In this document: positions 1-64,000 of the stretch, one piece after another
How the letters are laid out: each line of letters opens with the position of its first letter
Position numbering within the stretch: the first letter of the stretch is position 1
Origin: Paraflavitalea sp. CAU 1676
Lineage (GTDB): Bacteria > Bacteroidota > Bacteroidia > Chitinophagales > Chitinophagaceae
DNA length: 64,000 nucleotides
NCBI RefSeq assembly: GCF_029223285.1
Contig: NZ_JARHUJ010000001.1
Location: forward strand, 62,001-126,000
Direction of reading: 5' to 3'
Position numbers and translations under genes: made by a program
The notes under the pieces: generated by a model
The model's database searches: none
The model's input: the letters and a program-made list of their open reading frames with translations, nothing else
Told to the model about the DNA's origin: nothing

Positions 1-1236
1 CAATATTTCTGGGATGGCGCCGAGCCCACCAGCGGCATGGGACGCGAGCGTTTCCATGCAGATAATATTTATCCCGAAAACGATAAGCAGATCGTAACCA
101 GCGGGGGCAGCGGCTTTGGCGTAATGGCCATACTGGCAGGTATCGAAAGGGGATTTGTGAGCAGGGAAGAAGGGCGTGTTCGACTGGAGAAGATCGTAGG
201 TTTCCTGGAAAAGGCCGACCGCTTCCACGGCGCCTGGTCGCACTGGATAGATGGAGAAACCGGCAAGGTGAAACCTTTTGGCAAGAAAGACAATGGCGGC
301 GACTTGGTAGAATCCTCCTTCATGCTCACCGGACTGATATGCGTGCGCCAGTATTTTGCCAATGGCAATGCCGAAGAAAAGCAACTTGCTGCCCGTGCAG
401 ATAAGTTATGGAAAGACGTTGATTTCAACTGGTACCGAAATGGTAAGAATGTGTTGTACTGGCACTGGAGCCCCAGCTATGGCTGGGAGATGAACTTCCC
501 CGTTCGCGGCTACAACGAGTGCCTCATCATGTATATACTGGCGGCATCATCTCCCACACACGGTGTACCCGCCGAAGTGTACCACGAAGGCTGGGCCGAA
601 GGAGGGAAGATTGTTGCCAATCCTCCCATCAATACGGGCGTTGGCGATTCGGCGTTCGGTTATCCACTTCATTTGCGCTACCAGGGCAATCCGCGCAACG
701 GTGGCCCGCTGTTCTGGGCGCAATACTCCTACCTCGGCCTTGACCCAAGAGGGTTGAAAGACAAGTATGCCGATTATTGGGAAGAAACGAAGAACCAGGC
801 CATGGCCAACTATGCCTGGTGTGTCGCTAACCCCAAACACTTTAAAGGATATGGGCCCAATAACTGGGGACTTACCGCCAGTTATTCGGTAAACGGCTAT
901 GCCGCCCATGCCCCCGACTCAACAAATGACCTCGGGGTGATCACACCAACGGCGGCACTCTCTTCCTTTCCTTACACCCCCCAACAGTCGATGGCCGCCA
1001 TGAAACATTGGTATTTTGATAGGAAGGACAAACTGTGGGGACCTTATGGTTTTTATGATGCCTTCAGTGAAACCGACAACTGGTACCTGCCCCGTTACCT
1101 GGCGATCGACCAGGGCCCCATCGTGGTGATGATGGAGAACTATCGCAGTGGTTTATTGTGGAACCTGTTTATGAGCAGTCCGGAAGTAAAAGCAGGGTTG
1201 AAGAAGCTGGGCTTTGAGAGTCCGCACCTGCAATAG
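1..1236 (+). CDS. GH144-like glucanase (glycoamylase-like domain), 5' end missing
   Basis: The reading frame is open from base 1, so the N-terminus, including any signal peptide, lies outside the window; 411 residues remain. The visible start YFWDGAEPTSG, the block GGDLVESSF (Asp101 and Glu104 of the partial protein), the YNE motif and the Trp-rich HWSPSYGWEMNF segment are typical of the glycoamylase-like fold (PF10091), which includes the GH144 endo-beta-1,2-glucanases first characterised in Chitinophaga. Such enzymes are exported and cut linear beta-1,2-glucan into sophorooligosaccharides. The GH3 beta-glucosidase downstream would suit the second step. GH144 is a family-level inference; related members of the fold act exo-wise or have unknown substrates. 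A 155-bp gap follows before the next gene. Confidence 0.8.
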   Translation, partial: QYFWDGAEPTSGMGRERFHADNIYPENDKQIVTSGGSGFGVMAILAGIERGFVSREEGRVRLEKIVGFLEKADRFHGAWSHWIDGETGKVKPFGKKDNGGDLVESSFMLTGLICVRQYFANGNAEEKQLAARADKLWKDVDFNWYRNGKNVLYWHWSPSYGWEMNFPVRGYNECLIMYILAASSPTHGVPAEVYHEGWAEGGKIVANPPINTGVGDSAFGYPLHLRYQGNPRNGGPLFWAQYSYLGLDPRGLKDKYADYWEETKNQAMANYAWCVANPKHFKGYGPNNWGLTASYSVNGYAAHAPDSTNDLGVITPTAALSSFPYTPQQSMAAMKHWYFDRKDKLWGPYGFYDAFSETDNWYLPRYLAIDQGPIVVMMENYRSGLLWNLFMSSPEVKAGLKKLGFESPHLQ

Positions 1237-1391
1237 GATGGCTTGCCGGTTTCGGGGAGGATCAATGGAAAGTGTGCCGACGACCAACTCAATCGCCGCT
1301 GGACATACACCCGGAAATCTGTAAACAAACATAGAATGCTTTTAGTCACATGAGAAAAATGGTCCTTGTTAGCAATGCTTAATGTCATTGT

Positions 1392-3242
1392 ATGCGTATG
1401 AAAAGGTTATTGGTGTTAGTGATGGTGTGTAGTCTGTTGTGCCCGGAAACCCGGGCGCAGCAGGCTCCATCAACCTATTGTAATCCCATCAATATTGACT
1501 ACGGGTATACGCCGATCCCCAACTTCAGCGAATGGGGGCGCCATCGTGCAACCGCCGATCCGGTGATCGTCAACTACAAAGGCGATTTTTATTTGTTCTC
1601 TACCAACCAGTGGGGCTATTGGTGGAGCAGCGATATGAACGACTGGCATTTTGTGTCCCGCAAATTCCTGAAGCCCTGGCACAAGGTGTATGATGAATTG
1701 TGTGCCCCGGCCGTTTGTGTAATGGGCGATACGATGCTGGTGTTTGGATCAACCTATTCGAAAAACTTTCCCATCTGGATGAGCACCGACCCCAAGGGTA
1801 ACCAATGGAAAGAAGCCGTTGATTCGTTTGAGATAGGGGGCTGGGATCCGGACATTTTCCTCGACGATGACGGCAGGCTGTACATGTACAACGGCAGCAG
1901 CAACCGCTATCCGCTCTATGGCGTGGAGCTCGACCGGAAAACCCTGCAGCCGATGGGTACCCGTAAGGAGATGTACCTGCTGGAAGATTGGCGTTATGGA
2001 TGGCAACGATTCGGCGAATACAGCGACAACACTTTCCTCGATCCGTTTATAGAGGGCGCCTGGATGACCAAACACAAGGGGAAATACTATTTGCAATATG
2101 GTGCCCCGGGCACAGAGTTCAGCGGTTATGCCGATGGCGTAGTGGTAGGCGATCATCCACTGGGCCCGTTTACGCCACAACCCGACCCCGTGAGTTACAA
2201 GCCAGGGGGCTTCGCCCGTGGCGCAGGCCATGGCAGCACTTTCCAGGACAATAACCAGCAATGGTGGCACGTATCTACCATTGCCATATCAGTCAAAAAC
2301 AATTTTGAGCGCAGGCTGGGTATATGGCCCACAGGTTTCGACGACGATGGGGTCATGTGGTGCAATACCGCCTTCGGCGATTACCCGCATTACCTGCCCT
2401 ATAGTTCAAAGGCTGCCGCGGCCGGTGCAGGGCAACCCAAGAGCCAATCCACGAACCAACCCACGAGCCAACCCAACCGCCAACCCAACCCCCAACCCGG
2501 CGGGTTTACCGGCTGGATGCTGCTCAATTTCAATAAGCCCGTAGCCGTTTCATCTACACTCGGCAGCTACTGCCCCAACTACGCTGTAGACGAAAGCATC
2601 AAAACTTATTGGAGTGCCGCCTCCGCCAATAAAGGCGAATGGATACAGACTGATCTTGGCAAACTGAGCACCGTTCGCGCTATCCAGATCAATTATGCCG
2701 ACCAGGATGTAAGTTTCCCCAAAGAGATAGACACGGTGTTCCTGGGCAAAACCATAGGGCTCTTTCACCAGTACAGGCTCTACCATTCAACAGATGGAAA
2801 GAAATGGAATTTGCTGGTTGACAAAAGCTTAAATAAGAAAGACGTTCCGCATGAGTATATCGAATTGCAGGCGCCCGTGCGTACCCGCTATATCAGGCTG
2901 GAAAATATGCACATGCCGGCGGGTAAGTTTGCCATCAGCGGGCTGCGGGTATTTGGCCGTGGCGAGGGAAGCCTCCCAGATACGGTTAAGAGCTTCTTTG
3001 TGCTCCGCACCGAAAAGGACAAGCGGAGTGCCTGGATAAAATGGCAGCCGGTCGACAATGCGTATGCGTACAATATCTATTATGGCACGGCGCCCGGCAA
3101 ACTGTACAACTGTATCATGGTGCACAACGCCAACGAGTACTATTTCAAGGGGATGGATATTACTTTACCCTATTATTTCCGCATAGAATCGGTGAACGAG
3201 AATGGTGTTTCGGAAAAAGCCCAATTAGTAAAGGTGGATTAG
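1392..3242 (+). CDS. GH43-like glycosidase with discoidin and fibronectin III domains
   Basis: This 616-residue protein starts with a signal peptide (residues 1-22, cut near RAQ). The five-bladed propeller of GH43 follows, with the expected acidic triad: Asp56 in ATADPV (base), Asp152 or Asp154 in GGWDPDIF, and Glu221 in PFIEGAW (acid). A Gln/Pro/Asn/Ser-rich linker at about 340-375 leads to a discoidin (F5/8 type C) sugar-binding domain at about 376-520 and a fibronectin III-like domain at the C-terminus. It is probably a periplasmic or surface enzyme removing arabinose, xylose or galactose-type residues; the substrate cannot be read from sequence. A second ATG lies two codons downstream at 1398. 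It follows the GH144-like gene and precedes an SGNH hydrolase, consistent with one catabolic cluster. Confidence 0.83.
   Translation: MRMKRLLVLVMVCSLLCPETRAQQAPSTYCNPINIDYGYTPIPNFSEWGRHRATADPVIVNYKGDFYLFSTNQWGYWWSSDMNDWHFVSRKFLKPWHKVYDELCAPAVCVMGDTMLVFGSTYSKNFPIWMSTDPKGNQWKEAVDSFEIGGWDPDIFLDDDGRLYMYNGSSNRYPLYGVELDRKTLQPMGTRKEMYLLEDWRYGWQRFGEYSDNTFLDPFIEGAWMTKHKGKYYLQYGAPGTEFSGYADGVVVGDHPLGPFTPQPDPVSYKPGGFARGAGHGSTFQDNNQQWWHVSTIAISVKNNFERRLGIWPTGFDDDGVMWCNTAFGDYPHYLPYSSKAAAAGAGQPKSQSTNQPTSQPNRQPNPQPGGFTGWMLLNFNKPVAVSSTLGSYCPNYAVDESIKTYWSAASANKGEWIQTDLGKLSTVRAIQINYADQDVSFPKEIDTVFLGKTIGLFHQYRLYHSTDGKKWNLLVDKSLNKKDVPHEYIELQAPVRTRYIRLENMHMPAGKFAISGLRVFGRGEGSLPDTVKSFFVLRTEKDKRSAWIKWQPVDNAYAYNIYYGTAPGKLYNCIMVHNANEYYFKGMDITLPYYFRIESVNENGVSEKAQLVKVD
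2433..2498 (+). repeat. Degenerate CAACCCA-type tandem repeat coding an interdomain linker
   Basis: About 65 bp of imperfect repeats of an 8-12 bp unit around CCAACCCA, written inside the GH43 gene. It encodes the Gln-Pro-Asn-Ser linker between the catalytic propeller and the discoidin domain. It looks like a simple-sequence tract that expanded in frame, and its length is likely to vary between relatives. Confidence 0.7.
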
Positions 3243-3250
3243 TAAATTTG
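3243..3250 (+). promoter_or_regulatory. Candidate -7 element TAAATTTG before the SGNH hydrolase
   Basis: TAAATTTG matches the Bacteroidota -7 consensus TAnnTTTG and lies 26 bp before the ATG at 3277, immediately after the stop of the GH43-like gene. No clear TTTG was seen 20 bp upstream, so this is a weak call. Confidence 0.35.
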
Positions 3251-3276
3251 ACAACCATTGTTCAACCCAACCAAAT

Positions 3277-4008
3277 ATGCACCAAGAATCACCATCCCCT
3301 GCCCTAAACCGGCCCCGCACCGTAGTCCGGGCCTTTTCCTTTGCGCGCGTTAAGCGGGCTGCCTCGCTACTCCTGATCATAATTGCCATAGGTTCACCCT
3401 GCCTGTTACAGGCGCAGGATGGCTTGTGGAGCGAGATCAAAGCGTTCAAAAAACAGGATAGCCTGCAGCCTCCGCCCAAAAACGCCATCCTGTTCGTTGG
3501 CAGTTCATCATTTCGAATGTGGCGCGATGTGCAGAACGCGTTTCCCGGTCACACCATCATCAACCGGGGTTTCGGCGGCTCTACATTGCCCGATGTGATC
3601 CAGTATGCGGATGACATTATATTCCCCTACCAGCCCAAAGAGGTGGTGATCTATTGCGGAGAGAATGATATCTCCTCTTCCGATACCATTACCTCGAAGA
3701 CCGTATTTAGCCGGTTTGAGAAGCTGTTTACGATGATCCGTAAAAAGATGCCCAAAGTGCCGATCGTATTTGTGGCGATGAAACCAAGCCCCAGCCGGGA
3801 AAAATATCATCAGAAACTGGTGCAGGCGAACCAGCTTATCAAGACCTATTTGTCAAGGCAAAAGAAGGCAGCTTATGTCGATGTATACAAACTCATGCTC
3901 GACAATGGCAAGCCCGATGAAAGCCTTTATGGCGGCGACAGGCTGCACATGAATGCCAAGGGATATGCGATCTGGCAAAAGGCCATCGAGCCATATCTGA
4001 TCAAGTAA
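3277..4008 (+). CDS. Secreted SGNH/GDSL hydrolase (esterase family)
   Basis: This 243-residue protein has an N-terminal hydrophobic segment at 29-46 after a basic stretch, so it is exported or membrane-anchored. The SGNH blocks are complete: Ser77 in VGSSSF, Gly in NRGFGGS, Asn130 in CGEND, and the Asp221-x-x-His224 pair in GGDRLHMN. Family members hydrolyse ester bonds such as acetyl groups on sugars or lysophospholipids. Its place between GH43 and GH3 glycosidases suggests a carbohydrate esterase, which is inferred from context only. The N-terminal 28 residues before the hydrophobic stretch are unusually long; no better internal ATG was seen. Confidence 0.8.
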   Translation: MHQESPSPALNRPRTVVRAFSFARVKRAASLLLIIIAIGSPCLLQAQDGLWSEIKAFKKQDSLQPPPKNAILFVGSSSFRMWRDVQNAFPGHTIINRGFGGSTLPDVIQYADDIIFPYQPKEVVIYCGENDISSSDTITSKTVFSRFEKLFTMIRKKMPKVPIVFVAMKPSPSREKYHQKLVQANQLIKTYLSRQKKAAYVDVYKLMLDNGKPDESLYGGDRLHMNAKGYAIWQKAIEPYLIK

Positions 4009-4088
4009 AAAACAGGGTACGCGGTGCGGGCCAGGATACTGGCGCCGGGCATACCCGCGCAATACAGTCGATAATAAATAGGCACATT

Positions 4089-6356
4089 ATGTTGAGAAAA
4101 CTTAGTACGCTGGCGCTGTTGGCATCCTGCCTCGTGAGCCAGGCGCAATTGGATAAGGAGGTTAAGATGAATCAGTTCATCACCATCCTCATGCAAAAGA
4201 TGACGCTGGAAGAAAAGATCGGACAGCTCAACCTGACTTCGGTGGGCTTTGATGTAACCGGACCGATCCTGAGTCAGGGCGTAGAAGAAAAGATCAAGAA
4301 GGGCCTGGTAGGCGGCGTGTTCAATACCTATACACCCGTAGCGGTGCGAAAGTTGCAGGACATTGCCGTGAACGAAACCCGTCTCAAGATACCGTTGCTG
4401 TTTGGATATGATGTGATCCATGGACACCGCACTATTTTCCCCATACCGCTCGGGTTGTCGGCCAGTTGGGATCCTGCACTCGTGCAGCGAACCGCCCGTG
4501 CTGCCGGCGATGAGGCAGCGGCCGATGGATTGAACTGGGTGTTTTCGCCAATGGTGGATATAGCCCGTGACCCTCGCTGGGGCCGCGTGAGCGAAGGAGC
4601 CGGTGAAGACCCTTACCTCGGTGCCCAGATGGCCCGCGCCATGGTGAAGGGATACCAGGGCGACAATTTTATACTCGACAATACCGTATTGGCCTGTGTA
4701 AAACACTTTGCACTGTATGGCGCTGGCGAAGCCGGGCGGGACTACAATACGGTAGATATGAGCCGCCTGAGAATGTACAACGAATACCTGGCTCCTTATA
4801 AAGCAGCCATCGATGCAGGCGTTGCTACCGTAATGACCTCCTTCAATGAGATCGACGGCGTACCCGCCACAGCCAATAAATGGTTGCTGAAAGACCTGCT
4901 GCGCAAGCAATGGCGCTTCAATGGATTGATCGTAACCGACTATACAGCCGTCAACGAAATGATCGCGCATGGTATGGGAGATGCCAAGAAGGTTGGAGAG
5001 CTGGCCTTGAATGCCGGCAACGAAATGGACATGGTGGGAGAGATCTTCCTGAACAATGGCGTAGACCTGGTGAAGAGTGGCCGGGTATCGCAGGCAACGA
5101 TCGATGCCGCCTGCCGCAACGTATTGGAAGCAAAATACAAGTTGGGATTATTTGATGATCCTTACCGCTATGTGAATGAGGCGCGGAATAAGACCGCCAT
5201 CATGAATGAAGCCAAGCTGGCCCTGAGCAAGGAAGCAGCGATCAAGAGTATGGTATTGCTGAAGAATGCCAACCAGGCATTGCCGCTCAATGCTGCGAAG
5301 AAGATTGCCTTCATCGGCCCGTTGGTAAAAGACCATCGCAACCTGATTGGTAACTGGAGTGGCGCAGGCGACTGGAAGAAAGCCGTGAGCCTGTGGGCTG
5401 CCCTGGAACAAAAGTTTGGAGCAGATAAATTCTTATATGCAAAGGGTTGTAACCTCGTGGATGATCCGGCACTGCGCAAAAGGCTGAATGACCACGACGG
5501 CCAGATCGTACTGGATGAAAAGACGCCCGAGCAACTGATTGCCGACGCCGTACAAACCGCTCAACAGGCCGATGTGGTGGTAGCGGTACTGGGTGAGGCT
5601 TTCGGCATGACAGGGGAAGCTGCCAGCCGCAGCATGATCGGCCTGCTCGATAATCAACTGGACTTGCTGAAGGCTTTGAAAAAAACGGGCAAACCCATCG
5701 TACTCGTATTGATGAATGGCCGCCCGCTGACGCTTTCCTGGGAAAATGAAAATGTAGAGGCCATTCTCGAAACCTGGTTTGCAGGAACACAGGGCGGCGC
5801 TGCCATTGCCGATGTACTGTTTGGCGAGGCCAACCCCTCTGGCAAACTCTCTATGACCTTTCCGCGCAATGTGGGTCAGGTGCCCATTTACTACAATGCC
5901 AAAAACACCGGCCGTCCATTTGATGAGAATCAGAAGTACACGTCAAAGTACCTCGATGTGCCCAATACGCCGTTGTATCCTTTTGGTCATGGCTTAAGCT
6001 ATACTACGTTCAATTACGACGATATCAAACTGAGCAAAGCGACGATCACGGCTACCGATAAATTGCAGGTATCAGTGCATGTGGCCAACACCGGTAATTA
6101 TGACGGTGTTGAAACTGTGCAGCTTTACATCCGCGACATGGTGGGCAGCATTACCCGTCCGGTAAAAGAATTGAAGCGCTTTGAGAAGGTATCCCTGAAG
6201 AAAGGCGAGAGTAAGGATCTGTCCTTTACTCTAACGGTAGAAGACCTCAAGTTCTTTAACGCCGACCTTAAGTGGGTGGCCGAACCTGGCGACTTCAAAG
6301 TGTTTGTTGGAACCAACTCACAGAACGTGAAGGAAGCTTCGTTCAGTTTAAAATAA
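4089..6356 (+). CDS. bglX: GH3 beta-glucosidase (BglX type)
   Basis: This 755-residue exported enzyme has a signal peptide at about 1-19. The order is the usual one: (beta/alpha)8 domain with KHFALYGAGEAGRDY and the nucleophile Asp284 in VTDYTAVNEM, then the alpha/beta sandwich with GEAFGMTGEA, then a fibronectin III-like C-terminal domain starting near YPFGHGLSYT. It should release terminal beta-linked glucose from oligosaccharides in the periplasm. Bacteroidota GH3 enzymes beside GH144 genes are known to act on beta-1,2-linked glucose (sophorose), so that linkage is a reasonable but unproven guess. A strong terminator follows 28 bp after the stop and closes the unit. Confidence 0.9.
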   Translation: MLRKLSTLALLASCLVSQAQLDKEVKMNQFITILMQKMTLEEKIGQLNLTSVGFDVTGPILSQGVEEKIKKGLVGGVFNTYTPVAVRKLQDIAVNETRLKIPLLFGYDVIHGHRTIFPIPLGLSASWDPALVQRTARAAGDEAAADGLNWVFSPMVDIARDPRWGRVSEGAGEDPYLGAQMARAMVKGYQGDNFILDNTVLACVKHFALYGAGEAGRDYNTVDMSRLRMYNEYLAPYKAAIDAGVATVMTSFNEIDGVPATANKWLLKDLLRKQWRFNGLIVTDYTAVNEMIAHGMGDAKKVGELALNAGNEMDMVGEIFLNNGVDLVKSGRVSQATIDAACRNVLEAKYKLGLFDDPYRYVNEARNKTAIMNEAKLALSKEAAIKSMVLLKNANQALPLNAAKKIAFIGPLVKDHRNLIGNWSGAGDWKKAVSLWAALEQKFGADKFLYAKGCNLVDDPALRKRLNDHDGQIVLDEKTPEQLIADAVQTAQQADVVVAVLGEAFGMTGEAASRSMIGLLDNQLDLLKALKKTGKPIVLVLMNGRPLTLSWENENVEAILETWFAGTQGGAAIADVLFGEANPSGKLSMTFPRNVGQVPIYYNAKNTGRPFDENQKYTSKYLDVPNTPLYPFGHGLSYTTFNYDDIKLSKATITATDKLQVSVHVANTGNYDGVETVQLYIRDMVGSITRPVKELKRFEKVSLKKGESKDLSFTLTVEDLKFFNADLKWVAEPGDFKVFVGTNSQNVKEASFSLK

Positions 6357-6384
6357 AGTGATCATAATATAGATATTGAATAAG

Positions 6385-6410
6385 GGGCTGCCCGCGGGCG
6401 GCCCTTTTTT
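6385..6410 (+). terminator. Rho-independent terminator after bglX
   Basis: A GC-rich inverted repeat GGGCTGCCC/GGGCGGCCC (one G-U pair) is followed by TTTTTT. It ends the glycosidase unit and lies upstream of the sulfatase ATG at 6454, which argues against the longer sulfatase reading frame that would begin inside it. Confidence 0.8.
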
Positions 6411-6453
6411 GTGGTTATGCTTATCTTTAAGCGAAAACCCAATCTTCGCGAAA

Positions 6454-7962
6454 ATGATCAAACTACGAGCCTTACTAATCTGTACTGTTTTTACGGGCTG
6501 CTCTGTTTTAGCCATTGGGCAAGGCGGCGCCAACCGCGCAAAGCCCATGAACATCATTTTCATTCTGTCCGACGATCACCGGTACGATGCCATGGGATTC
6601 ATGAATAAGATACCGGGATTGCAAACGCCGGGCATGGACCGTATGGCGAAAGAAGGCGCCCACCTGAAAAACGCCTTTGTATCAACGGCTTTGTGTTCGC
6701 CCAGCAGGGCTTCCATCCTCACCGGCCAGTATGCGCATACCCATACAGTAGTAGACAACGACGCACCACTACCAGACAATCTTACCTTTTTCCCCCAGTA
6801 TCTTCAGAAGAGTGGTTATCAAACTGCCTTCCTGGGTAAATGGCATATGGGTAACACGGACGATAAACCCCAGCCAGGGTTCGATCACTGGGTGAGTTTT
6901 CAAGGGCAGGGTGTTTACTACAATCCAACCTTCAACATCAACGGGCAACGGGTAAAACAACCGGAGGGCAGTTATACTACTGATCTGCTCACTGAAAATG
7001 CCATCGACTGGCTCAATCACCGCAATAAGCAGAAGCCATTCTTCGTGTACCTGTCGCATAAAGGCGTGCATGCCGAGTTCAAGGCCGCGAAGCGGCATGC
7101 CGGTAAATATGCCAACCTGCCGATCGTATGTCCTCCTTCCATGTATTTGACTGCCACCGACAGCAGCAAGGTGTATGGTGAAGTAACGGCGCCAAAAGGA
7201 CCAGTCAATTATAAGGATATACCGCAATGGGTGCGCCGGCAACGGTATAGCTGGCATGGCGTCGATTTCATGTACCATGGCGATATCAAGTTCAACGACT
7301 TTTACCGGCAGTACCTCGAAACCCTGCTGGCAGTAGATGAAAGCATACAGCGTGTATTGGATTGGGTGAAGGAGCAAGGACTTGAGCAAAACACGATGGT
7401 AGTGTATATGGGCGATAATGGCTTTTCGTTCGGAGAGCATGGATTGATCGACAAGCGCCACGCGTATGAGGAGTCCATGCGGGTGCCTTTGTTATGCTGG
7501 GCACCTGCTTTGGTGAAGCCCGGTACCGTTGTGCCACAGATCATCATGAACATCGATATCGCCCCCACCTTCCTGCAGCTGGCTGGCGTAAATCGCCCGG
7601 CGAACATGCAAGGCTCATCCTTTGCTGACCTCTTACGAGGTAACCAAACGCCCTGGCGCGATAAGGTATTCTACGAGTATTATTGGGAGGCGTCCTTTCC
7701 GCAAACACCTACCATCTTCGCCATCCGCACCGATCGTTACAAATACATTTACAATCACGGCGTGTGGGATATCAACGAGCTGTACGACCTGCAGAACGAC
7801 CCCTACGAAATGAACAACCTGATCCGTGATACCAGTTTCCGCAAAACCGGGATGGCCCTCAAGAAAGAGTTGTTTGGCTGGCTGGAAGAAACCAAAGGCC
7901 AGCAAATTCCACTTAAATATCCACCCGGCCGAAACGACCATCAATTCAGGAATACCTATTAA
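6454..7962 (+). CDS. Secreted type I sulfatase (formylglycine-dependent)
   Basis: This 502-residue sulfatase has a signal peptide (1 to about 22). It carries the N-terminal metal site (FILSDDHRYD), the Cys-type maturation motif C-S-P-S-R with Cys81 as the residue converted to formylglycine, the GKWHMG block, and a C-terminal DLQNDPYEMNNL block typical of arylsulfatase A-like enzymes. It removes sulfate esters, probably from a glycan, in the periplasm. The ATG at 6454 is preferred because it starts the signal peptide; the frame opens earlier at 6376, inside the preceding terminator. No maturation enzyme gene is visible in this window. The sulfated substrate is unknown and need not be that of the upstream glycosidases. 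Confidence 0.87.
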   Translation: MIKLRALLICTVFTGCSVLAIGQGGANRAKPMNIIFILSDDHRYDAMGFMNKIPGLQTPGMDRMAKEGAHLKNAFVSTALCSPSRASILTGQYAHTHTVVDNDAPLPDNLTFFPQYLQKSGYQTAFLGKWHMGNTDDKPQPGFDHWVSFQGQGVYYNPTFNINGQRVKQPEGSYTTDLLTENAIDWLNHRNKQKPFFVYLSHKGVHAEFKAAKRHAGKYANLPIVCPPSMYLTATDSSKVYGEVTAPKGPVNYKDIPQWVRRQRYSWHGVDFMYHGDIKFNDFYRQYLETLLAVDESIQRVLDWVKEQGLEQNTMVVYMGDNGFSFGEHGLIDKRHAYEESMRVPLLCWAPALVKPGTVVPQIIMNIDIAPTFLQLAGVNRPANMQGSSFADLLRGNQTPWRDKVFYEYYWEASFPQTPTIFAIRTDRYKYIYNHGVWDINELYDLQNDPYEMNNLIRDTSFRKTGMALKKELFGWLEETKGQQIPLKYPPGRNDHQFRNTY

Positions 7963-8047
7963 CTACAACAGATTGAATGTTTTATTGACTACCCCGTGCT
8001 TAAGGTCCGGGGTATGTCTTTTGCATAGGCATCATAAACAGTTTCTT

Positions 8048-8263
8048 ATGCGCATAATCGGTGTTATACTGCTGGTGGGAGGTATTTTCCTGGGCTATAT
8101 GGGCTACAATAAGTATACTGAAAATAAAGCGAATGTGAAGATCGGCGACCTCGAGATCACGGCTAAAGACCAGGGTAATACGACTGTTGCTTTCATCATG
8201 ATGGCGGCCGGCCTGGTAGGTATTGTAGGCGGCGCCGTGATGCTTTCCCGTAAGGCAAGCTGA
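8048..8263 (+). CDS. Small two-helix membrane protein (DUF3185-like)
   Basis: A 71-residue protein with hydrophobic helices at about 3-18 and 48-65, separated by a polar loop containing GDLEITAKDQ. This matches the short DUF3185-type inner-membrane proteins, whose function is unknown. The frame is open upstream into the sulfatase gene, but the ATG at 8048 gives the compact family-sized protein. It stands alone between the sulfatase and the decarboxylase-like gene. Confidence 0.6.
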   Translation: MRIIGVILLVGGIFLGYMGYNKYTENKANVKIGDLEITAKDQGNTTVAFIMMAAGLVGIVGGAVMLSRKAS

Positions 8264-8300
8264 CCCAGTCGCCACCATTCCAGCTCTTTTTTAAAAAAGT

Positions 8301-8307
8301 TGTCACG
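8301..8307 (+). promoter_or_regulatory. Candidate ECF41-type -35 element TGTCACG
   Basis: TGTCACG lies 40 bp before the ATG of the carboxymuconolactone decarboxylase-like gene. The promoter reported for ECF41 sigma factors has TGTCACA at -35 and CGTC near -10, and an ECF41 gene lies 1 kb downstream. No good CGTC was seen at the expected spacing. A 6-bp match is common by chance, so this is only suggestive. Confidence 0.3.
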
Positions 8308-8347
8308 TTTTGCCGGTTTGTATATCTACTATATAAACCGAACAAAT

Positions 8348-8821
8348 ATGACAAACAGAATCACAATGGCCCAAAGCCCCAAGGGCTTACTCGACGGACT
8401 GGTAAAGACAGAATTCTTCATTAAGAAATCAGGAATGGACCTGCGGTTGATCGAACTGATCAAATACCGCGTGTCGCAGATCAATGGATGTGCGTATTGC
8501 TTGGATATGCACCACCGCGAAGCGCTTCAATTGGGCGAATCGGAACTCAGGTTACATACCGTGATCGCCTGGAAAGAGTGTCCCTATTTTACCGTCAAAG
8601 AAAGAGCGGCCTTACACCTGGCCGAAGCCCTCACACAAGCTCAACCACTGCACGTAAGCGACGAATTGTACAAGGAGCTGTCACAGCATTTTACACCTGA
8701 AGAGATTGCCGTGCTCACGGTAGCGATCGCCACCATCAATAGCTGGAACCGGCTCAATATCACCTTTGGCTCTGTACCCGCGACTTATAATGAACAAATA
8801 CCTGCTACTTCACCTGTTTAA
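8348..8821 (+). CDS. Carboxymuconolactone decarboxylase / AhpD-like protein
   Basis: This 157-residue all-helical protein has the AhpD-type redox motif C-A-Y-C-L-D-M-H in the middle. Family members act as peroxidase-reducing partners or small decarboxylases; the CxxC with a following His favours the AhpD-like alkylhydroperoxidase type. It lies just before a RidA-family gene (10-bp gap) and a sigma-factor gene of the ECF41 group, whose members are typically found beside such proteins, so it may be the target gene of that sigma factor. The ATG at 8348 was chosen; an earlier in-frame ATG at 8300 would add 16 unconserved residues. Confidence 0.83.
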   Translation: MTNRITMAQSPKGLLDGLVKTEFFIKKSGMDLRLIELIKYRVSQINGCAYCLDMHHREALQLGESELRLHTVIAWKECPYFTVKERAALHLAEALTQAQPLHVSDELYKELSQHFTPEEIAVLTVAIATINSWNRLNITFGSVPATYNEQIPATSPV

Positions 8822-8831
8822 AACCAGCCCC

Positions 8832-9287
8832 ATGAAAGCAATCTTTTTATCAATGCTAATTGTATCAATGATGAATACGCAAGCGCAGAAGAAATACAAC
8901 CCTCCTACCTTGTTCGATCCCACACCTTATGGATTTTCACACGTGGCAACCGTACCTGCAGGCTATCAACTCATATTGGTAGCCGGACAGGGCGGTGAAG
9001 AGAATACCGAAGGCAAACTAACGCCCGACTTCAGGACCCAGGTAAGGCAGGCCCTGCTGAATATTCAAAAAGCCCTGGCCCCTGAAAAGGTCACCATGGA
9101 TGATGTGGTCAAGGTAACGAGCCTCGTGGTTGACCACGACGAACAGCGCTTGCAGATCCTTATTGAAGAGTTCAAAAGAGTATGGCCCAAAAAGAATTTC
9201 CCCATCAATACGCTGATCCCCGTGCCGCGGCTAGCGATTACAGGAATGCTTTTTGAGTTGGAGGCGATGGCGATCAAAAAGCCATAA
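8832..9287 (+). CDS. RidA/YjgF family protein with an export signal
   Basis: A 151-residue protein with an N-terminal hydrophobic stretch MKAIFLSMLIVSMMNTQAQ that looks like a signal peptide, followed by a RidA-like fold (LILVAGQGG, VVKVTSLVVDHDE, PVPRL). Cytosolic RidA deaminates reactive enamines/imines formed in amino-acid metabolism. An exported copy is unusual, and its substrate is unknown. It follows the decarboxylase-like gene by 10 bp and probably shares its transcript. Confidence 0.75.
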   Translation: MKAIFLSMLIVSMMNTQAQKKYNPPTLFDPTPYGFSHVATVPAGYQLILVAGQGGEENTEGKLTPDFRTQVRQALLNIQKALAPEKVTMDDVVKVTSLVVDHDEQRLQILIEEFKRVWPKKNFPINTLIPVPRLAITGMLFELEAMAIKKP

Positions 9288-9412
9288 TGACCAGCAATAA
9301 AGTCAATAGCCGCCCAAACGCCGATGTGACCTGTAAAACGGACTGTGAGCCCCGGGACCGGATGTTTTTCCGGAGCTTCCGGCAGTCATTGTAAACCGAT
9401 CTCCAGCTAAAT

Positions 9413-10285
9413 GTGTTATTAAAAGTTATGATCACCGATTACCAAAAGGTCCTGTTCCCCTATGCTTACAATATACTGGGCTCGGCCGAAGATGCCAGAG
9501 ATGCCATCCAGGATACCTTGTCGCACTATATTGTAAAGCCAAGGGACGAAGTGGCGAACGAAAAGAACTACCTGATCAAATCGGTCATCAACCGTTCGAT
9601 ACAAATGAAGAAACAACAAAAACAGTTGGTGCCGGTAGAAGCGGTTTGGTTGCCTGAACCTATTGCTACCGACCTCCCGGCCATGAAGGGAGAGAACGAT
9701 GAGCTGGCACCCTTCGCCCTGCTGGCCCAATTGGAAGCGTTAAACCCGAAAGAGAGAGCCGTGTTTATCCTGAAGGAAGGATTCAATTATTCGCATGAGG
9801 ATATCGCCACGGTGCTGGATAGTACCACCGAGAACTCGCGGCAGTTGCTCACGCGGGCAAAGAACAAGTTGAAGAAAAAGGAACATCACTTTGTGCAGGA
9901 TTTCAAACAGGAAACGGCCACCGCTGTGGTCAGGAAGCTGTTGAACGCGATTCAACGGGAAGATGCTGAAGGCGTAGAGCGGCTGCTGGCCGAAGATGTT
10001 CAGTTCTATGCAGACGGCGGTAGAAATATGAAGCTGGTGGCGACCTATTGCGCAGGCCGGCAAGCCGTGCAGGACGTTATCACCGTGGTGTACCAGAAAT
10101 ACAATTATCAGCTGCGACAGGAATATGCGGTCGTCAATCATCAGCCGGCGGTGCTGTACTACAATGGGGAGCAATTGGTTTCCTGCCAGGTTTTTGAGAT
10201 CGAAGGGGAGAGCGTGATACGCATCGATGCCATCATTGATCCCGAAAAACTGAAGGGCCTGGCTGCCCAAAGAATTACGGAATAA
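9413..10285 (+). CDS. ECF41-type sigma factor with SnoaL-like C-terminal domain
   Basis: This 290-residue sigma factor has regions 2 (YNILGSAEDARDAIQD) and 4 (NPKERAVFILKEGFNYSHEDIA) and a C-terminal NTF2/SnoaL-like domain. It shows close versions of all three ECF41 signatures: WLPEP (79-83) in the linker, DGGRN (201-205) for DGGGK, and DPEKL (276-280) for NPDKL. In ECF41 the C-terminal domain acts as a built-in regulator instead of a separate anti-sigma factor, and none is seen here. The genomic neighbourhood (AhpD-like protein, RidA, DoxX, cupin) fits the usual ECF41 surroundings. The alternative start is ATG 9428, five codons in. Confidence 0.88.
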   Translation: MLLKVMITDYQKVLFPYAYNILGSAEDARDAIQDTLSHYIVKPRDEVANEKNYLIKSVINRSIQMKKQQKQLVPVEAVWLPEPIATDLPAMKGENDELAPFALLAQLEALNPKERAVFILKEGFNYSHEDIATVLDSTTENSRQLLTRAKNKLKKKEHHFVQDFKQETATAVVRKLLNAIQREDAEGVERLLAEDVQFYADGGRNMKLVATYCAGRQAVQDVITVVYQKYNYQLRQEYAVVNHQPAVLYYNGEQLVSCQVFEIEGESVIRIDAIIDPEKLKGLAAQRITE

Positions 10286-10402
10286 GACAGCGTCGTTTTG
10301 GTAAATTGGGTGGTCGTTTCAAGGCAGTGGCAAGAGGATATAGTGCGTCAACATAAAAGCAAACTGCCGTGTTCCGCATAGTGTCATTTGTCAATTCATA
10401 CT

Positions 10403-11191
10403 ATGGTATCTATTGAAAGAATAAGTAGCCAGTTGGTGTTGGGAGTACCCCAGCGTAAAATGAAATATGTGCTGGTATTATGCACAGGCGGCGTCATCGA
10501 CATGGTGGTTGATGAACAGCATTTCCGGCTTGCCGCCGGCGATGTGATCACCATTACTTCGGGTCAGGTACATTATTATTCTTCCATCGATAAAGCCCAG
10601 GGATTTATCCTGGAGTTTACGCTCGACTTCTTTTGCAAAGACGATAATGATGTGGAGTTGATCTTTCACAACGGCCTATTCTGTCATTTCGCTATGAATG
10701 AAGTAATACCGGTTGACCAGTCGCTGGTGGAAACTCAATTGGCGCTCATCGAAACAGAGCTCAATGAAAAACCCTATCAATACCTCATCTCCCTGCATAG
10801 CCGGATAGCCCTTATTCTGGTGGCCATCAACAGGGCCAAGGTGTCGCGGGGCGATGAGATCTGGAAGCCCGAAGCCTTGTTCCTCAAATACCTGGAGGCT
10901 GTGCGGGGTAATTTCGAACACAATTATTCCGTGGCAGACTTTGCTCAGATGCTGGGCACTACCGAAGTAAAGCTGAATGAGCTCTCCAAACTGCATTCCG
11001 GCAAAACAGCCCAGGCGGTGATCTTCGGACTGGTAACTGCCGAAGCCAAGCGCCTGCTGGTATACGGCGACCTCACGATCAAGGAAGTTGCCTACAAGTT
11101 GGGTTTCAACGACCCCTTCTATTTCTCCAATTTCTTTAAAAAACAAACCGACCTGTCGCCCAAGGTCTATAAAGAAAAGTTTGTGGGGTAG
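10403..11191 (+). CDS. AraC-family transcriptional regulator
   Basis: This 262-residue regulator has an N-terminal cupin-like sensing domain (VDEQHFRLAAGDVITITSGQ) and a C-terminal AraC DNA-binding domain with two helix-turn-helix units; the second contains the family signature IKEVAYKLGFNDPFYFSNFFKK. The inducer is unknown. The first ATG is at 10403; an upstream TTG at 10388 is in frame. It stands between the ECF41 gene and a DoxX gene on the same strand, so it may control the doxX-cupin pair. Confidence 0.87.
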   Translation: MVSIERISSQLVLGVPQRKMKYVLVLCTGGVIDMVVDEQHFRLAAGDVITITSGQVHYYSSIDKAQGFILEFTLDFFCKDDNDVELIFHNGLFCHFAMNEVIPVDQSLVETQLALIETELNEKPYQYLISLHSRIALILVAINRAKVSRGDEIWKPEALFLKYLEAVRGNFEHNYSVADFAQMLGTTEVKLNELSKLHSGKTAQAVIFGLVTAEAKRLLVYGDLTIKEVAYKLGFNDPFYFSNFFKKQTDLSPKVYKEKFVG

Positions 11192-11292
11192 CCCACGGAA
11201 ATTACATGCTTTTTGCAGGTTTCTCTATTCTTTGAGGGGGCTGTCCTGGTGAACTTTGTGTTGTCAATCATTCATCATTTAAACAGTACAAC

Positions 11293-11712
11293 ATGTTCAT
11301 TTATCAGGACTTAGCTTCCCTGCTATTGAGGCTCTCTTTGGGCGCTGGCTTCCTGTCGGCTGTAGCCAGCCGGCTGGGCTTATGGGGCAAACATTCTTCG
11401 GGCTGGACCAATTTCGTCAACTACACAGGCCAGGTCAACTCCTTTATGCCTGCCAGCATGATACCAACGCTGGCGGTGGTCGCCACGGCACTTGAGATGC
11501 TGTTGGGCATCCTGCTGCTCACAGGATTTAAGACCGGCTATGCGGCACTGGCGGCGGCCATACTTAGCCTGCTGTTTGCCATTGCCATGAGCATCTCCGC
11601 CGGCGTTAAAGATCCATTGGATTACTCTGTCTTTGCATTTAGTGCAGGCGCTTTTCTGTTGTCAACCCTACCGGCTCACAAATGGAGTATCGATCAATTA
11701 ATCGCTCAATAA
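11293..11712 (+). CDS. DoxX-family membrane protein
   Basis: A 139-residue protein with about four hydrophobic helices (around 8-25, 54-72, 80-95 and 106-124) typical of the DoxX/DoxD family. Such proteins sit in the inner membrane, and some are linked to thiol or oxidative-stress functions; the precise role here is not known. Its 3' end is followed after 8 bp by the cupin gene, so the two form a small operon behind the AraC regulator. Confidence 0.75.
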   Translation: MFIYQDLASLLLRLSLGAGFLSAVASRLGLWGKHSSGWTNFVNYTGQVNSFMPASMIPTLAVVATALEMLLGILLLTGFKTGYAALAAAILSLLFAIAMSISAGVKDPLDYSVFAFSAGAFLLSTLPAHKWSIDQLIAQ

Positions 11713-11720
11713 GCTATCTA

Positions 11721-12089
11721 ATGGAAAACATTACCTGGAGCACGAATATAGAAGACCACATCGTGCGCAACAACAATAGACAATGGCAGCCTTTGATAGA
11801 AAAGGGCATACATTATGAAGGGGTGTATGTCATTTCCCTTCACTATGATCAAAGAAAGGAAAGGTCAACCACCATACTCCTTAAGTTTGAAGCGGGTGCC
11901 ATTTACCCTTACCACAACCACCCGGCGGGCGAAGAGATCTTTGTACTGAATGGCGAAGCTATTCTGGAAGAGGCTACGCTAGGCGAAGGAGACTACCTCT
12001 ACACGCCGCCCGGATTCAAACACTCCGTACGCTCCCAGACAGGGTGCACCTTGTTGCTGAATATTCCGGAAGAGGTGGAGATACTGTAG
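11721..12089 (+). CDS. Cupin-domain protein (ChrR-like)
   Basis: A 122-residue single-cupin protein. The metal-binding cupin motif 1 is visible as YHNHPAGEEIFVLNGE and motif 2 as GDYLYTPPGFKHSV, so His and Glu ligands for a metal ion are present. It resembles the C-terminal cupin of ChrR-type anti-sigma factors but lacks the N-terminal sigma-binding part, so it is unlikely to be an anti-sigma factor. The ATG at 11721 lies 8 bp after the doxX stop; an earlier ATG at 11682 would overlap doxX. Function unknown, possibly a small-molecule dioxygenase or sensor. Confidence 0.78.
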   Translation: MENITWSTNIEDHIVRNNNRQWQPLIEKGIHYEGVYVISLHYDQRKERSTTILLKFEAGAIYPYHNHPAGEEIFVLNGEAILEEATLGEGDYLYTPPGFKHSVRSQTGCTLLLNIPEEVEIL

Positions 12090-12098
12090 CGGGCGCTT

Positions 12099-12938
12099 TT
12101 ACCAGCCCGTTACCAGTAACCTGCTGGCCCCTTTGATGCCACAATGCTGATACTTGTCGTAAGCCTTAGCTGCGCGCTGCCTGACCTGCTCAGGCGATTC
12201 TTTGGCCAGCCAGCTTGCAATGGCCGCTTCCAGCGTATAGGCCTCGGGGCTCATCAGGCCGGTGCTCCACAACAAAGGCGTTGCGCCCGATTGACGAATA
12301 CCCTCGTTAAAGAACCGCTTGCTGATGCAGGCCAGTATGACCGTTTCCCGCTTAGCTGTATGGGCCGATGAAGGATAATTGGATAGCGAAAAGTCCATCA
12401 GGCCATCGTGTCCCGTATAGGCGATCAACTGCGCCGAACCGCCAATGCCAATGGTGTCGCCTTCAACGACCAATCGTTGATGGGCACGGCCTGCCGCAGC
12501 CTTGAAGAAATCGATGGTGCAGGATTTGATGGCGGCGCCATCATATGCATCGGCCACCAGCCAGGCATTTTGTGTCTTGTGTTTGAATACACAACGTTCA
12601 AGTATTTGGGGGGCCACATCTTTGATATTGCTGACCATCTTCCAATGTGCCTGTTTTCTGAAGTAGCCTTTTACACCGCCGGCGCAACCCCAGTACAGGT
12701 TATTGGCCGGGTCTTGTCCGTTGCCGATCGCAGCAGGTACCGGTACGATGCCCTGGTTCTTATTATCGCATAAGGCTACATAGACATGGATCACTTTCGC
12801 GGTATTGGGAAAGAGGCTGTCGGAAGTTGCTATCTGGTTGGCTGCCGGTATAATAGCATGGCCTGCATCAGCGGGTGTACCCCGTTGTTTGCAGGCCATG
12901 GTCAGGAAAAGGACAATATAGAGTCGCATCTTCAACAA
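12099..12938 (-). CDS. Putative lipoprotein of unknown function
   Basis: A 279-residue protein with a lipoprotein signal ending in LTMAC (Cys16). I do not recognise the family with confidence. The body contains conserved-looking segments (HVYVALCDNKNQGIVPVP, NNLYWGCAGGV, TIDFFKAAAG, LIAYTGHDGLMDFSL) and a Cys near each of several turns. The C-terminal part (TPLLWSTGLMSPEAYTLEAAIASWL) suggests a globular extracytoplasmic domain. It ends only 9 bp from the convergent cupin gene and is the last gene on the minus strand before the GH30 locus, 153 bp away, so it may be its own unit. Confidence 0.6.
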   Translation of the reverse strand: MLKMRLYIVLFLTMACKQRGTPADAGHAIIPAANQIATSDSLFPNTAKVIHVYVALCDNKNQGIVPVPAAIGNGQDPANNLYWGCAGGVKGYFRKQAHWKMVSNIKDVAPQILERCVFKHKTQNAWLVADAYDGAAIKSCTIDFFKAAAGRAHQRLVVEGDTIGIGGSAQLIAYTGHDGLMDFSLSNYPSSAHTAKRETVILACISKRFFNEGIRQSGATPLLWSTGLMSPEAYTLEAAIASWLAKESPEQVRQRAAKAYDKYQHCGIKGASRLLVTGW

Positions 12939-13091
12939 GATGCAGTACGTTCAAAATTGCATACGGCGGTCCAGGCTTTTTTTTTGAGAACCAGCCTGCT
13001 TGCTACGGGAGGCGATTACCAACGGCGATCGACCTGTGGCGCCTACCCACGGGACTTGCTGTAGGGCGTACCCTGTCGGTGCCTGCGCCCT

Positions 13092-14534
13092 CTACCACAC
13101 ATATGTTCCCACCGAACCCGCAGCCAGTGAGTGGCTCACCCATTTACCCTTGTAGCGGATATTGAAGGTTTCGGGACTATTGCCGTCGTTAGATACGATC
13201 AGCACCTTTTTACCAGCCGGTGTAAGGAAAGCTACATTTTGCAGGTTGCCGGCAATATTGCTGGCAATGCGTACCGAGCCCGCTGGTACTAACTTCGAGG
13301 CATGAGCTACGATATAATAAGCCACGTTGCGCGTAATGCTTCCCCCAATCGTAAGAGCGCCCTTACAGGTAGTGCAGCCTCCCGGCGTATGCGGACCATA
13401 AGAAGCGTCGTTGGCCAGGTTCCATTCCAGCGCCACCCGGCTCCAGTTGCGCGTAGCGCCCACGATCACATTTTTCAGGTGCCACTTGAGGTCGCCGCCG
13501 AAATTGCCATTAGAGGCGGTGTATTGTTCCGTGAAATAAACATGTTTGTCGGGGTGTGCATTGTGTACCTGCGAAAGCGTGTTGATATCGCCTTCATACA
13601 GATGAAAGGCACTACCGTTTACAAATGCCTTAGCTGCTGCGTCGTTGAGGATCGCCAGCGGATAATCGGGCCGGTTACAATTGTGATCGTACACGATGAT
13701 CTTAGTGGCGAGGCTAGCCGTCTGAAAAGCAGGCCCCAGGTTGTTCTTGATGAAGGCGGCCTGTTGCTCGGCCGTCATGTACAAACTGGGGTTATTGCCC
13801 GGATGCAAAGGTTCATTCTGAGGGGTAATCGCATCGATCGTAATGCCCTCCGCCTTCATGGCCTGTATATACTTTACGAAGTATTTAGCATACACCTCGT
13901 AGTACTCGGGCTTGAGACTTCCGCCTACAGAGAGGCCATTGTCTTTCATCCACACCGGCGGGCTCCAGGGGGTAGCCAGGAACTTTATGGCCGGATTGAT
14001 CGCGACGATCTCTTTCAATAATGGGATCAGTTCAGTCTTATCGGGGCTGAGGCTGAATTGGGCCAGTGTTGGATCAGTTTGGCCGGCCGGCATATCATCA
14101 TAACTATACACCGAGGCGCTGAGGTCCGAGGCCCCGATGCTGAGGCGCAGGTAACTGATGCTGATGGAGTTTTCCTGGTTGCCGAATAACTCCTTCAGCA
14201 AATTGCTTTTATCCGTTGCACTCAGGCGGTTGATCACATAGGCGCTGCCGCTGGTAAGCGTATACCCAAAACCGTCGATGGTTTGGAATTGCTGCGTGCT
14301 GTCTACGTCGATATTGGTAAAGGCATTGGCATTGGTACCAAATGTAAGTACCACCGTTTGCTTTTGTAGCAAGGCCTGCTGATCGCCGGTAGTGATCCAG
14401 GCGGCTACATCGGGATTGCCGGCTGGCGGGTTGGGCTGCGGCGTAGAGCCACCGCCGTCATCTCCCTTTTTACCGCCACAGCTGCAACTGGTGAGGCAGG
14501 TAACAAGTACAATAGACCATAATCTGAATGGCAT
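13092..14534 (-). CDS. GH30 glycoside hydrolase, lipoprotein
   Basis: This 480-residue enzyme has a lipoprotein signal (lipobox LTSC, Cys17) and a Gly/Pro-rich spacer. A GH30 fold follows: DGFGYTLTSGSA near 87-97, SPPVWMKDNG, acid/base Glu241 in TPQNEPL, and nucleophile Glu336 in FTEQYT, with a C-terminal beta-domain. GH30 covers glucosylceramidases, beta-1,6-glucanases and xylanases; the overall layout is closest to the glucosylceramidase/beta-1,6-glucanase subfamilies, but the substrate is not decided by sequence reading. As the last gene of a sigma-FecR-SusC-SusD set it is likely the surface endo-enzyme feeding that transporter. Confidence 0.87.
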   Translation of the reverse strand: MPFRLWSIVLVTCLTSCSCGGKKGDDGGGSTPQPNPPAGNPDVAAWITTGDQQALLQKQTVVLTFGTNANAFTNIDVDSTQQFQTIDGFGYTLTSGSAYVINRLSATDKSNLLKELFGNQENSISISYLRLSIGASDLSASVYSYDDMPAGQTDPTLAQFSLSPDKTELIPLLKEIVAINPAIKFLATPWSPPVWMKDNGLSVGGSLKPEYYEVYAKYFVKYIQAMKAEGITIDAITPQNEPLHPGNNPSLYMTAEQQAAFIKNNLGPAFQTASLATKIIVYDHNCNRPDYPLAILNDAAAKAFVNGSAFHLYEGDINTLSQVHNAHPDKHVYFTEQYTASNGNFGGDLKWHLKNVIVGATRNWSRVALEWNLANDASYGPHTPGGCTTCKGALTIGGSITRNVAYYIVAHASKLVPAGSVRIASNIAGNLQNVAFLTPAGKKVLIVSNDGNSPETFNIRYKGKWVSHSLAAGSVGTYVW

Positions 14535-14623
14535 GTGACGATAATGTTTGATTGGTCAAATAGGAAGGCGGGACCTGTCGATACCCGCCTTCCTGAAAGT
14601 TGATAGTTGCGCCTCGGCGCCTC

Positions 14624-16021
14624 TTATTTATTGATATTCGGGTTCCGGTCTACTTCATCCTGTGAAATGGGGAAATAGAGTTCTTCGGCAGTAACGTTGT
14701 AATTGAGGGCATTTCCATTGCCATCTACCTGTGCATTCATCACCGCAACGGCGCGGCCGGTACGGATCAGGTCATACATCCGGTGGCCTTCGAAGGCGAG
14801 CTCCAGCTGACGTTCTTTCTCTACGGCCAGTCTTAAAGCAGCCTGCGTAGTGGCAGGCGTATTACCGAGCCCAACACGCTTCCTGATCTTGTTGATATAG
14901 AACTGCGCGCCGGTGGCATTGTCCAGCTGGTTCAGCTCGGTCAACGCCTCTGCTTTCAGCAACAGAATGTCGGCATACCGTATACGGAAGGTATGGCTCT
15001 TGGCATCTGCGTCGCGGTATTTGTAGATCACCGGTGTAGGCTTGGGCCAGTAGTCATCAGTCCAGGAGGGCGTAACGTAGGTAACGCTGGCGTTCTTCCT
15101 CACCAGATCACCTTCAGCCTCCCAGGCTTTCACGACGGTGTGAGAAGGGATGTTGAACTTCTTCCAGTCGCCCCACATGAAGGGCGTATTCATGCCGGTG
15201 AGCCAGTTTTGACGCACACTACCGTCATACTGCGTTTCCCAGATAGATTCGATACTGTTGATGGTAGCTGTGAGGTATAGGTCGGCGAAATTGGGAAGCA
15301 GGTCATAACCCAGTGCCGTTACGGCATCGCAATATTGCACCACCTTGCTCCAGTCTGGATTGGGCTTCTGGGCATAGGCTTTGGCCAATAAAGCATTGAC
15401 AGTTCCCTTAGTGATGATCGTTTTGTCAGTCGATTTTTCACGCACTTTCGGCAGCGCAAATTCGAGGTCTTTGATGATCTGGGCGTATACCGAGTCGGCC
15501 GGCTTTTTTGTCGGGAACATTTCTGTTACCGCACCTGGTACACCGAGTATAATGGGCAATTCTTTCCAGATTCTGATGGCGTTGAAATAATGCCAGGCAC
15601 GCAGGAAAGAGGCTTCGCCCAGTATCTGCTGGCGGCGTTCCTCGGTAAGGTTGCGATCCTGGATCGTTGGGACAAACGACAACACGATGTTGGCGTTCTT
15701 GATGTCGGTAAACAGGTAACGCCAGTCGCGCTTAACGTTGCCGTTGCTGGCATTGACCGTGTATTTGTCAATACTGAAGTTGGCAGCATTGTCGCCCCCG
15801 GCATAGGCATTATCGGCCATTACATCGCCGTTGACCAGGAAGTCGAGGGTGTAATATTCATCATAGAGGTCGCCGTAGGCGCCGTTGAGCAGGGGCTCCG
15901 CGGTTACCTCATTCGGCAGTGCATCGGAGATGGGTTCTTTATCGAGAAAGTCTTTTGTACAGGAGGTGAAGCTGGCAATGCCCATCAACCCTGCTGCAAT
16001 GTATAATGTGAAGCGTTTCAT
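14624..16021 (-). CDS. SusD/RagB glycan-binding outer-membrane lipoprotein
   Basis: A 465-residue SusD-like protein with a lipobox SFTSC (Cys21) and the TPR-rich SusD fold (FLDKEPISD near the start, LNGAYGDLYD, RAWHYFNAIRIWKELPI, and the C-terminal RIRYADILLLKAEAL and FEGHRMYDLIRTG blocks). SusD proteins sit on the cell surface as the lid of the SusC channel and capture oligosaccharides. The gene begins 24 bp after the SusC gene, so they are cotranscribed. The start at 16021 begins the signal peptide; an upstream ATG at 16033 adds four residues. Confidence 0.93.
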   Translation of the reverse strand: MKRFTLYIAAGLMGIASFTSCTKDFLDKEPISDALPNEVTAEPLLNGAYGDLYDEYYTLDFLVNGDVMADNAYAGGDNAANFSIDKYTVNASNGNVKRDWRYLFTDIKNANIVLSFVPTIQDRNLTEERRQQILGEASFLRAWHYFNAIRIWKELPIILGVPGAVTEMFPTKKPADSVYAQIIKDLEFALPKVREKSTDKTIITKGTVNALLAKAYAQKPNPDWSKVVQYCDAVTALGYDLLPNFADLYLTATINSIESIWETQYDGSVRQNWLTGMNTPFMWGDWKKFNIPSHTVVKAWEAEGDLVRKNASVTYVTPSWTDDYWPKPTPVIYKYRDADAKSHTFRIRYADILLLKAEALTELNQLDNATGAQFYINKIRKRVGLGNTPATTQAALRLAVEKERQLELAFEGHRMYDLIRTGRAVAVMNAQVDGNGNALNYNVTAEELYFPISQDEVDRNPNINK

Positions 16022-16045
16022 AGCTTTTTGCATTAGGTGTTTAAA

Positions 16046-19000
16046 TTAGAAATCGGCACTGATGCCAAAAATGAAGGTCCTTGACTGCGGATACGTTCCG
16101 TAGTCGATACCCATGGCAGGCCCGTTGGGGTTGTTCTGGCTAACTTCCGGATCGAATCCTGAATAGTTCGTGATGGTAAACAGGTTCTGACCGGTTACAT
16201 ACAGGTTAAGCCGGCTAAACCCTGCTTTTTGTATCAGGTTGTTGCTGAACTTATAGCTCAGGGTGAGGGCTTTGAGGCGCAGGTACGAGCCATCTTCGAT
16301 GAAGCGTGATGATACAATACTATTGTAGTTATTGTCGTATCCCGCTGGTGCACCGGCCGATCCGCCCGTGGCACGAGGTATATCGGTCGTTTGGCCAGCC
16401 GAAGTCCATCTTCTCAACACATTGGTGCTTTGGTTCTTCGAGTCGTACATCCCTTCCGTTTCAATGCGCGATGCATTGAAGACATCGTTGCCCTGAATGC
16501 CCTGGAAGAATACATTCAGCTCGAAGTTTTTGTAGCTGACGGTATTCGTAAGTCCGTAAATGAAATCGGGCTGGGCATATCCGATGAAAGTACGGTCGCC
16601 GTCACTGAGGCCACCGCTTTTGTCGAGGTCGGCATACTTCATCATACCAGTAGCGGGGTCTACGCCTTCCGCCACATAACCATAGAACGAGCCCAGGGCC
16701 TTGCCGGGCATGGCGAGGATCGCATTGTCTCTTTCATAGACACCGCCATAAGGAATGCTTTTGCTGAATTCACCCAGGCTGGTAATCTTATTTCTGTTGA
16801 ACGAAATATTACCATTGATATTCCAGCGTACGGATTTACTGTTGATAGCAACGGCATTAACGGTAAGCTCTATTCCCTTGTTCTCGATGGCACCTACGTT
16901 ATAGGTTTGGGCCGAATAACCCGAAGAGGGTGGTGGTTCAACAGCTACCAGCAGGTCTTTGGTCTTTTTGATATAACCGTCGATGGTAACGCTCAGCCGG
17001 TTGTTGAAGAAGCTCGCGTCGATACCTACGTTGGTTTGTTCGGTCTTCTCCCAGGTGAGTCCTTCTTTGGGCAGGTTGCTGAAGGTAAAGCCACCTGCGC
17101 CATTGGGGTTGAAGATGCCGTAATAATCATAATCTCCAATACCGTCATTACCGGTTTGGCCCCAGCCGACCCGCAATTTAAGATCGTTGAACACGCGGTT
17201 GTTATCCATGAAACCTTCATTGCTGATCCGCCACGCGGCTGATAGGGAGGGGAAGAGCCCCCAACGCTCATCTTCCGAAAAACGGGAAGAACCGTCGTAG
17301 CGAAGATTGGTCTGCAAGAGGTATTTGTCCTTGTACGAATAGTTGATCCTGCCCAGGTAAGAACGTTTGCTCCACTGCGACATCGTAGTAGGCATGCTGA
17401 TGCGCAGGCGGGCTGCATTCAACGTGCCAACGGCGCCATTGGGGAAATCCCTGCCTTCGGCATAGCTGTATTTGTAATCACTTTCCTGCATGGTATGACC
17501 CACCAGTACGGCCAGCGTATTGTCGCCGAAATTCTTGGTATAGTTCAAAGTATTTTCCCATAGCCATACAAATCGTTGGGTAGAGGAGGTGTAACCAACT
17601 CCTTTTACAGAGCGGCCATAGTCGGTCATGTACGGATCCTGGAACTTGTCCCAGCGGGAGCTTTGTGATTCGATACCGAAATTGGAACGGAAGTTCAGTC
17701 CGCTGGTGATCCTGAAGTCAGCGAGGATGTTGCCGATCACGCGGTTCTCAACGCTCTTTTGTTCGGCGCCGTAAGCCATCGCGATGGGGTTTTCCCAGCT
17801 GCCCTGGTTAACATTGGAGGTATACGTACCATCAGGTTTATATATGCCTAAGGTGGGTGGTGAGCTGAGGGTGGAGAGGATGGTTCCGCCGCGGGCGCCA
17901 CCGGCATTATCGGTAATGTCTACAAACTCCGATCTCAGGTAACTGAGATTGGTACCGATATTGAGCCAGTCCTTTACCTTATTATCGAGGTTAACGCGTA
18001 CTGAGTAACGATCGTAATCAGCAGGTGCTACCACGCCTTGTTGCTTTTGATAACCGCCGGAAATGTAATAGCGATTGCCTGCAGTGCCTCCGGATGCTGC
18101 CACCTGTATATTTTGTTCTTTGCCGGTATGGAAGGCTACATCCTGCCAGTCGGTGTTGTTGTTGTTGGGATCGGTGTAACCCATCGACTTAATGAGGTCA
18201 AGGTACTGATCACGATCGAGCACATCGATCCGCTTAGCGAATGTAGAGAAGCCCGTATAGGCGTTCACGGTTAATTTGGTTTTACCCGATGCTCCTTTCT
18301 TGGTTGTTACGAGTACCACCCCATTGGCGCCACTCGCGCCATAGATGGCGGCGGAAGAAGCATCTTTCAATACCGAGAAGCTCTCGATATCGGAAGGGTT
18401 AATGAAGTCGATGGAAGGCACGATGACTCCATCTACAACGTATAATGGATCATTTTTGGCGGAGAGGGAAGTATTACCCCGCACGCTAACGGTGAGTCCC
18501 CAGCCTGGCTTACCGGAAGAAGCAAACACGTTCACCCCGGCAGCCTGACCCTGCAGGCCGGCAGCGGCACTGACGATTGGCCGGTTCTCGAAGTCGGAGG
18601 CTTTAATGGTCGATACAGCACCGGTAATATCCTTTTTACGCTGACTGCCATAACCCACCACCACCACCTGGTCGAGCGGTTGGTCGGAAGGAGCGAGCTC
18701 AACGTTCACCACGTTTTGGGCGTTCACGGCCACTTCTTTGTCGAGGTAGCCGATGTAAGTAAATTTCAGCGTTGCTTTTTCATCGGCCGTGATACTGTAC
18801 TCACCGGCATTGTTGGTAGAAGTACCGGCGGCGGTGCCTTTTACCTGCACCGATACGCCAAACAGCGGTTCATTGTTGGGCCCGGTTACTTTACCTGTAA
18901 CACGGATATCCTGCCGCTCGTTGGTTCGTGATACGATCGCAATCAGGTTATTGTCCAGCAACTTGTAAGTGAGGTCGGTATTGGACAGGATCTTATCGAG

Positions 19001-19291
19001 CGTTTCGCGGATGCTGGCTTTTTTCACGTCTACCGTAACCTTCTGCTTCAATGCTTTGAGGTCGTAGTTGTACAGGAACCGGAATTCAGCGGTCTTCTCG
19101 ATCCGGTTCAAAACTTTGTCAATGGATGTCTGTTGCAGGTTCAAGGTGATGTTTCCCTGTCCATACACATTGGCCTGTACATGACAAACACTGAGCACAA
19201 TGAGGAAGAGTGTCATCTTCATAATCACGAACAGTTTAAAGAGCGATGGGGCATGGGCATACCTCCTCCCGGGAGGCGTACTTTTTTTCAT
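16046..19291 (-). CDS. SusC/RagA TonB-dependent outer-membrane transporter with STN domain
   Basis: This 1081-residue transporter has, in order, a signal sequence (hydrophobic segment about 20-35), an STN domain (about 45-115), a carboxypeptidase-D-like repeat (about 120-200), the plug (VVVGYGSQRKKDITGAV, the SusC signature, and DPLYVVDGV) and the beta-barrel. The STN domain indicates signalling to a FecR anti-sigma factor, and the fecR and sigma genes lie directly upstream. Start choice: ATG 19291 (MKKSTPP) rather than 19387, since the upstream extension is not family-like. It imports oligosaccharides across the outer membrane with SusD; the substrate is probably a glucan, judging from the GH30 gene. 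Confidence 0.93.
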   Translation of the reverse strand: MKKSTPPGRRYAHAPSLFKLFVIMKMTLFLIVLSVCHVQANVYGQGNITLNLQQTSIDKVLNRIEKTAEFRFLYNYDLKALKQKVTVDVKKASIRETLDKILSNTDLTYKLLDNNLIAIVSRTNERQDIRVTGKVTGPNNEPLFGVSVQVKGTAAGTSTNNAGEYSITADEKATLKFTYIGYLDKEVAVNAQNVVNVELAPSDQPLDQVVVVGYGSQRKKDITGAVSTIKASDFENRPIVSAAAGLQGQAAGVNVFASSGKPGWGLTVSVRGNTSLSAKNDPLYVVDGVIVPSIDFINPSDIESFSVLKDASSAAIYGASGANGVVLVTTKKGASGKTKLTVNAYTGFSTFAKRIDVLDRDQYLDLIKSMGYTDPNNNNTDWQDVAFHTGKEQNIQVAASGGTAGNRYYISGGYQKQQGVVAPADYDRYSVRVNLDNKVKDWLNIGTNLSYLRSEFVDITDNAGGARGGTILSTLSSPPTLGIYKPDGTYTSNVNQGSWENPIAMAYGAEQKSVENRVIGNILADFRITSGLNFRSNFGIESQSSRWDKFQDPYMTDYGRSVKGVGYTSSTQRFVWLWENTLNYTKNFGDNTLAVLVGHTMQESDYKYSYAEGRDFPNGAVGTLNAARLRISMPTTMSQWSKRSYLGRINYSYKDKYLLQTNLRYDGSSRFSEDERWGLFPSLSAAWRISNEGFMDNNRVFNDLKLRVGWGQTGNDGIGDYDYYGIFNPNGAGGFTFSNLPKEGLTWEKTEQTNVGIDASFFNNRLSVTIDGYIKKTKDLLVAVEPPPSSGYSAQTYNVGAIENKGIELTVNAVAINSKSVRWNINGNISFNRNKITSLGEFSKSIPYGGVYERDNAILAMPGKALGSFYGYVAEGVDPATGMMKYADLDKSGGLSDGDRTFIGYAQPDFIYGLTNTVSYKNFELNVFFQGIQGNDVFNASRIETEGMYDSKNQSTNVLRRWTSAGQTTDIPRATGGSAGAPAGYDNNYNSIVSSRFIEDGSYLRLKALTLSYKFSNNLIQKAGFSRLNLYVTGQNLFTITNYSGFDPEVSQNNPNGPAMGIDYGTYPQSRTFIFGISADF

Positions 19292-19372
19292 ATATTTACG
19301 CTTTAAGGTGATCAAATCAGAACCCTGGAGCGATTTACCAGATCTTATCCAGGATTCTGTTACTGCCTTAAC

Positions 19373-19448
19373 GGGATCCCGCTCCAACGGGGTCCCATTA
19401 TTTTTGTATAGCTGGTCTGCATGCGCTGCTCCAACAGGGCATGCAGAC
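19373..19448 (-). other. Two stem-loops in the fecR-susC intergenic gap
   Basis: The 170-bp gap between fecR and susC holds two inverted repeats: GTCTGCATGC/GCATGCAGAC (19415-19424 and 19439-19448, 14-nt loop) and GGGATCCCG/CGGGGTCCC (19373-19381 and 19388-19396, one G-U pair). Neither is followed on the minus strand by a good U-tract, so these are not clear terminators. They could tune the step in expression between regulators and transporter, or protect mRNA ends. Confidence 0.5.
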
Positions 19449-19461
19449 GGATCGCTGCGGT

Positions 19462-20571
19462 TTAGTTTATTATGATCTCCCGACCATTGATGGTGTACTC
19501 AAAGGGTACAATGATCTGCAGGTACTCTAATGCCTTTTGCACGGTTTCCGTTTGAAAGCTGCCTTTGAGGCGACTGTGTTTTAGCTTATCGTTGTTGATG
19601 ATGATCTTCACGTCGTACCAGCGCTCCATTTTGATGGCCAGTTCATCGAAACTGTCGCCATTGAAATTGAGCTTGTTGTATAGCCAGGATGTTTCCTTGA
19701 TGATGCTGTCGGGTTTATTGCCGGGCAACATGGTTACTGAAATACCGGGTTGCACGGGCTGGTTGCTGTCGGGTGTTGGTGGTTGCGGATCGGCGGCCAG
19801 GGAGGCGGTAGTCTCTTCTTTGTTGAATACCAGTTTCTCGTGGGGCCTTAATATTACTTTAGGCGCATTGGGGTCATTCTTTTTCACCACTTCTATGCTG
19901 CCCCGCAGCAGAGTGGCTTCGATGGTAGCATCGGAGGCGTATGATTTTACATTGAAGGCCGTGCCCAATACTTTAATGTCGATGCCGGAAGTATGCACGA
20001 TAAAAGGCCGGCTGGCATCGTGTGTAACGTCGAAGAAGGCTTCTCCTTCGAGGTTCACTTCCCTTCGTTCCGTATTGAAGCTGCTTTGGTAAGTGAGGCG
20101 GCTGCCTGCATTGAGCCATACCTGCGAGCCATCCGGCAATACCATCCGGGAGCGGCTGCCTCTGTTGGCCACTACTTCACTGATGGGCTGATTATCGGTA
20201 GAGCTTACAAGTGGAATGCGGGTATGCTGGTTGCGGTATATGAAGTAAGATCCTCCTGCGAGCACTACCACGGCGGCAGCGTAACCAATCCAGCGTCGCC
20301 AGCGGATGGTACGTACGGGAGCCGGCATTGGTATAACTGAAGTATCTATGGGGGCTGGTGCCTGCAGGATACGTTGAAACCTTTGTTCTTCTTCACTCAA
20401 TTGTTCCTGCTGTTCGTCGGGGTGTTGTTGCCAGTAGGCCGAAAGGATCTCATACAGGTACTGGTCGCTGCCATGTTGCTGGAGATAGCTGTGCAGTTCT
20501 TCCAGTTCGGCCTCGGTGGCCTCGCCGGATAACTTACGGGCAATCAATTCATATATACGCTGTTGCGGCAT
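19462..20571 (-). CDS. FecR-family anti-sigma factor
   Basis: A 369-residue protein with an N-terminal cytoplasmic helical domain (about 1-90, sigma-binding), one membrane helix (WIGYAAAVVVLAGGSYFIY, near 96-115) and a periplasmic FecR domain (RSRMVLPDGSQVWLNAGSRL, GEAFFDVTHD, FNVKSY) ending in an STN-interacting DUF4974-like domain. It holds the neighbouring ECF sigma factor inactive until SusC with bound substrate signals through its STN domain. The ATG is at 20571; an in-frame TTG lies just upstream. Confidence 0.92.
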   Translation of the reverse strand: MPQQRIYELIARKLSGEATEAELEELHSYLQQHGSDQYLYEILSAYWQQHPDEQQEQLSEEEQRFQRILQAPAPIDTSVIPMPAPVRTIRWRRWIGYAAAVVVLAGGSYFIYRNQHTRIPLVSSTDNQPISEVVANRGSRSRMVLPDGSQVWLNAGSRLTYQSSFNTERREVNLEGEAFFDVTHDASRPFIVHTSGIDIKVLGTAFNVKSYASDATIEATLLRGSIEVVKKNDPNAPKVILRPHEKLVFNKEETTASLAADPQPPTPDSNQPVQPGISVTMLPGNKPDSIIKETSWLYNKLNFNGDSFDELAIKMERWYDVKIIINNDKLKHSRLKGSFQTETVQKALEYLQIIVPFEYTINGREIIIN

Positions 20572-20734
20572 CAAGTGGCAAGCTTTGTTAATAAAGACAA
20601 GCGATTTGATCCGATCTACTAAAAGAATTTTAACTTTTTTTCGGGGAGGCGATCAAGCGTCGTAGAACTTTGAAGTTGCTGACTCGGAGAAAGCCTGCAG
20701 CTGCACTTTACCAGTAACACGGACGCCAGACAGG

Positions 20735-21346
20735 CTAATTCTTTTTAGGCAGTGAAGACTTGTTGCGGGGGAATTTTTCAAAATCTTTCCGAACGGCTTC
20801 TGTGATCCGCTGAATAGCGATGGCCATCTGCGCATCGATGGTATTGATCGAGATATTCAATATTTCGGCTACTTCCTTGTACCGGAGGCCGTCTTCTCGG
20901 ATGAGTTTGAAGATCATTTTACAGCGTGGCGGCAGGGCTTCTACGGCCTGGCGGATCCTTTGATAGGTCTCTGCCGTGATCATGATCTGCTCGGGCGAAA
21001 TGCCTGTTTCCTGCAGGGCGATATCTATATTGTCGAAAGGCTCAACGATATTTTCCCGGGCTTTTCGGGCCAGGTAGTTGAGGGCCGTGTTCTTGGTAGC
21101 GGTATAAAGGTAAATGCGCAGGTTGTTGATGGAAGTAATGGAGTTACGCTGGTTCCACAACCGGATGAATACATCTTCCACGATCTCTTCAGCTGCCTCT
21201 TTGGTCTTCACCAACGCAAAAGCGAAGTAGTGCAGGCGTTTATTGTAGATGTGGTAAAGCTCACGGAATGCAAGCTGGTCACCCGCCTCTACCCGTTGCA
21301 GTAGAAGCGCCGTGTTTGCAATCTCATGATCCTGATGATGTTCCAT
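20735..21346 (-). CDS. ECF sigma-70 factor of the SusCD locus
   Basis: A 203-residue ECF sigma factor with region 2 (FRELYHIYNKRLHYFAFAL, AEEIVEDVFIRLW) and region 4 (LPPRCKMIFKLIREDGLRYKEVAEILNIS, the Bacteroidota-type sigma 4 helix-turn-helix). It pairs with the FecR protein encoded next (164 bp apart) and should turn on the SusCD-GH30 genes. Upstream on the minus strand is TTTG-N20-TTTCTTTG, one base away from the -33/-7 consensus, ending shortly before the start. The ATG at 21346 is preferred over a TTG three codons upstream. Confidence 0.92.
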   Translation of the reverse strand: MEHHQDHEIANTALLLQRVEAGDQLAFRELYHIYNKRLHYFAFALVKTKEAAEEIVEDVFIRLWNQRNSITSINNLRIYLYTATKNTALNYLARKARENIVEPFDNIDIALQETGISPEQIMITAETYQRIRQAVEALPPRCKMIFKLIREDGLRYKEVAEILNISINTIDAQMAIAIQRITEAVRKDFEKFPRNKSSLPKKN

Positions 21347-21373
21347 AATCGGCAATCGTTAACAAAGAAACCA

Positions 21374-21460
21374 GTTTTACGGTTGATGCACAAACCTGGC
21401 AGATCAGGTGATCCTTTCCTCAGGGCGAAAACAGGTGCATCTGGCTAAATTCCGTAAAAC
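21374..21460. promoter_or_regulatory. Nested dyad between the sigma gene and paaA
   Basis: Two perfect inverted repeats share one centre: GTTTTACGG (21374-21382) with CCGTAAAAC (21452-21460), and inside it GATGCAC (21385-21391) with GTGCATC (21435-21441). The region is the 265-bp divergent gap between the SusCD sigma factor and the phenylacetate operon and overlaps the sigma promoter. It may be a binding platform for a regulator of the glycan locus; no protein can be assigned. Confidence 0.45.
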
Positions 21461-21548
21461 CAAGGTATATCAGTTGCTTAATCCTACACAATCGACATCT
21501 CCGCAGCATGTATTGCTGCTTAAGCGCACAAAATACAACAAAAGTATA

Positions 21549-21566
21549 AGCTAACAACCGTTAGCT
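21549..21566. promoter_or_regulatory. Operator palindrome GCTAAC-N4-GTTAGC before paaA
   Basis: AGCTAACAACCGTTAGCT is an 18-bp palindrome with 7-bp arms and a 4-bp spacer. It covers the position of the -33 element of the paaA promoter. The core GCTAAC-N4-GTTAGC recurs once more in this window, at 50947-50962, in front of the tetR-paaE unit, so it is probably the binding site of that TetR repressor. Confidence 0.8.
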
Positions 21567-21583
21567 CAACTGCAAATAATAAT

Positions 21584-21591
21584 TATCTTTG
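21584..21591 (+). promoter_or_regulatory. -7 element TATCTTTG of the paaABCDGIY operon
   Basis: TATCTTTG is a perfect TAnnTTTG element, 20 bp before the paaA ATG. The expected -33 region (about 21560-21563) lies inside the right arm of the palindrome, so bound repressor would block RNA polymerase. Confidence 0.75.
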
Positions 21592-21611
21592 GAATACTTA
21601 AACATGTAACC

Positions 21612-22559
21612 ATGTCTGTACAGGAGCTGGAGAAGATCTTCCAGGGTAAAGTAGACCAGGAGATCAAGATCGAACCCAAAGATTGGATGCCCGATGCTTA
21701 CCGCAAAACATTGGTGCGGCAGATCAGTCAGCACGCACATAGCGAGATCGTAGGTATGCTGCCCGAAGGCAACTGGATCAGCCGCGCCCCCAGCCTCAAG
21801 CGCAAGGCGATCCTGCTGGCCAAAGTGCAGGACGAAGCCGGTCATGGCCTTTACCTGTATTCGGCTGTCGAAACACTGGGCACGCCCCGCAACCAAACCA
21901 TCGAAGACCTGCACAGTGGTAAGGCGAAATACTCCTCTATCTTCAATTACCCCACGCTTACCTGGGCCGATATCGGCGCCATTGGTTGGCTGGTGGATGG
22001 CGCAGCCATTCTCAACCAGGTGATGTTGTGCCGTACGTCGTATGGTCCCTATGCACGCGCCATGGTACGCATATGTAAGGAAGAAAGCTTTCACCAGCGC
22101 CAGGGTTTTGAGATACTGTTGGTATTGTCGAAAGGTACCCCCGAACAAAAGGCCATGTGCCAGGATGCTATCAACCGGTGGTGGTGGCCTTCGTTGATGA
22201 TGTTTGGACCCAAGGACGGCGAATCGACCCACTCGGACCAAAGCATGACCTGGAAGATCAAACGCAAAAGCAATGATGAACTGCGTCAGCAGTTCGTGGA
22301 TATGATCGTAGAACAGGCGAAGATCCTGAACGTTACCCTGCCCGATCCTGCGCTCCAATGGAATGCAGCAAAGGGGCACTATGATTTTGGAGAGATCGAT
22401 TGGGTAGAGTTCTGGAATGTGGTGAAAGGCAATGGGCCCTGCAACAAAGAAAGACTCGAGGCAAGGCGCAAAGCCTGGGACGAAGGCGCCTGGGTGCGCG
22501 ACGCCGCTGCCGCCTTTGCCGAAAAACGCGCTGCCCGGCAGGCACAACAAGTAGCCTGA
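21612..22559 (+). CDS. paaA: 1,2-phenylacetyl-CoA epoxidase subunit PaaA
   Basis: A 315-residue catalytic subunit of the bacterial multicomponent monooxygenase that converts phenylacetyl-CoA to its ring 1,2-epoxide with O2. The ferritin-like diiron site is visible in [14 protein letters not shown] (E..H) and [17 protein letters not shown] (E..H), with the family block [21 protein letters not shown]. It is the first gene of a colinear paaA-B-C-D-G-I-Y run on the plus strand and starts 20 bp after its promoter element. Length matches the family. The C-terminus is Ala/Arg-rich. Confidence 0.96.
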
Positions 22560-22581
22560 TCATTCAACTTAAATTAGTCCA

Positions 22582-22950
22582 ATGAACATACGACTCACCA
22601 AATATTATTACGGCGATATTCCGGAAGAAAATACCGGTGGCGGTGCCGGCACCGTAACTGTCAAAGACGTAGCCGGCTGGCCCTTGTGGGAAGTCTTTAT
22701 ACGCAGCAAGCAAGGCCTCGATCATAAGCATGTTGGCAGCCTGCAGGCCGCCGATGCGCAAATGGCCATTGAAAATGCCCGCGATGTATATACCCGCCGT
22801 TCAGAAGGCATCAGCATCTGGGTAGTGGAAAGCAAACACATCCATGCCTCCAATCCCGACGATGCCGGCGCCTTCTATGAACCCGCCAACGACAAAGTGT
22901 ACAGGCATCCTACATTTTACGACCTGCCCGAGGAGTTGAAGCATATGTAG
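22582..22950 (+). CDS. paaB: 1,2-phenylacetyl-CoA epoxidase subunit PaaB
   Basis: A 122-residue protein matching PaaB, the small subunit that bridges the PaaAC heterodimers of the epoxidase (WPLWEVFIRSKQGLDHKHVGSL is the family signature, followed by ALENARDVYTRR-like helix and SIWVVES). It has about 25 extra residues at the N-terminus, including a GGGAG stretch, relative to the shortest homologs. The gap to paaA is 22 bp. A weak hairpin (CCGGC/GCCGG) lies in the 61 bp before paaC. Confidence 0.94.
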   Translation: MNIRLTKYYYGDIPEENTGGGAGTVTVKDVAGWPLWEVFIRSKQGLDHKHVGSLQAADAQMAIENARDVYTRRSEGISIWVVESKHIHASNPDDAGAFYEPANDKVYRHPTFYDLPEELKHM

Positions 22951-23011
22951 GATATGTGTATTGCCGGCCTTACAACGGTGCCGGTTATTTTGTTATCTGT
23001 AACGATCATTC

Positions 23012-23791
23012 ATGTATCAACCTGTAAATACACAAGCAGCTAACCTGGTAAACTACCTCCTGCACCTGGGCGATAATGCGCTCATTTTATCGCAACGCAA
23101 TAGCGAGTGGTGCGGGCACGGACCAGTGCTGGAACAGGATATTGCCATCACCAACATATCGCTCGACCTCATTGGGCAGGCACGCAGCTTTTACCAGTAT
23201 GCGGCCAGCCTGGAAGGTGGAGATGCCACAGAAGATAGCCTGGCCTATCTGCGGGGCGAACGAACTTATCTGAACTGCCTGATGAACGAGCTGCCCAATG
23301 GCGATTGGGGACAAACCATCATGCGCCAGTTCTTTTTCAGCGTTTACCAGCAGTTGTTGTATAATGCCCTGCTCCAATCTAGGGATGAAACTGTGGCTGC
23401 CATTGCCGAAAAGTCGCTGAAAGAAGTAACTTATCACGTGCGCTGGAGCAGCGAGTGGGTGATCAGGTTGGGCGACGGTACCGATGAAAGTCATGCCCGT
23501 ATGGAGAAAGCGCTGAATATGCTTTGGAGCTATACCGGCGAATTTTTTATGCCGGCGGGCTATGAAACGGCCGCCGTTGCCGAAGGCATCGGTGCCGATG
23601 TAGCGGCTTTGCAGCAACGATGGATGGAACAGGTGGCAGCCGTATTGCAGGAAGCCACATTGCCGGTGCCTGTTGCGGGCAAAACCTGGATGCAGTCGGG
23701 CGGTAAGGAAGGAAAACATTCCGAGCACCTCGGATTCCTGCTGGCCGAAATGCAGTACCTGCAACGTGCTTATCCCGGTGCAACCTGGTAA
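23012..23791 (+). CDS. paaC: 1,2-phenylacetyl-CoA epoxidase subunit PaaC
   Basis: A 259-residue structural partner of PaaA with a ferritin-like fold. Family blocks visible are YLLHLGDNALILSQRNSEWCGHGP, DIAITNISLDLIGQAR, LPNGDWGQTIMRQFF, and KEVTYHVRWSSEWVIRLGDGT. PaaC lacks a working metal site and supports the PaaA active centre. It lies between paaB (61 bp) and paaD (19 bp). Confidence 0.95.
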   Translation: MYQPVNTQAANLVNYLLHLGDNALILSQRNSEWCGHGPVLEQDIAITNISLDLIGQARSFYQYAASLEGGDATEDSLAYLRGERTYLNCLMNELPNGDWGQTIMRQFFFSVYQQLLYNALLQSRDETVAAIAEKSLKEVTYHVRWSSEWVIRLGDGTDESHARMEKALNMLWSYTGEFFMPAGYETAAVAEGIGADVAALQQRWMEQVAAVLQEATLPVPVAGKTWMQSGGKEGKHSEHLGFLLAEMQYLQRAYPGATW

Positions 23792-23810
23792 GCGGCGTTC
23801 ATAAAACCTA

Positions 23811-24323
23811 TTGAATTTGAGCAGCGTTATCAACATATCAGTAGCAGCCATATGGTCATTGCTGGAGCAGGTAACTGATCCGGAAGTGCCTGTGCTGTCG
23901 GTGATCGACCTGGGCATCGTACGTGATGTGCAGCTGCGTGGCGATGATGGCGTGGAGGTAACGATCACGCCTACTTACAGCGGGTGCCCGGCCATGGATG
24001 TCATCAGCATGCAAATCAGGATGCTGCTGCTGGAGCAGGGCTTTAAGGAGGTGGTGGTGAAACAGGTATTGTCACCAGCCTGGACCACCGGGTGGATGAG
24101 TGAAGCCGGGCGGCAGAAGCTGCTGGCCTATGGCATAGCCCCTCCCAACCAGGTGCAGCAGGTATGCAGACAGGAGTTGTTTGCCCCGCACGAAGCCGTG
24201 GCCTGTCCGCAATGCGGCTCTTATCATACCCGCCTGGTGAGTGAGTTTGGCTCTACCGCCTGCAAATCGTTGTATCAATGCAACGATTGCCACGAACCGT
24301 TCGATTATTTCAAATGTCATTAA
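23811..24323 (+). CDS. paaD: Phenylacetate degradation protein PaaD (Fe-S assembly type)
   Basis: A 170-residue protein with an N-terminal DUF59/MIP18 domain (EQVTDPEVPVLSVIDLGIVRDV, PTYSGCPAMDVI) and a C-terminal Cys4 zinc- or Fe-S-binding domain (CPQCGSYHTRLVSEFG and CNDCHEPFDYFKCH). PaaD is thought to help assemble the cofactors of the epoxidase complex. No ATG is in frame before the conserved domain; the start is a TTG, at 23811 or two codons later. It overlaps no gene and lies 19 bp after paaC and 18 bp before paaG. Confidence 0.93.
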   Translation: MNLSSVINISVAAIWSLLEQVTDPEVPVLSVIDLGIVRDVQLRGDDGVEVTITPTYSGCPAMDVISMQIRMLLLEQGFKEVVVKQVLSPAWTTGWMSEAGRQKLLAYGIAPPNQVQQVCRQELFAPHEAVACPQCGSYHTRLVSEFGSTACKSLYQCNDCHEPFDYFKCH

Positions 24324-24341
24324 AAGCTTCAAACTATATCC

Positions 24342-25118
24342 ATGTCGTCTGTTCTATTTCAAATCGAAGCCAATGTGGCGGTGATCACGCTCAATCGTCC
24401 CGATAAGCTGAATGCCTTCAATCGTGATATGGCATTGTTGCTGCAACAACAGCTGGATGAATGTGCCAAGCTCCAGGAAGTGCGTTGTGTGTACATTACC
24501 GGCGCGGGTAAGGGATTTAGTGCCGGGCAGGACCTGGCCGAAGTGATTGCACCCGATGGCCCCACGATGACGCAGATACTGAGTGAACATTATAATCCCA
24601 TCATCGACCGCATACGCAAGATGCCCAAGCCGGTGGTGGCGGCGGTGAATGGCGTGGCGGCCGGTGCAGGCGCCAATATCGCCTTGTGTTGCGATATCGT
24701 GGTTGCATCAGAATCGGCTTCCTTTATCCAGGCCTTTTCGAAGCTGGGGCTCGTGCCCGATAGTGGCGGCACCTATTTCCTGCCCCGCCTTATTGGTTGG
24801 CAAAAAGCCTCGGCGCTTTCGATGCTGGGTGATAAAATATCGGCTGCCGATGCCGAGCGCATGGGTATGATCTACAAGGTGATTGCTGGCGAAGGATTTG
24901 GTTCGGCAACCTTACAACTGGCTCAGCAAATGGCGCAGATGCCCACTCAGGGGCTGGCATTGATCAAGCAGGCATTGAACCAGTCGTTTACCAATAACTA
25001 TGAACAGCAGCTCGCTTTGGAAGATAAGCTGCAACAGGAAGCTGCTGCCACCAACGACTTCAAGGAAGGCGTCAATGCGTTCCTGGAGAAAAGAGCACCC
25101 CTGTTCACGGGTAAATAA
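24342..25118 (+). CDS. paaG: Ring-epoxide isomerase PaaG (enoyl-CoA hydratase family)
   Basis: A 258-residue crotonase-fold enzyme. The oxyanion segments GKGFSAGQDLAEV and VNGVAAGAGANIALCCDIV are present, and the catalytic Asp is in LVPDSGGTYFLPRLIG, as in PaaG isomerases that turn the ring 1,2-epoxide into oxepin-CoA. The position right after paaABCD supports PaaG over a generic enoyl-CoA hydratase; a PaaF-type hydratase was not found in the window. Confidence 0.9.
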   Translation: MSSVLFQIEANVAVITLNRPDKLNAFNRDMALLLQQQLDECAKLQEVRCVYITGAGKGFSAGQDLAEVIAPDGPTMTQILSEHYNPIIDRIRKMPKPVVAAVNGVAAGAGANIALCCDIVVASESASFIQAFSKLGLVPDSGGTYFLPRLIGWQKASALSMLGDKISAADAERMGMIYKVIAGEGFGSATLQLAQQMAQMPTQGLALIKQALNQSFTNNYEQQLALEDKLQQEAAATNDFKEGVNAFLEKRAPLFTGK

Positions 25119-25153
25119 TCCCACACTAGTAAGCTACCAATCAAGATTATCAT

Positions 25154-25612
25154 ATGCAGGCAGATCAACTGGCCGTACAGGTTGTTCAAAAGATGATGGA
25201 GCACGATGCCTTCAGCCAATGGCTGGGCATACAGGTGCTGGAAGTGAAAGAGGGCTATAGCCGTATTCAAATGACGCTGAGAGACGAAATGCTGAATGGA
25301 TTTGGCGTTATCCACGGCGGCGTTACCTTTTCGCTGGCTGATAGTGCATTTGCGTTCGCCTGCAATAACCGCAACAACCTCTCGATGGCCCTGGATGTGT
25401 CCATTACCTTTACGAAAGCCGGTTCTCCCGGCGACGTACTGATGGCTGAAGCAAAAGAAGTGCACAATGGGCGCAGTACGGGGCTGTACCTGATCAGCGT
25501 AACCAATCAGCAGGGACAGTCTGTGGCCGTATTTAAAGGCACCTGCTTCCGGACAGGCAGGCCGTTGGTAGAGCAACCAGCCAGCGCTGAGCCATCTACC
25601 GGTTTAGTATAA
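25154..25612 (+). CDS. paaI: Hydroxyphenylacetyl-CoA thioesterase PaaI
   Basis: A 152-residue hotdog-fold thioesterase with the PaaI signature NGFGVIHGGVTFSLADSAFAFACNN; the Asp of LADSA is the usual catalytic residue. PaaI hydrolyses dead-end CoA thioesters so that CoA is not trapped during phenylacetate breakdown. It is inside the paa operon, 35 bp from paaG and 35 bp from paaY. Confidence 0.93.
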   Translation: MQADQLAVQVVQKMMEHDAFSQWLGIQVLEVKEGYSRIQMTLRDEMLNGFGVIHGGVTFSLADSAFAFACNNRNNLSMALDVSITFTKAGSPGDVLMAEAKEVHNGRSTGLYLISVTNQQGQSVAVFKGTCFRTGRPLVEQPASAEPSTGLV

Positions 25613-25647
25613 AATCTGCTACACATCTACCATTAATCCATTTCACC

Positions 25648-26259
25648 ATGATCTACTCTTTTAAGGGGTTCATTCCGGTTGTTCATCCCTCTTCATTCGT
25701 GCATCCCCAGGCGGCCGTAACAGGCAATGTGATCATCGGCAGGGACGTATACGTAGGACCGGGAGCCGCCATCCGCGGCGACTGGGGAGGTATTGTCATT
25801 GAAGACGGCTGTAATGTACAGGAGAATTGTACCATACATATGTTTCCCGGGATTACGGTAGTATTGAAAGAAGGGGCCCATATTGGCCATGGCGCTGTAG
25901 TTCACGGCGCCATCATAGGCAGAAACTGTTTGATCGGGATGAACAGTGTGATCATGGACAATGTGGTTTTGGGCGACGAATGTGTGGTAGGCGCCCTTTC
26001 GTTCATAAAAGCCAACGAAAAGATACCGGCCCGCAGCCTGCTGATGGGCAACCCAGCCCGGGTGGTAAAACAGGTGAGCGATGAAATGATATCGTGGAAG
26101 ACCTCCGGCACAAAACTATACCAGGCACTGCCGGCCGAAATGCAGGCCGACTGGGAGCCCTGCGAGCCGCTGCGGGAGGTGCCGGCCAACAGGCCCACGC
26201 AGGAGGTATTGTACAAGACCTGGCAGGAAATAAAGGGCCTGGGGGAAGCAGGGGTATAA
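25648..26259 (+). CDS. paaY: PaaY-like hexapeptide-repeat thioesterase (gamma-carbonic anhydrase fold)
   Basis: A 203-residue left-handed beta-helix protein (hexapeptide repeats such as [20 protein letters not shown] and the His pair in [16 protein letters not shown] that bind a metal). In paa clusters this fold is PaaY, a thioesterase acting on 2-hydroxycyclohepta-1,4,6-triene-1-formyl-CoA. It is the last gene of the operon and ends 22 bp before obg. Without context it could be called a gamma-carbonic anhydrase. Confidence 0.87.
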
Positions 26260-26264
26260 AACAT

Positions 26265-26272
26265 TATCTTTG
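26265..26272 (+). promoter_or_regulatory. -7 element TATCTTTG squeezed between paaY and obg
   Basis: A perfect TAnnTTTG lies in the 22-bp gap between paaY and obg and ends 9 bp before the obg ATG. With the usual 5-8 nt to the start of transcription, the mRNA would have 1-4 untranslated bases. obg therefore probably has its own promoter and an almost leaderless mRNA. Confidence 0.65.
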
Positions 26273-26281
26273 CACCTCGCA

Positions 26282-27289
26282 ATGGAAAAGTCAAACTTTG
26301 TAGATCAGATCAGGATATTTTGTCGCAGTGGACATGGAGGTGCTGGTAGTAAGCACTTTATGCGTACTAAATTCAATGCCCAGGCCGGTCCCGACGGGGG
26401 TAATGGCGGTAGGGGCGGCCACATAATTCTGCGTGGCAACAAAAACCTTTGGACGCTTTTACACCTTCGTTATTATAAGAACGTACTGGCCGAAGACGGC
26501 GAAGGGGGCAGTGGTAACAACTGCACCGGTCGTTACGGTAAAGACGTGATCATCGACGTGCCGCTCGGTACGATCGCCCGCGATGAGGAAACGGAAGAAA
26601 AAGAAGTGGAGATACTGGAAGACGGTCAGGAGGTAGTATGGATAAAAGGCGGCCGAGGCGGCCTCGGTAATGCCGAGTTTGCCACGGCTACCAATCAGGC
26701 ACCCGAACATGCCCAACCCGGTGAACCCGGCGAAGAGGCGTGGAAGGTATTGGAACTGAAGGTATTGGCCGATGTAGGGCTGGTAGGTTTCCCCAATGCT
26801 GGCAAATCGACCTTGTTGTCGGTGATGACAGCCGCCAAACCCAAGATCGCCAATTACGCGTTTACCACGATCACGCCCAACCTCGGCATGGTGGAGTACC
26901 GTGAAGGCCGTAGCTTCTGTATTGCCGATCTGCCTGGTATCATTGAAGGCGCCGCCGAAGGCAAGGGCCTTGGCCATCGTTTCCTGCGGCATATCGAACG
27001 GAACTCCATTTTGCTGTTCCTGATACCGGCCGATAGCAACGATCACCGCAAAGAATTTGATATCCTCGTCAACGAACTGGAACAATACAACCCCGAGTTA
27101 TTGCATAAGCAATTCATCATCGCTGTTAGTAAGAGCGATATGCTCGACGATGAACTCAAAGATGCTGTCCGGAAGGAACTTCCGGAGGGCGTTCCCCACA
27201 TATTCATCTCCTCGGTACTTCAGAAGAACATTCAGAGCCTGAAAGACCTGCTCTGGAAGGTATTGAACGAAGAGAACAACAAAGTATAA
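26282..27289 (+). CDS. obgE: Obg family GTPase
   Basis: A 335-residue ribosome-associated GTPase. The glycine-rich OBG domain occupies about 1-160 ([38 protein letters not shown]). The G-domain follows with G1 [13 protein letters not shown]2 region [12 protein letters not shown]3 [10 protein letters not shown]4 SKSD and G5 SS. It is involved in large-subunit assembly and the stringent response and is usually essential. There is no long C-terminal OCT domain, as in other Bacteroidota. The ATG at 26282 is the family start. Confidence 0.97.
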
Positions 27290-27302
27290 GGATCGATATA
27301 CA

Positions 27303-27346
27303 CAACGAAAGATGCTGCTGGCTCAACGCCGCGGCATCTTTCGTTG
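27303..27346 (+). terminator. Inverted repeat after obg
   Basis: CAACGAAAGATGC and GCATCTTTCGTTG form a perfect 13-bp stem with an 18-nt loop, 13 bp after the obg stop. The U-tract is weak (ATTTAG), so it may act more as a 3'-end stabiliser than a strong terminator. Confidence 0.65.
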
Positions 27347-27387
27347 ATTTAGATTAGCTTTGGTAGCTACTAACCAATGCCTGTCTT

Positions 27388-29799
27388 ATGTCAATCCTCA
27401 ACTCGCGGTTCGTTCGAACCACCTGGTACCTGTGTTCGTTGGTGTTGTTGTTTATCTCCCGGTTATTAAAATCCCTATGGTTGTTCTTTCCCGGTATCCT
27501 CTTTCTGGTACTGGCAATGTGGTGTTTCTGGAGCCTCAACCAGGGCAAGGATATTATCGTAGCCTTTACGGAAAACCACCAGGCCAAAGCCTTCTTCTTC
27601 ATCGCTATTGCATTCTGGATATATGTAACCTGGTATTCGGCCAGGGTGGTGGCTTACCTTAAAAAAGCCAAACAGGAAGACCGGATCGATCAGATAGCAG
27701 AGAGCCGGTCAGCTTCACAAAAGGAGTTGAACAGGAGCAATCCGCGGTTCTTTGAACTCCCGCCGGTCTGGCTGCAGGTATTTCCGCACATTCTCGGTTT
27801 TGCCTGTCTGTTGACAATCGAACTGGCGGTGTTGCAATCGCCCGTGCTGGGCGTAGATGCCATACCGGGTGCCAAGGCTGCCTGGTTCTTCTTGCTGGGG
27901 ATGATCATTTCCTGGGGCCTGGATGGCATGGTGAGAGACTTTGCGTCAAAGCAATTGCGTGTATCGCGTATCCTGTTTTATGTTGCGCTGGGCGTTTTCC
28001 TGCTGGCTGCCATACTGGTGATCAGCAATAAGAAAGGATCGATCTTATCGCTGTTATGGGTATTGCTGCTGTTGCACATCGTATTCCTCATTTACATCAA
28101 CCTGCGCAAAAAGGTAGTGCCCGCAGCAACTGCGGGCCGTCCGTTTATACTGAAGCGTTTCATGTACTGGCTGATGGACTTCCTACGCATACCCCGTACA
28201 GAAACAGGTTATTTCCTTTGGTTCAACCTGGTAGGCCTGGCAGGGTTGGTCATTTACATCATGGCTATTCAGTCGATCAATATATCCTGGCAACTGGGAC
28301 CTTTCCCATTAGTATTGTTGGCCTTTGCGGTGTTGTTGGGCTTTGGCAATATCCTCACGGCCCTATCAGTAAAGATCAGTATCAACCTTCACTTCATCGT
28401 ATTCCTCATTGCATTGCTATTGGGCTCTACCGAAACGCACTATGTGCGTACGAAGCCGGTAGAAACGCCTGCGCAAAAAGGCATATTCAGCCAGCGGCAG
28501 GATATACAGACCTATGTGCGGAATTGGGTGCGTGACCGTGGCGCTGCCATCGATAGCGCCCGGGGCAATTATCCCGTCTATTTTGTATTGGCCAACGGAG
28601 GCGCCTCCCGCTCGGGTTACTGGACCGCCTCGGTACTGGGCAAACTGGAAGATGCCACAGCACGCACCAGCGATCCTTTTTCACAACACGTATTTTGCCT
28701 CTCGGGCACTTCGGGTGGCGGCGTAGGAGTTGCGACTTTCTTTTCCCTGCTTTATGAGCGCAACAAGCTACTGAAGGAGACGGAGGTTTCTTTCCTCGGC
28801 TCTGCACGATTATTTCTTAAAAAGGATTTCCTCACCCATACGCTGGCGCATATGCTGGGGCCCGATTACTTCAAGTATATATTTCATGTCAACAATGATG
28901 AACTGACGGATAGGGCCGGTGCCCTGGAAGAGACCATTGAGTTGGGGGCTAATAACGTGCGCGACCCCCTTCGGGCGCGGATGGATGAACCGCTGTCGAA
29001 GATGGTGGCGTTGAACAATCAGCCCTATCGGCTACCTATACTTTGTATCAACACCACGCGGATGCAGGATGGCAATCCCGGCGTGGTTACGAATATCCGG
29101 TTGAACAAAGAGATCTTCAACAATCGCGTCGATGTATTGGGTATCCTTAATGATACACTCGATATGCGTCTTAGTACGGCCTCCATTATGGGCGCACGTT
29201 TTCCGTATGTAAGTCCGGCGGGCCGCATCGATCAATGGCTGCCGGAGCAGGTGCGGGTTAAGAAGAACGACAGCCTGCTGATACATTACTTTGTGGATGG
29301 TGACTACTTCGATAATTCGGGAGCCGGTGTTGTACAGGAAATGATGCGGGCTATGTTGATACAGGCCGATACTTCTACGGACCAGCTCTTCAAAAAGCGC
29401 GTGAGTAAGTTACAAATGGTGGTAGTGCATATAACGAACAGTCCAGTCGGTGTTGCGCCCCTGGGAACGGTGCCGCCTATCAGGAACGACCTCTCCTCGC
29501 CCATTTTAACCGTATTGGGCGCCTACGATATGCAAACCACGGTCAACGACAAGCGACTGATCAATTTTTTGCGTGATGTAGATCGTGACTCCGTGTGCCA
29601 TGGCGCCGAGTATTATCCGGTACACCTGTATAAGGATGCGGCGGAAAAAAGTGCGGCCAGGCTTCGGGGCGATACGCTGAAGGAGGTGCCCTATGCCATG
29701 AACTGGTTTATCTCCGATACCACGCTGAAACGCATGGATGCCAGATTGTTTGACCATCCCAGGCTCGATAGTTTGATAAAAAGGATCGTTAAACAATAG
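27388..29799 (+). CDS. Multi-spanning membrane protein with patatin-like lipase domain
   Basis: An 803-residue protein whose N-terminal half contains about nine hydrophobic helices (clusters around 12-50, 70-90, 130-200, 205-235 and 280-350). The C-terminal half is a patatin-like domain: anion-hole glycines in LANGGASRSGYW, nucleophile motif G-T-S-G-G, and the catalytic Asp in VDGDYFDNSG. It is therefore probably a membrane-anchored phospholipase or acyl hydrolase acting at the inner membrane. The combination of a long membrane half with a patatin domain is uncommon, and the in vivo substrate is unknown. It stands alone on the plus strand, 98 bp after obg. Confidence 0.72.
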   Translation: MSILNSRFVRTTWYLCSLVLLFISRLLKSLWLFFPGILFLVLAMWCFWSLNQGKDIIVAFTENHQAKAFFFIAIAFWIYVTWYSARVVAYLKKAKQEDRIDQIAESRSASQKELNRSNPRFFELPPVWLQVFPHILGFACLLTIELAVLQSPVLGVDAIPGAKAAWFFLLGMIISWGLDGMVRDFASKQLRVSRILFYVALGVFLLAAILVISNKKGSILSLLWVLLLLHIVFLIYINLRKKVVPAATAGRPFILKRFMYWLMDFLRIPRTETGYFLWFNLVGLAGLVIYIMAIQSINISWQLGPFPLVLLAFAVLLGFGNILTALSVKISINLHFIVFLIALLLGSTETHYVRTKPVETPAQKGIFSQRQDIQTYVRNWVRDRGAAIDSARGNYPVYFVLANGGASRSGYWTASVLGKLEDATARTSDPFSQHVFCLSGTSGGGVGVATFFSLLYERNKLLKETEVSFLGSARLFLKKDFLTHTLAHMLGPDYFKYIFHVNNDELTDRAGALEETIELGANNVRDPLRARMDEPLSKMVALNNQPYRLPILCINTTRMQDGNPGVVTNIRLNKEIFNNRVDVLGILNDTLDMRLSTASIMGARFPYVSPAGRIDQWLPEQVRVKKNDSLLIHYFVDGDYFDNSGAGVVQEMMRAMLIQADTSTDQLFKKRVSKLQMVVVHITNSPVGVAPLGTVPPIRNDLSSPILTVLGAYDMQTTVNDKRLINFLRDVDRDSVCHGAEYYPVHLYKDAAEKSAARLRGDTLKEVPYAMNWFISDTTLKRMDARLFDHPRLDSLIKRIVKQ

Positions 29800-29894
29800 T
29801 TGCAGATCAGGATGGCTGATAGATCAGTAATGCGTGCAGGTGCACGCCTGGTGCAGCGCGTAATAAAATCTTAATCTGCCTAACCGGTGTATTA

Positions 29895-29926
29895 TTTGCT
29901 TTGCCTCGAAAAAGGCCGTATCTTTA
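29895..29926 (+). promoter_or_regulatory. Promoter TTTG-N20-TATCTTTA
   Basis: TTTG at 29895-29898, exactly 20 bp, then TATCTTTA (TAnnTTTG with A for the last G) at 29919-29926. It would start transcription near 29932, giving about 120 nt of untranslated leader before the ATG at 30056. Confidence 0.65.
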
Positions 29927-30055
29927 TTGTGCTTACATAATCTCCCGCTCTGCCTCGATGATTGTTTTCCCAACCTGATTGTTCAGCCTCTTAGATTGCT
30001 TTTCAAGCGCATTGCTTGCATACAACCATTAATCATTCAATTAAATTCCTTTTGT

Positions 30056-30493
30056 ATGAAAAAGCAATTCGTGTATGTTATTACCAACATCATCCGTAAC
30101 AAGTTTATCATCACCGGGTTCTCCCTTTTCCTGATCTCAGGCGCCTCCTTTGCACAAACCAGGAATGTAGCGCTTGTAGGGCCTGTAATGCCCGTCAGTA
30201 CCGCAACTGTGCGGCATATTGGCAATCCGGAGGGCAGTGCCGTGTTCCAGGTGCAATACGATAACCCCCTGGGCGAAAAATTTTCCCTGACCATCAAGGA
30301 CAGCGATGGGGCTACGTTGTACCAGGATAACTACAGCGATAAGAAATTCGATAAGAAGTTTCAATTGCCCGACGGTCAGTCCGATAGACTTAAGTTCATC
30401 ATCAAAAGCCCCAGCAGCAGCCAGCCACAGGTGTTCGAAGTGAATACCAATACCCGGGTGATCGAAGAGGTAGTGGTTAAACGAATCGGTTAA
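30056..30493 (+). CDS. Small secreted protein of unknown function
   Basis: A 145-residue protein with an extended signal peptide (residues 1 to about 33, cut near SFAQ) and a compact, beta-rich mature part with alternating charged and hydrophobic residues (FQVQYDNPLGEKFSLTIKD, KFDKKFQLPDGQSDRL, LKFIIKSP). The layout resembles small periplasmic or cell-surface Ig-like proteins, but I do not recognise a family. The frame is open upstream to 29927; the ATG at 30056 starts the signal peptide. It has its own promoter and terminator, so it is a single-gene unit. Confidence 0.7.
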   Translation: MKKQFVYVITNIIRNKFIITGFSLFLISGASFAQTRNVALVGPVMPVSTATVRHIGNPEGSAVFQVQYDNPLGEKFSLTIKDSDGATLYQDNYSDKKFDKKFQLPDGQSDRLKFIIKSPSSSQPQVFEVNTNTRVIEEVVVKRIG

Positions 30494-30510
30494 TTGCCCT
30501 TTTCCATACT

Positions 30511-30550
30511 GGATGTTCAGCCGCCTGTGGCGGTTGAGCATCCTTTTGTT
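30511..30550 (+). terminator. Rho-independent terminator
   Basis: A stem-loop GGATGTTCAGCCGCC / GGCGGTTGAGCATCC with two mismatched positions and a TGT loop, followed by TTTTGTTT. It closes the small secreted protein gene. The remaining 200 bp up to the S46 peptidase hold only its promoter as far as I can see. Confidence 0.8.
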
Positions 30551-30750
30551 TATGCTGTAATGTGAAATTGCGCGAGGCACGGGCAAGCCGCTGCCTTTTG
30601 CCCAGGTGGGCCACCTCTTACTACCCTAAAGCGGTCAATGTACCATGTCGGTAAGCGCCTCCCTCGAACAATAGAGCTTCTTCATTCCTGTGTATCAGGT
30701 ACATAACAAGTAACTAACGAACGGTATTTAGCAATTACAGAATTTTCAAG

Positions 30751-30758
30751 TACGTTTG
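30751..30758 (+). promoter_or_regulatory. -7 element TACGTTTG of the S46 peptidase gene
   Basis: TACGTTTG fits TAnnTTTG and lies 21 bp before the ATG at 30780. TTTA sits 20 bp upstream where TTTG is expected. Confidence 0.55.
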
Positions 30759-30779
30759 CCATCTAAAAAATATCCCTTT

Positions 30780-32942
30780 ATGAAGAAGCTCTTTATAGCG
30801 ATTGCTTTAATGGTTTCAGTATTCAGGTCGATGGCAGATGAAGGCATGTGGTTGCCGCTGCTGTTGGGCCAGCAAGTGTATAGCGATATGGTGAAGCGTG
30901 GCCTCAAGCTTACCAAAGACCAGCTGTATCATATCAACAAAGCGTCTATCAAGGATGCGATCATTATATTCAACGGAGGTTGTACCGGCGAGATCGTGAG
31001 TAATGAAGGCCTTATATTCACCAACCATCATTGTGGTTATGATGCGATAGCCCGGGCCAGCTCGGTAACCAACAATTATCTCAAGGACGGTTTTTATGCG
31101 AAAAGCAAGGGCGAAGAAATTCCCTCCGAAGGCATGTATGTGGAATTTCTGCTGAAGATCGAAGATGTGACCAAAGAGATTGATGAAGCTGCAAAAGACG
31201 CTACCGGCGCCGACCGGATCGGTAAAGTAAATGCAGCAGTAGCCGAAGTAAACAAGCGCTATTCTGATGCGGCAAAAAATATCATTGCACGGGTAAGTCC
31301 GCTGTTCAAAGGCAATCAGTTCCTGGTGTTCGTTTACCAGCGTTACACGGATATCCGCCTGGCGGGTGCACCTGCTGAAAGCATTGGCAAGTTCGGCGGC
31401 GATACCGACAACTGGGAGTGGCCCCGCCATACTGGTGACTTCTCCGTATTCAGGGTGTATGCGGCGGCCGATGGCCAGCCTGCTGCCTATGCCACCAGCA
31501 ATATTCCTTTAAAACCCAAATACTCCCTGCCTGTTTCGATCAAGGGGATCAAGGATGGGGATTACGCCATGATCTACGGCTATCCCGGTGGTACCAACCG
31601 GTATGAATCTTCTTATGGCGTAAAGCAGAAGATAGATATCAGCAACCCTACCCTGGTGAAGTTGCGCGACATGCGCCTTAAGTATATGTTCGAGCAAATG
31701 AAGAACGATCCCGCTATCAAGCTGCAGCTTGCTTCGGACTATGCTTCCATTGCCAACTATTGGAAATTCTTTGATGGCGAAACCAAGCAGTTGGTGAAGT
31801 ACGATATCTACGATAAGAAGAAAACGTCTGAAGCGAAATTCCAGGACTGGGCCAATGGCAAGCCGGAATACCAGACTATTTTCAAGGACTGGGGAGCTGC
31901 TTACGATGCCTGGAGGCCCTACAGCAAGCACCAGGTGTACCTGAATGAAGGGATATTTGGTTCTCCGCTGCTGGCATTTGCCTCCAGCCTGCAGCAAGTT
32001 GAAAACGCGATTGTGAAGAAAGGTAGTTCGTCCGATATCAAAAAGGCAATGGACGCTGCGGCGGAAGCCCGTACCGAATTTTTGAAGGAAGAGAACAAGA
32101 CCTCCGACCAACAGATCGTGGCCACCGTGTTGATGATGTATTACAACGACGTAGACAAAAGTCAACACCCCATCGGGTTCTACGAGAGTTTGAAAGGCAG
32201 TTACGGCGACCTTAAAGAGGAAGCCACCTACAAGAAGTTCGCTGCCAATGTATTCAATAACACCATGATCTTCGACGAAGGCAAGTGGAAGGCATTTGCC
32301 ACCAACCCCGATGCTACCGTATTGCAGGCCGATCCGGCTTATGCGACGGCTTCGGCATTTGTGAAGAACTGGGTGGGCAAATACCTGCCCCAATCGCAGC
32401 AGTTCAATGCAAGGAATGCAGAGCTGGGGCGCCTGTACCTGAAGGGCATTCTGAACATGGACACCGTGAAAGCGAAGAAGATGTATCCCGATGCCACTTT
32501 CACTATGCGGGTAAGTTATGGCAACGTAAAAAGCTACCAGCCACGCGATGCTGTTAAATACGACTATGTAACTACCTTGTCGGGCGTGTTGGAGAAATAT
32601 AAACCAGGCGATTACGAATTCGACCTGCCTGCGAAGCTGTTGGAGCTGGCCAGGAAAAAAGATTATGGTCAATACGCCGATCCCGTGCGGAAAGACCTGG
32701 TCGTAGGCTTCATCACCACGAACGACATTACCGGCGGTAATTCGGGTTCGCCGGTCATAGATGCCAACGGCAACCTGATTGGTCTGGCCTTCGATGGTAA
32801 TTATGAAGCACTTAGCCACAAGATCGCTTTCGATCCGGTTTATAATCGCACCATTTGTGTGGACGTACGCTACGTATTGTGGTGTATTGATAAGCTGGGC
32901 GGCGCTTCCAATATCATCAAGGAACTGAAACTGGTGAAATAG
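30780..32942 (+). CDS. S46 family dipeptidyl peptidase, DPP7-like
   Basis: A 720-residue periplasmic serine peptidase with a signal peptide (about 1-19). It has the chymotrypsin-like triad of family S46: His83/His84 in FTNHHCGYDA, Asp in GDTDNWEWPRHTGDFSVFR, and Ser655 in TGGNSGSPVID. The residue after the Asp in LAFDGNYEAL is Gly, as in DPP7 enzymes that take hydrophobic P1 residues; DPP11 enzymes have Arg there and prefer Asp/Glu. It removes dipeptides from peptide N-termini for amino-acid supply. The start at 30780 begins the signal peptide. Confidence 0.93.
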   Translation: MKKLFIAIALMVSVFRSMADEGMWLPLLLGQQVYSDMVKRGLKLTKDQLYHINKASIKDAIIIFNGGCTGEIVSNEGLIFTNHHCGYDAIARASSVTNNYLKDGFYAKSKGEEIPSEGMYVEFLLKIEDVTKEIDEAAKDATGADRIGKVNAAVAEVNKRYSDAAKNIIARVSPLFKGNQFLVFVYQRYTDIRLAGAPAESIGKFGGDTDNWEWPRHTGDFSVFRVYAAADGQPAAYATSNIPLKPKYSLPVSIKGIKDGDYAMIYGYPGGTNRYESSYGVKQKIDISNPTLVKLRDMRLKYMFEQMKNDPAIKLQLASDYASIANYWKFFDGETKQLVKYDIYDKKKTSEAKFQDWANGKPEYQTIFKDWGAAYDAWRPYSKHQVYLNEGIFGSPLLAFASSLQQVENAIVKKGSSSDIKKAMDAAAEARTEFLKEENKTSDQQIVATVLMMYYNDVDKSQHPIGFYESLKGSYGDLKEEATYKKFAANVFNNTMIFDEGKWKAFATNPDATVLQADPAYATASAFVKNWVGKYLPQSQQFNARNAELGRLYLKGILNMDTVKAKKMYPDATFTMRVSYGNVKSYQPRDAVKYDYVTTLSGVLEKYKPGDYEFDLPAKLLELARKKDYGQYADPVRKDLVVGFITTNDITGGNSGSPVIDANGNLIGLAFDGNYEALSHKIAFDPVYNRTICVDVRYVLWCIDKLGGASNIIKELKLVK

Positions 32943-32969
32943 TATTTAGATCAGGTTTGATCTGGATCA

Positions 32970-33015
32970 AACCCTGCAATCGTTTGCTTCCGGCAACGGT
33001 TGCAGGGTTTTCTTA
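32970..33015 (+). terminator. Rho-independent terminator after the S46 peptidase
   Basis: AACCCTGCAA and TTGCAGGGTT form a 10-bp outer stem with partly paired inner bases, followed by TTCTTATT. It lies 28 bp after the stop codon. Confidence 0.8.
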
Positions 33016-33136
33016 TTGCACGGTTAGGTAAATATTCTTAATGCTTAAAACAAAGTAGAGATACGTCTTAATATATCAACTTTTTTACGTTATTTGGAGG
33101 AAGAATCAGAACTCGAACCCAACCAATCCCAAATCC

Positions 33137-33604
33137 ATGAGCCGCCCAGCAGCCAGTGAAAACCTGTTGCATGACATTGAACAGGAGATGGCATCCCAAC
33201 AGGATGCAAAAGCCGAATTACGGTTCCTCAATTATGTTATAGACCTCCTCAGTTTTTATGCCATCGTTATTTCCGGAGTATTCCTTGTAGCATTAACCGC
33301 GTATGGTGGTAAGGTGTTTCAGGTAATTGCCAGCATGTCCGATTTCTCGGATTTTGTATTGCTGCACGTATTTTACGGATTATACATGCTCGTGGTAGAA
33401 GGCGTGTTCAAAGGCAAAACGCTTGGCAAGCTGATTACGGGTACCCGGGTAGTTCACCAGTATACCGATTCTTTCAGCTGGCGCGATGCCTTTAGAAGGG
33501 GCATCATGCGGATGATACCCCTTGAGTATTTTACGGCATGCGCAGGCAGCCCATTCCACGACCAATGGACAGATACCAGGGTGGTGATGGAAAAGAAGAA
33601 ATAA
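33137..33604 (+). CDS. RDD-family membrane protein
   Basis: A 155-residue protein with two or three membrane helices (about 29-53 and 71-88). It has the RDD-family Arg early (ELRFLNYVIDLL), and the GKTLGKLITGTRVV motif after the second helix. The RDD name comes from a conserved Arg and two Asp; here D36 is at the first helix. Function is unknown; some members have been suggested as transporters. It begins 194 bp after the peptidase and converges with the DUF6266 gene 4 bp beyond its stop. Confidence 0.75.
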   Translation: MSRPAASENLLHDIEQEMASQQDAKAELRFLNYVIDLLSFYAIVISGVFLVALTAYGGKVFQVIASMSDFSDFVLLHVFYGLYMLVVEGVFKGKTLGKLITGTRVVHQYTDSFSWRDAFRRGIMRMIPLEYFTACAGSPFHDQWTDTRVVMEKKK

Positions 33605-33608
33605 TTAG

Positions 33609-34241
33609 CTAACTATTAATGGTTCCCATGTACACGCTGTGCGACTGCCTGCTTCTGTCGGCCGCCGTGAAAGACATGTACACGTGATAGGTTCTTCCTT
33701 TGGTGGCGGGGATCTTAAGCACATCCATACCCGTACTTCTGAATTGCCCGGTGATGTTAAAACTTGCCGCCGCATTTTTGATATCGTAAGCCAGCAACAT
33801 CACCTGGTCGTAAGGGCTGCCTCCATCTACGGGATCACTACCCCAGGTAAACAGTAACTCATCCGGTGCTGTTTTTTCCACCGTCATATTTTCCGAAAGC
33901 GGCAGATCGCCATAGCTGACCTGAACAATGGCGGGGTTGATCTGCGTAGTTTGGCCATTGGGCTCGAAAGCATTCAATAAATTCCACGACATAGCTGCAT
34001 TCATGCCTTCAATGGGATAATCATAATCCTTAAATCCCTGCCGGAGAAAAACAAGTAAAGGCTTTAGCCAATGGTGTGTCCTGGCGAACTTGTTCTGATT
34101 GTCTTTCTCCTTTTTAGTCACTTTGCTTGTACGCTCCTTGTTGGGTCCTTTCATGTAAGGTTGACCCTTCCAGGAGGAGCCGACAACGGTTCCAACTTTC
34201 CCGCGAAAAGGGCCGTTAATGCCTGCAGATAGCTTTGCCAT
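33609..34241 (-). CDS. DUF6266 family protein
   Basis: A 210-residue protein starting MAKLSAGINGPFRGKVGTVVGSSW, which is the family N-terminus (gly-rich GK-VGTVVG). The body is beta-rich with Trp/Tyr-containing strands (ELLFTWGSDPVDGG, VMLLAYDIKNA, RTYHVYMSFTAADR). These proteins are common and often multicopy in Bacteroidota, without a known function and without a signal peptide. Its upstream region contains an unusual 11-bp repeat (see 34344). Confidence 0.8.
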   Translation of the reverse strand: MAKLSAGINGPFRGKVGTVVGSSWKGQPYMKGPNKERTSKVTKKEKDNQNKFARTHHWLKPLLVFLRQGFKDYDYPIEGMNAAMSWNLLNAFEPNGQTTQINPAIVQVSYGDLPLSENMTVEKTAPDELLFTWGSDPVDGGSPYDQVMLLAYDIKNAAASFNITGQFRSTGMDVLKIPATKGRTYHVYMSFTAADRSRQSHSVYMGTINS

Positions 34242-34343
34242 AGGTATTGTTTTTTTATAAATATAAGCTGAATTAAATGCATAAAAAGCTCTTAATGAAA
34301 ATGCAACAAAACCGGTCCAAACGCGCCAGGTATTCGGATATAC

Positions 34344-34376
34344 CCGGGCTTGGTCCGGGTTTGGTGCGGGCTTGGT
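34344..34376 (+). repeat. Three tandem copies of an 11-bp unit, CCGGGYTTGGT
   Basis: CCGGGCTTGGT, CCGGGTTTGGT and GCGGGCTTGGT follow each other without gaps, with a related GGGTTTGGTC about 70 bp further on. They lie in the 330-bp non-coding stretch 34242-34571, between two minus-strand genes. I found no convincing gene there: an 81-codon frame at 34277-34522 has no family resemblance. The repeats may be a recombination or variation site connected with DUF6266 genes. Confidence 0.6.
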
Positions 34377-34571
34377 GTGCGTTCAATCCCTGTTTAATAG
34401 GCCGGAAAAATGGGTGCAGGTACGCTCTCTGCAATGTTAAGATGGTTTGGGTTTGGTCTTATCCGGCAACAAATTCAGCGACCTACCACGAAAGGGTAGT
34501 CAAGGGTAAGCTGGCCAACTAGCGATAACCCTTATGTGCAATGTGTTGATAGTTTTTCGGCGGAGAGCAGG

Positions 34572-35180
34572 TTATTTTGCAGGGCTGTTATCCTTCCAAT
34601 GCCATAAGTGGATGCAGGCATACGTGCGGTAGGGACTCCATTTGGCGGAGATCTTCAGCAGATCGGCTTTGAACTGCTTTTTGTCTTCGCGGTCCAGCTT
34701 ATAAATGGCAGCGATGGCGTTTTGCAGACCGAGGTCGTCGACGGAGAAAACATCTTCACGGCCCAGTGCAAACATGAGCAGCATTTCGACGGTCCAGCGG
34801 CCTACTCCTTTGATCTGCGTGAGGTAGGTGATCACCTCTTCATTCTCCATCTTGTTGAGTGTCTTGAGGTCCATGCCCTGCTCGAGGGTGAAGCGGGCAA
34901 CGTTTTGAACGTAGTTGACTTTGGCATTAGAGAGGCCGATGCCCCGCAGTGTTTCGAATGGGGTGTCGATGATCTGTTGCGGCGTGGGTTCTTTACCGCC
35001 GTAGATATTGAGAAAGCGTTTGTAAATAACATCGGCCACCTTGGTAGACAACTGCTGACTCATGATGGACGCGCAGAGATAGATACAGATGTTCCTGCGC
35101 TTCTTCAACGTAAAGCCTTCATGCTGTTCAATGAACTTCTTTAGGCGTTTGTCTTTGAGCAGGTGGTTTTTGTAGAGCAT
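34572..35180 (-). CDS. DNA-3-methyladenine glycosylase II (AlkA/HhH-GPD)
   Basis: A 202-residue base-excision repair enzyme with the helix-hairpin-helix (QIKGVGRWTVEM, about 122-133) followed by the Gly/Pro-rich loop and the catalytic Asp149 in VFSVDDLGLQNAI. It removes alkylated purines from DNA. It lacks the N-terminal domain of E. coli AlkA and matches the shorter HhH-GPD form. It is divergent from mnmD with a 128-bp gap. Confidence 0.88.
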   Translation of the reverse strand: MLYKNHLLKDKRLKKFIEQHEGFTLKKRRNICIYLCASIMSQQLSTKVADVIYKRFLNIYGGKEPTPQQIIDTPFETLRGIGLSNAKVNYVQNVARFTLEQGMDLKTLNKMENEEVITYLTQIKGVGRWTVEMLLMFALGREDVFSVDDLGLQNAIAAIYKLDREDKKQFKADLLKISAKWSPYRTYACIHLWHWKDNSPAK

Positions 35181-35272
35181 GTGTTAAGGTTGTACAAACA
35201 AAGCAACATTTGTTGTGGCGTTCATGCAGCGAAGTTATCATTTAGCGTTGTTCGTGCCCTAAGTTATTATCT

Positions 35273-35304
35273 TTTGGGAAGACTAGAGCAGCTTTATAGC
35301 TTTG
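35273..35304 (+). promoter_or_regulatory. Promoter TTTG-N20-TAGCTTTG of mnmD
   Basis: TTTG (35273-35276), 20 bp, then TAGCTTTG (35297-35304) fit the Bacteroidota consensus exactly. The -7 element ends 4 bp before the mnmD ATG at 35309, so transcription would begin at or inside the start codon (leaderless mRNA). Confidence 0.75.
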
Positions 35305-35308
35305 CAGG

Positions 35309-35992
35309 ATGAACGAAAGGGAGATCATGATAACCGCAGATGGGTCGGCCACCATTGCGATACCTGATATGCAGGTTACCTATCATTCGAAGCATGGGGC
35401 CGTGCAGGAATCAGAACACGTATTCCTGGCTGCGGGTTTAACTCCCTTGCTGCGCCAGCATACCACCCTTCGTATTTTTGAAATGGGCTTCGGCACCGGC
35501 CTCAACGCCTTGCTCACTTTAATACAGGCAGCCAGCCAGCAACAAATGATCCACTATCAATCAGTAGAAGCCTACCCACTGGAACCAGCCATAACCGATC
35601 AGTTAAATTATATCGAACAGTTGCAGCGACCCGATTTGACAGATGAATTCCATCAACTGCATACTTCTCCCTGGGGGCAATCCACAACAATCACTCCCTG
35701 GTTTACGCTGGTAAAATTCCATACAAGCCTGTTTGACCTACCGCCCATTGAACCGGTGCACCTCATCTATTACGATGCGTTTGCGCCAGGTGCACAACCC
35801 GAACTTTGGACAACAGATGCCTTTGCTCAATTATTCAACCTGCTGTTGCCCGGTGGCGTATTGGTGACCTATTGTTCGAAAGGAGATGTACGGCGGGCCA
35901 TGCAGGCCGCTGGCTTCGTGGTGGAGAAGATTCCCGGCCCGCCGGGTAAACGTGAAATGGTAAGGGCACACCGGCCTATTCCTGAAAAATAA
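35309..35992 (+). CDS. mnmD: tRNA wobble-uridine methyltransferase MnmD
   Basis: A 227-residue SAM-dependent methyltransferase with the SAM-binding motif FEMGFGTGLNALLTL and the motif IYYDAFAPGAQPELWT of MnmC2/MnmD proteins. It methylates the aminomethyl group at U34 of tRNAs to give mnm5(s2)U. It lacks the FAD-dependent MnmC1 domain, as is usual for stand-alone MnmD. A bidirectional terminator separates it from convergent cysS. Confidence 0.9.
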   Translation: MNEREIMITADGSATIAIPDMQVTYHSKHGAVQESEHVFLAAGLTPLLRQHTTLRIFEMGFGTGLNALLTLIQAASQQQMIHYQSVEAYPLEPAITDQLNYIEQLQRPDLTDEFHQLHTSPWGQSTTITPWFTLVKFHTSLFDLPPIEPVHLIYYDAFAPGAQPELWTTDAFAQLFNLLLPGGVLVTYCSKGDVRRAMQAAGFVVEKIPGPPGKREMVRAHRPIPEK

Positions 35993-36022
35993 TAGGACGG
36001 GCAACTCCGTAGGTCCTTAAAC

Positions 36023-36060
36023 GCCAAACGGCGTGCTATGCACGCCGTTTGGCCAGATAT
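36023..36060. terminator. Terminator between mnmD and cysS
   Basis: GCCAAACGGCGTGC and GCACGCCGTTTGGC form a perfect 14-bp stem with a TAT loop. On the plus strand it is followed by TATTTTTG, so it mainly ends mnmD transcription; the minus side lacks a clear U-tract. Confidence 0.85.
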
Positions 36061-36070
36061 TTTTGTTTCG

Positions 36071-37582
36071 TTATTCGAATGAATAGCTAACCCTTCCGTC
36101 CTTTTCGTCCTTGAGCAATATGCCCAATTGCTGCAACTGGTTGCGGATCTTGTCAGACGTGGCGAAGTCCTTTTTGCCTCGTGCATCTTTGCGGATCTCG
36201 ATCAGCAGGTCCAGCACGCCATTCAGCTTTCCATCTTCATTGGCCATTTCGCCCTTCAGGCCCAGGATGTCTTCCAGGTAGGCCTTGAAATACTGCTGCA
36301 AACGGTTGAAGGTGGTTTCTGAAACAGCCGTAACAGGGATCAACTTATCGCGCATGGAGTTGATGACCGGCAGAATCTCGAACAGGTTCGCCAATACCTT
36401 CGCAGTACTGAAGTCGTCGTTCATAAATTCGTCCATCTCCGTCAACAGGCGATTAACTTTCGTATCGGTATCTTCTCCATCACTGCCTGCACTGCCATTA
36501 GCCGAAGGGGTGCCGGTATACGTCAGCTTTTTAAGGTTCTCATAACCCTCCCACAAACGCTTCAATCCTTTCTCGGCAGCTTTTAGCGCTTCGTTGCTGA
36601 AGTCGAGCGTACTGCGGTAATGCGTTTGCAATATCGAGAAACGGATGGTCATGGGGCTATAGGCTTGCTCCAGCAGCGGGTGGGTGCCGGCAAACATTTC
36701 AGTAAGTCTGATCTGGTTGTTGTAAGCCTTGCCCATCTTTTTGCCGTTCACCGTGATCATATTGTTGTGCAGCCAGTAGCGGGCCGGTACATGCTTATTG
36801 CAGATGGTGCTTTGGGCGATCTCGCTTTCGTGGTGGGGGAACTGAAGGTCCATGCCGCCACCATGGATGTCGAACTCGGTGCCCAGGTATTTGGTGCTCA
36901 TGGCCGAGCATTCGATATGCCAGCCGGGAAACCCTTCGCCCCAGGGGCTCACCCAGCGCATGATGTGTTGTGGTGGGGCCGATTTCCACAAAGCGAAATC
37001 CTGCTTGTTCCTTTTTTCATCCTGCCCTTCCAGGTCGCGGGTCGTTTCCAGTTGGTCATCCAGTACACGTCCGCTTAGTTTTCCGTATGGGTAGCCCTCT
37101 GCGTATTTCTTAACATCGAAATAGACCGAACCGTTTACTTCATAGGCATAACCTGCTTCCATGATCTTTTTGATCATCTCGATCTGCTCTACGATATGGC
37201 CGGTAGCCGTGGGTTCAATGCTGGGTTCATTGTTGTTGAATTGCAACATGGCCCAATGAAACAGGTTGGTGTATTTTTGAACCAACTCCATGGGCTCAAG
37301 TTTTTCGAGCACCGCTTTATTGGCGATCTTATCTTCTGCTTCCCTGCCTTCTTCTTCGAAATGCCCCGCATCGGTGATGTTCCTTACGTACCGGACTTTA
37401 TAGCCAAGGTGTGTGAAGTAACGGTAGATCACATCGAAAGTGATATAAGGTCGGGCATGTCCAAGATGACTTTCTCCGCTCACGGTAGGTCCGCACACAT
37501 ACATACCCACGTGACCGGGCGTAATGGGGGTAAACACTTCTTTTTGCCTCGTATAGGAGTTGAATACCTTGAGTTCACTCAT
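36071..37582 (-). CDS. cysS: Cysteinyl-tRNA synthetase
   Basis: A 503-residue class I synthetase. The HIGH-like motif is HLGH (39-42) after the zinc ligand Cys30; the other zinc ligands are Cys225, His250 and Glu254 in the blocks WHIECSAM and FPHHESE. The KMSKS loop reads KKMGKA (281-286), with Gly and Ala in place of the two Ser. Family length is usual. The C-terminal helical domain carries a Gly/Ser/Asp-rich insertion around 370-385. It is monocistronic, with a 146-bp gap to the next minus-strand gene upstream. Confidence 0.97.
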
Positions 37583-37728
37583 AATTAATCGTTGATATCA
37601 GTATACGAATAAAATAAATTGGGAAAATGCTGTATGGCCAACACAAAAATAAATTTATCCTGCCACAACAGGACAGCTAAAACAACAGGAGGGATGGAAA
37701 AACATCGGCATAAAGCAAATATAGGGTT

Positions 37729-38853
37729 TTATTCAGTGGGCTTTAGCTGGAGGTCGGCCAGTACCGGGTAGTGATCCGAATAGGGTACCGGAAACCTTTT
37801 GCATTGCAAAACGTCGAACCGTTTGTCGGCCATGATGTAATCGATGCGCAGGGTGGGCGACACATCGCGGTAGGTCCGTCCGATCCCATTACTGGCTGCG
37901 ATAAAGGCATCCTGCCGGTCGCCCCGGATATGGAAATAGGTGTATGAATTGGGCACGTCGTTGAAATCTCCGCAGAGGATCACGGGGTAAGGGCTTTTGT
38001 CGAGCAGTTCCCGGACGATATCTACCTGTTTGCCACGGGATGCGTAGCCCTGTCGGAGTTTTTTGAGGATGGATTTGGAAGCGTCCAGCATACTGTCGTC
38101 GGCAGTACGGATCATACGCAAACGTTCATAGTCTTCTTTTTGGAAAAGGACCGACTGCAGGTGAGTGGTGTATACCCGGATGGTTTCCGGCCCCAGGTCG
38201 ATATCGCAGGAGATGAGACTCTCTGCGGCGCGTAGCTGCACCGGACCGGGATACCGGAGGCGCATGCTATCGACAATGGGAAACCGCGAGAAGATCGCTA
38301 CCCCTACTTCGAGGGGGCCTCCCTTACGTCCATAGTCGATCACTTTATAATGATAGGGATAATTCATTTTCTGAATATCCTTCAGGTTGCTGTAGTTGAC
38401 CTTATTCGTTTCGAAGTATTCCTGAAAGCAAAGTATATCGGGATCCTGTTCTTTGATAAAGGCGAGCATTTGCTTACGGCTGGGATAGGCGCCTTTGGTG
38501 ACGCGCTTCTGCTCATCGAACCAGCGTACATTCCAGGTGAGTATACGGATGCTTTTGTCGGCTTTGGCGGTTTTGAATTCGCTGGAGTGCAGGCCAATGA
38601 GTGCGCGGATATTCGAATAACCCAGCAGCAGCGCTGCCAGCGACAGAAAGGCCCACCGTGATTTGAACAGTGTCCAGAACAAGAGGAATAAGATGACGAG
38701 TATCAGCAGAAAGGGGAACGCCAGGCCCAATATGGCAAAGAACCACCATTTTTCAGGATGCAGGAAAGCGTTGGCACAGGACAGCAGGAACAATGCTACT
38801 ATACCAATATGAAAAATGATGAATATGCGCTTTGCAATGGTTCGGATGGCCAT
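37729..38853 (-). CDS. Membrane-anchored endonuclease/exonuclease/phosphatase family protein
   Basis: A 374-residue protein with three hydrophobic helices in the first 100 residues and a C-terminal EEP (DNase I-like) domain. Catalytic motifs visible are LTWNVRWF, QEYFE, the GDFNDVPNSYTY block and SDHYPVLADL at the end. The substrate may be a nucleic acid, a phospholipid or another phosphodiester; it is not decided by sequence. The ATG at 38853 lies 8 bp after the stop of the upstream rhomboid gene, so they are cotranscribed. Confidence 0.82.
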   Translation of the reverse strand: MAIRTIAKRIFIIFHIGIVALFLLSCANAFLHPEKWWFFAILGLAFPFLLILVILFLLFWTLFKSRWAFLSLAALLLGYSNIRALIGLHSSEFKTAKADKSIRILTWNVRWFDEQKRVTKGAYPSRKQMLAFIKEQDPDILCFQEYFETNKVNYSNLKDIQKMNYPYHYKVIDYGRKGGPLEVGVAIFSRFPIVDSMRLRYPGPVQLRAAESLISCDIDLGPETIRVYTTHLQSVLFQKEDYERLRMIRTADDSMLDASKSILKKLRQGYASRGKQVDIVRELLDKSPYPVILCGDFNDVPNSYTYFHIRGDRQDAFIAASNGIGRTYRDVSPTLRIDYIMADKRFDVLQCKRFPVPYSDHYPVLADLQLKPTE

Positions 38854-38861
38854 GGTTAAAT

Positions 38862-39785
38862 TTACAACTCTTCATCCTCCGAGGCCCGCTTCAAAATGTC
38901 TTTTTCCTCTTCTGTCAGGTAGCGATAACCTTGTTGGTTGATCTTGTCTAAAATTTCGTCAATGCGTTTCTGTGTAATGTTTGGAATTCTTTTGAAAGGC
39001 TGGGTGCCTTTGGATTCGTAATGCAATTCCTCTTTGGCAGTTTTTTTCCAACTGCGTTTGTCGGGATTGAACAAATTATTGATCCAGTCGAAAAAGCGAT
39101 TCATCCATTCGCCCCAGTCGCGGCCGCGTTTCAGTTGCACGACAAATACATAACCGATAGCGGCACCAGCCAGGTGGGCCAGGTGGCCACCGGTATTGGA
39201 GCCGGTCACCATGGCAAAATCGAGTACCACGAATATGAGGGTGAGTACCCAAAGGGGTATTCCGCCGTTGATCATGGGGAATATGCGATAGCCGGGCGCC
39301 ATGGCGGTGGTGGCAATGGCGATGGCCATTACCCCGGCAGAGGCGCCTATCAGGCTGCTGAATTTAACGACGTCGGTCAGGACAGGGATCAGGTTGAAGC
39401 TGATCACGTAAAAAATACCGCCAGCCAGGCCGCCATAAATGAACAGGGGAATGATCTTCCGCGGGCCGGCGAGGTCTTGCAGAATATAGCCGAAGGCCCA
39501 CAACCAAAGCACATTACCAATCATGTGCATGGGATCTTCGTGCATGAACATATACGTAAGCAGGGTCCACGGGCGGGTAGCCAGTGTGCCGAGATCGGAA
39601 GGAAGGGTAAACCAATGGAGTATTTCTACATTAAAAGCAGCCTCCTTAGAGCCGGACATCCAATATACGATCCACAAAAACTTAAACAGGCAGAATACAA
39701 TCGCCAGTATAGCCAGCAACAAAACCAATGAATTACCGTCCTGGCCCAGCAAAATGCGTTTCCTATATCGATCTTCCCGCAACAC
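38862..39785 (-). CDS. Rhomboid intramembrane serine protease (long form)
   Basis: A 307-residue rhomboid with six or so membrane helices. Catalytic Ser is in GASAGVMAI and His in HLAHLAGAAIGY; the NVLWLWAFG loop also fits the family. About 90 residues after the last helix form a cytoplasmic tail rich in Lys and Glu (YLTEEEKDILKRASEDEEL), typical of the Bacteroidota form. There is no ATG upstream in frame; the likely start is GTG 39785 or the TTG next to it. Second of two rhomboid genes in tandem. Confidence 0.87.
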   Translation of the reverse strand: MLREDRYRKRILLGQDGNSLVLLLAILAIVFCLFKFLWIVYWMSGSKEAAFNVEILHWFTLPSDLGTLATRPWTLLTYMFMHEDPMHMIGNVLWLWAFGYILQDLAGPRKIIPLFIYGGLAGGIFYVISFNLIPVLTDVVKFSSLIGASAGVMAIAIATTAMAPGYRIFPMINGGIPLWVLTLIFVVLDFAMVTGSNTGGHLAHLAGAAIGYVFVVQLKRGRDWGEWMNRFFDWINNLFNPDKRSWKKTAKEELHYESKGTQPFKRIPNITQKRIDEILDKINQQGYRYLTEEEKDILKRASEDEEL

Positions 39786-39887
39786 GAAAATATTTTTGGT
39801 GAATGTACAAAACCCCGCTCACAACGCCCCTTCCGGGCATTACGATATTGGTAATTAATTAACAGTCGGACAGTGCTTAATGTTGAC

Positions 39888-40694
39888 TTAAAATAATTTA
39901 CGCCGGTTTCCCCGCCGGTAGCTGAAATAGACGATCAAAAAGCCTACCAGGCCCCCCCCGAGGTGAGCGATATGGGCCACAGGATCTTGGGGGTTGTTTT
40001 GAATGGCTGACCAGAGTTCAAGTCCGGCATAGATCAGTACGAACCACTTCATTTTTAAGGGCAAAATGAAGTAGATATTGACGACGTCGTTGGGGAACAG
40101 GTAACCGGTGGCGGCGAGCAACCCAAATATGGCGCCTGAAGCGCCAACCATCTGGCCTCTTGTAACATCGCCCTTCAGTTGCCCCGCTACGTTGAAAATT
40201 TCTTTGGCGAGGTTGGGGTCGTTAACCCGGCTGTTAACCATGGCTAAGGTTTCGGGCGAGAACGAGGCTCGTATAGAATCATATTTTTTTACCAGCATGG
40301 TAAAATTCCGGGCAGTAGGATGGTCGGCCAGGAAGTTCAAATCACTGATCAGGGGGTAGGTTTCTACAAAGGTCGCCAGGCCACTGATAAGCCCTGCACC
40401 AATTCCGCAAACCAGGTAAAAGGTCAGGAACCTTTTAGGGCCCCATACCATTTCCAGTTTGCTGCCGAACATGTATAACGCCAGCATATTGAAACCAATA
40501 TGGAAAAAGTTCCGCGTATCGTGCATGAACATGTAGGTCAATAGCTGATGCGGCTTGAAATCCTTGGAGAGGAAGTGGTGCTGGGCAAACAGCTCGTCGA
40601 TCGGGAACTTATTCTGAAAGGTGATCTGTGCCAGAAAAATAAGACCGTTTATGATCAAAAGATTCTTAACTATCGGCGTTAAGGGCAAAAACAT
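39888..40694 (-). CDS. Rhomboid intramembrane serine protease
   Basis: A 268-residue rhomboid: helix 1 near 8-27, the HIGFNMLALYMFG motif, catalytic Ser in GASGAIFGLLAAT and His in HIAHLGGGLVGF. A soluble insertion of about 60 residues (YDSIRASFSPETLAMVNSR) lies between the third and fourth helices. It cleaves membrane proteins within or near a helix; substrates are unknown. ATG 40694 is used; a GTG five codons upstream (40709) is an alternative. It precedes the second rhomboid gene by 102 bp. Confidence 0.87.
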   Translation of the reverse strand: MFLPLTPIVKNLLIINGLIFLAQITFQNKFPIDELFAQHHFLSKDFKPHQLLTYMFMHDTRNFFHIGFNMLALYMFGSKLEMVWGPKRFLTFYLVCGIGAGLISGLATFVETYPLISDLNFLADHPTARNFTMLVKKYDSIRASFSPETLAMVNSRVNDPNLAKEIFNVAGQLKGDVTRGQMVGASGAIFGLLAATGYLFPNDVVNIYFILPLKMKWFVLIYAGLELWSAIQNNPQDPVAHIAHLGGGLVGFLIVYFSYRRGNRRKLF

Positions 40695-40743
40695 CCTGTT
40701 CGAATACACTATACTGCTATTTTAGGTTATACAATGTAAGGCC

Positions 40744-42147
40744 TTATTTTCTCAGCTTTAGTTGCACCACATTTTCGATATGATGGGTATGCGGGAACAT
40801 GTCTACCGGCTGCACTTTCGTTACCTCGTATTTCTCATCCAGCTTGTTCAGGTCCCTTGCCTGGGTAGCCGGATTACAGCTCACATACACCACCAGCGGC
40901 GCCTCCATATCGAGGATCTTCTGCACCAGCTTTTCGTGCATGCCGGCACGGGGCGGGTCGGTAATGATCACATCCGGTTTTCCATGGCGGGCAAAAAATG
41001 CATCGTCACAAATATCAATAACGTCGCCGGCGAAGAAATCGGCATGGCCGATTTTGTTCAGGGCAGCATTTTCTTTTGCATCATCGATCGCCTCCGCAAT
41101 AACTTCCACCCCGATGATCTTTTTGGCCTGGTGACTTATAAAAAGCCCGATACTGCCGGTTCCGCAATACAGGTCGTACACTGTTTCCTGTCCCGTCAAT
41201 TCGGCAAATTCCCGGGTGATCTGGTACAGTTTTTCGCCCTGCCGGGTATTTGTCTGGAAAAATGACTTCGGTCCGATCTTGAACGAGAGGCCTTCCAGTT
41301 TTTCTGTAATATATCCTTTTCCGTAATACGCCTTCGGTTCCAGGTCGTATATGGTATCGTTCTTTTTGGGATTGATGGTATACAGCAGGGTGGTGATAGC
41401 CGGTACCTGCTGCAACAGGTGGTCAAACAATTTTTTGAGCGCCTCCTGGTCGTCGTAACCAAAACATACATTCACCATCACTTCACCGGTGGTGCAAACC
41501 CGGATGATCAGGGTACGCAACCAGCCCTGGTGTGCCCGGATATCATAAAAACTATATCCCTGCTCCCGGGCAAACTGCCGGATCGTATTCTTGATCGCAT
41601 TGGCGGGTTCCTCCATCAAGTGGCAGGTATTGATGTCAATGACCTTATCGAACAGCCGGGGTACATGAAAACCCAGCGCATTCTCTGCTTCAAATACTTC
41701 CTTTCCCTCGATTTCATGGGGCAACAGGTACCGGCGGTTGCTGAACGTGAATTCCAGTTTATTCCGGTAGCGGGTCGACTTGTCGCAGCCTGCAATAGCA
41801 GGTATGGGCGGCAGGTTTACCTTTCCGATGCGACGGAGATGTTGTTCAACTTCCTGTTGCTTATAAACCAGCTGCCGGTCGTAGGGCAGCATTTGCCACT
41901 TACAACCGCCGCAAACGCCAAAATGTTCGCAGAAAGGGGAAACCCTGTCCTTCGAAAACTCATGAAAATGGGTGGCCTTTCCTTCGGCCCACTCCTTTTT
42001 GTTCTTCGAAAGGCGCACATCCACCACATCACCCGGTACCGCTCCTTCTATAAAAACCACCTTGCCATCGACCTTGCCCAACGCTTTCCCTTCTGCAGCA
42101 TAATCCTGTACTACCAATTTCTGCAGTACCACGTTCTTTTTTCTCAT
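40744..42147 (-). CDS. rlmD: 23S rRNA (uracil-C5)-methyltransferase RlmD
   Basis: A 467-residue RumA-type enzyme. It has an N-terminal TRAM domain (about 10-65), the four Cys of a [4Fe-4S] cluster (CEHFGVCGGCKWQ, plus a later Cys), the SAM motif DLYCGTGSIGLF, the ITDPPRAGMHEKL block and the catalytic Cys in YVSCNPATQARDL. It makes m5U in 23S rRNA (U1939 in E. coli); some relatives modify other U positions. The ATG at 42147 is chosen because TAnnTTTG lies just before it; the frame opens upstream at 42198. Confidence 0.92.
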   Translation of the reverse strand: MRKKNVVLQKLVVQDYAAEGKALGKVDGKVVFIEGAVPGDVVDVRLSKNKKEWAEGKATHFHEFSKDRVSPFCEHFGVCGGCKWQMLPYDRQLVYKQQEVEQHLRRIGKVNLPPIPAIAGCDKSTRYRNKLEFTFSNRRYLLPHEIEGKEVFEAENALGFHVPRLFDKVIDINTCHLMEEPANAIKNTIRQFAREQGYSFYDIRAHQGWLRTLIIRVCTTGEVMVNVCFGYDDQEALKKLFDHLLQQVPAITTLLYTINPKKNDTIYDLEPKAYYGKGYITEKLEGLSFKIGPKSFFQTNTRQGEKLYQITREFAELTGQETVYDLYCGTGSIGLFISHQAKKIIGVEVIAEAIDDAKENAALNKIGHADFFAGDVIDICDDAFFARHGKPDVIITDPPRAGMHEKLVQKILDMEAPLVVYVSCNPATQARDLNKLDEKYEVTKVQPVDMFPHTHHIENVVQLKLRK

Positions 42148-42151
42148 GCGG

Positions 42152-42159
42152 CAAAGATA
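42152..42159 (-). promoter_or_regulatory. -7 element TATCTTTG of rlmD
   Basis: On the minus strand TATCTTTG ends 4 bp before the rlmD ATG (42147), the same spacing as for mnmD and the HAD hydrolase. No TTTG is seen 20 bp further up. It predicts a leaderless mRNA and supports the chosen start codon. Confidence 0.65.
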
Positions 42160-42314
42160 ACGGATAGCGCGGGAGCATCCCTGCTTTCCCGCCGGCACCT
42201 CACAAACTGCCGTTCAAAGACCGGCAAAAGCTTCCGGAACAGCTTTGCAGGCACCTGCAAAACCTTTTTTATAAAGCCTTAATTTTACAGACACAAACAC
42301 ATAACCAACCATTT

Positions 42315-44417
42315 ATGTACTCCACCGGTCAAACCAAATCATTGCAGCAGCTTAGCACCGAACTACTAGATAAAGTGAAAAAGGATGCTGTCGACCCTAC
42401 AAAGGACCTCGACCATCTACGGGAAGCGCTGCGGTTTCATGAATACCGGTATTATGTGATCAATGATCCGCTGGTGGCCGACTTCGAGTACGACCAGCTC
42501 TACAAAACGCTCGAGAAAATTGAAGAGAAGCACCCGGAACTGGTGACCAGCGACTCGCCCACGATGCGGGTGGCCAAAGGCCTTACCAAAGATTTTCCTC
42601 CGGCCCCCCACCTGGTGCCGATGCTGTCGTTGGAGAACTCTTACAATGAGCAGGACCTGGTAGACTGGGACCGCAAAGCCCGCGAACTGGCGAAGATCGA
42701 CGACATCGAATATTGTGTGGAGCCGAAATTCGACGGTGCCAGTATTTCGCTTATTTATGAAAATGACCTGCTCGCCAGGGGCGCTACCCGGGGCGATGGT
42801 GTACAAGGGGATGAGATCACGACCAATATCAAACAGATCCGGTCGGTTCCCTTAAGCGCCCGCTTGTCTGATTACGGTTTGCAACAGATCGAGATCCGCG
42901 GTGAAGTACTACTGACCAAGGCCAACTTTAAGAAATACAATGACCAGCTGATCGAGCAGAACCTGGCGCCGCTGGCCAATCCGCGTAACGCCGCGGCGGG
43001 ATCGCTGCGCATCAAAGACCCTAAAGAAGTGGGCAAACGCAACCTCGAGGCGTTTCTCTATCATATCAGCTACTACGTTACCTTGCCGGGGGCCGCTGTT
43101 CACCCCCTGCTGGAGACTCATAGCGGGTCGCTCGAACTGCTTTGGCAGTTGGGTTTCCGCAGCCCGATGAAGGAGAAGAAGATCTTCAAAGGCATTGATG
43201 CCGTTGTTAAGTATTGCCACGAATTTGAACAGATGCGCGACGACCTCCCGTACGAGATAGATGGCATGGTGATCAAGGTCAATAAACTGGATCTGCAGGA
43301 TCAGCTGGGCATGACGACCCACCACCCCCGCTGGGCCATCGCCTATAAGTTCAAGGCCCGTCAGGCAACGAGCAAACTCAGGGCGGTTGAATTTCAGGTT
43401 GGCCGCACAGGTTCCATAACGCCCGTGGCCAAGATAGAGCCCGTACCCATCGGCGGTGTAACGGTTGGCTCCATCTCCCTGTTCAATGAAGAGGTGATCC
43501 GTGAGAAGGACCTGATGATCGGAGATACTGTGCTGGTTGAGCGCGCGGGCGATGTTATTCCCTATATAGTGAAATCACTACCCGACGTTAGAACGGGCAA
43601 GGAAGAACCCATTGTTTTTCCTGTAAAATGCCCCGTTTGCCATGATAAACTCGTTAAAACGGCCGATGAAGCCGTATGGCGTTGTGTAAACATTAATTGT
43701 GAAGCCCAGGTCCTGCAACGCATTTTCCACTTTACCAGTAAGGATGCCATGGATATACGCGGTCTGGGAGAGGCCATTGTACAAAAGTTCTATGACCTTG
43801 GCTTATTAAAGAACATTCCTGGCATTTATACGCTTCCTTTTGATAAGGTGCGTGGCCTGGAAGGGTTTGGCGAAAAGAGTATCACTAACCTGCAATCTGC
43901 CATCGCTGCCTCCAAGGAGCAGCCGCTGCACCGCCTCATCTTTGCTTTGGGTATCCGTTATGTTGGTGAAACAACGGCCAAAACGCTTGCTAATGCGGTA
44001 AAGCACCTCCTTGATTTCGCTCAATTCTCTTCTGAAGAGCTGAAAAACCTCGAAGACGTGGGACCGAAGGTGGCGGGCAGTATCTATCAGTTCTTCCATA
44101 ATCCCGATAACATAGCAATGCTTAAGGAATTGGAGGAACTGGGATTAAAGTTGAAAAATGATAAAAAGGATATGGTCACGGACGGCAACCTTTCCGGACA
44201 AACGTTTTTGTTCACCGGCACCCTGCCTACGCTAAAACGCAGTGAGGCTGAGGCTTTGGTAGAAAGCAACGGGGGTAAGCTATTGGGGTCCGTGAGCAGT
44301 AAGCTAACTTACCTGGTGGCGGGTGAGGAAGCGGGTTCCAAACTGGAAAAGGCTAAGAAGATAACCTCGATCAAGATCATCAGTGAGGAAGAGTTCCTGA
44401 CCTTGGTTAACCGCTAA
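42315..44417 (+). CDS. ligA: NAD-dependent DNA ligase LigA
   Basis: A 700-residue ligase with all domains in order: Ia domain (YRYYVINDP), adenylation domain with the catalytic Lys138 in CVEPKFDG, OB fold, Cys4 zinc finger (CPVCHDKL, CVNINCEAQ), HhH region (LGEAIVQKFY, LEGFGEKSITNL) and C-terminal BRCT (SGQTFLFTGTLPTLKRSEAEALVE). It seals nicks in replication and repair. The first 30 residues are a slightly long extension. It is divergent from rlmD, with a 167-bp gap. Confidence 0.97.
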   Translation: MYSTGQTKSLQQLSTELLDKVKKDAVDPTKDLDHLREALRFHEYRYYVINDPLVADFEYDQLYKTLEKIEEKHPELVTSDSPTMRVAKGLTKDFPPAPHLVPMLSLENSYNEQDLVDWDRKARELAKIDDIEYCVEPKFDGASISLIYENDLLARGATRGDGVQGDEITTNIKQIRSVPLSARLSDYGLQQIEIRGEVLLTKANFKKYNDQLIEQNLAPLANPRNAAAGSLRIKDPKEVGKRNLEAFLYHISYYVTLPGAAVHPLLETHSGSLELLWQLGFRSPMKEKKIFKGIDAVVKYCHEFEQMRDDLPYEIDGMVIKVNKLDLQDQLGMTTHHPRWAIAYKFKARQATSKLRAVEFQVGRTGSITPVAKIEPVPIGGVTVGSISLFNEEVIREKDLMIGDTVLVERAGDVIPYIVKSLPDVRTGKEEPIVFPVKCPVCHDKLVKTADEAVWRCVNINCEAQVLQRIFHFTSKDAMDIRGLGEAIVQKFYDLGLLKNIPGIYTLPFDKVRGLEGFGEKSITNLQSAIAASKEQPLHRLIFALGIRYVGETTAKTLANAVKHLLDFAQFSSEELKNLEDVGPKVAGSIYQFFHNPDNIAMLKELEELGLKLKNDKKDMVTDGNLSGQTFLFTGTLPTLKRSEAEALVESNGGKLLGSVSSKLTYLVAGEEAGSKLEKAKKITSIKIISEEEFLTLVNR

Positions 44418-44489
44418 TTCACATCTTTCTTACAAATGATTTGATTTTCGCATATCTTTTTTTGTAACTTTAGCCAAAAGGAAAAGGCG

Positions 44490-45050
44490 ATGATAAAAAA
44501 ACTCCCCAACGAGGTGTGGAAACCTTTGCAGTTTCCAGGCTGGAAACACCTCCGTAAAAAGTATGCGCTGTCATCACACGGACGCATAGCCAGCTACACA
44601 GAAGATGTCATTGAAGATGGCAAACTGTTACAAGGTTCATTAACTACCGGCTACCGGACCCTGAACCTGCACAGACCCGGAAACAATGGCACTCTGTACA
44701 TTCACCGCGAGATTGCCCGGTTATTCCTCGGCAAACCGACGGCGAAAAACAAATACGTGATTCACCTGAATCACAACAAGCTCGACAACACCGTGAAGAA
44801 CCTTAAGTGGGCTTCACTGGAAGAAATGATCAGCCATCAGCAAAACAGCCCTGCAAAGATCGCTTACAAGAAAGTACAGGCGAACCGCACAGAAGGCCTT
44901 AAGCTGAATGCTAATCAGGTTAAGAGCATCAAGAAGGTCCTTTCAGACAAGAACCGGAAGATCACCATCAAAAAATTGGCGGAAAAATATGGCGTCAGTG
45001 AGATGACGATGTACCGCATTAAAAGTGGTGAGAACTGGGGAAGGATCTAA
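44490..45050 (+). CDS. HNH endonuclease-like protein with NUMOD4 and helix-turn-helix
   Basis: A 186-residue protein in three parts: a NUMOD4-like segment (NEVWKPLQFPGW, about 5-30, then HGRIAS), an HNH segment (YIHREIARLF and VIHLNHNKLDNTVKNLKWAS, with the His-Asn-Asn pattern intact) and a C-terminal helix-turn-helix (TIKKLAEKYGVSEMTMYRIKSG). The arrangement is that of free-standing homing-type endonucleases of phages and introns, but there is no intron or phage gene here. It could be a domesticated DNA-binding protein. It follows ligA by 72 bp and has a strong terminator. Confidence 0.75.
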   Translation: MIKKLPNEVWKPLQFPGWKHLRKKYALSSHGRIASYTEDVIEDGKLLQGSLTTGYRTLNLHRPGNNGTLYIHREIARLFLGKPTAKNKYVIHLNHNKLDNTVKNLKWASLEEMISHQQNSPAKIAYKKVQANRTEGLKLNANQVKSIKKVLSDKNRKITIKKLAEKYGVSEMTMYRIKSGENWGRI

Positions 45051-45073
45051 ACTCCTCTACCGGTAAAATGGCT

Positions 45074-45124
45074 AAGTGGTGTGTATGGGCGCAAGGGACG
45101 TCTACACACCACTTAACTTTTTTT
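45074..45124 (+). terminator. Rho-independent terminator after the HNH gene
   Basis: AAGTGGTGTGTA and TACACACCACTT form a perfect 12-bp stem with a 17-nt loop, followed by AACTTTTTTT. It separates the HNH gene from the DUF2461 gene. Confidence 0.85.
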
Positions 45125-45164
45125 GAGCCTTGCCACAGTGGTCCTACCTTTAAATAAAAAAGCA

Positions 45165-45833
45165 ATGTTGCAGGCTTCTACGCTCAAATTCCTCAAAGAC
45201 CTCAAGAAGAACAACGATAAATCCTGGTTCGATACCCATCGTCCTCAATACGAGACAGCCAAAAAAGACTTTGGCCAATTCATTCAGCAGTTGATCGATA
45301 AGCACAGCAAACAGGATCCTACCATCAAAGAACTCACCGCTAAAGAATGCCTGTTCCGCATCAACCGCGATGTTCGTTTCTCCAAGGACAAAAGTCCCTA
45401 TAAAACCAACTTCGGCGCCAGCATCAACCGTGGCGGTAAGAAATCGATCTATGCGGGCTATTATTTCCACTGCGAACCCGGGCAAAGCTTTGTTGGCGGA
45501 GGTATCTGGATGCCCATGCCCCCGGAGATGAAGAAAATACGTCAGGAGATCGACTATTGCCTCGACGAGTTCAAGAAGATACTGGCCAATAAGAAATTCC
45601 AGGCTGTATATGGAACCTTAGACCAGGGGGAAGAGTTTTCGCTGAGCCGCGTGCCCCAGGGCTTTGAGAAGGACAATCCCGCAGCCGAATACCTGAAGCT
45701 CAAGAGCTGGCTGGCTACGCAGGAGCTAAAGGACAGTGACCTTACTTCGGATGGGCTGGTCAAAAAAGTGACTACGGCTTTCGAGGCCTTGCAGCCCCTT
45801 ATTGCGTTCCTCAACCGGGCTTTGGATGAATAA
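45165..45833 (+). CDS. DUF2461 (TIGR02453) family protein
   Basis: A 222-residue protein with the family start MLQASTLKFLKDLKKNNDKSWFD, then LFRINRDVRFSKDKSPYKTNFGA, GYYFHCEPGQSFVGGGIWMP and the C-terminal FSLSRVPQGF-KDNPAAEYLKLKSW block. The family is widespread and its function unknown. The ATG at 45165 starts the conserved part. It ends next to the terminator shared with convergent asd. Confidence 0.88.
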   Translation: MLQASTLKFLKDLKKNNDKSWFDTHRPQYETAKKDFGQFIQQLIDKHSKQDPTIKELTAKECLFRINRDVRFSKDKSPYKTNFGASINRGGKKSIYAGYYFHCEPGQSFVGGGIWMPMPPEMKKIRQEIDYCLDEFKKILANKKFQAVYGTLDQGEEFSLSRVPQGFEKDNPAAEYLKLKSWLATQELKDSDLTSDGLVKKVTTAFEALQPLIAFLNRALDE

Positions 45834-45858
45834 AAAAAGTCCCGCCATGCGGCGGGAC
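45830..45858 (-). terminator. Terminator of asd
   Basis: GTCCCGCC and GGCGGGAC form an 8-bp stem with a 4-nt loop; read on the minus strand it is followed by TTTTTTTATT. It ends the asd transcript and overlaps the last codon of the convergent DUF2461 gene. Confidence 0.85.
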
Positions 45859-45890
45859 CGGGAATATGGCTATACGTTCCCTCTAAAATA

Positions 45891-46898
45891 TTACAACAGG
45901 TTTTTGGAAACCAGGTATTCTGCGATCTGAACGGCATTGGTAGCGGCACCTTTACGCAGGTTGTCGCTCACCACCCACATGTTGAGGGTATTGGCCTGTG
46001 TTTCATCACGGCGCAGACGGCCAACGAATACCTCATCACGATCGTGTGCATCTTTCGGCATGGGGTATTGCTGGGTGGCGGGATCATCTACCACAACAAC
46101 ACCGGGCGACTGGCTCAACAGGGTGCTTACTTCATCCAGCTTGTAATCATCGGCAAACTCCACATTCACGCTTTCACTGTGTCCGCCTACTACGGGGATA
46201 CGTACGGTGGTAGCAGTAACACGGATGCTGTCATCGCGCATGATCTTCTTGGTCTCATTGACCATCTTCATTTCCTCTTTGGTGTAACCATTGTCGAGGA
46301 ATACATCGATCTGTGGGATCACGTTGAGATCAATGGGATATTTGTAGGCCATTGGGTATTCGTTGTTGGACCCTTTTTCCGCTTTCGAGCGTTCACCGAA
46401 CATCTGATCAACGGCTTTCTTACCGGTGCCGGTTACGCTTTGGTAGGTAGATACTACGATACGTTTAATCTTATATTTCTTGTGCAGCGGGTTGAGCGCT
46501 ACAACCATTTGAATGGTAGAACAGTTGGGGTTGGCAATGATCTTATCGTCTTTACCCAGTGCATCGGCATTCACCTCGGGCACGATGAGTTTTTTGGAAG
46601 GATCCATTCTCCAGGCGGAGGAGTTGTCGATCACGGTGATACCTGCTTCTGCAAATTTGGGAGCCCACTCCAGGGAAGTACTGCCGCCAGCGGAGAAGAT
46701 CGCCACGGCGGGTTTAGCTGCAATAGCGTCGGTCATGCTCACGATCTTGAATCGCTTACCCTTGAATTCGACTTCCTTGCCCACTGATCTTTCAGATGCT
46801 ACTGGAATGAGTTCTGTAACGGGGAAATTGCGCTCGGCTAATACCTGCAACATTTTGGTGCCTACAAGGCCGGTGGCGCCTACTACTGCAACTTTCAT
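45891..46898 (-). CDS. asd: Aspartate-semialdehyde dehydrogenase
   Basis: A 335-residue enzyme that reduces aspartyl phosphate to aspartate semialdehyde, the branch point to lysine/diaminopimelate, threonine and methionine. It has the NADP-binding VAVVGATGLVG start, the catalytic Cys126 in NPNCST, the QSVTGTGKKAV block and the active-site His in RIPVVGGHSESV. The ATG at 46898 is the family start; the longer open frame to 47012 runs through a terminator. Upstream on the same strand are a promoter, a 20-codon leader ORF and a terminator with a possible antiterminator, so asd appears to be controlled by attenuation. No second promoter is apparent between that terminator and the gene. Confidence 0.95.
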   Translation of the reverse strand: MKVAVVGATGLVGTKMLQVLAERNFPVTELIPVASERSVGKEVEFKGKRFKIVSMTDAIAAKPAVAIFSAGGSTSLEWAPKFAEAGITVIDNSSAWRMDPSKKLIVPEVNADALGKDDKIIANPNCSTIQMVVALNPLHKKYKIKRIVVSTYQSVTGTGKKAVDQMFGERSKAEKGSNNEYPMAYKYPIDLNVIPQIDVFLDNGYTKEEMKMVNETKKIMRDDSIRVTATTVRIPVVGGHSESVNVEFADDYKLDEVSTLLSQSPGVVVVDDPATQQYPMPKDAHDRDEVFVGRLRRDETQANTLNMWVVSDNLRKGAATNAVQIAEYLVSKNLL

Positions 46899-46964
46899 GG
46901 TGTGTTGATTGGCTTGTTTATAGTTTATGAATAATGACTTTTTCGCTCGCTGACTGATGAAAGC

Positions 46965-46996
46965 AAAACGGCCTTCCTGGTGGGGAAGGCCGTTTT
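46965..46996 (-). terminator. Leader terminator (attenuator) upstream of asd
   Basis: AAAACGGCCTTCC and GGAAGGCCGTTTT form a perfect 13-bp stem with a 6-nt loop. On the minus strand the stem ends in TTTT, and it lies 66 bp before the asd ATG and 26 bp after the leader-ORF stop. Bases 46983-46990 (RNA GCCUUCCC, mostly in its 5' arm) are fully complementary to RNA GGGAAGGC at 47026-47033, the last codons of the leader ORF, so an alternative antiterminator can form. Confidence 0.75.
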
Positions 46997-47022
46997 GAAT
47001 ATCGTAGCACACAAAGCAGTAC

Positions 47023-47085
47023 TTAGCCTTCCCAATGTCTGGATTGCTTCTTCGTGCGCTTTGTATGTTTCATCATTTTTTGCAT
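47023..47085 (-). CDS. Candidate leader peptide of the asd attenuator (20 aa)
   Basis: A 20-codon ORF begins 9 bp after a promoter -7 element and ends with TAA. The peptide begins MQKMMKHTKR and goes on TKKQSRHWEG: Met at 1, 4, 5; Lys at 3, 6, 9, 12, 13; Thr at 8, 11, so half of it is Met, Lys or Thr, the products of the aspartate pathway. Stalling at these codons would leave codons 18-20 free to pair with the terminator arm and let RNA polymerase reach asd; smooth translation to the stop would cover them and allow termination. A second pairing is possible between codons 7-10 (CATACAAAGC, 47058-47067) and GCTTTGTGTG after the stop (47008-47017), 10 bp with one G-U. Translation is not proven. 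Confidence 0.6.
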   Translation of the reverse strand: MQKMMKHTKRTKKQSRHWEG

Positions 47086-47094
47086 AACGAGCAG

Positions 47095-47126
47095 CAAAAG
47101 TAGTCCCCAAATACAGAATCCGCAAA
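47095..47126 (-). promoter_or_regulatory. Promoter TTTG-N20-TACTTTTG of the asd leader
   Basis: On the minus strand TTTG (47126-47123), exactly 20 bp, then TACTTTTG (47102-47095) match the Bacteroidota consensus. The start of transcription is expected near 47088-47090, a few bases before the leader ATG at 47085. Confidence 0.75.
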
Positions 47127-47417
47127 TATTTTATTAAAAAAGAGAAAATACTTTCTGCCGGCCGGCGCCATTACAATGGGTATCAAAGTGTTCAAAGTGA
47201 AGGATAAACCGGATGACATAGGCATTGGTCGCCTGGTCGGCGATAGGCCTGCCGGCCACGCCAAAGGCACGGCGGGCAATGCTTCATGTGCTGATGAGTG
47301 CGCTAAAACAGCTCACGCAAGTATTATAAATTATTTTATTATTTGTTGACGGCTACTTATTTTCATACTACCAGGCGGTTTCGGATAACCGTCATATCCT
47401 CATGAAAAACATAACCA

Positions 47418-49130
47418 ATGACTATACGACTGCTTGCTGCATTGTTATTGCTGCCTGCTTCCTTATTGCATGCCCAGCCCGCTCAACGATTCGCGATCCT
47501 CATTACTGAATTGATGCCGGACCCTTCGCCGCCTGTTGGTCTACCCGCTCAGGAGTATATCGAGCTGAAGAATGTTTCTCAACGACCAGTCAACCTGCTG
47601 GGATGGAAGCTCAGTGACGGAGCCTCCACAGCCAACATCAACGTTGCCTTTATATTGGAGCCCGATAGCCAGGTGGTCATCTGCAGCCATTCGGCCGCCT
47701 CCATGTTGAGTGCTTTTGGTTCCTGTATCGGGGTCAGCAATTTTCCCTCCCTGAACAACGATGCGGATGTTATAACGCTTTATTCTCCGGAAGGTGCTAC
47801 CATTCACGCGGTGGCCTATAGCGACCAATGGTACCAGAACAGCGTTAAGATCAATGGTGGCTGGAGTTTGGAGATGATCGATGCGGCCAATCCCTGCACG
47901 GCTGCCGCCAACTGGAAGGCTTCCACACATCCTGGCGGAGGTACACCCGGCAAGGATAATTCCGTAAAAGGCATCAATGCCGACGATATGCCGCCAACCG
48001 TTGTAAGTACCTACGCACCAGATAGCCTTACCTTGCTGGTGCTGTTTAATGAATCGCTCGATAGCCTGCAGGCTGCTATACCCGCTTATTACGCTCTCGA
48101 CCAGGGTATGGGGCATCCTCTCTATGCCGAACCTCAGCCTCCCCTTTTCCGGAACGTATTGCTTACCTGGGGAAGTCAGCTAAGTACAAGTGTGTCGATG
48201 CTCACCGTAAGGAACATTACCGATTGCAGCGGTAACCCTATAGGAGCAGGTAATACTGCGAAAGCGGCTTTGGCACAACCCGCCAGCCCCGGAGACCTGG
48301 TCATTAATGAATTGTTATTTAACCCGCCTGGCGGAGGGGTGGATTACATTGAGTTGTACAATCGCAGTAACAAAGCGATAGACCTTAAACAATTGTATGT
48401 AGCCAATCGTTTGTCCACCGGCAAGTTTACGAACATACACCAATTGACGTCTAATTCAAACCTGCTGTTCCCGGGCGACTACCGGGTACTGACAGAAGAC
48501 GGCCAATGGGTGCAACAGCAATATATAGGGGCCATGCACGAGGCGCTATTGCAAATGGAGGCGTTGCCTTCGCTGCCCGATGATCAGGGCCACCTGGTAT
48601 TGATGGACGCACAGGAGGTGGTGATCGACGAATTGCAGTATAATAAAAGCTGGCATTTTGCTTTGCTGGGCAGCGATGAAGGGGTAGCGTTGGAACGAAT
48701 AGATTATAGCCAGTCTGCCCAAAACAGCCAGAACTGGATGTCGGCCGCCTCCACGGCGGGGTTTGGTACACCGGGCTATCGCAATTCGCAGTTCAGGGCC
48801 GATCTGCAGGCGAAGGGAATGATACGGCTTACGCCCACCCTCTTCTCGCCCGATCATGATGGCAGGGACGACTTTGTAAGTATCCAGTATCAAATGGCGG
48901 AAGCTGGCTTTGTGGCCAATATCACCTTCTTTGATGCAGCAGGTGCACCAGTAAGGCACCTGGCGCGCAACGCCACGCTGGGCATGGAGGGAACTTTCAG
49001 GTGGGATGGGTTGGATAATGAAAGGCGCCGGTTACCACCGGGCAATTATATCATGTATGCGGAATTGTTTAACGGACAAGGGAGAACAAAAAAGTTCAGG
49101 AATACTGTAACATTAATACGTCACCTATAA
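47418..49130 (+). CDS. Secreted protein with two lamin-tail domains
   Basis: A 570-residue exported protein (signal peptide about 1-19). It holds one lamin-tail domain at about 25-165 (LITELMPDPSPPVGLPAQEYIELKN-like start), a short Ig-like segment (about 190-280), a second lamin-tail domain at about 290-440 (LVINELLFNPPGGGVDYIELYN) and a FlgD-like Ig domain at the C-terminus (FSPDHDGRDDFVSIQY, WDGLDNERRRLPPGNYIMY). Such modules are common in large Bacteroidota surface proteins, where they probably support adhesion or anchor enzymes. No catalytic motif is visible, and there is no typical T9SS sorting tail. Confidence 0.8.
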   Translation: MTIRLLAALLLLPASLLHAQPAQRFAILITELMPDPSPPVGLPAQEYIELKNVSQRPVNLLGWKLSDGASTANINVAFILEPDSQVVICSHSAASMLSAFGSCIGVSNFPSLNNDADVITLYSPEGATIHAVAYSDQWYQNSVKINGGWSLEMIDAANPCTAAANWKASTHPGGGTPGKDNSVKGINADDMPPTVVSTYAPDSLTLLVLFNESLDSLQAAIPAYYALDQGMGHPLYAEPQPPLFRNVLLTWGSQLSTSVSMLTVRNITDCSGNPIGAGNTAKAALAQPASPGDLVINELLFNPPGGGVDYIELYNRSNKAIDLKQLYVANRLSTGKFTNIHQLTSNSNLLFPGDYRVLTEDGQWVQQQYIGAMHEALLQMEALPSLPDDQGHLVLMDAQEVVIDELQYNKSWHFALLGSDEGVALERIDYSQSAQNSQNWMSAASTAGFGTPGYRNSQFRADLQAKGMIRLTPTLFSPDHDGRDDFVSIQYQMAEAGFVANITFFDAAGAPVRHLARNATLGMEGTFRWDGLDNERRRLPPGNYIMYAELFNGQGRTKKFRNTVTLIRHL

Positions 49131-49160
49131 CTAATAAATAAAATTTAAACCACCTTCTGC

Positions 49161-49700
49161 ATGAAAAAGACATTCTTAGCATTTGCAACAGTGTCAACGC
49201 TGGTCTTATTCTCGTGTAAAGACAAAGCCAAAGAAGGAAGTGCGGATTCTACCACTTCTTCTACAGAACAAACCGCATCCGGATCCGATACCAAGGCGGC
49301 TACCAATGAACCTAAAACCTATAAGGTAACATTCTCGCCAGACACTCTTTACCTGGGTAAAGGCAAGGAACTGTTTGTAAAGATCAAGAATGCAAAAGCG
49401 GTTGCGCTGCAGGATCCCGATGGGAAGTCGGAAGGCATCGAGTTTACGTATGACCTGGAGCTGACCAACAAAAACCCAGTAGGTGGCAACAGTGTTTTCT
49501 TCACGCCCGGCGATTCCCGTCTTACGCTCGACAATGGCAACAACATTACCCAGTACACAGGGGTAGGCAATGGTGTTGATGCTGAATCAACGAAAGATAT
49601 TACGGGCATTACCTACAATATTCCGGCAGGTGCAAAGCCCAAAGCGCTCAACCTGTTTCATGATGGAACAAGGGTTGCTGTGGCAGTTACCGTAGAGTAA
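49161..49700 (+). CDS. Putative lipoprotein of unknown function
   Basis: A 179-residue lipoprotein (lipobox LVLFSC, Cys19) with a Ser/Thr/Ala-rich spacer at about 25-55 and a compact beta-rich domain (YKVTFSPDTLYLGKGKELFVKI, FTYDLELTNKNPVGGNSVFFTPGDSRLTL). I do not recognise the family. It starts 30 bp after the lamin-tail gene and may be cotranscribed. A strong bidirectional terminator follows. Confidence 0.72.
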   Translation: MKKTFLAFATVSTLVLFSCKDKAKEGSADSTTSSTEQTASGSDTKAATNEPKTYKVTFSPDTLYLGKGKELFVKIKNAKAVALQDPDGKSEGIEFTYDLELTNKNPVGGNSVFFTPGDSRLTLDNGNNITQYTGVGNGVDAESTKDITGITYNIPAGAKPKALNLFHDGTRVAVAVTVE

Positions 49701-49760
49701 AGGAAGGCCTTAGGCGTGCGCGGACCTTATTCCGTCGGCCAGCCTCCATGGCTACAACAT

Positions 49761-49800
49761 AAACGTAAAAGGGTCGCTGCGAGGCGACCCTTTTACGTTT
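49761..49800. terminator. Bidirectional terminator
   Basis: AAACGTAAAAGGGTCGC and GCGACCCTTTTACGTTT form a perfect 17-bp stem with a 6-nt loop. A/T tracts on both flanks let it work in both directions, between the convergent lipoprotein and PfkB-kinase genes. Confidence 0.9.
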
Positions 49801-49814
49801 ATTGCAATCCGGAC

Positions 49815-50744
49815 TTACGAGTTGGTGAGTTCGATATCGAAGTTGACGAGGTTTACAAATTGCTGGATACGCTGATCAATATCCGCCTGGGTGATCTCCT
49901 TTAAGCGCTGGGGACCGAATTTTTCCACGCAGAAAGATGCCATGGCAGAACCTACAATGATGGCCGTCTTCATGTTCTCGAAAGAAATGTCGCGGGTACG
50001 GGCGATATGGCCCATGAAGCCGCCGGCAAACGTGTCGCCTGCGCCGGTAGGATCGAATACTGATTCCAGTGGTAATGCAGGTGCAAAGAATACCTGGTCG
50101 CCATGGAACAGGAGGGCGCCGTGCTCGCCTTTCTTAATGATCAGGTATTTGGGCCCCATCTTCATGATCTCTTTGGCCGCTTTTACGAGGGAGAACTGGG
50201 CACTCAGTTGTCTTGCTTCACTATCGTTGACCATCAGCACATCTACCATTTTCAGGGTCTCTTCCAACTGAGGCATCGCTACTTCCATCCAGAAGTTCAT
50301 GGTGTCCATCACGATCAGCTTCGGACGGGTCTTCAGCTGGGTGATCACTTTCTTTTGGATAACCGGGTCGAGGTTGCCCAGCATCAGGAACTCTGCGCCC
50401 TGGTAGGATTCGGGTAACTGGGGATTGAAATCGAGCAGCACGTTGAGATCGGTAACCAGGGTGTCGCGCGTGTTCATATCCATATGGTAGCGGCCACTCC
50501 AGAAGAATGATTTCTTGTCAGGAACCACTTCCACGCCTTCGAGTTCCACACCTCTTTTTCTCAGTTCGTCCATTTCTTCTTTCGGGAAGTCGAAGCCTAC
50601 GATCGACACCTGCTTGATCGGCTGCACAAATTTGCTGGCCGCATAAGCTACATAAGTGGCAGAGCCACCTATGATCTGGTCGGTTTTACCAAAAGGTGTT
50701 TCGATAGCGTCAAAAGCCATCGTTCCTACAGAGATCAGAGACAT
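49815..50744 (-). CDS. PfkB-family sugar/nucleoside kinase
   Basis: A 309-residue ribokinase-fold enzyme. The N-terminal GGSATYVAYAASKF glycine motif and the C-terminal PfkB signature DPTGAGDTFAGGFMGHIA with the catalytic Asp in GAGD are intact. It phosphorylates a sugar or nucleoside with ATP; the substrate is not readable. Monocistronic on the minus strand. The 247-bp gap to tetR includes a small inverted repeat TATCCG/CGGATA at 50916-50932. Confidence 0.86.
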   Translation of the reverse strand: MSLISVGTMAFDAIETPFGKTDQIIGGSATYVAYAASKFVQPIKQVSIVGFDFPKEEMDELRKRGVELEGVEVVPDKKSFFWSGRYHMDMNTRDTLVTDLNVLLDFNPQLPESYQGAEFLMLGNLDPVIQKKVITQLKTRPKLIVMDTMNFWMEVAMPQLEETLKMVDVLMVNDSEARQLSAQFSLVKAAKEIMKMGPKYLIIKKGEHGALLFHGDQVFFAPALPLESVFDPTGAGDTFAGGFMGHIARTRDISFENMKTAIIVGSAMASFCVEKFGPQRLKEITQADIDQRIQQFVNLVNFDIELTNS

Positions 50745-50946
50745 AAAGTAGTTTGATATTTAGAATGTTTGATAAATATTCAGCGCGCAAACCTACACGA
50801 ATTTCCCCAGCTATGCGTAGGGAAGCAGATATATTAATATGCCTGAATATCTGTTGAGCTGGCTTATTGGCGGGTCGTTGCCGATGGGGCTGCGGGAGGC
50901 GTTAGCCTGAATCTTTATCCGCCAGACGGATAATTTAGAAATTTTC

Positions 50947-50962
50947 GCTAACAGGTGTTAGC
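50947..50962. promoter_or_regulatory. Operator palindrome GCTAAC-N4-GTTAGC before tetR-paaE
   Basis: GCTAACAGGTGTTAGC has the same 6-bp arms and 4-bp spacer as the palindrome before paaA (21550-21565); the spacer differs. It overlaps the expected -33 position of the tetR promoter. This suggests autorepression by the TetR protein and joint control of paaE and paaABCDGIY. Confidence 0.82.
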
Positions 50963-50969
50963 ACTTTAT

Positions 50970-50977
50970 TATCTTTG
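50970..50977 (+). promoter_or_regulatory. -7 element TATCTTTG of tetR-paaE
   Basis: A perfect TAnnTTTG, 14 bp before the tetR ATG, identical to the octamer of the paaA promoter. The palindrome ends 7 bp upstream of it. Confidence 0.75.
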
Positions 50978-50991
50978 ATCAATTACCGCTT

Positions 50992-51582
50992 ATGGCAAAG
51001 ATTAAAAGCAACCGGAACAGCACCCGCAAAGAGGTCATCATCACCGAGGCCGCTAAACTGTTCCGTGAAAAAGGTTTCAGCGCAACCTCTATGCGCGATC
51101 TGGCAGAACATGTGGGCGTGGAAGCCGCCAGTCTTTACAACCACATCAGTTCCAAAGCCGAGATCTTGCAGGAGATCTGTTTTAAGGTGGCCAACCTGTT
51201 TATGACGCATATCGAGGAAGTAGACAGTAGCCCGCAAAGCGCGATCGCCAAGATTGAGGCCATCTTACGCTTCCATATCCGCCAGATGATCGAACATTAT
51301 GAGGAGGTGTATGTAAGCGACCGCGAGTGGAAACACCTTACGGAGCCTTACATGCAAAATATGCAAAGCCAGCGGCGGGCCTATCGTCAACGGATCGCCC
51401 TCGTTATTGAAGAGGGTATCCGTAAAGGAGAGATCAAGGCCATAGATGCGCCTACCGCAGTCCTGATCATGCTGCATGCTGTAAGCGGTATCGAATCCTG
51501 GCACCGCAGTACCAAAAAGATCGAAGGGCACGTGCTGGAGGATAATATGGTTATGATCCTCGTAGAGGGGTTGAAGAAATAA
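50992..51582 (+). CDS. TetR-family regulator, candidate PaaR
   Basis: A 196-residue repressor with the N-terminal TetR helix-turn-helix (EVIITEAAKLFREKGFSATSMRDLAEHVGVEAASLYNHIS region) and a helical C-terminal ligand domain. It is transcribed with paaE (33 bp apart), and its promoter carries the palindrome also present at paaA. I infer that it represses phenylacetate genes and is released by a pathway intermediate, probably phenylacetyl-CoA, as TetR-type PaaR proteins in other bacteria are. The name is withheld because identity is not proven. Confidence 0.85.
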   Translation: MAKIKSNRNSTRKEVIITEAAKLFREKGFSATSMRDLAEHVGVEAASLYNHISSKAEILQEICFKVANLFMTHIEEVDSSPQSAIAKIEAILRFHIRQMIEHYEEVYVSDREWKHLTEPYMQNMQSQRRAYRQRIALVIEEGIRKGEIKAIDAPTAVLIMLHAVSGIESWHRSTKKIEGHVLEDNMVMILVEGLKK

Positions 51583-51615
51583 TCCGATCTGGCTACCGCT
51601 AAAAAAATAGATTGC

Positions 51616-52704
51616 TTGGCTACTCACTTCCATACACTTACCATTGCTGCCGTACAGAAAGAAACGCCGGAATGTATTTCGGTTACTTTCGATATTCCCG
51701 CCGATCTGCGGGATGCTTACCAGTTTAAGCAGGGGCAGAACATCACGCTGAAAACAGTCATTGCCGGAGAAGAAATAAGAAGGTCCTATTCCATTTGCAG
51801 CAGTCCGCTCGACAATGAATTGAAAGTGGCTATCAAATCCGTAGAGGCAGGCAGGTTTTCCTCCTGGGCCAATCAGCAATTGAAAAAAGGGGATATCGTT
51901 GAAGTGCTTCCTCCCACGGGCAGGTTCTTTACCGAGCTGGCTTCGGCGCATCAAAAGCAGTACCTGGCCATTGCAGCAGGCAGCGGCATTACCCCGATAC
52001 TTTCCATCATCAAAGCTACGCTCGCTATTGAACCACAAAGCCGGTTCACATTGATCTATGGCAACCGCAACCGGGCTTCGATCATCTTCCGCGAGCAGCT
52101 GGAGGCGCTGAAGAACCGCTATATGGGCAGGCTGGCCGTGCACCATGTACTCAGCCGTGAAAAGACCGACGCTCCCGTCAATCATGGACGTATCGATGCC
52201 GATAAATGTGAGCAGCTCAACAGGCTGATCAATTTAACTTCCATGGATGAGACCTTCCTCTGCGGTCCCGAATCGATGATCTTTTCTGTGAAAGACTGGC
52301 TGGAGGCCAAAGGGGTAGATAAGAAGAAGGTTCATTTTGAACTGTTTTCCACGCCCGGCGAATCGCACCAACCCGGTAAAACAATCCATAAACAGCAGGA
52401 AGGCGCTCCGTCGTCCGATAAGAAGAGCCAGGTTACTGTAAAGCTCGATGGGATCGCTTTCGGCTTCGACCTGAAATACGAAGGAGCGTCGATACTTGAC
52501 GCGGCCCTGCAGCAGGGAGCCGATCTTCCTTTTGCCTGTAAAGGCGGCGTATGTGCAACCTGCCGGGCCAGGCTCACCGAGGGCGAGGTGGAGATGGATA
52601 TTAATTACGCACTCGAACCTGAGGAGATAGCACAGGGATTCATCCTCACCTGCCAATCGCATCCACGTACGGAAAAAGTGGTGGTAGACTTCGACGTGCG
52701 GTAG
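51616..52704 (+). CDS. paaE: 1,2-phenylacetyl-CoA epoxidase reductase PaaE
   Basis: A 362-residue reductase that feeds electrons from NADPH to the PaaABC oxygenase. It has a ferredoxin-reductase FAD domain (RRSYSICSSP, KGDIVEVLPPTGRFF), an NAD(P)-binding domain (AIAAGSGITPILSI, LCGPESMI) and a C-terminal plant-type [2Fe-2S] domain with CKGGVCATCRA and the later Cys in LTCQSHP. No ATG is in frame; the start is TTG 51616. In most organisms paaE follows paaABCD; here it lies 29 kb away beside tetR, and the two units share an operator. Confidence 0.93.
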   Translation: MATHFHTLTIAAVQKETPECISVTFDIPADLRDAYQFKQGQNITLKTVIAGEEIRRSYSICSSPLDNELKVAIKSVEAGRFSSWANQQLKKGDIVEVLPPTGRFFTELASAHQKQYLAIAAGSGITPILSIIKATLAIEPQSRFTLIYGNRNRASIIFREQLEALKNRYMGRLAVHHVLSREKTDAPVNHGRIDADKCEQLNRLINLTSMDETFLCGPESMIFSVKDWLEAKGVDKKKVHFELFSTPGESHQPGKTIHKQQEGAPSSDKKSQVTVKLDGIAFGFDLKYEGASILDAALQQGADLPFACKGGVCATCRARLTEGEVEMDINYALEPEEIAQGFILTCQSHPRTEKVVVDFDVR

Positions 52705-52712
52705 AACAGCCT

Positions 52713-52720
52713 TATTTTTG
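52713..52720 (+). promoter_or_regulatory. -7 element TATTTTTG of the HAD hydrolase gene
   Basis: TATTTTTG fits TAnnTTTG and ends 4 bp before the ATG at 52725, the same spacing as for mnmD and rlmD. No good TTTG was seen 20 bp upstream. Confidence 0.5.
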
Positions 52721-52724
52721 ATCC

Positions 52725-53339
52725 ATGCAAAACATCCGGAACATTATTTTTGACCTGGGCGGTGTACTGCTCAATCTCGACATGCAAAAGACCGAAGATG
52801 CTTTTACCGCCATGGGGGTTAAGAATTTCAAGAGTTTATTTGCCCTTGGCCATGCGGCTTCTTTTTTCAAGGAATACGAGGTGGGCAGCATCGACGATGA
52901 GCAGTTCATCACTTCTTTACAGACGCTGGCCGGTATTGATGCCGGCAGGGAGGCTGTCATTGCTGGTTGGAATGCCATGTTACGCGATTTTCCGGCAGAA
53001 AGGATCGAACTACTGAAAGGGCTGAAGCAAAACTATCGCCTCTTCCTGTTCAGTAATACCAACGCTATTCACCTTCAATCTTTCCAAAAGACCTACAGCG
53101 ATACGTTTAGCGGCAACCTGCTCGATGACCTGTTCGAAAAGACCTGGTATTCGCATAGTATCAATATGCGCAAGCCCGATGTAAAGGCTTTCGAATATGT
53201 GCTGAAAGACGCTGGCCTGCAGGCGGCGGAGACAATGTTTATCGACGATGCATTGGTGAATGTAGAAGGTGCGCGGGCGGCCGGTATGCATGGCCATCAC
53301 CTGGAGCCGGGCAAATCGGTGCTCGATATTGCCTGGTAG
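52725..53339 (+). CDS. HAD-superfamily (IA) hydrolase, YihX-like
   Basis: A 204-residue haloacid dehalogenase-type phosphatase. Motif I is FDLGGVLLN (Asp10 nucleophile; Gly in place of the second Asp, as in YihX-like proteins), motif II is the Ser/Thr of LFSNTNAIH, motif III is the Lys in MRKPDVKAF, and motif IV is FIDDALVNVEGA. It should dephosphorylate a small sugar phosphate or similar metabolite. It begins 20 bp after paaE but has its own -7 element. Confidence 0.87.
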   Translation: MQNIRNIIFDLGGVLLNLDMQKTEDAFTAMGVKNFKSLFALGHAASFFKEYEVGSIDDEQFITSLQTLAGIDAGREAVIAGWNAMLRDFPAERIELLKGLKQNYRLFLFSNTNAIHLQSFQKTYSDTFSGNLLDDLFEKTWYSHSINMRKPDVKAFEYVLKDAGLQAAETMFIDDALVNVEGARAAGMHGHHLEPGKSVLDIAW

Positions 53340-53352
53340 GTTTCCGGAGACC

Positions 53353-53607
53353 TTATTTTAATTCTTCGAAATCAATATAGTCGCCCGCTTTTTCTTTAGA
53401 AGGCGAGGGAGGGCGCTGTGTGGTATTCGCGGCACCTTGTTGAAATTGCTGCTGCTGTTGTTGGGCGTGAGCCTGGTTCATGTGTTGCTTAAAATCCTTA
53501 ACCTGCCTGCGCACCTGGCGGGTAACACGAAATGCCGGTATCAGGAATTTGACTACAAACTGATACAGGAAATAACCAAGCAATATCCAGAGTATAACAC
53601 GTAACAT
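53353..53607 (-). CDS. Small membrane protein (DUF4834-like)
   Basis: An 84-residue protein with a hydrophobic segment at about 3-24 (RVILWILLGYFLYQFVVKF), a basic stretch with Arg/Lys-rich coiled region and a Gln-rich low-complexity stretch before a C-terminal acidic tail ending DYIDFEELK. This resembles DUF4834 proteins of Bacteroidota, of unknown function. The ATG at 53607 is preferred to 53697 because a TAnnTTTG element sits 8 bp upstream of it. Confidence 0.68.
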   Translation of the reverse strand: MLRVILWILLGYFLYQFVVKFLIPAFRVTRQVRRQVKDFKQHMNQAHAQQQQQQFQQGAANTTQRPPSPSKEKAGDYIDFEELK

Positions 53608-53615
53608 AATATTTG

Positions 53616-53623
53616 CAAATGTA
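53616..53623 (-). promoter_or_regulatory. -7 element TACATTTG of the DUF4834-like gene
   Basis: On the minus strand TACATTTG ends 8 bp before the ATG at 53607. It supports the shorter protein and again predicts an almost leaderless mRNA. Confidence 0.5.
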
Positions 53624-53900
53624 CTACCAAATAACATTAGGGCTCCCTCAATTGTTATGTTAAAATACCGGCGCTGCCCGGGTATATTAAATTCCATTTA
53701 ATCTTCACGTTCTGATAGGATTGCATGGCTGATACCAGCGATTGCCCCCTGCCGTAAAAAATAGATTTGCGCGGGCTGTCGAAATTAGTGCGGATAGGGC
53801 ATTTGCTGAAGGGAATGGGTGGGCAGGTCATCATAAGTTTTGCAGATTTGGAATGAATACGTTAATTACCTTACCTTCGCAACGGAAAAAGAAGCAAAGA

Positions 53901-53931
53901 GAAGGGAACGGGGACGTTCCCTTCTTTATTT
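53901..53931 (+). promoter_or_regulatory. Leader hairpin with U-rich tail before rimP-nusA-infB
   Basis: GAAGGGAACG and CGTTCCCTTC form a perfect 10-bp stem with a GGGA loop, followed by TTTATTTT, 14-21 bp before the rimP start. The shape is that of an intrinsic terminator inside the operon leader; TACCTTCG near 53872-53879 may be its promoter -7 element (one base off). In E. coli the rimP-nusA-infB operon is regulated at leader terminators by NusA, so this may be the equivalent control site. Confidence 0.6.
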
Positions 53932-53944
53932 TCCAATGCAGGTT

Positions 53945-54415
53945 ATGACTATAGATACTCAAGTTTCGACGATTGAAAAGATGTTGGAAGAGCTGTTGGC
54001 CGAAGATCCGGCTCACTTCCTGGTGGAAATTAAGATTAAGCCTACCAACAATGTTAAGGTGTACCTGGATGGAGACCAGGGCATTACTATTGAAAAGTGC
54101 ATCAGCATTAACAGGGCCTTATACAAAAAGCTGGAGGAGGCTGCCCTCTTCCCGGGTGACGATTTTTCGCTGGAAGTTTCTTCCCCCGGTTTGGATGAAC
54201 CCCTTAAAATGTACCGGCAGTATAAAAAGAATGCAGGCCGGCTCGTGGAGGTGTTACTGAAAGACGGCGTCAAAGTAGACGGGAAGTTGCTGGAAGTGCT
54301 GGAAAACGAGATCGTGGTGGAGGAAACCAAGGGAAAAAATAAGAAAAAGGAAGTGATCCTGCACCATTTCCCATTCGAATCAATAAAATCAACTAAAATT
54401 CAAATAGTGTTTTAA
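53945..54415 (+). CDS. rimP: Ribosome maturation factor RimP
   Basis: A 156-residue protein with the RimP N-terminal alpha/beta domain (FLVEIKIKPTNNVKVYLDGDQGITIEKCISINRAL) and SH3-like C-terminal domain (KNAGRLVEVLLKDGVKVDGKL, IVVEETKGKNKKKEVILHH). It helps assemble the 30S subunit. First gene of rimP-nusA-infB. The ATG at 53945 is preferred; ATG 53936 adds three residues, and the frame is open further upstream through the leader hairpin. Confidence 0.92.
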   Translation: MTIDTQVSTIEKMLEELLAEDPAHFLVEIKIKPTNNVKVYLDGDQGITIEKCISINRALYKKLEEAALFPGDDFSLEVSSPGLDEPLKMYRQYKKNAGRLVEVLLKDGVKVDGKLLEVLENEIVVEETKGKNKKKEVILHHFPFESIKSTKIQIVF

Positions 54416-54499
54416 GCCCCGGACACCTGTCCCCTGTTTTACTGCTTACGGGAACAGCAGGACTACCAGGCCGGTGAACAAGTTTAAAAATTGTAGCAT

Positions 54500-55747
54500 A
54501 TGGCAAGTATTAACCTTATTGAGGCTTTCCAGGAGTTTAAGGAAGCGGAAAATATTGACCGTCCCACGATGATGAAAGTGGTTGAAGACGTGTTTAAAAC
54601 ATTGTTGCGGAAGAAATTCGGCAGTGATGAAAATTTTGACGTTATCGTAAACGCTGAAAAGGGTGACCTGGAGATCATGCGTCGCCGTACTATTGTGGAA
54701 GATGGAGCTGTACAGGACCCCCTGGCAGAGGTGGCGTATAGTGAAGCCGTAAGAGTAGCCCCCGACTTTGAGGTGGGTGAAGAGCTATACGAGGAAGTGA
54801 ACATCCTCGACTTCGGTCGTCGGGCCATCCTGGCTGCCAAGCAAACCCTGGCCAGCCGGATCAGCGACCTGAAGAAGAACGTACTGGTTAAAAAGTACGG
54901 AGACCGCGTAGGCGATATCATCAGCGCCGAAGTATACCAGGTCTGGAAAAAGGAGATCCTCCTCCTGGATGAGGAAAGCAATGAGTTGATACTGCCAAAA
55001 TCAGAACAAATTCCCCAGGATTATTTCAAAAAAGGCGAAAACACCAGGGCTGTAGTAAAGAAAGTAGAACTGAAAAATAACTCACCCGTCATCATCCTTT
55101 CCCGTACCTCTCCCTCTTTCCTGGCTAAATTGCTGGAAATTGAGGTACCTGAGATCTTTGATGGCCTGATCGTAATTAAGAAGATCGTGCGTGAACCTGG
55201 CGAAAGGGCTAAGGTGGCTGTAGAATCGTACGACGACCGTATCGACCCTGTGGGCGCCTGCGTAGGTATGAAAGGCAGCCGTATCCATGGTATCGTTCGT
55301 GAGCTGAAGAATGAGAATATCGATGTGATCAACTGGACCAACAACGTTCAGCTGCTGATTCAACGTTCATTGACCCCTGCAAAAATTACCAGCATGGAGC
55401 TGGACAACGAAAAGAAGCAGGCGAATGTCTTCTTAAAGCCCGACCAGGTATCGCTGGCAATCGGTAAAAAGGGTGTGAACATTAAACTCGCACAAGAGTT
55501 AACTGGTTATAGCATAGACGTTTATCGCGATACTGAAGGTGAACCCCAGGAATTCGACATCAACCTAGAAGAGTTCAGTGATGAGATCGAAACCTGGATC
55601 ATCGACGAGTTCAAACGCATCGGTTGCGATACTGCCCGTAGCGTACTTGATCTCACCCCCGAAGAACTGGAACGTAGAACAGATCTCGAAAGAGAAACGA
55701 TCGATGAAGTACGAAAAGTACTGAAGGAAGAGTTTGACAAGGAATAA
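54500..55747 (+). CDS. nusA: Transcription termination/antitermination factor NusA
   Basis: A 415-residue NusA: N-terminal RNA polymerase-binding domain (about 1-130), S1 domain (about 135-205), KH1 and KH2 (DRIDPVGACVGMKGSRIHGI near 250 and VSLAIGKKGVNIKLAQELTGY near 320). It ends in a short helical tail (LDLTPEELERRTDLERET) and lacks the AR repeats found in E. coli. It binds the elongation complex and modulates pausing, termination and antitermination. 84 bp after rimP. Confidence 0.96.
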   Translation: MASINLIEAFQEFKEAENIDRPTMMKVVEDVFKTLLRKKFGSDENFDVIVNAEKGDLEIMRRRTIVEDGAVQDPLAEVAYSEAVRVAPDFEVGEELYEEVNILDFGRRAILAAKQTLASRISDLKKNVLVKKYGDRVGDIISAEVYQVWKKEILLLDEESNELILPKSEQIPQDYFKKGENTRAVVKKVELKNNSPVIILSRTSPSFLAKLLEIEVPEIFDGLIVIKKIVREPGERAKVAVESYDDRIDPVGACVGMKGSRIHGIVRELKNENIDVINWTNNVQLLIQRSLTPAKITSMELDNEKKQANVFLKPDQVSLAIGKKGVNIKLAQELTGYSIDVYRDTEGEPQEFDINLEEFSDEIETWIIDEFKRIGCDTARSVLDLTPEELERRTDLERETIDEVRKVLKEEFDKE

Positions 55748-55946
55748 TAAGCAGGTTGAGCAGTTGCGAAGAAGATTAACCGTGTAGTTGGCTAAAATTG
55801 TGGCACATTTGCAGAAAGGTTGAAGAAGATACGACTTTTAAGACGTCTGAAGATTGACGAACTTTCAAGACCTTTACTGCCTGTTTGACTGATTATTTTT
55901 CATTGCCAGACAGCAAACAAAACAAAAAATTGTCTTACAATAACGA

Positions 55947-58900
55947 ATGGCAGAAACATTAACACCCAGATTGATGGCCGCGGCCAAGGAGTTTAACATC
56001 GGTAAAGAAACGCTGGTGGACTTTTTGGTGGGCAAGGGATTTGACAAAGACGAACTGAAACCTACGTCTAAGCTGACGGAGGACATGTATCGTGCTTTGC
56101 AACAGGAATTCCAGAGTGATAAGGTGGCTAAGCTGAAAAGCGATCAGATCGACCTTCCCAAAGGAAGCCTGGAGGCTAAGAAAAAGAAAGAAGAGGAAAC
56201 AGTTGTATTCAAGAAAGAAGCAGCGCCCGTTCCCAAAAAAGAAGAAGAAAAGAAGGAAGAACAGCCTCCCCAGCAACCGCCGGTCGTAGTGGAAGAACCC
56301 AAAGCGCCTGTGGTAGCTGAAGAGCCCGCTCAGCCTGAGGTGACCAAAGTTGACGCCCCCGAGATCGAAGGCCCCAAGGTCTTCGATAAAATAGACCTGT
56401 CTGCTATCGACTCTTCTACAAGGCCCAAGAAAACGATCAAGAAGAAGGAAGAAGAAGTGAAGCCTGAGCCAGTGCCTGAGCCAGAGCCTGAAGCTCCGGT
56501 GGAAGTGCCTGTTGCCAAAGTGGAAGAGCCGAAGGTGGAAAAGGTAGAGGAGAAGAAAAAAGAGGAAAAAGCACCAGAGCCTGTAAAGGAAAAGGAGAAA
56601 GAGAAGGAAAAAGAAAAAGAGGTAGTAGCTGAAACTCCTGTGGTGGTCCCCGAGGTGAAGGAAGAGCCTAAACCTGCTCTTCAGGAAAAAGAAGAAGAAG
56701 CTGGTCCGGTTATATCGAATATCAAGGCTGAAAAGCTGGAAGGTCCCAAGATCCTCGGTAAGATCGAACTTCCGATCGCCGGCGATAGGAATAAGCCGCA
56801 GGTTCAGCAGCCCCAGAATCAGGGTGCAGCTGGCGCCAGCAGCGAAGAGAAGCGGAAGCGCAAGCGTATTCCGATCGAAAAGAAAGATCAGCAAACGCCT
56901 CAACAACGCGCTCAGCACCTGTTCAAGAAGCCAGAAGGTCAGCAGCATCAGCAGCGTCCGCATGGTGGTCAACATGGTGGCCATGGCCAGCAAGGCCAGG
57001 GTGGTGGCCAGTTCAGGGGTGGTCAAAATCGTGGAGGACATCATGGAGGTCAGGGTGGTAACCGCCCGGGTCGTCCGATGATCAGCCGCGAGCCTAAGGA
57101 AATCAACGAGAAAGAGATCCAGAATAAGATCCGCGAAACGCAGGCCAAACTTTCCGGTTCCAGCGGTCGTGGTAAGAGCCTGAAAGCTAAATACCGTCGT
57201 GAGAAACGGCAGGAAATGGCCGATCAGGGTGCCGATGACATGCAGGACAACAAGCTGCAGGTAACAGAATTCATCAGCGTAAGCGAATTGGCTACCCTGA
57301 TGGATGTGAACTTCGCAGATGTGATCAGCAAGTGTATGGGTCTTGGTTTGATGGTGTCCATCAACCAGCGTCTCGATGCAGAGGTTATCGAACTGGTGGC
57401 CAACGAATTTGGTTACGATGTTGAGTTCATCGACATGGAGAAGCAAATGGAGATGGAGGAAGAAGAAGATGTGGATGATGAAGCAGACCTCAAGCCACGC
57501 GCACCGATCGTTACCATCATGGGTCACGTAGACCACGGTAAAACCTCTTTGCTCGACTATATCCGGAGCGCCAATGTAGTGGCCGGTGAGTCGGGTGGTA
57601 TCACCCAGCACATCGGTGCCTATGAGGTAACCGTTGCGAATGGTAAAAAGATCGCCTTCCTCGATACACCTGGTCACGAAGCGTTTACCGCGATGCGTGC
57701 CCGTGGTGCCAAGGTTACCGATATCGCCGTGATCGTGGTAGCTGCCGACGACGCAGTGATGCCACAAACGCGTGAGGCCATCAGCCACGCTCAGGCGGCC
57801 GGTGTACCGATGATCTTTGCAATCAACAAGATCGATAAGGATGGAGCCAATCCCAAAAAGATCTACGAACAACTGGCCCAGATGAACCTCCTCGTGGAAG
57901 AATGGGGTGGTAAATACCAAAGCCAGGAACTCAGCGCCAAGAAGGGGCTGAACGTAGACCTGCTCCTCGAAAAGATATTGCTCGAAGCCGAGTTGCTCGA
58001 CCTGAAAGCCAACCCGGATAAGGAAGCTGTTGGAACGATCATTGAAGCGAGCCTTGATAAAGGACGTGGATATGTAGCGACTGTTCTTGTGCAAACCGGT
58101 ACGCTTAAACAGGGCGATCTGGTGGTTTCCGGCCAGCACTTCGGTCGTGTGAAAGCGATGTTCAATGAAAGGAACAAACGCGCAGACCTCGCTCCTCCTT
58201 CCACGCCTGTACTGATCCTCGGCCTCAACGGTGCGCCGCAGGCAGGTGAGAAGTTCAAGGTGTATACTGATGAGGCTGAAGCCAAAGAAGTGGCCAACCG
58301 TCGTGCGCAGATCCTTCGCGAACAAGGTATCCGTACCAAGAAACATATTACCCTCGATGAAATTGGCCGTCGTTTGGCACTGGGCAACTTCAAACAGTTG
58401 AACCTGATCATCAAGGGCGACGTGGACGGTTCTGTGGAAGCCCTTACCGACTCACTGCAGAAGCTTTCTACTGAAGAGATCGTGGTGAGCGTGGTGTTGA
58501 AAGGTGTGGGTGCGATCACTGAGAGTGATGTATTGCTCGCAACTGCATCCGATGCGATCATCGTTGGTTTCAACGTTCGTCCGTCGGCACAGGCCAACCG
58601 CCTGGCAGAAGGCGAAGGTGTACAGATCAAGCTGTACTCTATCATCTACAACGCTATCGACGAGATCAAGAGCGCGATGGAAGGTATGTTGGAGCCGAAG
58701 ATCCAGGAAAAGATCGTGGCCAACGTGGAAGTGCGCAACGTGTTCAAATTCGACAAGGCAACGGTGGCCGGATGTTTTGTACTGGATGGCAAGATCCAGC
58801 GCAACTCCAAGATCCGCGTTATCCGCGACGGTATCGTGGCCTACCCCAAAGGCGAAGGACAAAGCGCCGAACTGCAGTCGCTTAAACGCTACAAAGATGA

Positions 58901-59018
58901 TGTCAAGGAAGTCGTATCCGGTATGGAGTGCGGCCTGACGATCAAAGGGTTTAATGACATTCAGGTGGGTGACATCGTTGAAGCATTTGAAGAAGAAGAA
59001 GTTAAGAGAACATTATAA
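55947..59018 (+). CDS. infB: Translation initiation factor IF-2
   Basis: A 1023-residue IF-2. An N-terminal IF2-N helix bundle (about 1-60) is followed by a very long low-complexity stretch (about 75-390): a Lys/Glu/Pro/Val-rich part and then a Gly/Gln/His-rich part ([15 protein letters not shown] and similar). A second IF2-N-like segment with [13 protein letters not shown]-type basic residues follows, then the GTPase: G1 GHVDHGKT (526-533), G3 DTPGHEAF, G4 NKID; then domains II to IV. It brings fMet-tRNA to the ribosome. It follows nusA by 199 bp, in which I see no gene. Confidence 0.97.
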
Positions 59019-59030
59019 TTAATCCGGCAG

Positions 59031-59084
59031 CCGGTAAGTGCAAAAAGATCACAACGATCTGAAAGCCTTACCGGTTTCTTTTTT
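59031..59084 (+). terminator. Rho-independent terminator after infB
   Basis: CCGGTAAG and CTTACCGG form an outer 8-bp stem with a small inner pairing (GATC/GATC), followed by TTTCTTTTTT. It ends the rimP-nusA-infB transcript. Confidence 0.85.
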
Positions 59085-59136
59085 CAAACGTTTTGTTAAT
59101 TAACTACCCCTGGCTCTGGTAGTGTATCTCAGAAGG

Positions 59137-59144
59137 TATATTTG
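59137..59144 (+). promoter_or_regulatory. -7 element TATATTTG of the SurA-like gene
   Basis: TATATTTG fits TAnnTTTG and ends 6 bp before the ATG at 59151. It supports that start and predicts a nearly leaderless mRNA. Confidence 0.55.
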
Positions 59145-59150
59145 AATAAT

Positions 59151-60506
59151 ATGAAGCAATTTATCAGCGCGTTAGTAGCCCTCTTGTTGGTATCGGCTGC
59201 CTTTGCACAGGCTCCCCGCAAAGTAGTAGCGGATAAGATCGTAGGAATTGTAGGGGACAAGATCATATTAAGGTCTGATGTATTCAATGAGATACTTGAC
59301 AGACAACGCAGGCAGGAGCAGGTGCCGGAAAATGCGGAATGCATGATCCTCGAGCAACTGCTGGGTATGAAAGCGCTGGTATTGCAAGCTGAAAAAGATT
59401 CACTGCTGGTAACCGATGATGAGCTGGAAGCGTTGCTCGACAACCGCATCCGTGCCTTCATTCAAATGTATGGCGGTAAGGATGCCCTAGAACAAATCGC
59501 CGGCCGTACCATTTATCAGATCAAAGAAGATTTCCGCCAGTCCATCAAAGAAGGAAAGATGGCGGAGAATATGCGCGATAAGATCGTAGGCAACCTCAAG
59601 ATCACCCCGCAGGAAGTAAAAGACTATTTCGACAAAATTCCCAAAGACAGTCTGCTGTACTACGAATCAGAAGTAGAAGTAGGTGAGATCGTCGTATATC
59701 CCAAGGCGAGCCGTGAATTGGAAAAACTGGCCATGGATGAGTTAAGCGATTTCAAACAACAGGTAGAATCCGGCCGTCAGAAATTCGAAACCCTGGCGAG
59801 GCTGTATTCTGATGATCCCGGAAGTAAGGAAACGGGTGGTCGTTACGCTATCAACCGTACTGAAAAGTCTTGGGATCCTGCATTCATCAATAATGCCTTC
59901 CGCTTAAAGGAAAAACAAGTTTCACCGGTATTTAAATCGAAGTTTGGTTATCATATTATTTACATGGAAAGCCGCTCGGGCGATGATGCGATCGTGCGTC
60001 ATATTCTTCGTATTCCCAAGATCACCGATGCTGAGATCAATGAGGCCGTTAACAAACTTGACTCCGTTAGAGCAAGGCTGATAGCCGGCACCATCAATTT
60101 TGGAGAAGCCGTTAACAAGTACAGCGAGGATGACAACTCCAAATTTACAGGTGGCATGCACCCTCCCGTTACCATCGACCAGCTCGATAAGGAAATGGTA
60201 GAGATGATGGCTAAGACGAAAATGAAAGTGGGCGAATACTCCAAACCTGCCGCCTTCAAAGACGAACGTCAGAAACAAGGTGTGCGCGTTGTATACCTGA
60301 AGTCAAGAACTGAACCCCATCGCGAGAACCTGAAAGACGATTATGACCGGGTGGCAACACGCGCCCTGGAACGGAAGAAACAAGCGGCATTGGAAAAATG
60401 GTTTGCTTCGAAAATTCCATCTTATTATCTGATGGTTGACAGCGACTTCACCCATTGTACTAACTTAAGCTCCTGGTATCAATACGCTGCCAAGGCAGGA
60501 AAATAA
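59151..60506 (+). CDS. Periplasmic peptidyl-prolyl isomerase / chaperone, SurA-like
   Basis: A 451-residue exported protein (signal peptide about 1-19, cut near AFAQ). It has a SurA-type N-terminal helical domain (DKIVGIVGDKIILRSDVFNEIL, about 25-165), one clear parvulin domain (about 175-280; EVGEIVVYP, GGRYAINRTEKSWDPAFINNAF, KSKFGYHIIYMESR) and a second parvulin-like part (about 283-395; RHILRIPKITDAEINEAVNKLD). It assists folding of outer-membrane proteins. The start codon is ATG 59151; an in-frame TTG lies three codons upstream. Confidence 0.9.
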   Translation: MKQFISALVALLLVSAAFAQAPRKVVADKIVGIVGDKIILRSDVFNEILDRQRRQEQVPENAECMILEQLLGMKALVLQAEKDSLLVTDDELEALLDNRIRAFIQMYGGKDALEQIAGRTIYQIKEDFRQSIKEGKMAENMRDKIVGNLKITPQEVKDYFDKIPKDSLLYYESEVEVGEIVVYPKASRELEKLAMDELSDFKQQVESGRQKFETLARLYSDDPGSKETGGRYAINRTEKSWDPAFINNAFRLKEKQVSPVFKSKFGYHIIYMESRSGDDAIVRHILRIPKITDAEINEAVNKLDSVRARLIAGTINFGEAVNKYSEDDNSKFTGGMHPPVTIDQLDKEMVEMMAKTKMKVGEYSKPAAFKDERQKQGVRVVYLKSRTEPHRENLKDDYDRVATRALERKKQAALEKWFASKIPSYYLMVDSDFTHCTNLSSWYQYAAKAGK

Positions 60507-60622
60507 GGTAGGGGAAAACACTTACAGGCGGTAGAAAATAGGAGTACAAAGCCGATAACCAGGTGCTTTGAAGTAATTTGTTAGGTATTTATTATCATAA
60601 ATACTAACGGTCTCATAACCGC

Positions 60623-62956
60623 TTGTACGATCCTTTTATCATAGTGCCTGTGCCAGCACAAATAAACATAACTTCACCTTATTCTGAAATGGCTGCCATG
60701 GTCCGCATGGCCAATCAACAGCACCATTTCCTGCAGACAAATACTGCCTGGAGCGACTATACAGGTATTGCTTCCGAAGAATTGTTTGCCGACGGCTGGG
60801 CGGCTGTACATGCCGATGACCAGCAAGAGGTCATTGATCAGCTGGCGGTTTGCCTGTTGCAACAGGCTCCTTTCACCATCGAATACCGCTTAAAGGCCCG
60901 GCAAGGCGGCTACCGTTGGGTACGCGACACGGGCATCCCTCATTATACCGATCAAGGCATTTGTGAAGGTTTCGTCATCGTTACCACGGATATTCACGCA
61001 GCTAAGCTGGCCCAGCACGAAACATTTATGCAGGCCCAGGCTTTGGATCATGTTTCGGATGTGATCATCTCTACCGATCTCCAGTTTCGCGTTACAGTTT
61101 TCAATAAGGCAGCTGAAGAGCTATATGGAATTGGTGCCGCCCACATTATGGGCAGGCCCATCCGTGATTTCATCGACCATCAATATCCCGAATGCACGCG
61201 GGAAGAGGCGTTGCAGGTATTGTATCTCAAGGATTCCTGGAAAGGCCTTTGCTTTTTTGACCGGCCCGATGGTAAGCGCATCTTCATGGACTGTTCGCTT
61301 GCTTTTATCAAAGACAGGGAGGGAAAGCGTATAGGGATAGCAGGCATTCACAGAGATATTACCGGGCAGCGCAAAGCAGAAGCAGACCGTTACCGGCAGG
61401 AACAGTTATTGATACTTGAAAAGAAAGTGCTGGAGATGAATGCTCAGCCAGGCATAACGCTAAAGACCATAGCGGATTATTTCCTGGAAGGGATCGAAGG
61501 TTTTTTCCCGGGCATGCTGTGCTCCATTATAACAGTCGACCCCGATGATGGCAGGCTTAACCACCTCTCTGCCCCCAGTATACCAACGGAATTCACCGGT
61601 TTGATCCGGAAGTTAAAACCCGGACCGTCTGTGGGTTCCTGCGGAACAGCCATATATCGGAAGCAAATGGTGATCACCACCGATATCTATACTGATCCGT
61701 TATGGGATGGCCATCATTTCCTGGCCGACAATTTCAAACTGCGATCATGCTGGTCTTTACCGATCATCAATGCACAAGGTGAGGTGTTGGCCACTATTGC
61801 TGCTTATCACCGTGTGGTGAAGTCACCCAGCGAAGAAGAGCTGAGTTTGTTGGAGCGCATCAGGAACCTGCTGCGCATCATCATTGAAAATAAGTTTGCC
61901 GAGGCCCGCATCAGGGCCAGTCACGAAAGATACCTGCTGGTTACCCGGGTCACCAACGACGTTGTGTGGGACTGGGATATCGTGAACGACGATAATATGC
62001 ATTGGGGCGATGGCTTTTACAACCTGTTTGGCTACCGGCCGGCGCTGATCAGAAAAACGGCTGGTTTTTGGGAGTCTTGTATACATCCGGACGACCGTGG
62101 ACGGGTGGTAAAGGAGCTCGACGCTTTCATTACCAATAACAAGGCACGAACCTGGGAAGATGAGTACCGTTTCCGCAAAGCGAATGGCGAGTATGCGCTC
62201 GTTCATGACCGTGGGTTCCTGATCTTTGATCATGAGGGCAGGATCACCCGCATGGTAGGCTCCATGCAGGATATTACTGAAAAACGAGAATTGGAAAGGC
62301 AGTTGCTGAAGCAGGAGCTTGACAAACAGATCATGGTGGCTCAGGCGGTCGTGAATGCCCAGGAAAAGGAAAGGGCCGATATCGGAAAAGACCTTCACGA
62401 CAATGTGAACCAGATACTCACTACGGCGAAGCTGTACCTTGAAATGGTAAAGCACAATGATCCCACTGGCGCACACCTGATCAACCGTTGTTCCGACAGC
62501 ATCGCAGAAGCGATCAATGAAATACGCACCATCTCCCGGTCACTGGTGCCGGCGAGTATCGGCGACCTTGGATTGGTGGTTTCTATCCAGGACCTGGTTG
62601 ACAATATCAATGCCACCCGGCAATTAAAGATGGAATTTGAATGTCAGGGAGATGTTGATGCAACGGTACAGGAGAAAACAAAGCTCATGTTGTTCAGGAT
62701 CATCCAGGAGCAGGTCAACAATGTACTGAAGCATGCTGCTGCTACTGAGGCCGTCATCTCGCTGAACGTCGGTACTACCGACATCGACCTGTCGGTTTCA
62801 GACAATGGAAGAGGGTTTGAACCCGAAAAAGTGAAAGTGAAAAAGGGAGTCGGACTCTCTAATATTGCCAGCCGGGTGCAGTTGTTTAACGGAAGCTTTC
62901 AGATTCAAACAGCCCCCGAAAAGGGATGTACGATCTATATCAATGTACCGCTATAA
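60623..62956 (+). CDS. Sensor histidine kinase with PAS, GAF and HisKA_3 domains
   Basis: A 777-residue sensor without clear membrane helices. Domains in order: PAS/PAC (about 15-125), second PAS (about 130-255; DVIISTDLQFRVTVFNKAAEELYG), GAF (about 275-425; GSCGTAIYRKQMVITTDIYTDPLWDGH), third PAS/PAC (about 435-555), HisKA_3 with phospho-acceptor His592 in IGKDLHDNVNQ, and HATPase_c (VSDNGRGFEPEK, KGVGLSNIASRV). The start is TTG 60623, which keeps the first PAS complete; ATG 60689 would cut it. It lies 19 bp from the response regulator, its partner. Confidence 0.9.
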   Translation: MYDPFIIVPVPAQINITSPYSEMAAMVRMANQQHHFLQTNTAWSDYTGIASEELFADGWAAVHADDQQEVIDQLAVCLLQQAPFTIEYRLKARQGGYRWVRDTGIPHYTDQGICEGFVIVTTDIHAAKLAQHETFMQAQALDHVSDVIISTDLQFRVTVFNKAAEELYGIGAAHIMGRPIRDFIDHQYPECTREEALQVLYLKDSWKGLCFFDRPDGKRIFMDCSLAFIKDREGKRIGIAGIHRDITGQRKAEADRYRQEQLLILEKKVLEMNAQPGITLKTIADYFLEGIEGFFPGMLCSIITVDPDDGRLNHLSAPSIPTEFTGLIRKLKPGPSVGSCGTAIYRKQMVITTDIYTDPLWDGHHFLADNFKLRSCWSLPIINAQGEVLATIAAYHRVVKSPSEEELSLLERIRNLLRIIIENKFAEARIRASHERYLLVTRVTNDVVWDWDIVNDDNMHWGDGFYNLFGYRPALIRKTAGFWESCIHPDDRGRVVKELDAFITNNKARTWEDEYRFRKANGEYALVHDRGFLIFDHEGRITRMVGSMQDITEKRELERQLLKQELDKQIMVAQAVVNAQEKERADIGKDLHDNVNQILTTAKLYLEMVKHNDPTGAHLINRCSDSIAEAINEIRTISRSLVPASIGDLGLVVSIQDLVDNINATRQLKMEFECQGDVDATVQEKTKLMLFRIIQEQVNNVLKHAAATEAVISLNVGTTDIDLSVSDNGRGFEPEKVKVKKGVGLSNIASRVQLFNGSFQIQTAPEKGCTIYINVPL

Positions 62957-62975
62957 AAAGCACAACACCTTTACT

Positions 62976-63617
62976 ATGGAAAAGATCAGTGTTCTCATTG
63001 CCGACGATCACAAGTTGATCAGAGAAACGTGGAGTTATATTCTGAACAATGACCCCCGCTTCATGGTGGTAGCCGAATGTGGTGACTCGGAGGAGGCAGT
63101 GGAACATGCCCGCAATAAAAAACCGCAGATTGTGCTGATGGATATCAATATCTCACCGATCTCGGGTTTCGAGGCCACTGAAAAGATCAGGAAGCTCTCT
63201 CCCGGTTCAAGGGTCATTGGCATATCTATGCATTCGCAGCCTGCCTATGCCAAGAAGATGTTGCAGATCGGCGCCCGGGGATATGTAACCAAGAACTCCT
63301 CGAAAGACGAAATGATCGAGGCTATCCTGGCGGTGCACAGCGGCAACAAATACATCTGCGACGAGATCAAAAACAATATCTCCGAACTGGTGCTCGATGA
63401 AAAGCAGGAAACACCCAATGTGAATGCACTGACCGGGCGGGAGATCGAGATCATCAACCTGATAAAAGAAGGCCAGTCGTCGAAAGAAATAGCCACGCTG
63501 CTAAAGATCTCACTCAAAACGGTAGAGGTACACCGTCACAACATCCTCAAAAAACTGAAGTTAAAGAATGCCGCATCCCTCGTAAACTACATCAATAATC
63601 TCGCTTCCAGCCTCTAA
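62976..63617 (+). CDS. NarL/FixJ-type response regulator
   Basis: A 213-residue two-domain regulator. The receiver domain has Asp10 and Asp11, the phosphorylation site Asp56 in VLMDINIS, Ser/Thr near 84 and Lys106 in YVTKNSS. A LuxR-type helix-turn-helix (NALTGREIEIINLIKEGQSSKEIATLLKISLKTVEVHRHNI region) is at the C-terminus. It should be phosphorylated by the kinase encoded just upstream. The target genes are unknown; an inverted repeat 55 bp after its stop is a candidate site. Confidence 0.95.
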   Translation: MEKISVLIADDHKLIRETWSYILNNDPRFMVVAECGDSEEAVEHARNKKPQIVLMDINISPISGFEATEKIRKLSPGSRVIGISMHSQPAYAKKMLQIGARGYVTKNSSKDEMIEAILAVHSGNKYICDEIKNNISELVLDEKQETPNVNALTGREIEIINLIKEGQSSKEIATLLKISLKTVEVHRHNILKKLKLKNAASLVNYINNLASSL

Positions 63618-63671
63618 GGCGCCAGTATTCACCCACTTATATAGTTAGCTTGTCTGAATCTGACTGACACC

Positions 63672-63687
63672 TAGGGGAATACCCCTA
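63672..63687. promoter_or_regulatory. Inverted repeat TAGGGG-N4-CCCCTA after the response regulator
   Basis: TAGGGGAATACCCCTA is a perfect palindrome with 6-bp arms and a 4-bp spacer. It lies in the 383-bp stretch 63618-64000, where I see no clear protein-coding gene. Shape and location suit an operator of the NarL-type regulator or of an unseen downstream gene. Confidence 0.45.
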
Positions 63688-63904
63688 AATATTTCTGAAT
63701 TAACTGCATAGATCGGTGAAAACGATCTGCCTATGCGTGCATAATTGATCAAAATCAAACATCTTGCACCGGAATCCAATACCTGTTATGACCCGACCTT
63801 AAACCCAGGCAATGAACCCGATTCTATGAAAAAAGGGCTGATCCACTGGACTACATCCTAGGCCAGCCATGCAGCCGTAAAATCCAATCCTTTCGAAGAA
63901 ACCA

Positions 63905-63945
63905 CCCCCAAGTTCCTATGAAAACTGGGGGCTTTTTTTCTTCTT
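63905..63945 (+). terminator. Rho-independent terminator near the window end
   Basis: CCCCCAAGTT and AACTGGGGG pair with one bulged A, with an 8-nt loop, followed by CTTTTTTTCTTC. It may end the two-component operon or belong to an undetected leader or small RNA in 63690-63905. An 11-codon frame beginning MKKGLIHW lies at 63826-63861, but I cannot show that it is translated. Confidence 0.75.
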
Positions 63946-64000
63946 CTTCAGTCGCACCCCGTGTTGTACAATGCCAACCTGGAATAGCTACGATAGCCTT

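Follow-up and report, generated by a model that had tools for sequence, protein, structure and literature searches.

Attenuators of the trp type combine a short open reading frame (ORF) rich in codons for the end product of the pathway, mutually exclusive antiterminator and terminator structures, and a terminator that precedes the structural gene. The L box (the lysine riboswitch, RF00168) resembles the leader described here in controlling lysine genes via the leader RNA, as would be the case for asd; however, L box RNA binds lysine itself. The abstract of Vitreschak 2004 is said to name some cases from Bacteroidetes/Chlorobi, lysine not being among them.

Ribosome-mediated attenuators of proteobacterial trp, his, thr, ilv, and leu operons are described in the accessible part of one report (PMC1183508). 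Another source assigns lysine to control by the L box and His, Thr, and Phe to control by attenuators (PMC1262725). As in this source, RNA-level control of lysine synthesis in bacteria is usually ascribed to the lysine riboswitch, to which the asd leader would add a peptide-based sensor. In the available portion of a further article (PMC2965389), neither the word lysine nor any word beginning with Bacteroid- occurs. Within the Bacteroidota, strong clues of leader peptide attenuation before amino acid biosynthesis operons were reported for Flavobacterium psychrophilum (PMC9723704), and small ORFs resembling leader peptides were noted in 5′ UTRs of Bacteroides thetaiotaomicron (PMC7366714); the asd leader shares the phylum with these cases, and no leader for lysine, asd, or dapA is mentioned in the accessible parts of either report. 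In Sinorhizobium meliloti, the small ORF SEP5, comprising six Thr and three Lys codons, is located in the 5′ UTR of a so-called aspartate dehydrogenase gene and was regarded as a possible leader peptide (PMC10117765). SEP5 differs from the asd leader in its phylum and in containing mainly Thr codons, and the available text gives no alternative structures for it. Searches of an open-access library revealed no lysine-specific leader peptide attenuator, which agrees with the initial annotation of the locus, to which no described attenuator for asd in Bacteroidota was known.

Anatomy of the asd Leader

The window, i.e., the whole stretch of DNA analyzed in this study, comprises 64,000 nucleotides from Paraflavitalea sp. 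CAU 1676, a member of the Chitinophagaceae. The anatomy of the region in front of asd was established by reading the minus strand and is given below (stop codons are omitted from peptides here and in the following):

47126-47123, minus strand: −33 element TTTG, read from the sequence
47102-47095, minus strand: −7 element TACTTTTG of the TAnnTTTG type, 20 nt after the TTTG and 9 nt before the ATG
47085-47023, minus strand: leader ORF MQKMMKHTKRTKKQSRHWEG, nearly leaderless, with the Lys core KHTKRTKK conserved in 91 aligned leaders
47067-47058, minus strand: segment 1, CATACAAAGC, spanning codon H7 through the first base of R10 and pairing with segment 3
47033-47026, minus strand: segment 2, GGGAAGGC, 5′ arm of the putative antiterminator within the last ORF codons, partner of segment 4
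47017-47008, minus strand: segment 3, GCTTTGTGTG, located 3′ of the stop codon and pairing with segment 1
46997-46964, minus strand: terminator hairpin with the loop CCACCA, then an interrupted U-tract (from sequence and fold)
46990-46983, minus strand: segment 4, GCCTTCCC, 3′ arm of the putative antiterminator, overlapping the 5′ arm of the terminator, partner of segments 2 and 5
46977-46965, minus strand: segment 5, the 3′ arm of the terminator, GGAAGGCCGTTTT, partner of segment 4
46898-45891, minus strand: asd, aspartate-semialdehyde dehydrogenase, 335 aa, above the cut-offs of NCBIfam NF011456 and TIGR01296

Based on sequence comparison and folding models, we consider it probable (roughly 0.8) that this leader is a transcription attenuator of the ribosome-mediated type and responds mainly to how much charged lysine tRNA is available. 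Like the proteobacterial attenuators, it possesses an ORF with end-product codons, exclusive folds, and a terminator before the gene. Unlike them, it would sense mainly lysine, and it has a promoter of the Bacteroidota type and a nearly leaderless ORF. Another difference concerns the topology, since the hairpin 1:3 crosses the helix 2:4, whose 5′ arm it encloses in its loop, whereas in trp a strand is shared instead. The novelty would thus lie in the lysine specificity, the crossed 1:3/2:4 topology, and the occurrence in a phylum with little-described leaders; the working mode would be that of classical attenuators.

The promoter, the 20-codon ORF, the 13-bp stem, and the two alternative pairings reported by the initial annotation were all recovered upon re-reading of the minus strand. 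Its coordinates for the leader held as well; only the start of asd had to be corrected from 46899 to 46898. Ten codons of the ORF encode Met, Lys, or Thr (the start Met included), and five of the 20 encode Lys. In the window leader, segments 1 and 3 form 10 bp including one G-U pair, and segment 2 (GGGAAGGC) is fully complementary to segment 4 (GCCTTCCC). The terminator stem AAAACGGCCTTCC (46996-46984)/GGAAGGCCGTTTT (46977-46965) consists of 13 perfect pairs, and the predicted fold extends it by C46997-G46964 to 14 pairs. As the neighbor on the far side of the leader is a long divergent ORF (47418-49130, plus strand), there is no upstream gene on the same strand that the hairpin could terminate.

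The motif TAnnTT[TC]G is present at most 45 nt upstream of the leader ORF in 88 of 99 leaders, compared with 71 of 1980 control windows, and 80 of the 88 leaders having this −7 motif carry TTTG, TTG, or TTTT at the −33 place. The 3,227-base region of the window leader (L001) contains TAnnTTTG once, at the asd leader promoter, at a chance expectation of 1.83. Hence, the stretch from the terminator to asd is free of this motif in the window, as had been stated initially; among the relatives, such a motif was found there in one of 99 family leaders (L026).

The leader as a whole folds with a minimum free energy of −49.9, the mean of shuffled sequences being −29.6 (z −5.15; none of 200 shuffles as low). 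Its conservation in the family (see below) is a much stronger argument against a chance arrangement. An intrinsic terminator hairpin between leader ORF and asd is present in the window and in the relatives, and at least six T within 12 nt around the stem end were counted in 94 of 99 family leaders. A simple terminator scan of the window reported none at the asd leader, where the U-tract is interrupted (GTTTTGCTTTC). RNAalifold, applied to the alignment of leaders (A1), found the terminator as sole structure, seven of its eight consensus pairs changing on both sides in some sequence. A local hairpin within segment 3 is weak (mean z −0.52). In many A1 leaders, ACATAA directly follows segment 3 and might pair with the UAUGU of that segment, giving a small hairpin that competes with 1:3; this is not evident in the window.

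Conservation and Distribution

asd was detected in 191 of 194 Chitinophagaceae genomes and in one further genome of the genus. Upstream regions were read for 111 of these 192, taken from the better-matching rows (31 loci of the initial matches and 80 fetched later), and the leader is present in 104 of them, 99 found by script and five by eye, the 81 remaining asd-bearing genomes including the most divergent ones. It is absent in seven of the regions read (L092, L101, L104, L106, L109, L112, and L113). The alignment of Chitinophagaceae asd upstream regions that the initial annotation had proposed thus reveals a conserved ORF with its Lys codons and both pairings; neither the loss of ORF and antiterminator among relatives nor the separate asd start downstream of the terminator, either of which was thought to speak against attenuation, is suggested by the regions read.

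A covariance model, R1, which was built from 91 family leaders, matched in 84 of 117 family genomes, with the asd leader identified by coordinates in 79 and no R1 match in 33; this sample is less biased toward close asd genes than the 111 regions, and many of its leaders were used to train R1. Outside the family, R1 yielded 30 matches in the class. Twenty of these were read and comprised 10 asd Lys leaders, one hisG leader, two Thr/Ile leaders, and seven plain terminators. The 10 asd leaders, e.g., MKMILKNKKHGKKRFHSGKVN and MMIKKIKCAKKLFR, each come from a different genome, represent four further families of the class, and contain four to seven Lys each; eight are free of Thr and nine contain internal Met. 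With these four families and the 79 genomes of its own, the element provides a ready test of translation-coupled attenuation in Bacteroidota. The asd leader also offers a test of crossed-helix switching and of the weighing of several end products of a branched pathway in one leader.

In other families of the order, no asd leader was seen in 20 asd upstream regions from 12 families, and a search of plasmid records with the asd leader gave no match. Among named or MAG records in which asd had been found by protein, 24 of 78 loci carry the leader as judged from the best candidate of the script (80 loci, two of which had too little upstream DNA; some records repeat genomes already sampled). The leader-bearing named records include Niastella yeongjuensis, Sediminibacterium roseum, and Limnovirga soli; at the listed loci of Pedobacter, Mucilaginibacter, Sphingobacterium, Dyadobacter, Hymenobacter, and Flavobacterium it was not seen.

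Matched Change in the Alternative Pairings

For 91 leaders, the duplex energies of the segments in their native combination were compared with the energies obtained after swapping segments between species, with 300 permutations that ignore phylogeny. This approach was chosen because the register of segment 3 shifts between the rows of A1. For 1:3, the own combination was better in 83 of 91 leaders, and the total was reached in none of the permutations (z −14.7), the reversed and shuffled controls giving z −1.5 and +0.4, respectively. For 2:4, the own combination was better in 67 of 91 leaders and the total was again not reached (0/300; z −9.8). The reversed 2:4 control was not reached in 300 permutations either, albeit with a weaker signal (z −3.9), so that part of the 2:4 signal is due to composition. 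No excess was observed in the same test for the cross pairs 1:4 and 2:3 (z −1.0 and +2.2). Compensatory changes in 2:4 include GGGAGG/CCTCCC (L047 and L088) and GGAAAGG/CCTTTCC (L031 and L033). Both the antiterminator pairing and the second pairing of codons 7-10 with the segment after the stop codon, as initially described, are therefore better matched within than across species.

Proposed Mechanism and Position of the Ribosome

According to the proposed mechanism, the RNA would start a few bases 5′ of the leader ORF, which would then be translated. With ample lysine, the ribosome would reach the stop codon and cover segment 2, leading to formation of the terminator 4:5 and to actual termination. 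If lysine is scarce, it would stall on the Lys codons of KHTKRTKK and cover segment 1, so that the 1:3 hairpin would not form. In this stalled state, segment 2 would remain accessible to segment 4, the two would pair, and the polymerase would continue into asd.

The effect of the ribosome was modeled by mask folding, in which the leader up to the terminator loop was folded with a ribosome footprint at each codon (88 of 91 leaders usable; codons are numbered from the first Lys of KK as 0). About eight 2:4 pairs are expected (family mean) as long as the A site is at one of the codons −7 to +1, and this number falls downstream to 7.2 at +2, 4.3 at +3, and 0.6 at +4, where 1:3 takes over from 2:4, and to 0.01 at the stop codon. 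In all 88 leaders, a stall on KK favors 2:4 in comparison with a ribosome at the stop codon. The upstream edge of this stall window is soft, the family mean being 5.9 pairs at −11 and 5.99 without a ribosome. The window leader behaves more sharply, with 8.8 pairs at K6, T8, K9, T11, K12, and K13, 3.2-3.3 at Met4 and Met5, and 2.35 without a ribosome. Three footprint sizes gave the same shape of the profile, the edge shifting by approximately one codon. In the folding model, a stall at the sensor codons thus selects the antiterminator and arrival at the stop codon the terminator. Together with the conservation of the pairings, this argues for the initially suggested relief of termination by ribosome stalling.

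Sensed Amino Acids and Alternative Explanations

Lys occupies the core codons −6, −3, 0, and +1 in 72, 85, 79, and 86 of 91 leaders, respectively. Thr is found at −4 in 72 and at −1 in 51 of them, with Ile at the latter position in 22. The 1577 non-start residues consist of 25.4% Lys, 12.6% Thr, and 4.7% Met. With full-length starts, 57 of 91 family leaders contain internal Met; it is present at −9, −8, and −7 in 17, 17, and 27 of 88 and fixed at no codon, but is more frequent immediately ahead of the core (61 of 264 codons from −9 to −7) than within it (8 of 880 from −6 to +3). In an alignment of 12 chosen leader peptides, no residue is invariant except the first Lys of KK. As Lys is kept in the 10 asd leaders outside the family and Thr is missing in eight of them, Lys appears to be the common signal. 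Sequence comparison hence strongly supports lysine and moderately supports threonine as a signal, and Thr and Met may join Lys at asd. Of the joint Lys/Thr/Met sensing assumed initially, the lysine part is well borne out and the threonine part moderately so. The methionine part is backed by its frequency and position before the core and weakened by its presence in at most 27 of 88 leaders per codon and by the low number of pairs at Met4 and Met5.

At codon 0 (A1 columns 43-45; 47052-47050 in the window), AAG is used in 78 of 79 Lys cases, and the next codon is AAA in 66 of 86. Since codon 0 is nearly always AAG, the conservation of Lys there does not all reflect synonymous freedom. Codons −5 to −2 lie within segment 1, and their conservation therefore partly results from pairing.

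The dapA gene of the same genome is preceded by a second copy of the leader, which is 71% identical and encodes the peptide MQLIKKHTKQSKKRSGKREG. A dispersed repeat was considered and rejected, as the 227-base leader matches only this one other site in its own genome. The dapA leader was found in seven other genomes, and in six of the best 30 dapA loci scanned (93 genomes with dapA). At −1, none of the eight dapA leaders has Thr (S, V, or C instead); in the five genomes with both leaders in register (G000, G003, G006, G096, and G032), this position is Thr at asd and S or V at dapA.

This difference bears on the question whether the asd leader reads several end products to which Asd contributes, namely lysine, threonine, and perhaps also methionine, with any stall relieving termination, and the dapA leader only lysine. 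Such joint sensing is a serious candidate to which we nevertheless give slightly less than even odds. In its favor, the Thr codons −4 and −1 lie inside the modeled stall window, Met is enriched before the core, and leaders of dapA, a lysine-only gene, lack Thr at −1 where their asd counterparts have it. However, 22 of 91 leaders have Ile at −1, Thr at −4 sits in the paired segment 1, most asd leaders outside the family contain no Thr, Met is fixed nowhere, Met4 and Met5 of the window leader reach 3.2-3.3 pairs against 8.8, and the thrA-type gene of the genus has a Thr-rich leader ORF of its own (see below). A different view of the structure is that 1:3 and 2:4 together form an H-type pseudoknot that acts as antiterminator and is broken once segment 2 is occupied by a ribosome that has reached the stop codon. 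The helices do cross, both are conserved, and the connecting stretches of 24, 8, and 17 nt should permit both; yet in the folding model, 1:3 is lost and 2:4 persists when the ribosome sits on the core codons, so that the on state does not require 1:3 there, and we consider the pseudoknot unlikely.

Stalling of a polybasic chain through its own sequence, possibly in response to another ligand, would account for core residues that are conserved in register and for the preference for AAG at codon 0. Such an arrest peptide is nonetheless very improbable: in 80 of 88 leaders, the chain ahead of codon −6 is just four or five residues long, which is short for arrest, Lys is what stays common outside the family, and the hisG and thrA-type leaders described below are rich in their cognate amino acid. 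The strong hairpin between promoter and asd could also be a constitutive terminator, or yield a terminated RNA acting in trans, without any sensing of amino acids; as this leaves the conserved ORF, the two matched pairings, and the positions of the Lys codons unexplained, we give it even slightly less credence than the arrest peptide. A riboswitch or T-box was rejected because Rfam has no match at the locus: in Rfam 15, no lysine aptamer reached the gathering score in the window or E ≤ 1 in 46850-47180, and no T-box matched in either range (the T-box model being assumed to be part of the library).

Related Leaders Before Other Genes

Within its own genome, R1 gave 12 matches at E ≤ 1. Of the 10 besides asd and dapA, six weak ones were read and discarded as resembling plain terminators. 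The 20 non-asd family matches besides the own dapA, all of which were read, comprise 12 leaders of biosynthetic genes and eight plain terminators. Upstream of lysC and lysA of the genus, a Lys leader was not recognized. Lys-bearing leaders with hairpins were seen in one genome each before lysA (MSLITSIKTIKTKKPYLYG, L132), an aminotransferase-like gene (MTRKLHKSKKHLPNR, L136), and an aspartokinase gene (MQIKKHNKMMKCITRR, L137); the product of the L136 gene is below the NCBIfam cut-offs. It is plausible, at somewhat less than even odds, that Chitinophagaceae and some other Bacteroidota possess a lysine regulon of asd, dapA, and in some species lysA, aspartokinase, and the aminotransferase-like gene, in which lysine-signaled crossed-helix attenuators replace the lysine riboswitch. 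The asd leader would add Thr and Met codons that dapA lacks, and the regulon would be a branch of a wider set including hisG and thrA-type leaders.

His-rich leaders before hisG appeared as weak R1 matches (L131 and L140). The own hisG gene (L314, G000:C19:242770-243615) has the leader MNIFTHIHHHHHTYPSR with the promoter motif and a GC-rich hairpin. The script found the hisG leader in four of five loci of the genus, the fifth having its gene start placed elsewhere. The own thrA-type gene (L171, before base 1500; an aspartokinase frame of 836 codons) is preceded by the Thr/Ile-rich ORF VVLQQHHIISSSSAVASTATTTTTITTTR, which starts with GTG after TATATTTG. A similar Thr-rich ORF precedes this gene in all five genomes of the genus; as a clear terminator was not recognized in the thrA-type leader, it may be subject to another kind of control. 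The His-rich hisG and Thr-rich thrA-type leaders make a reading of cognate codons natural. In another family, L194 and L201 carry the Thr/Ile leaders MYNSTIIITIIITTGRNLAEE and MTINNTIITTIITTGIKDGGR, respectively, before aspartokinase-type genes, together with a CCTTCC hairpin.
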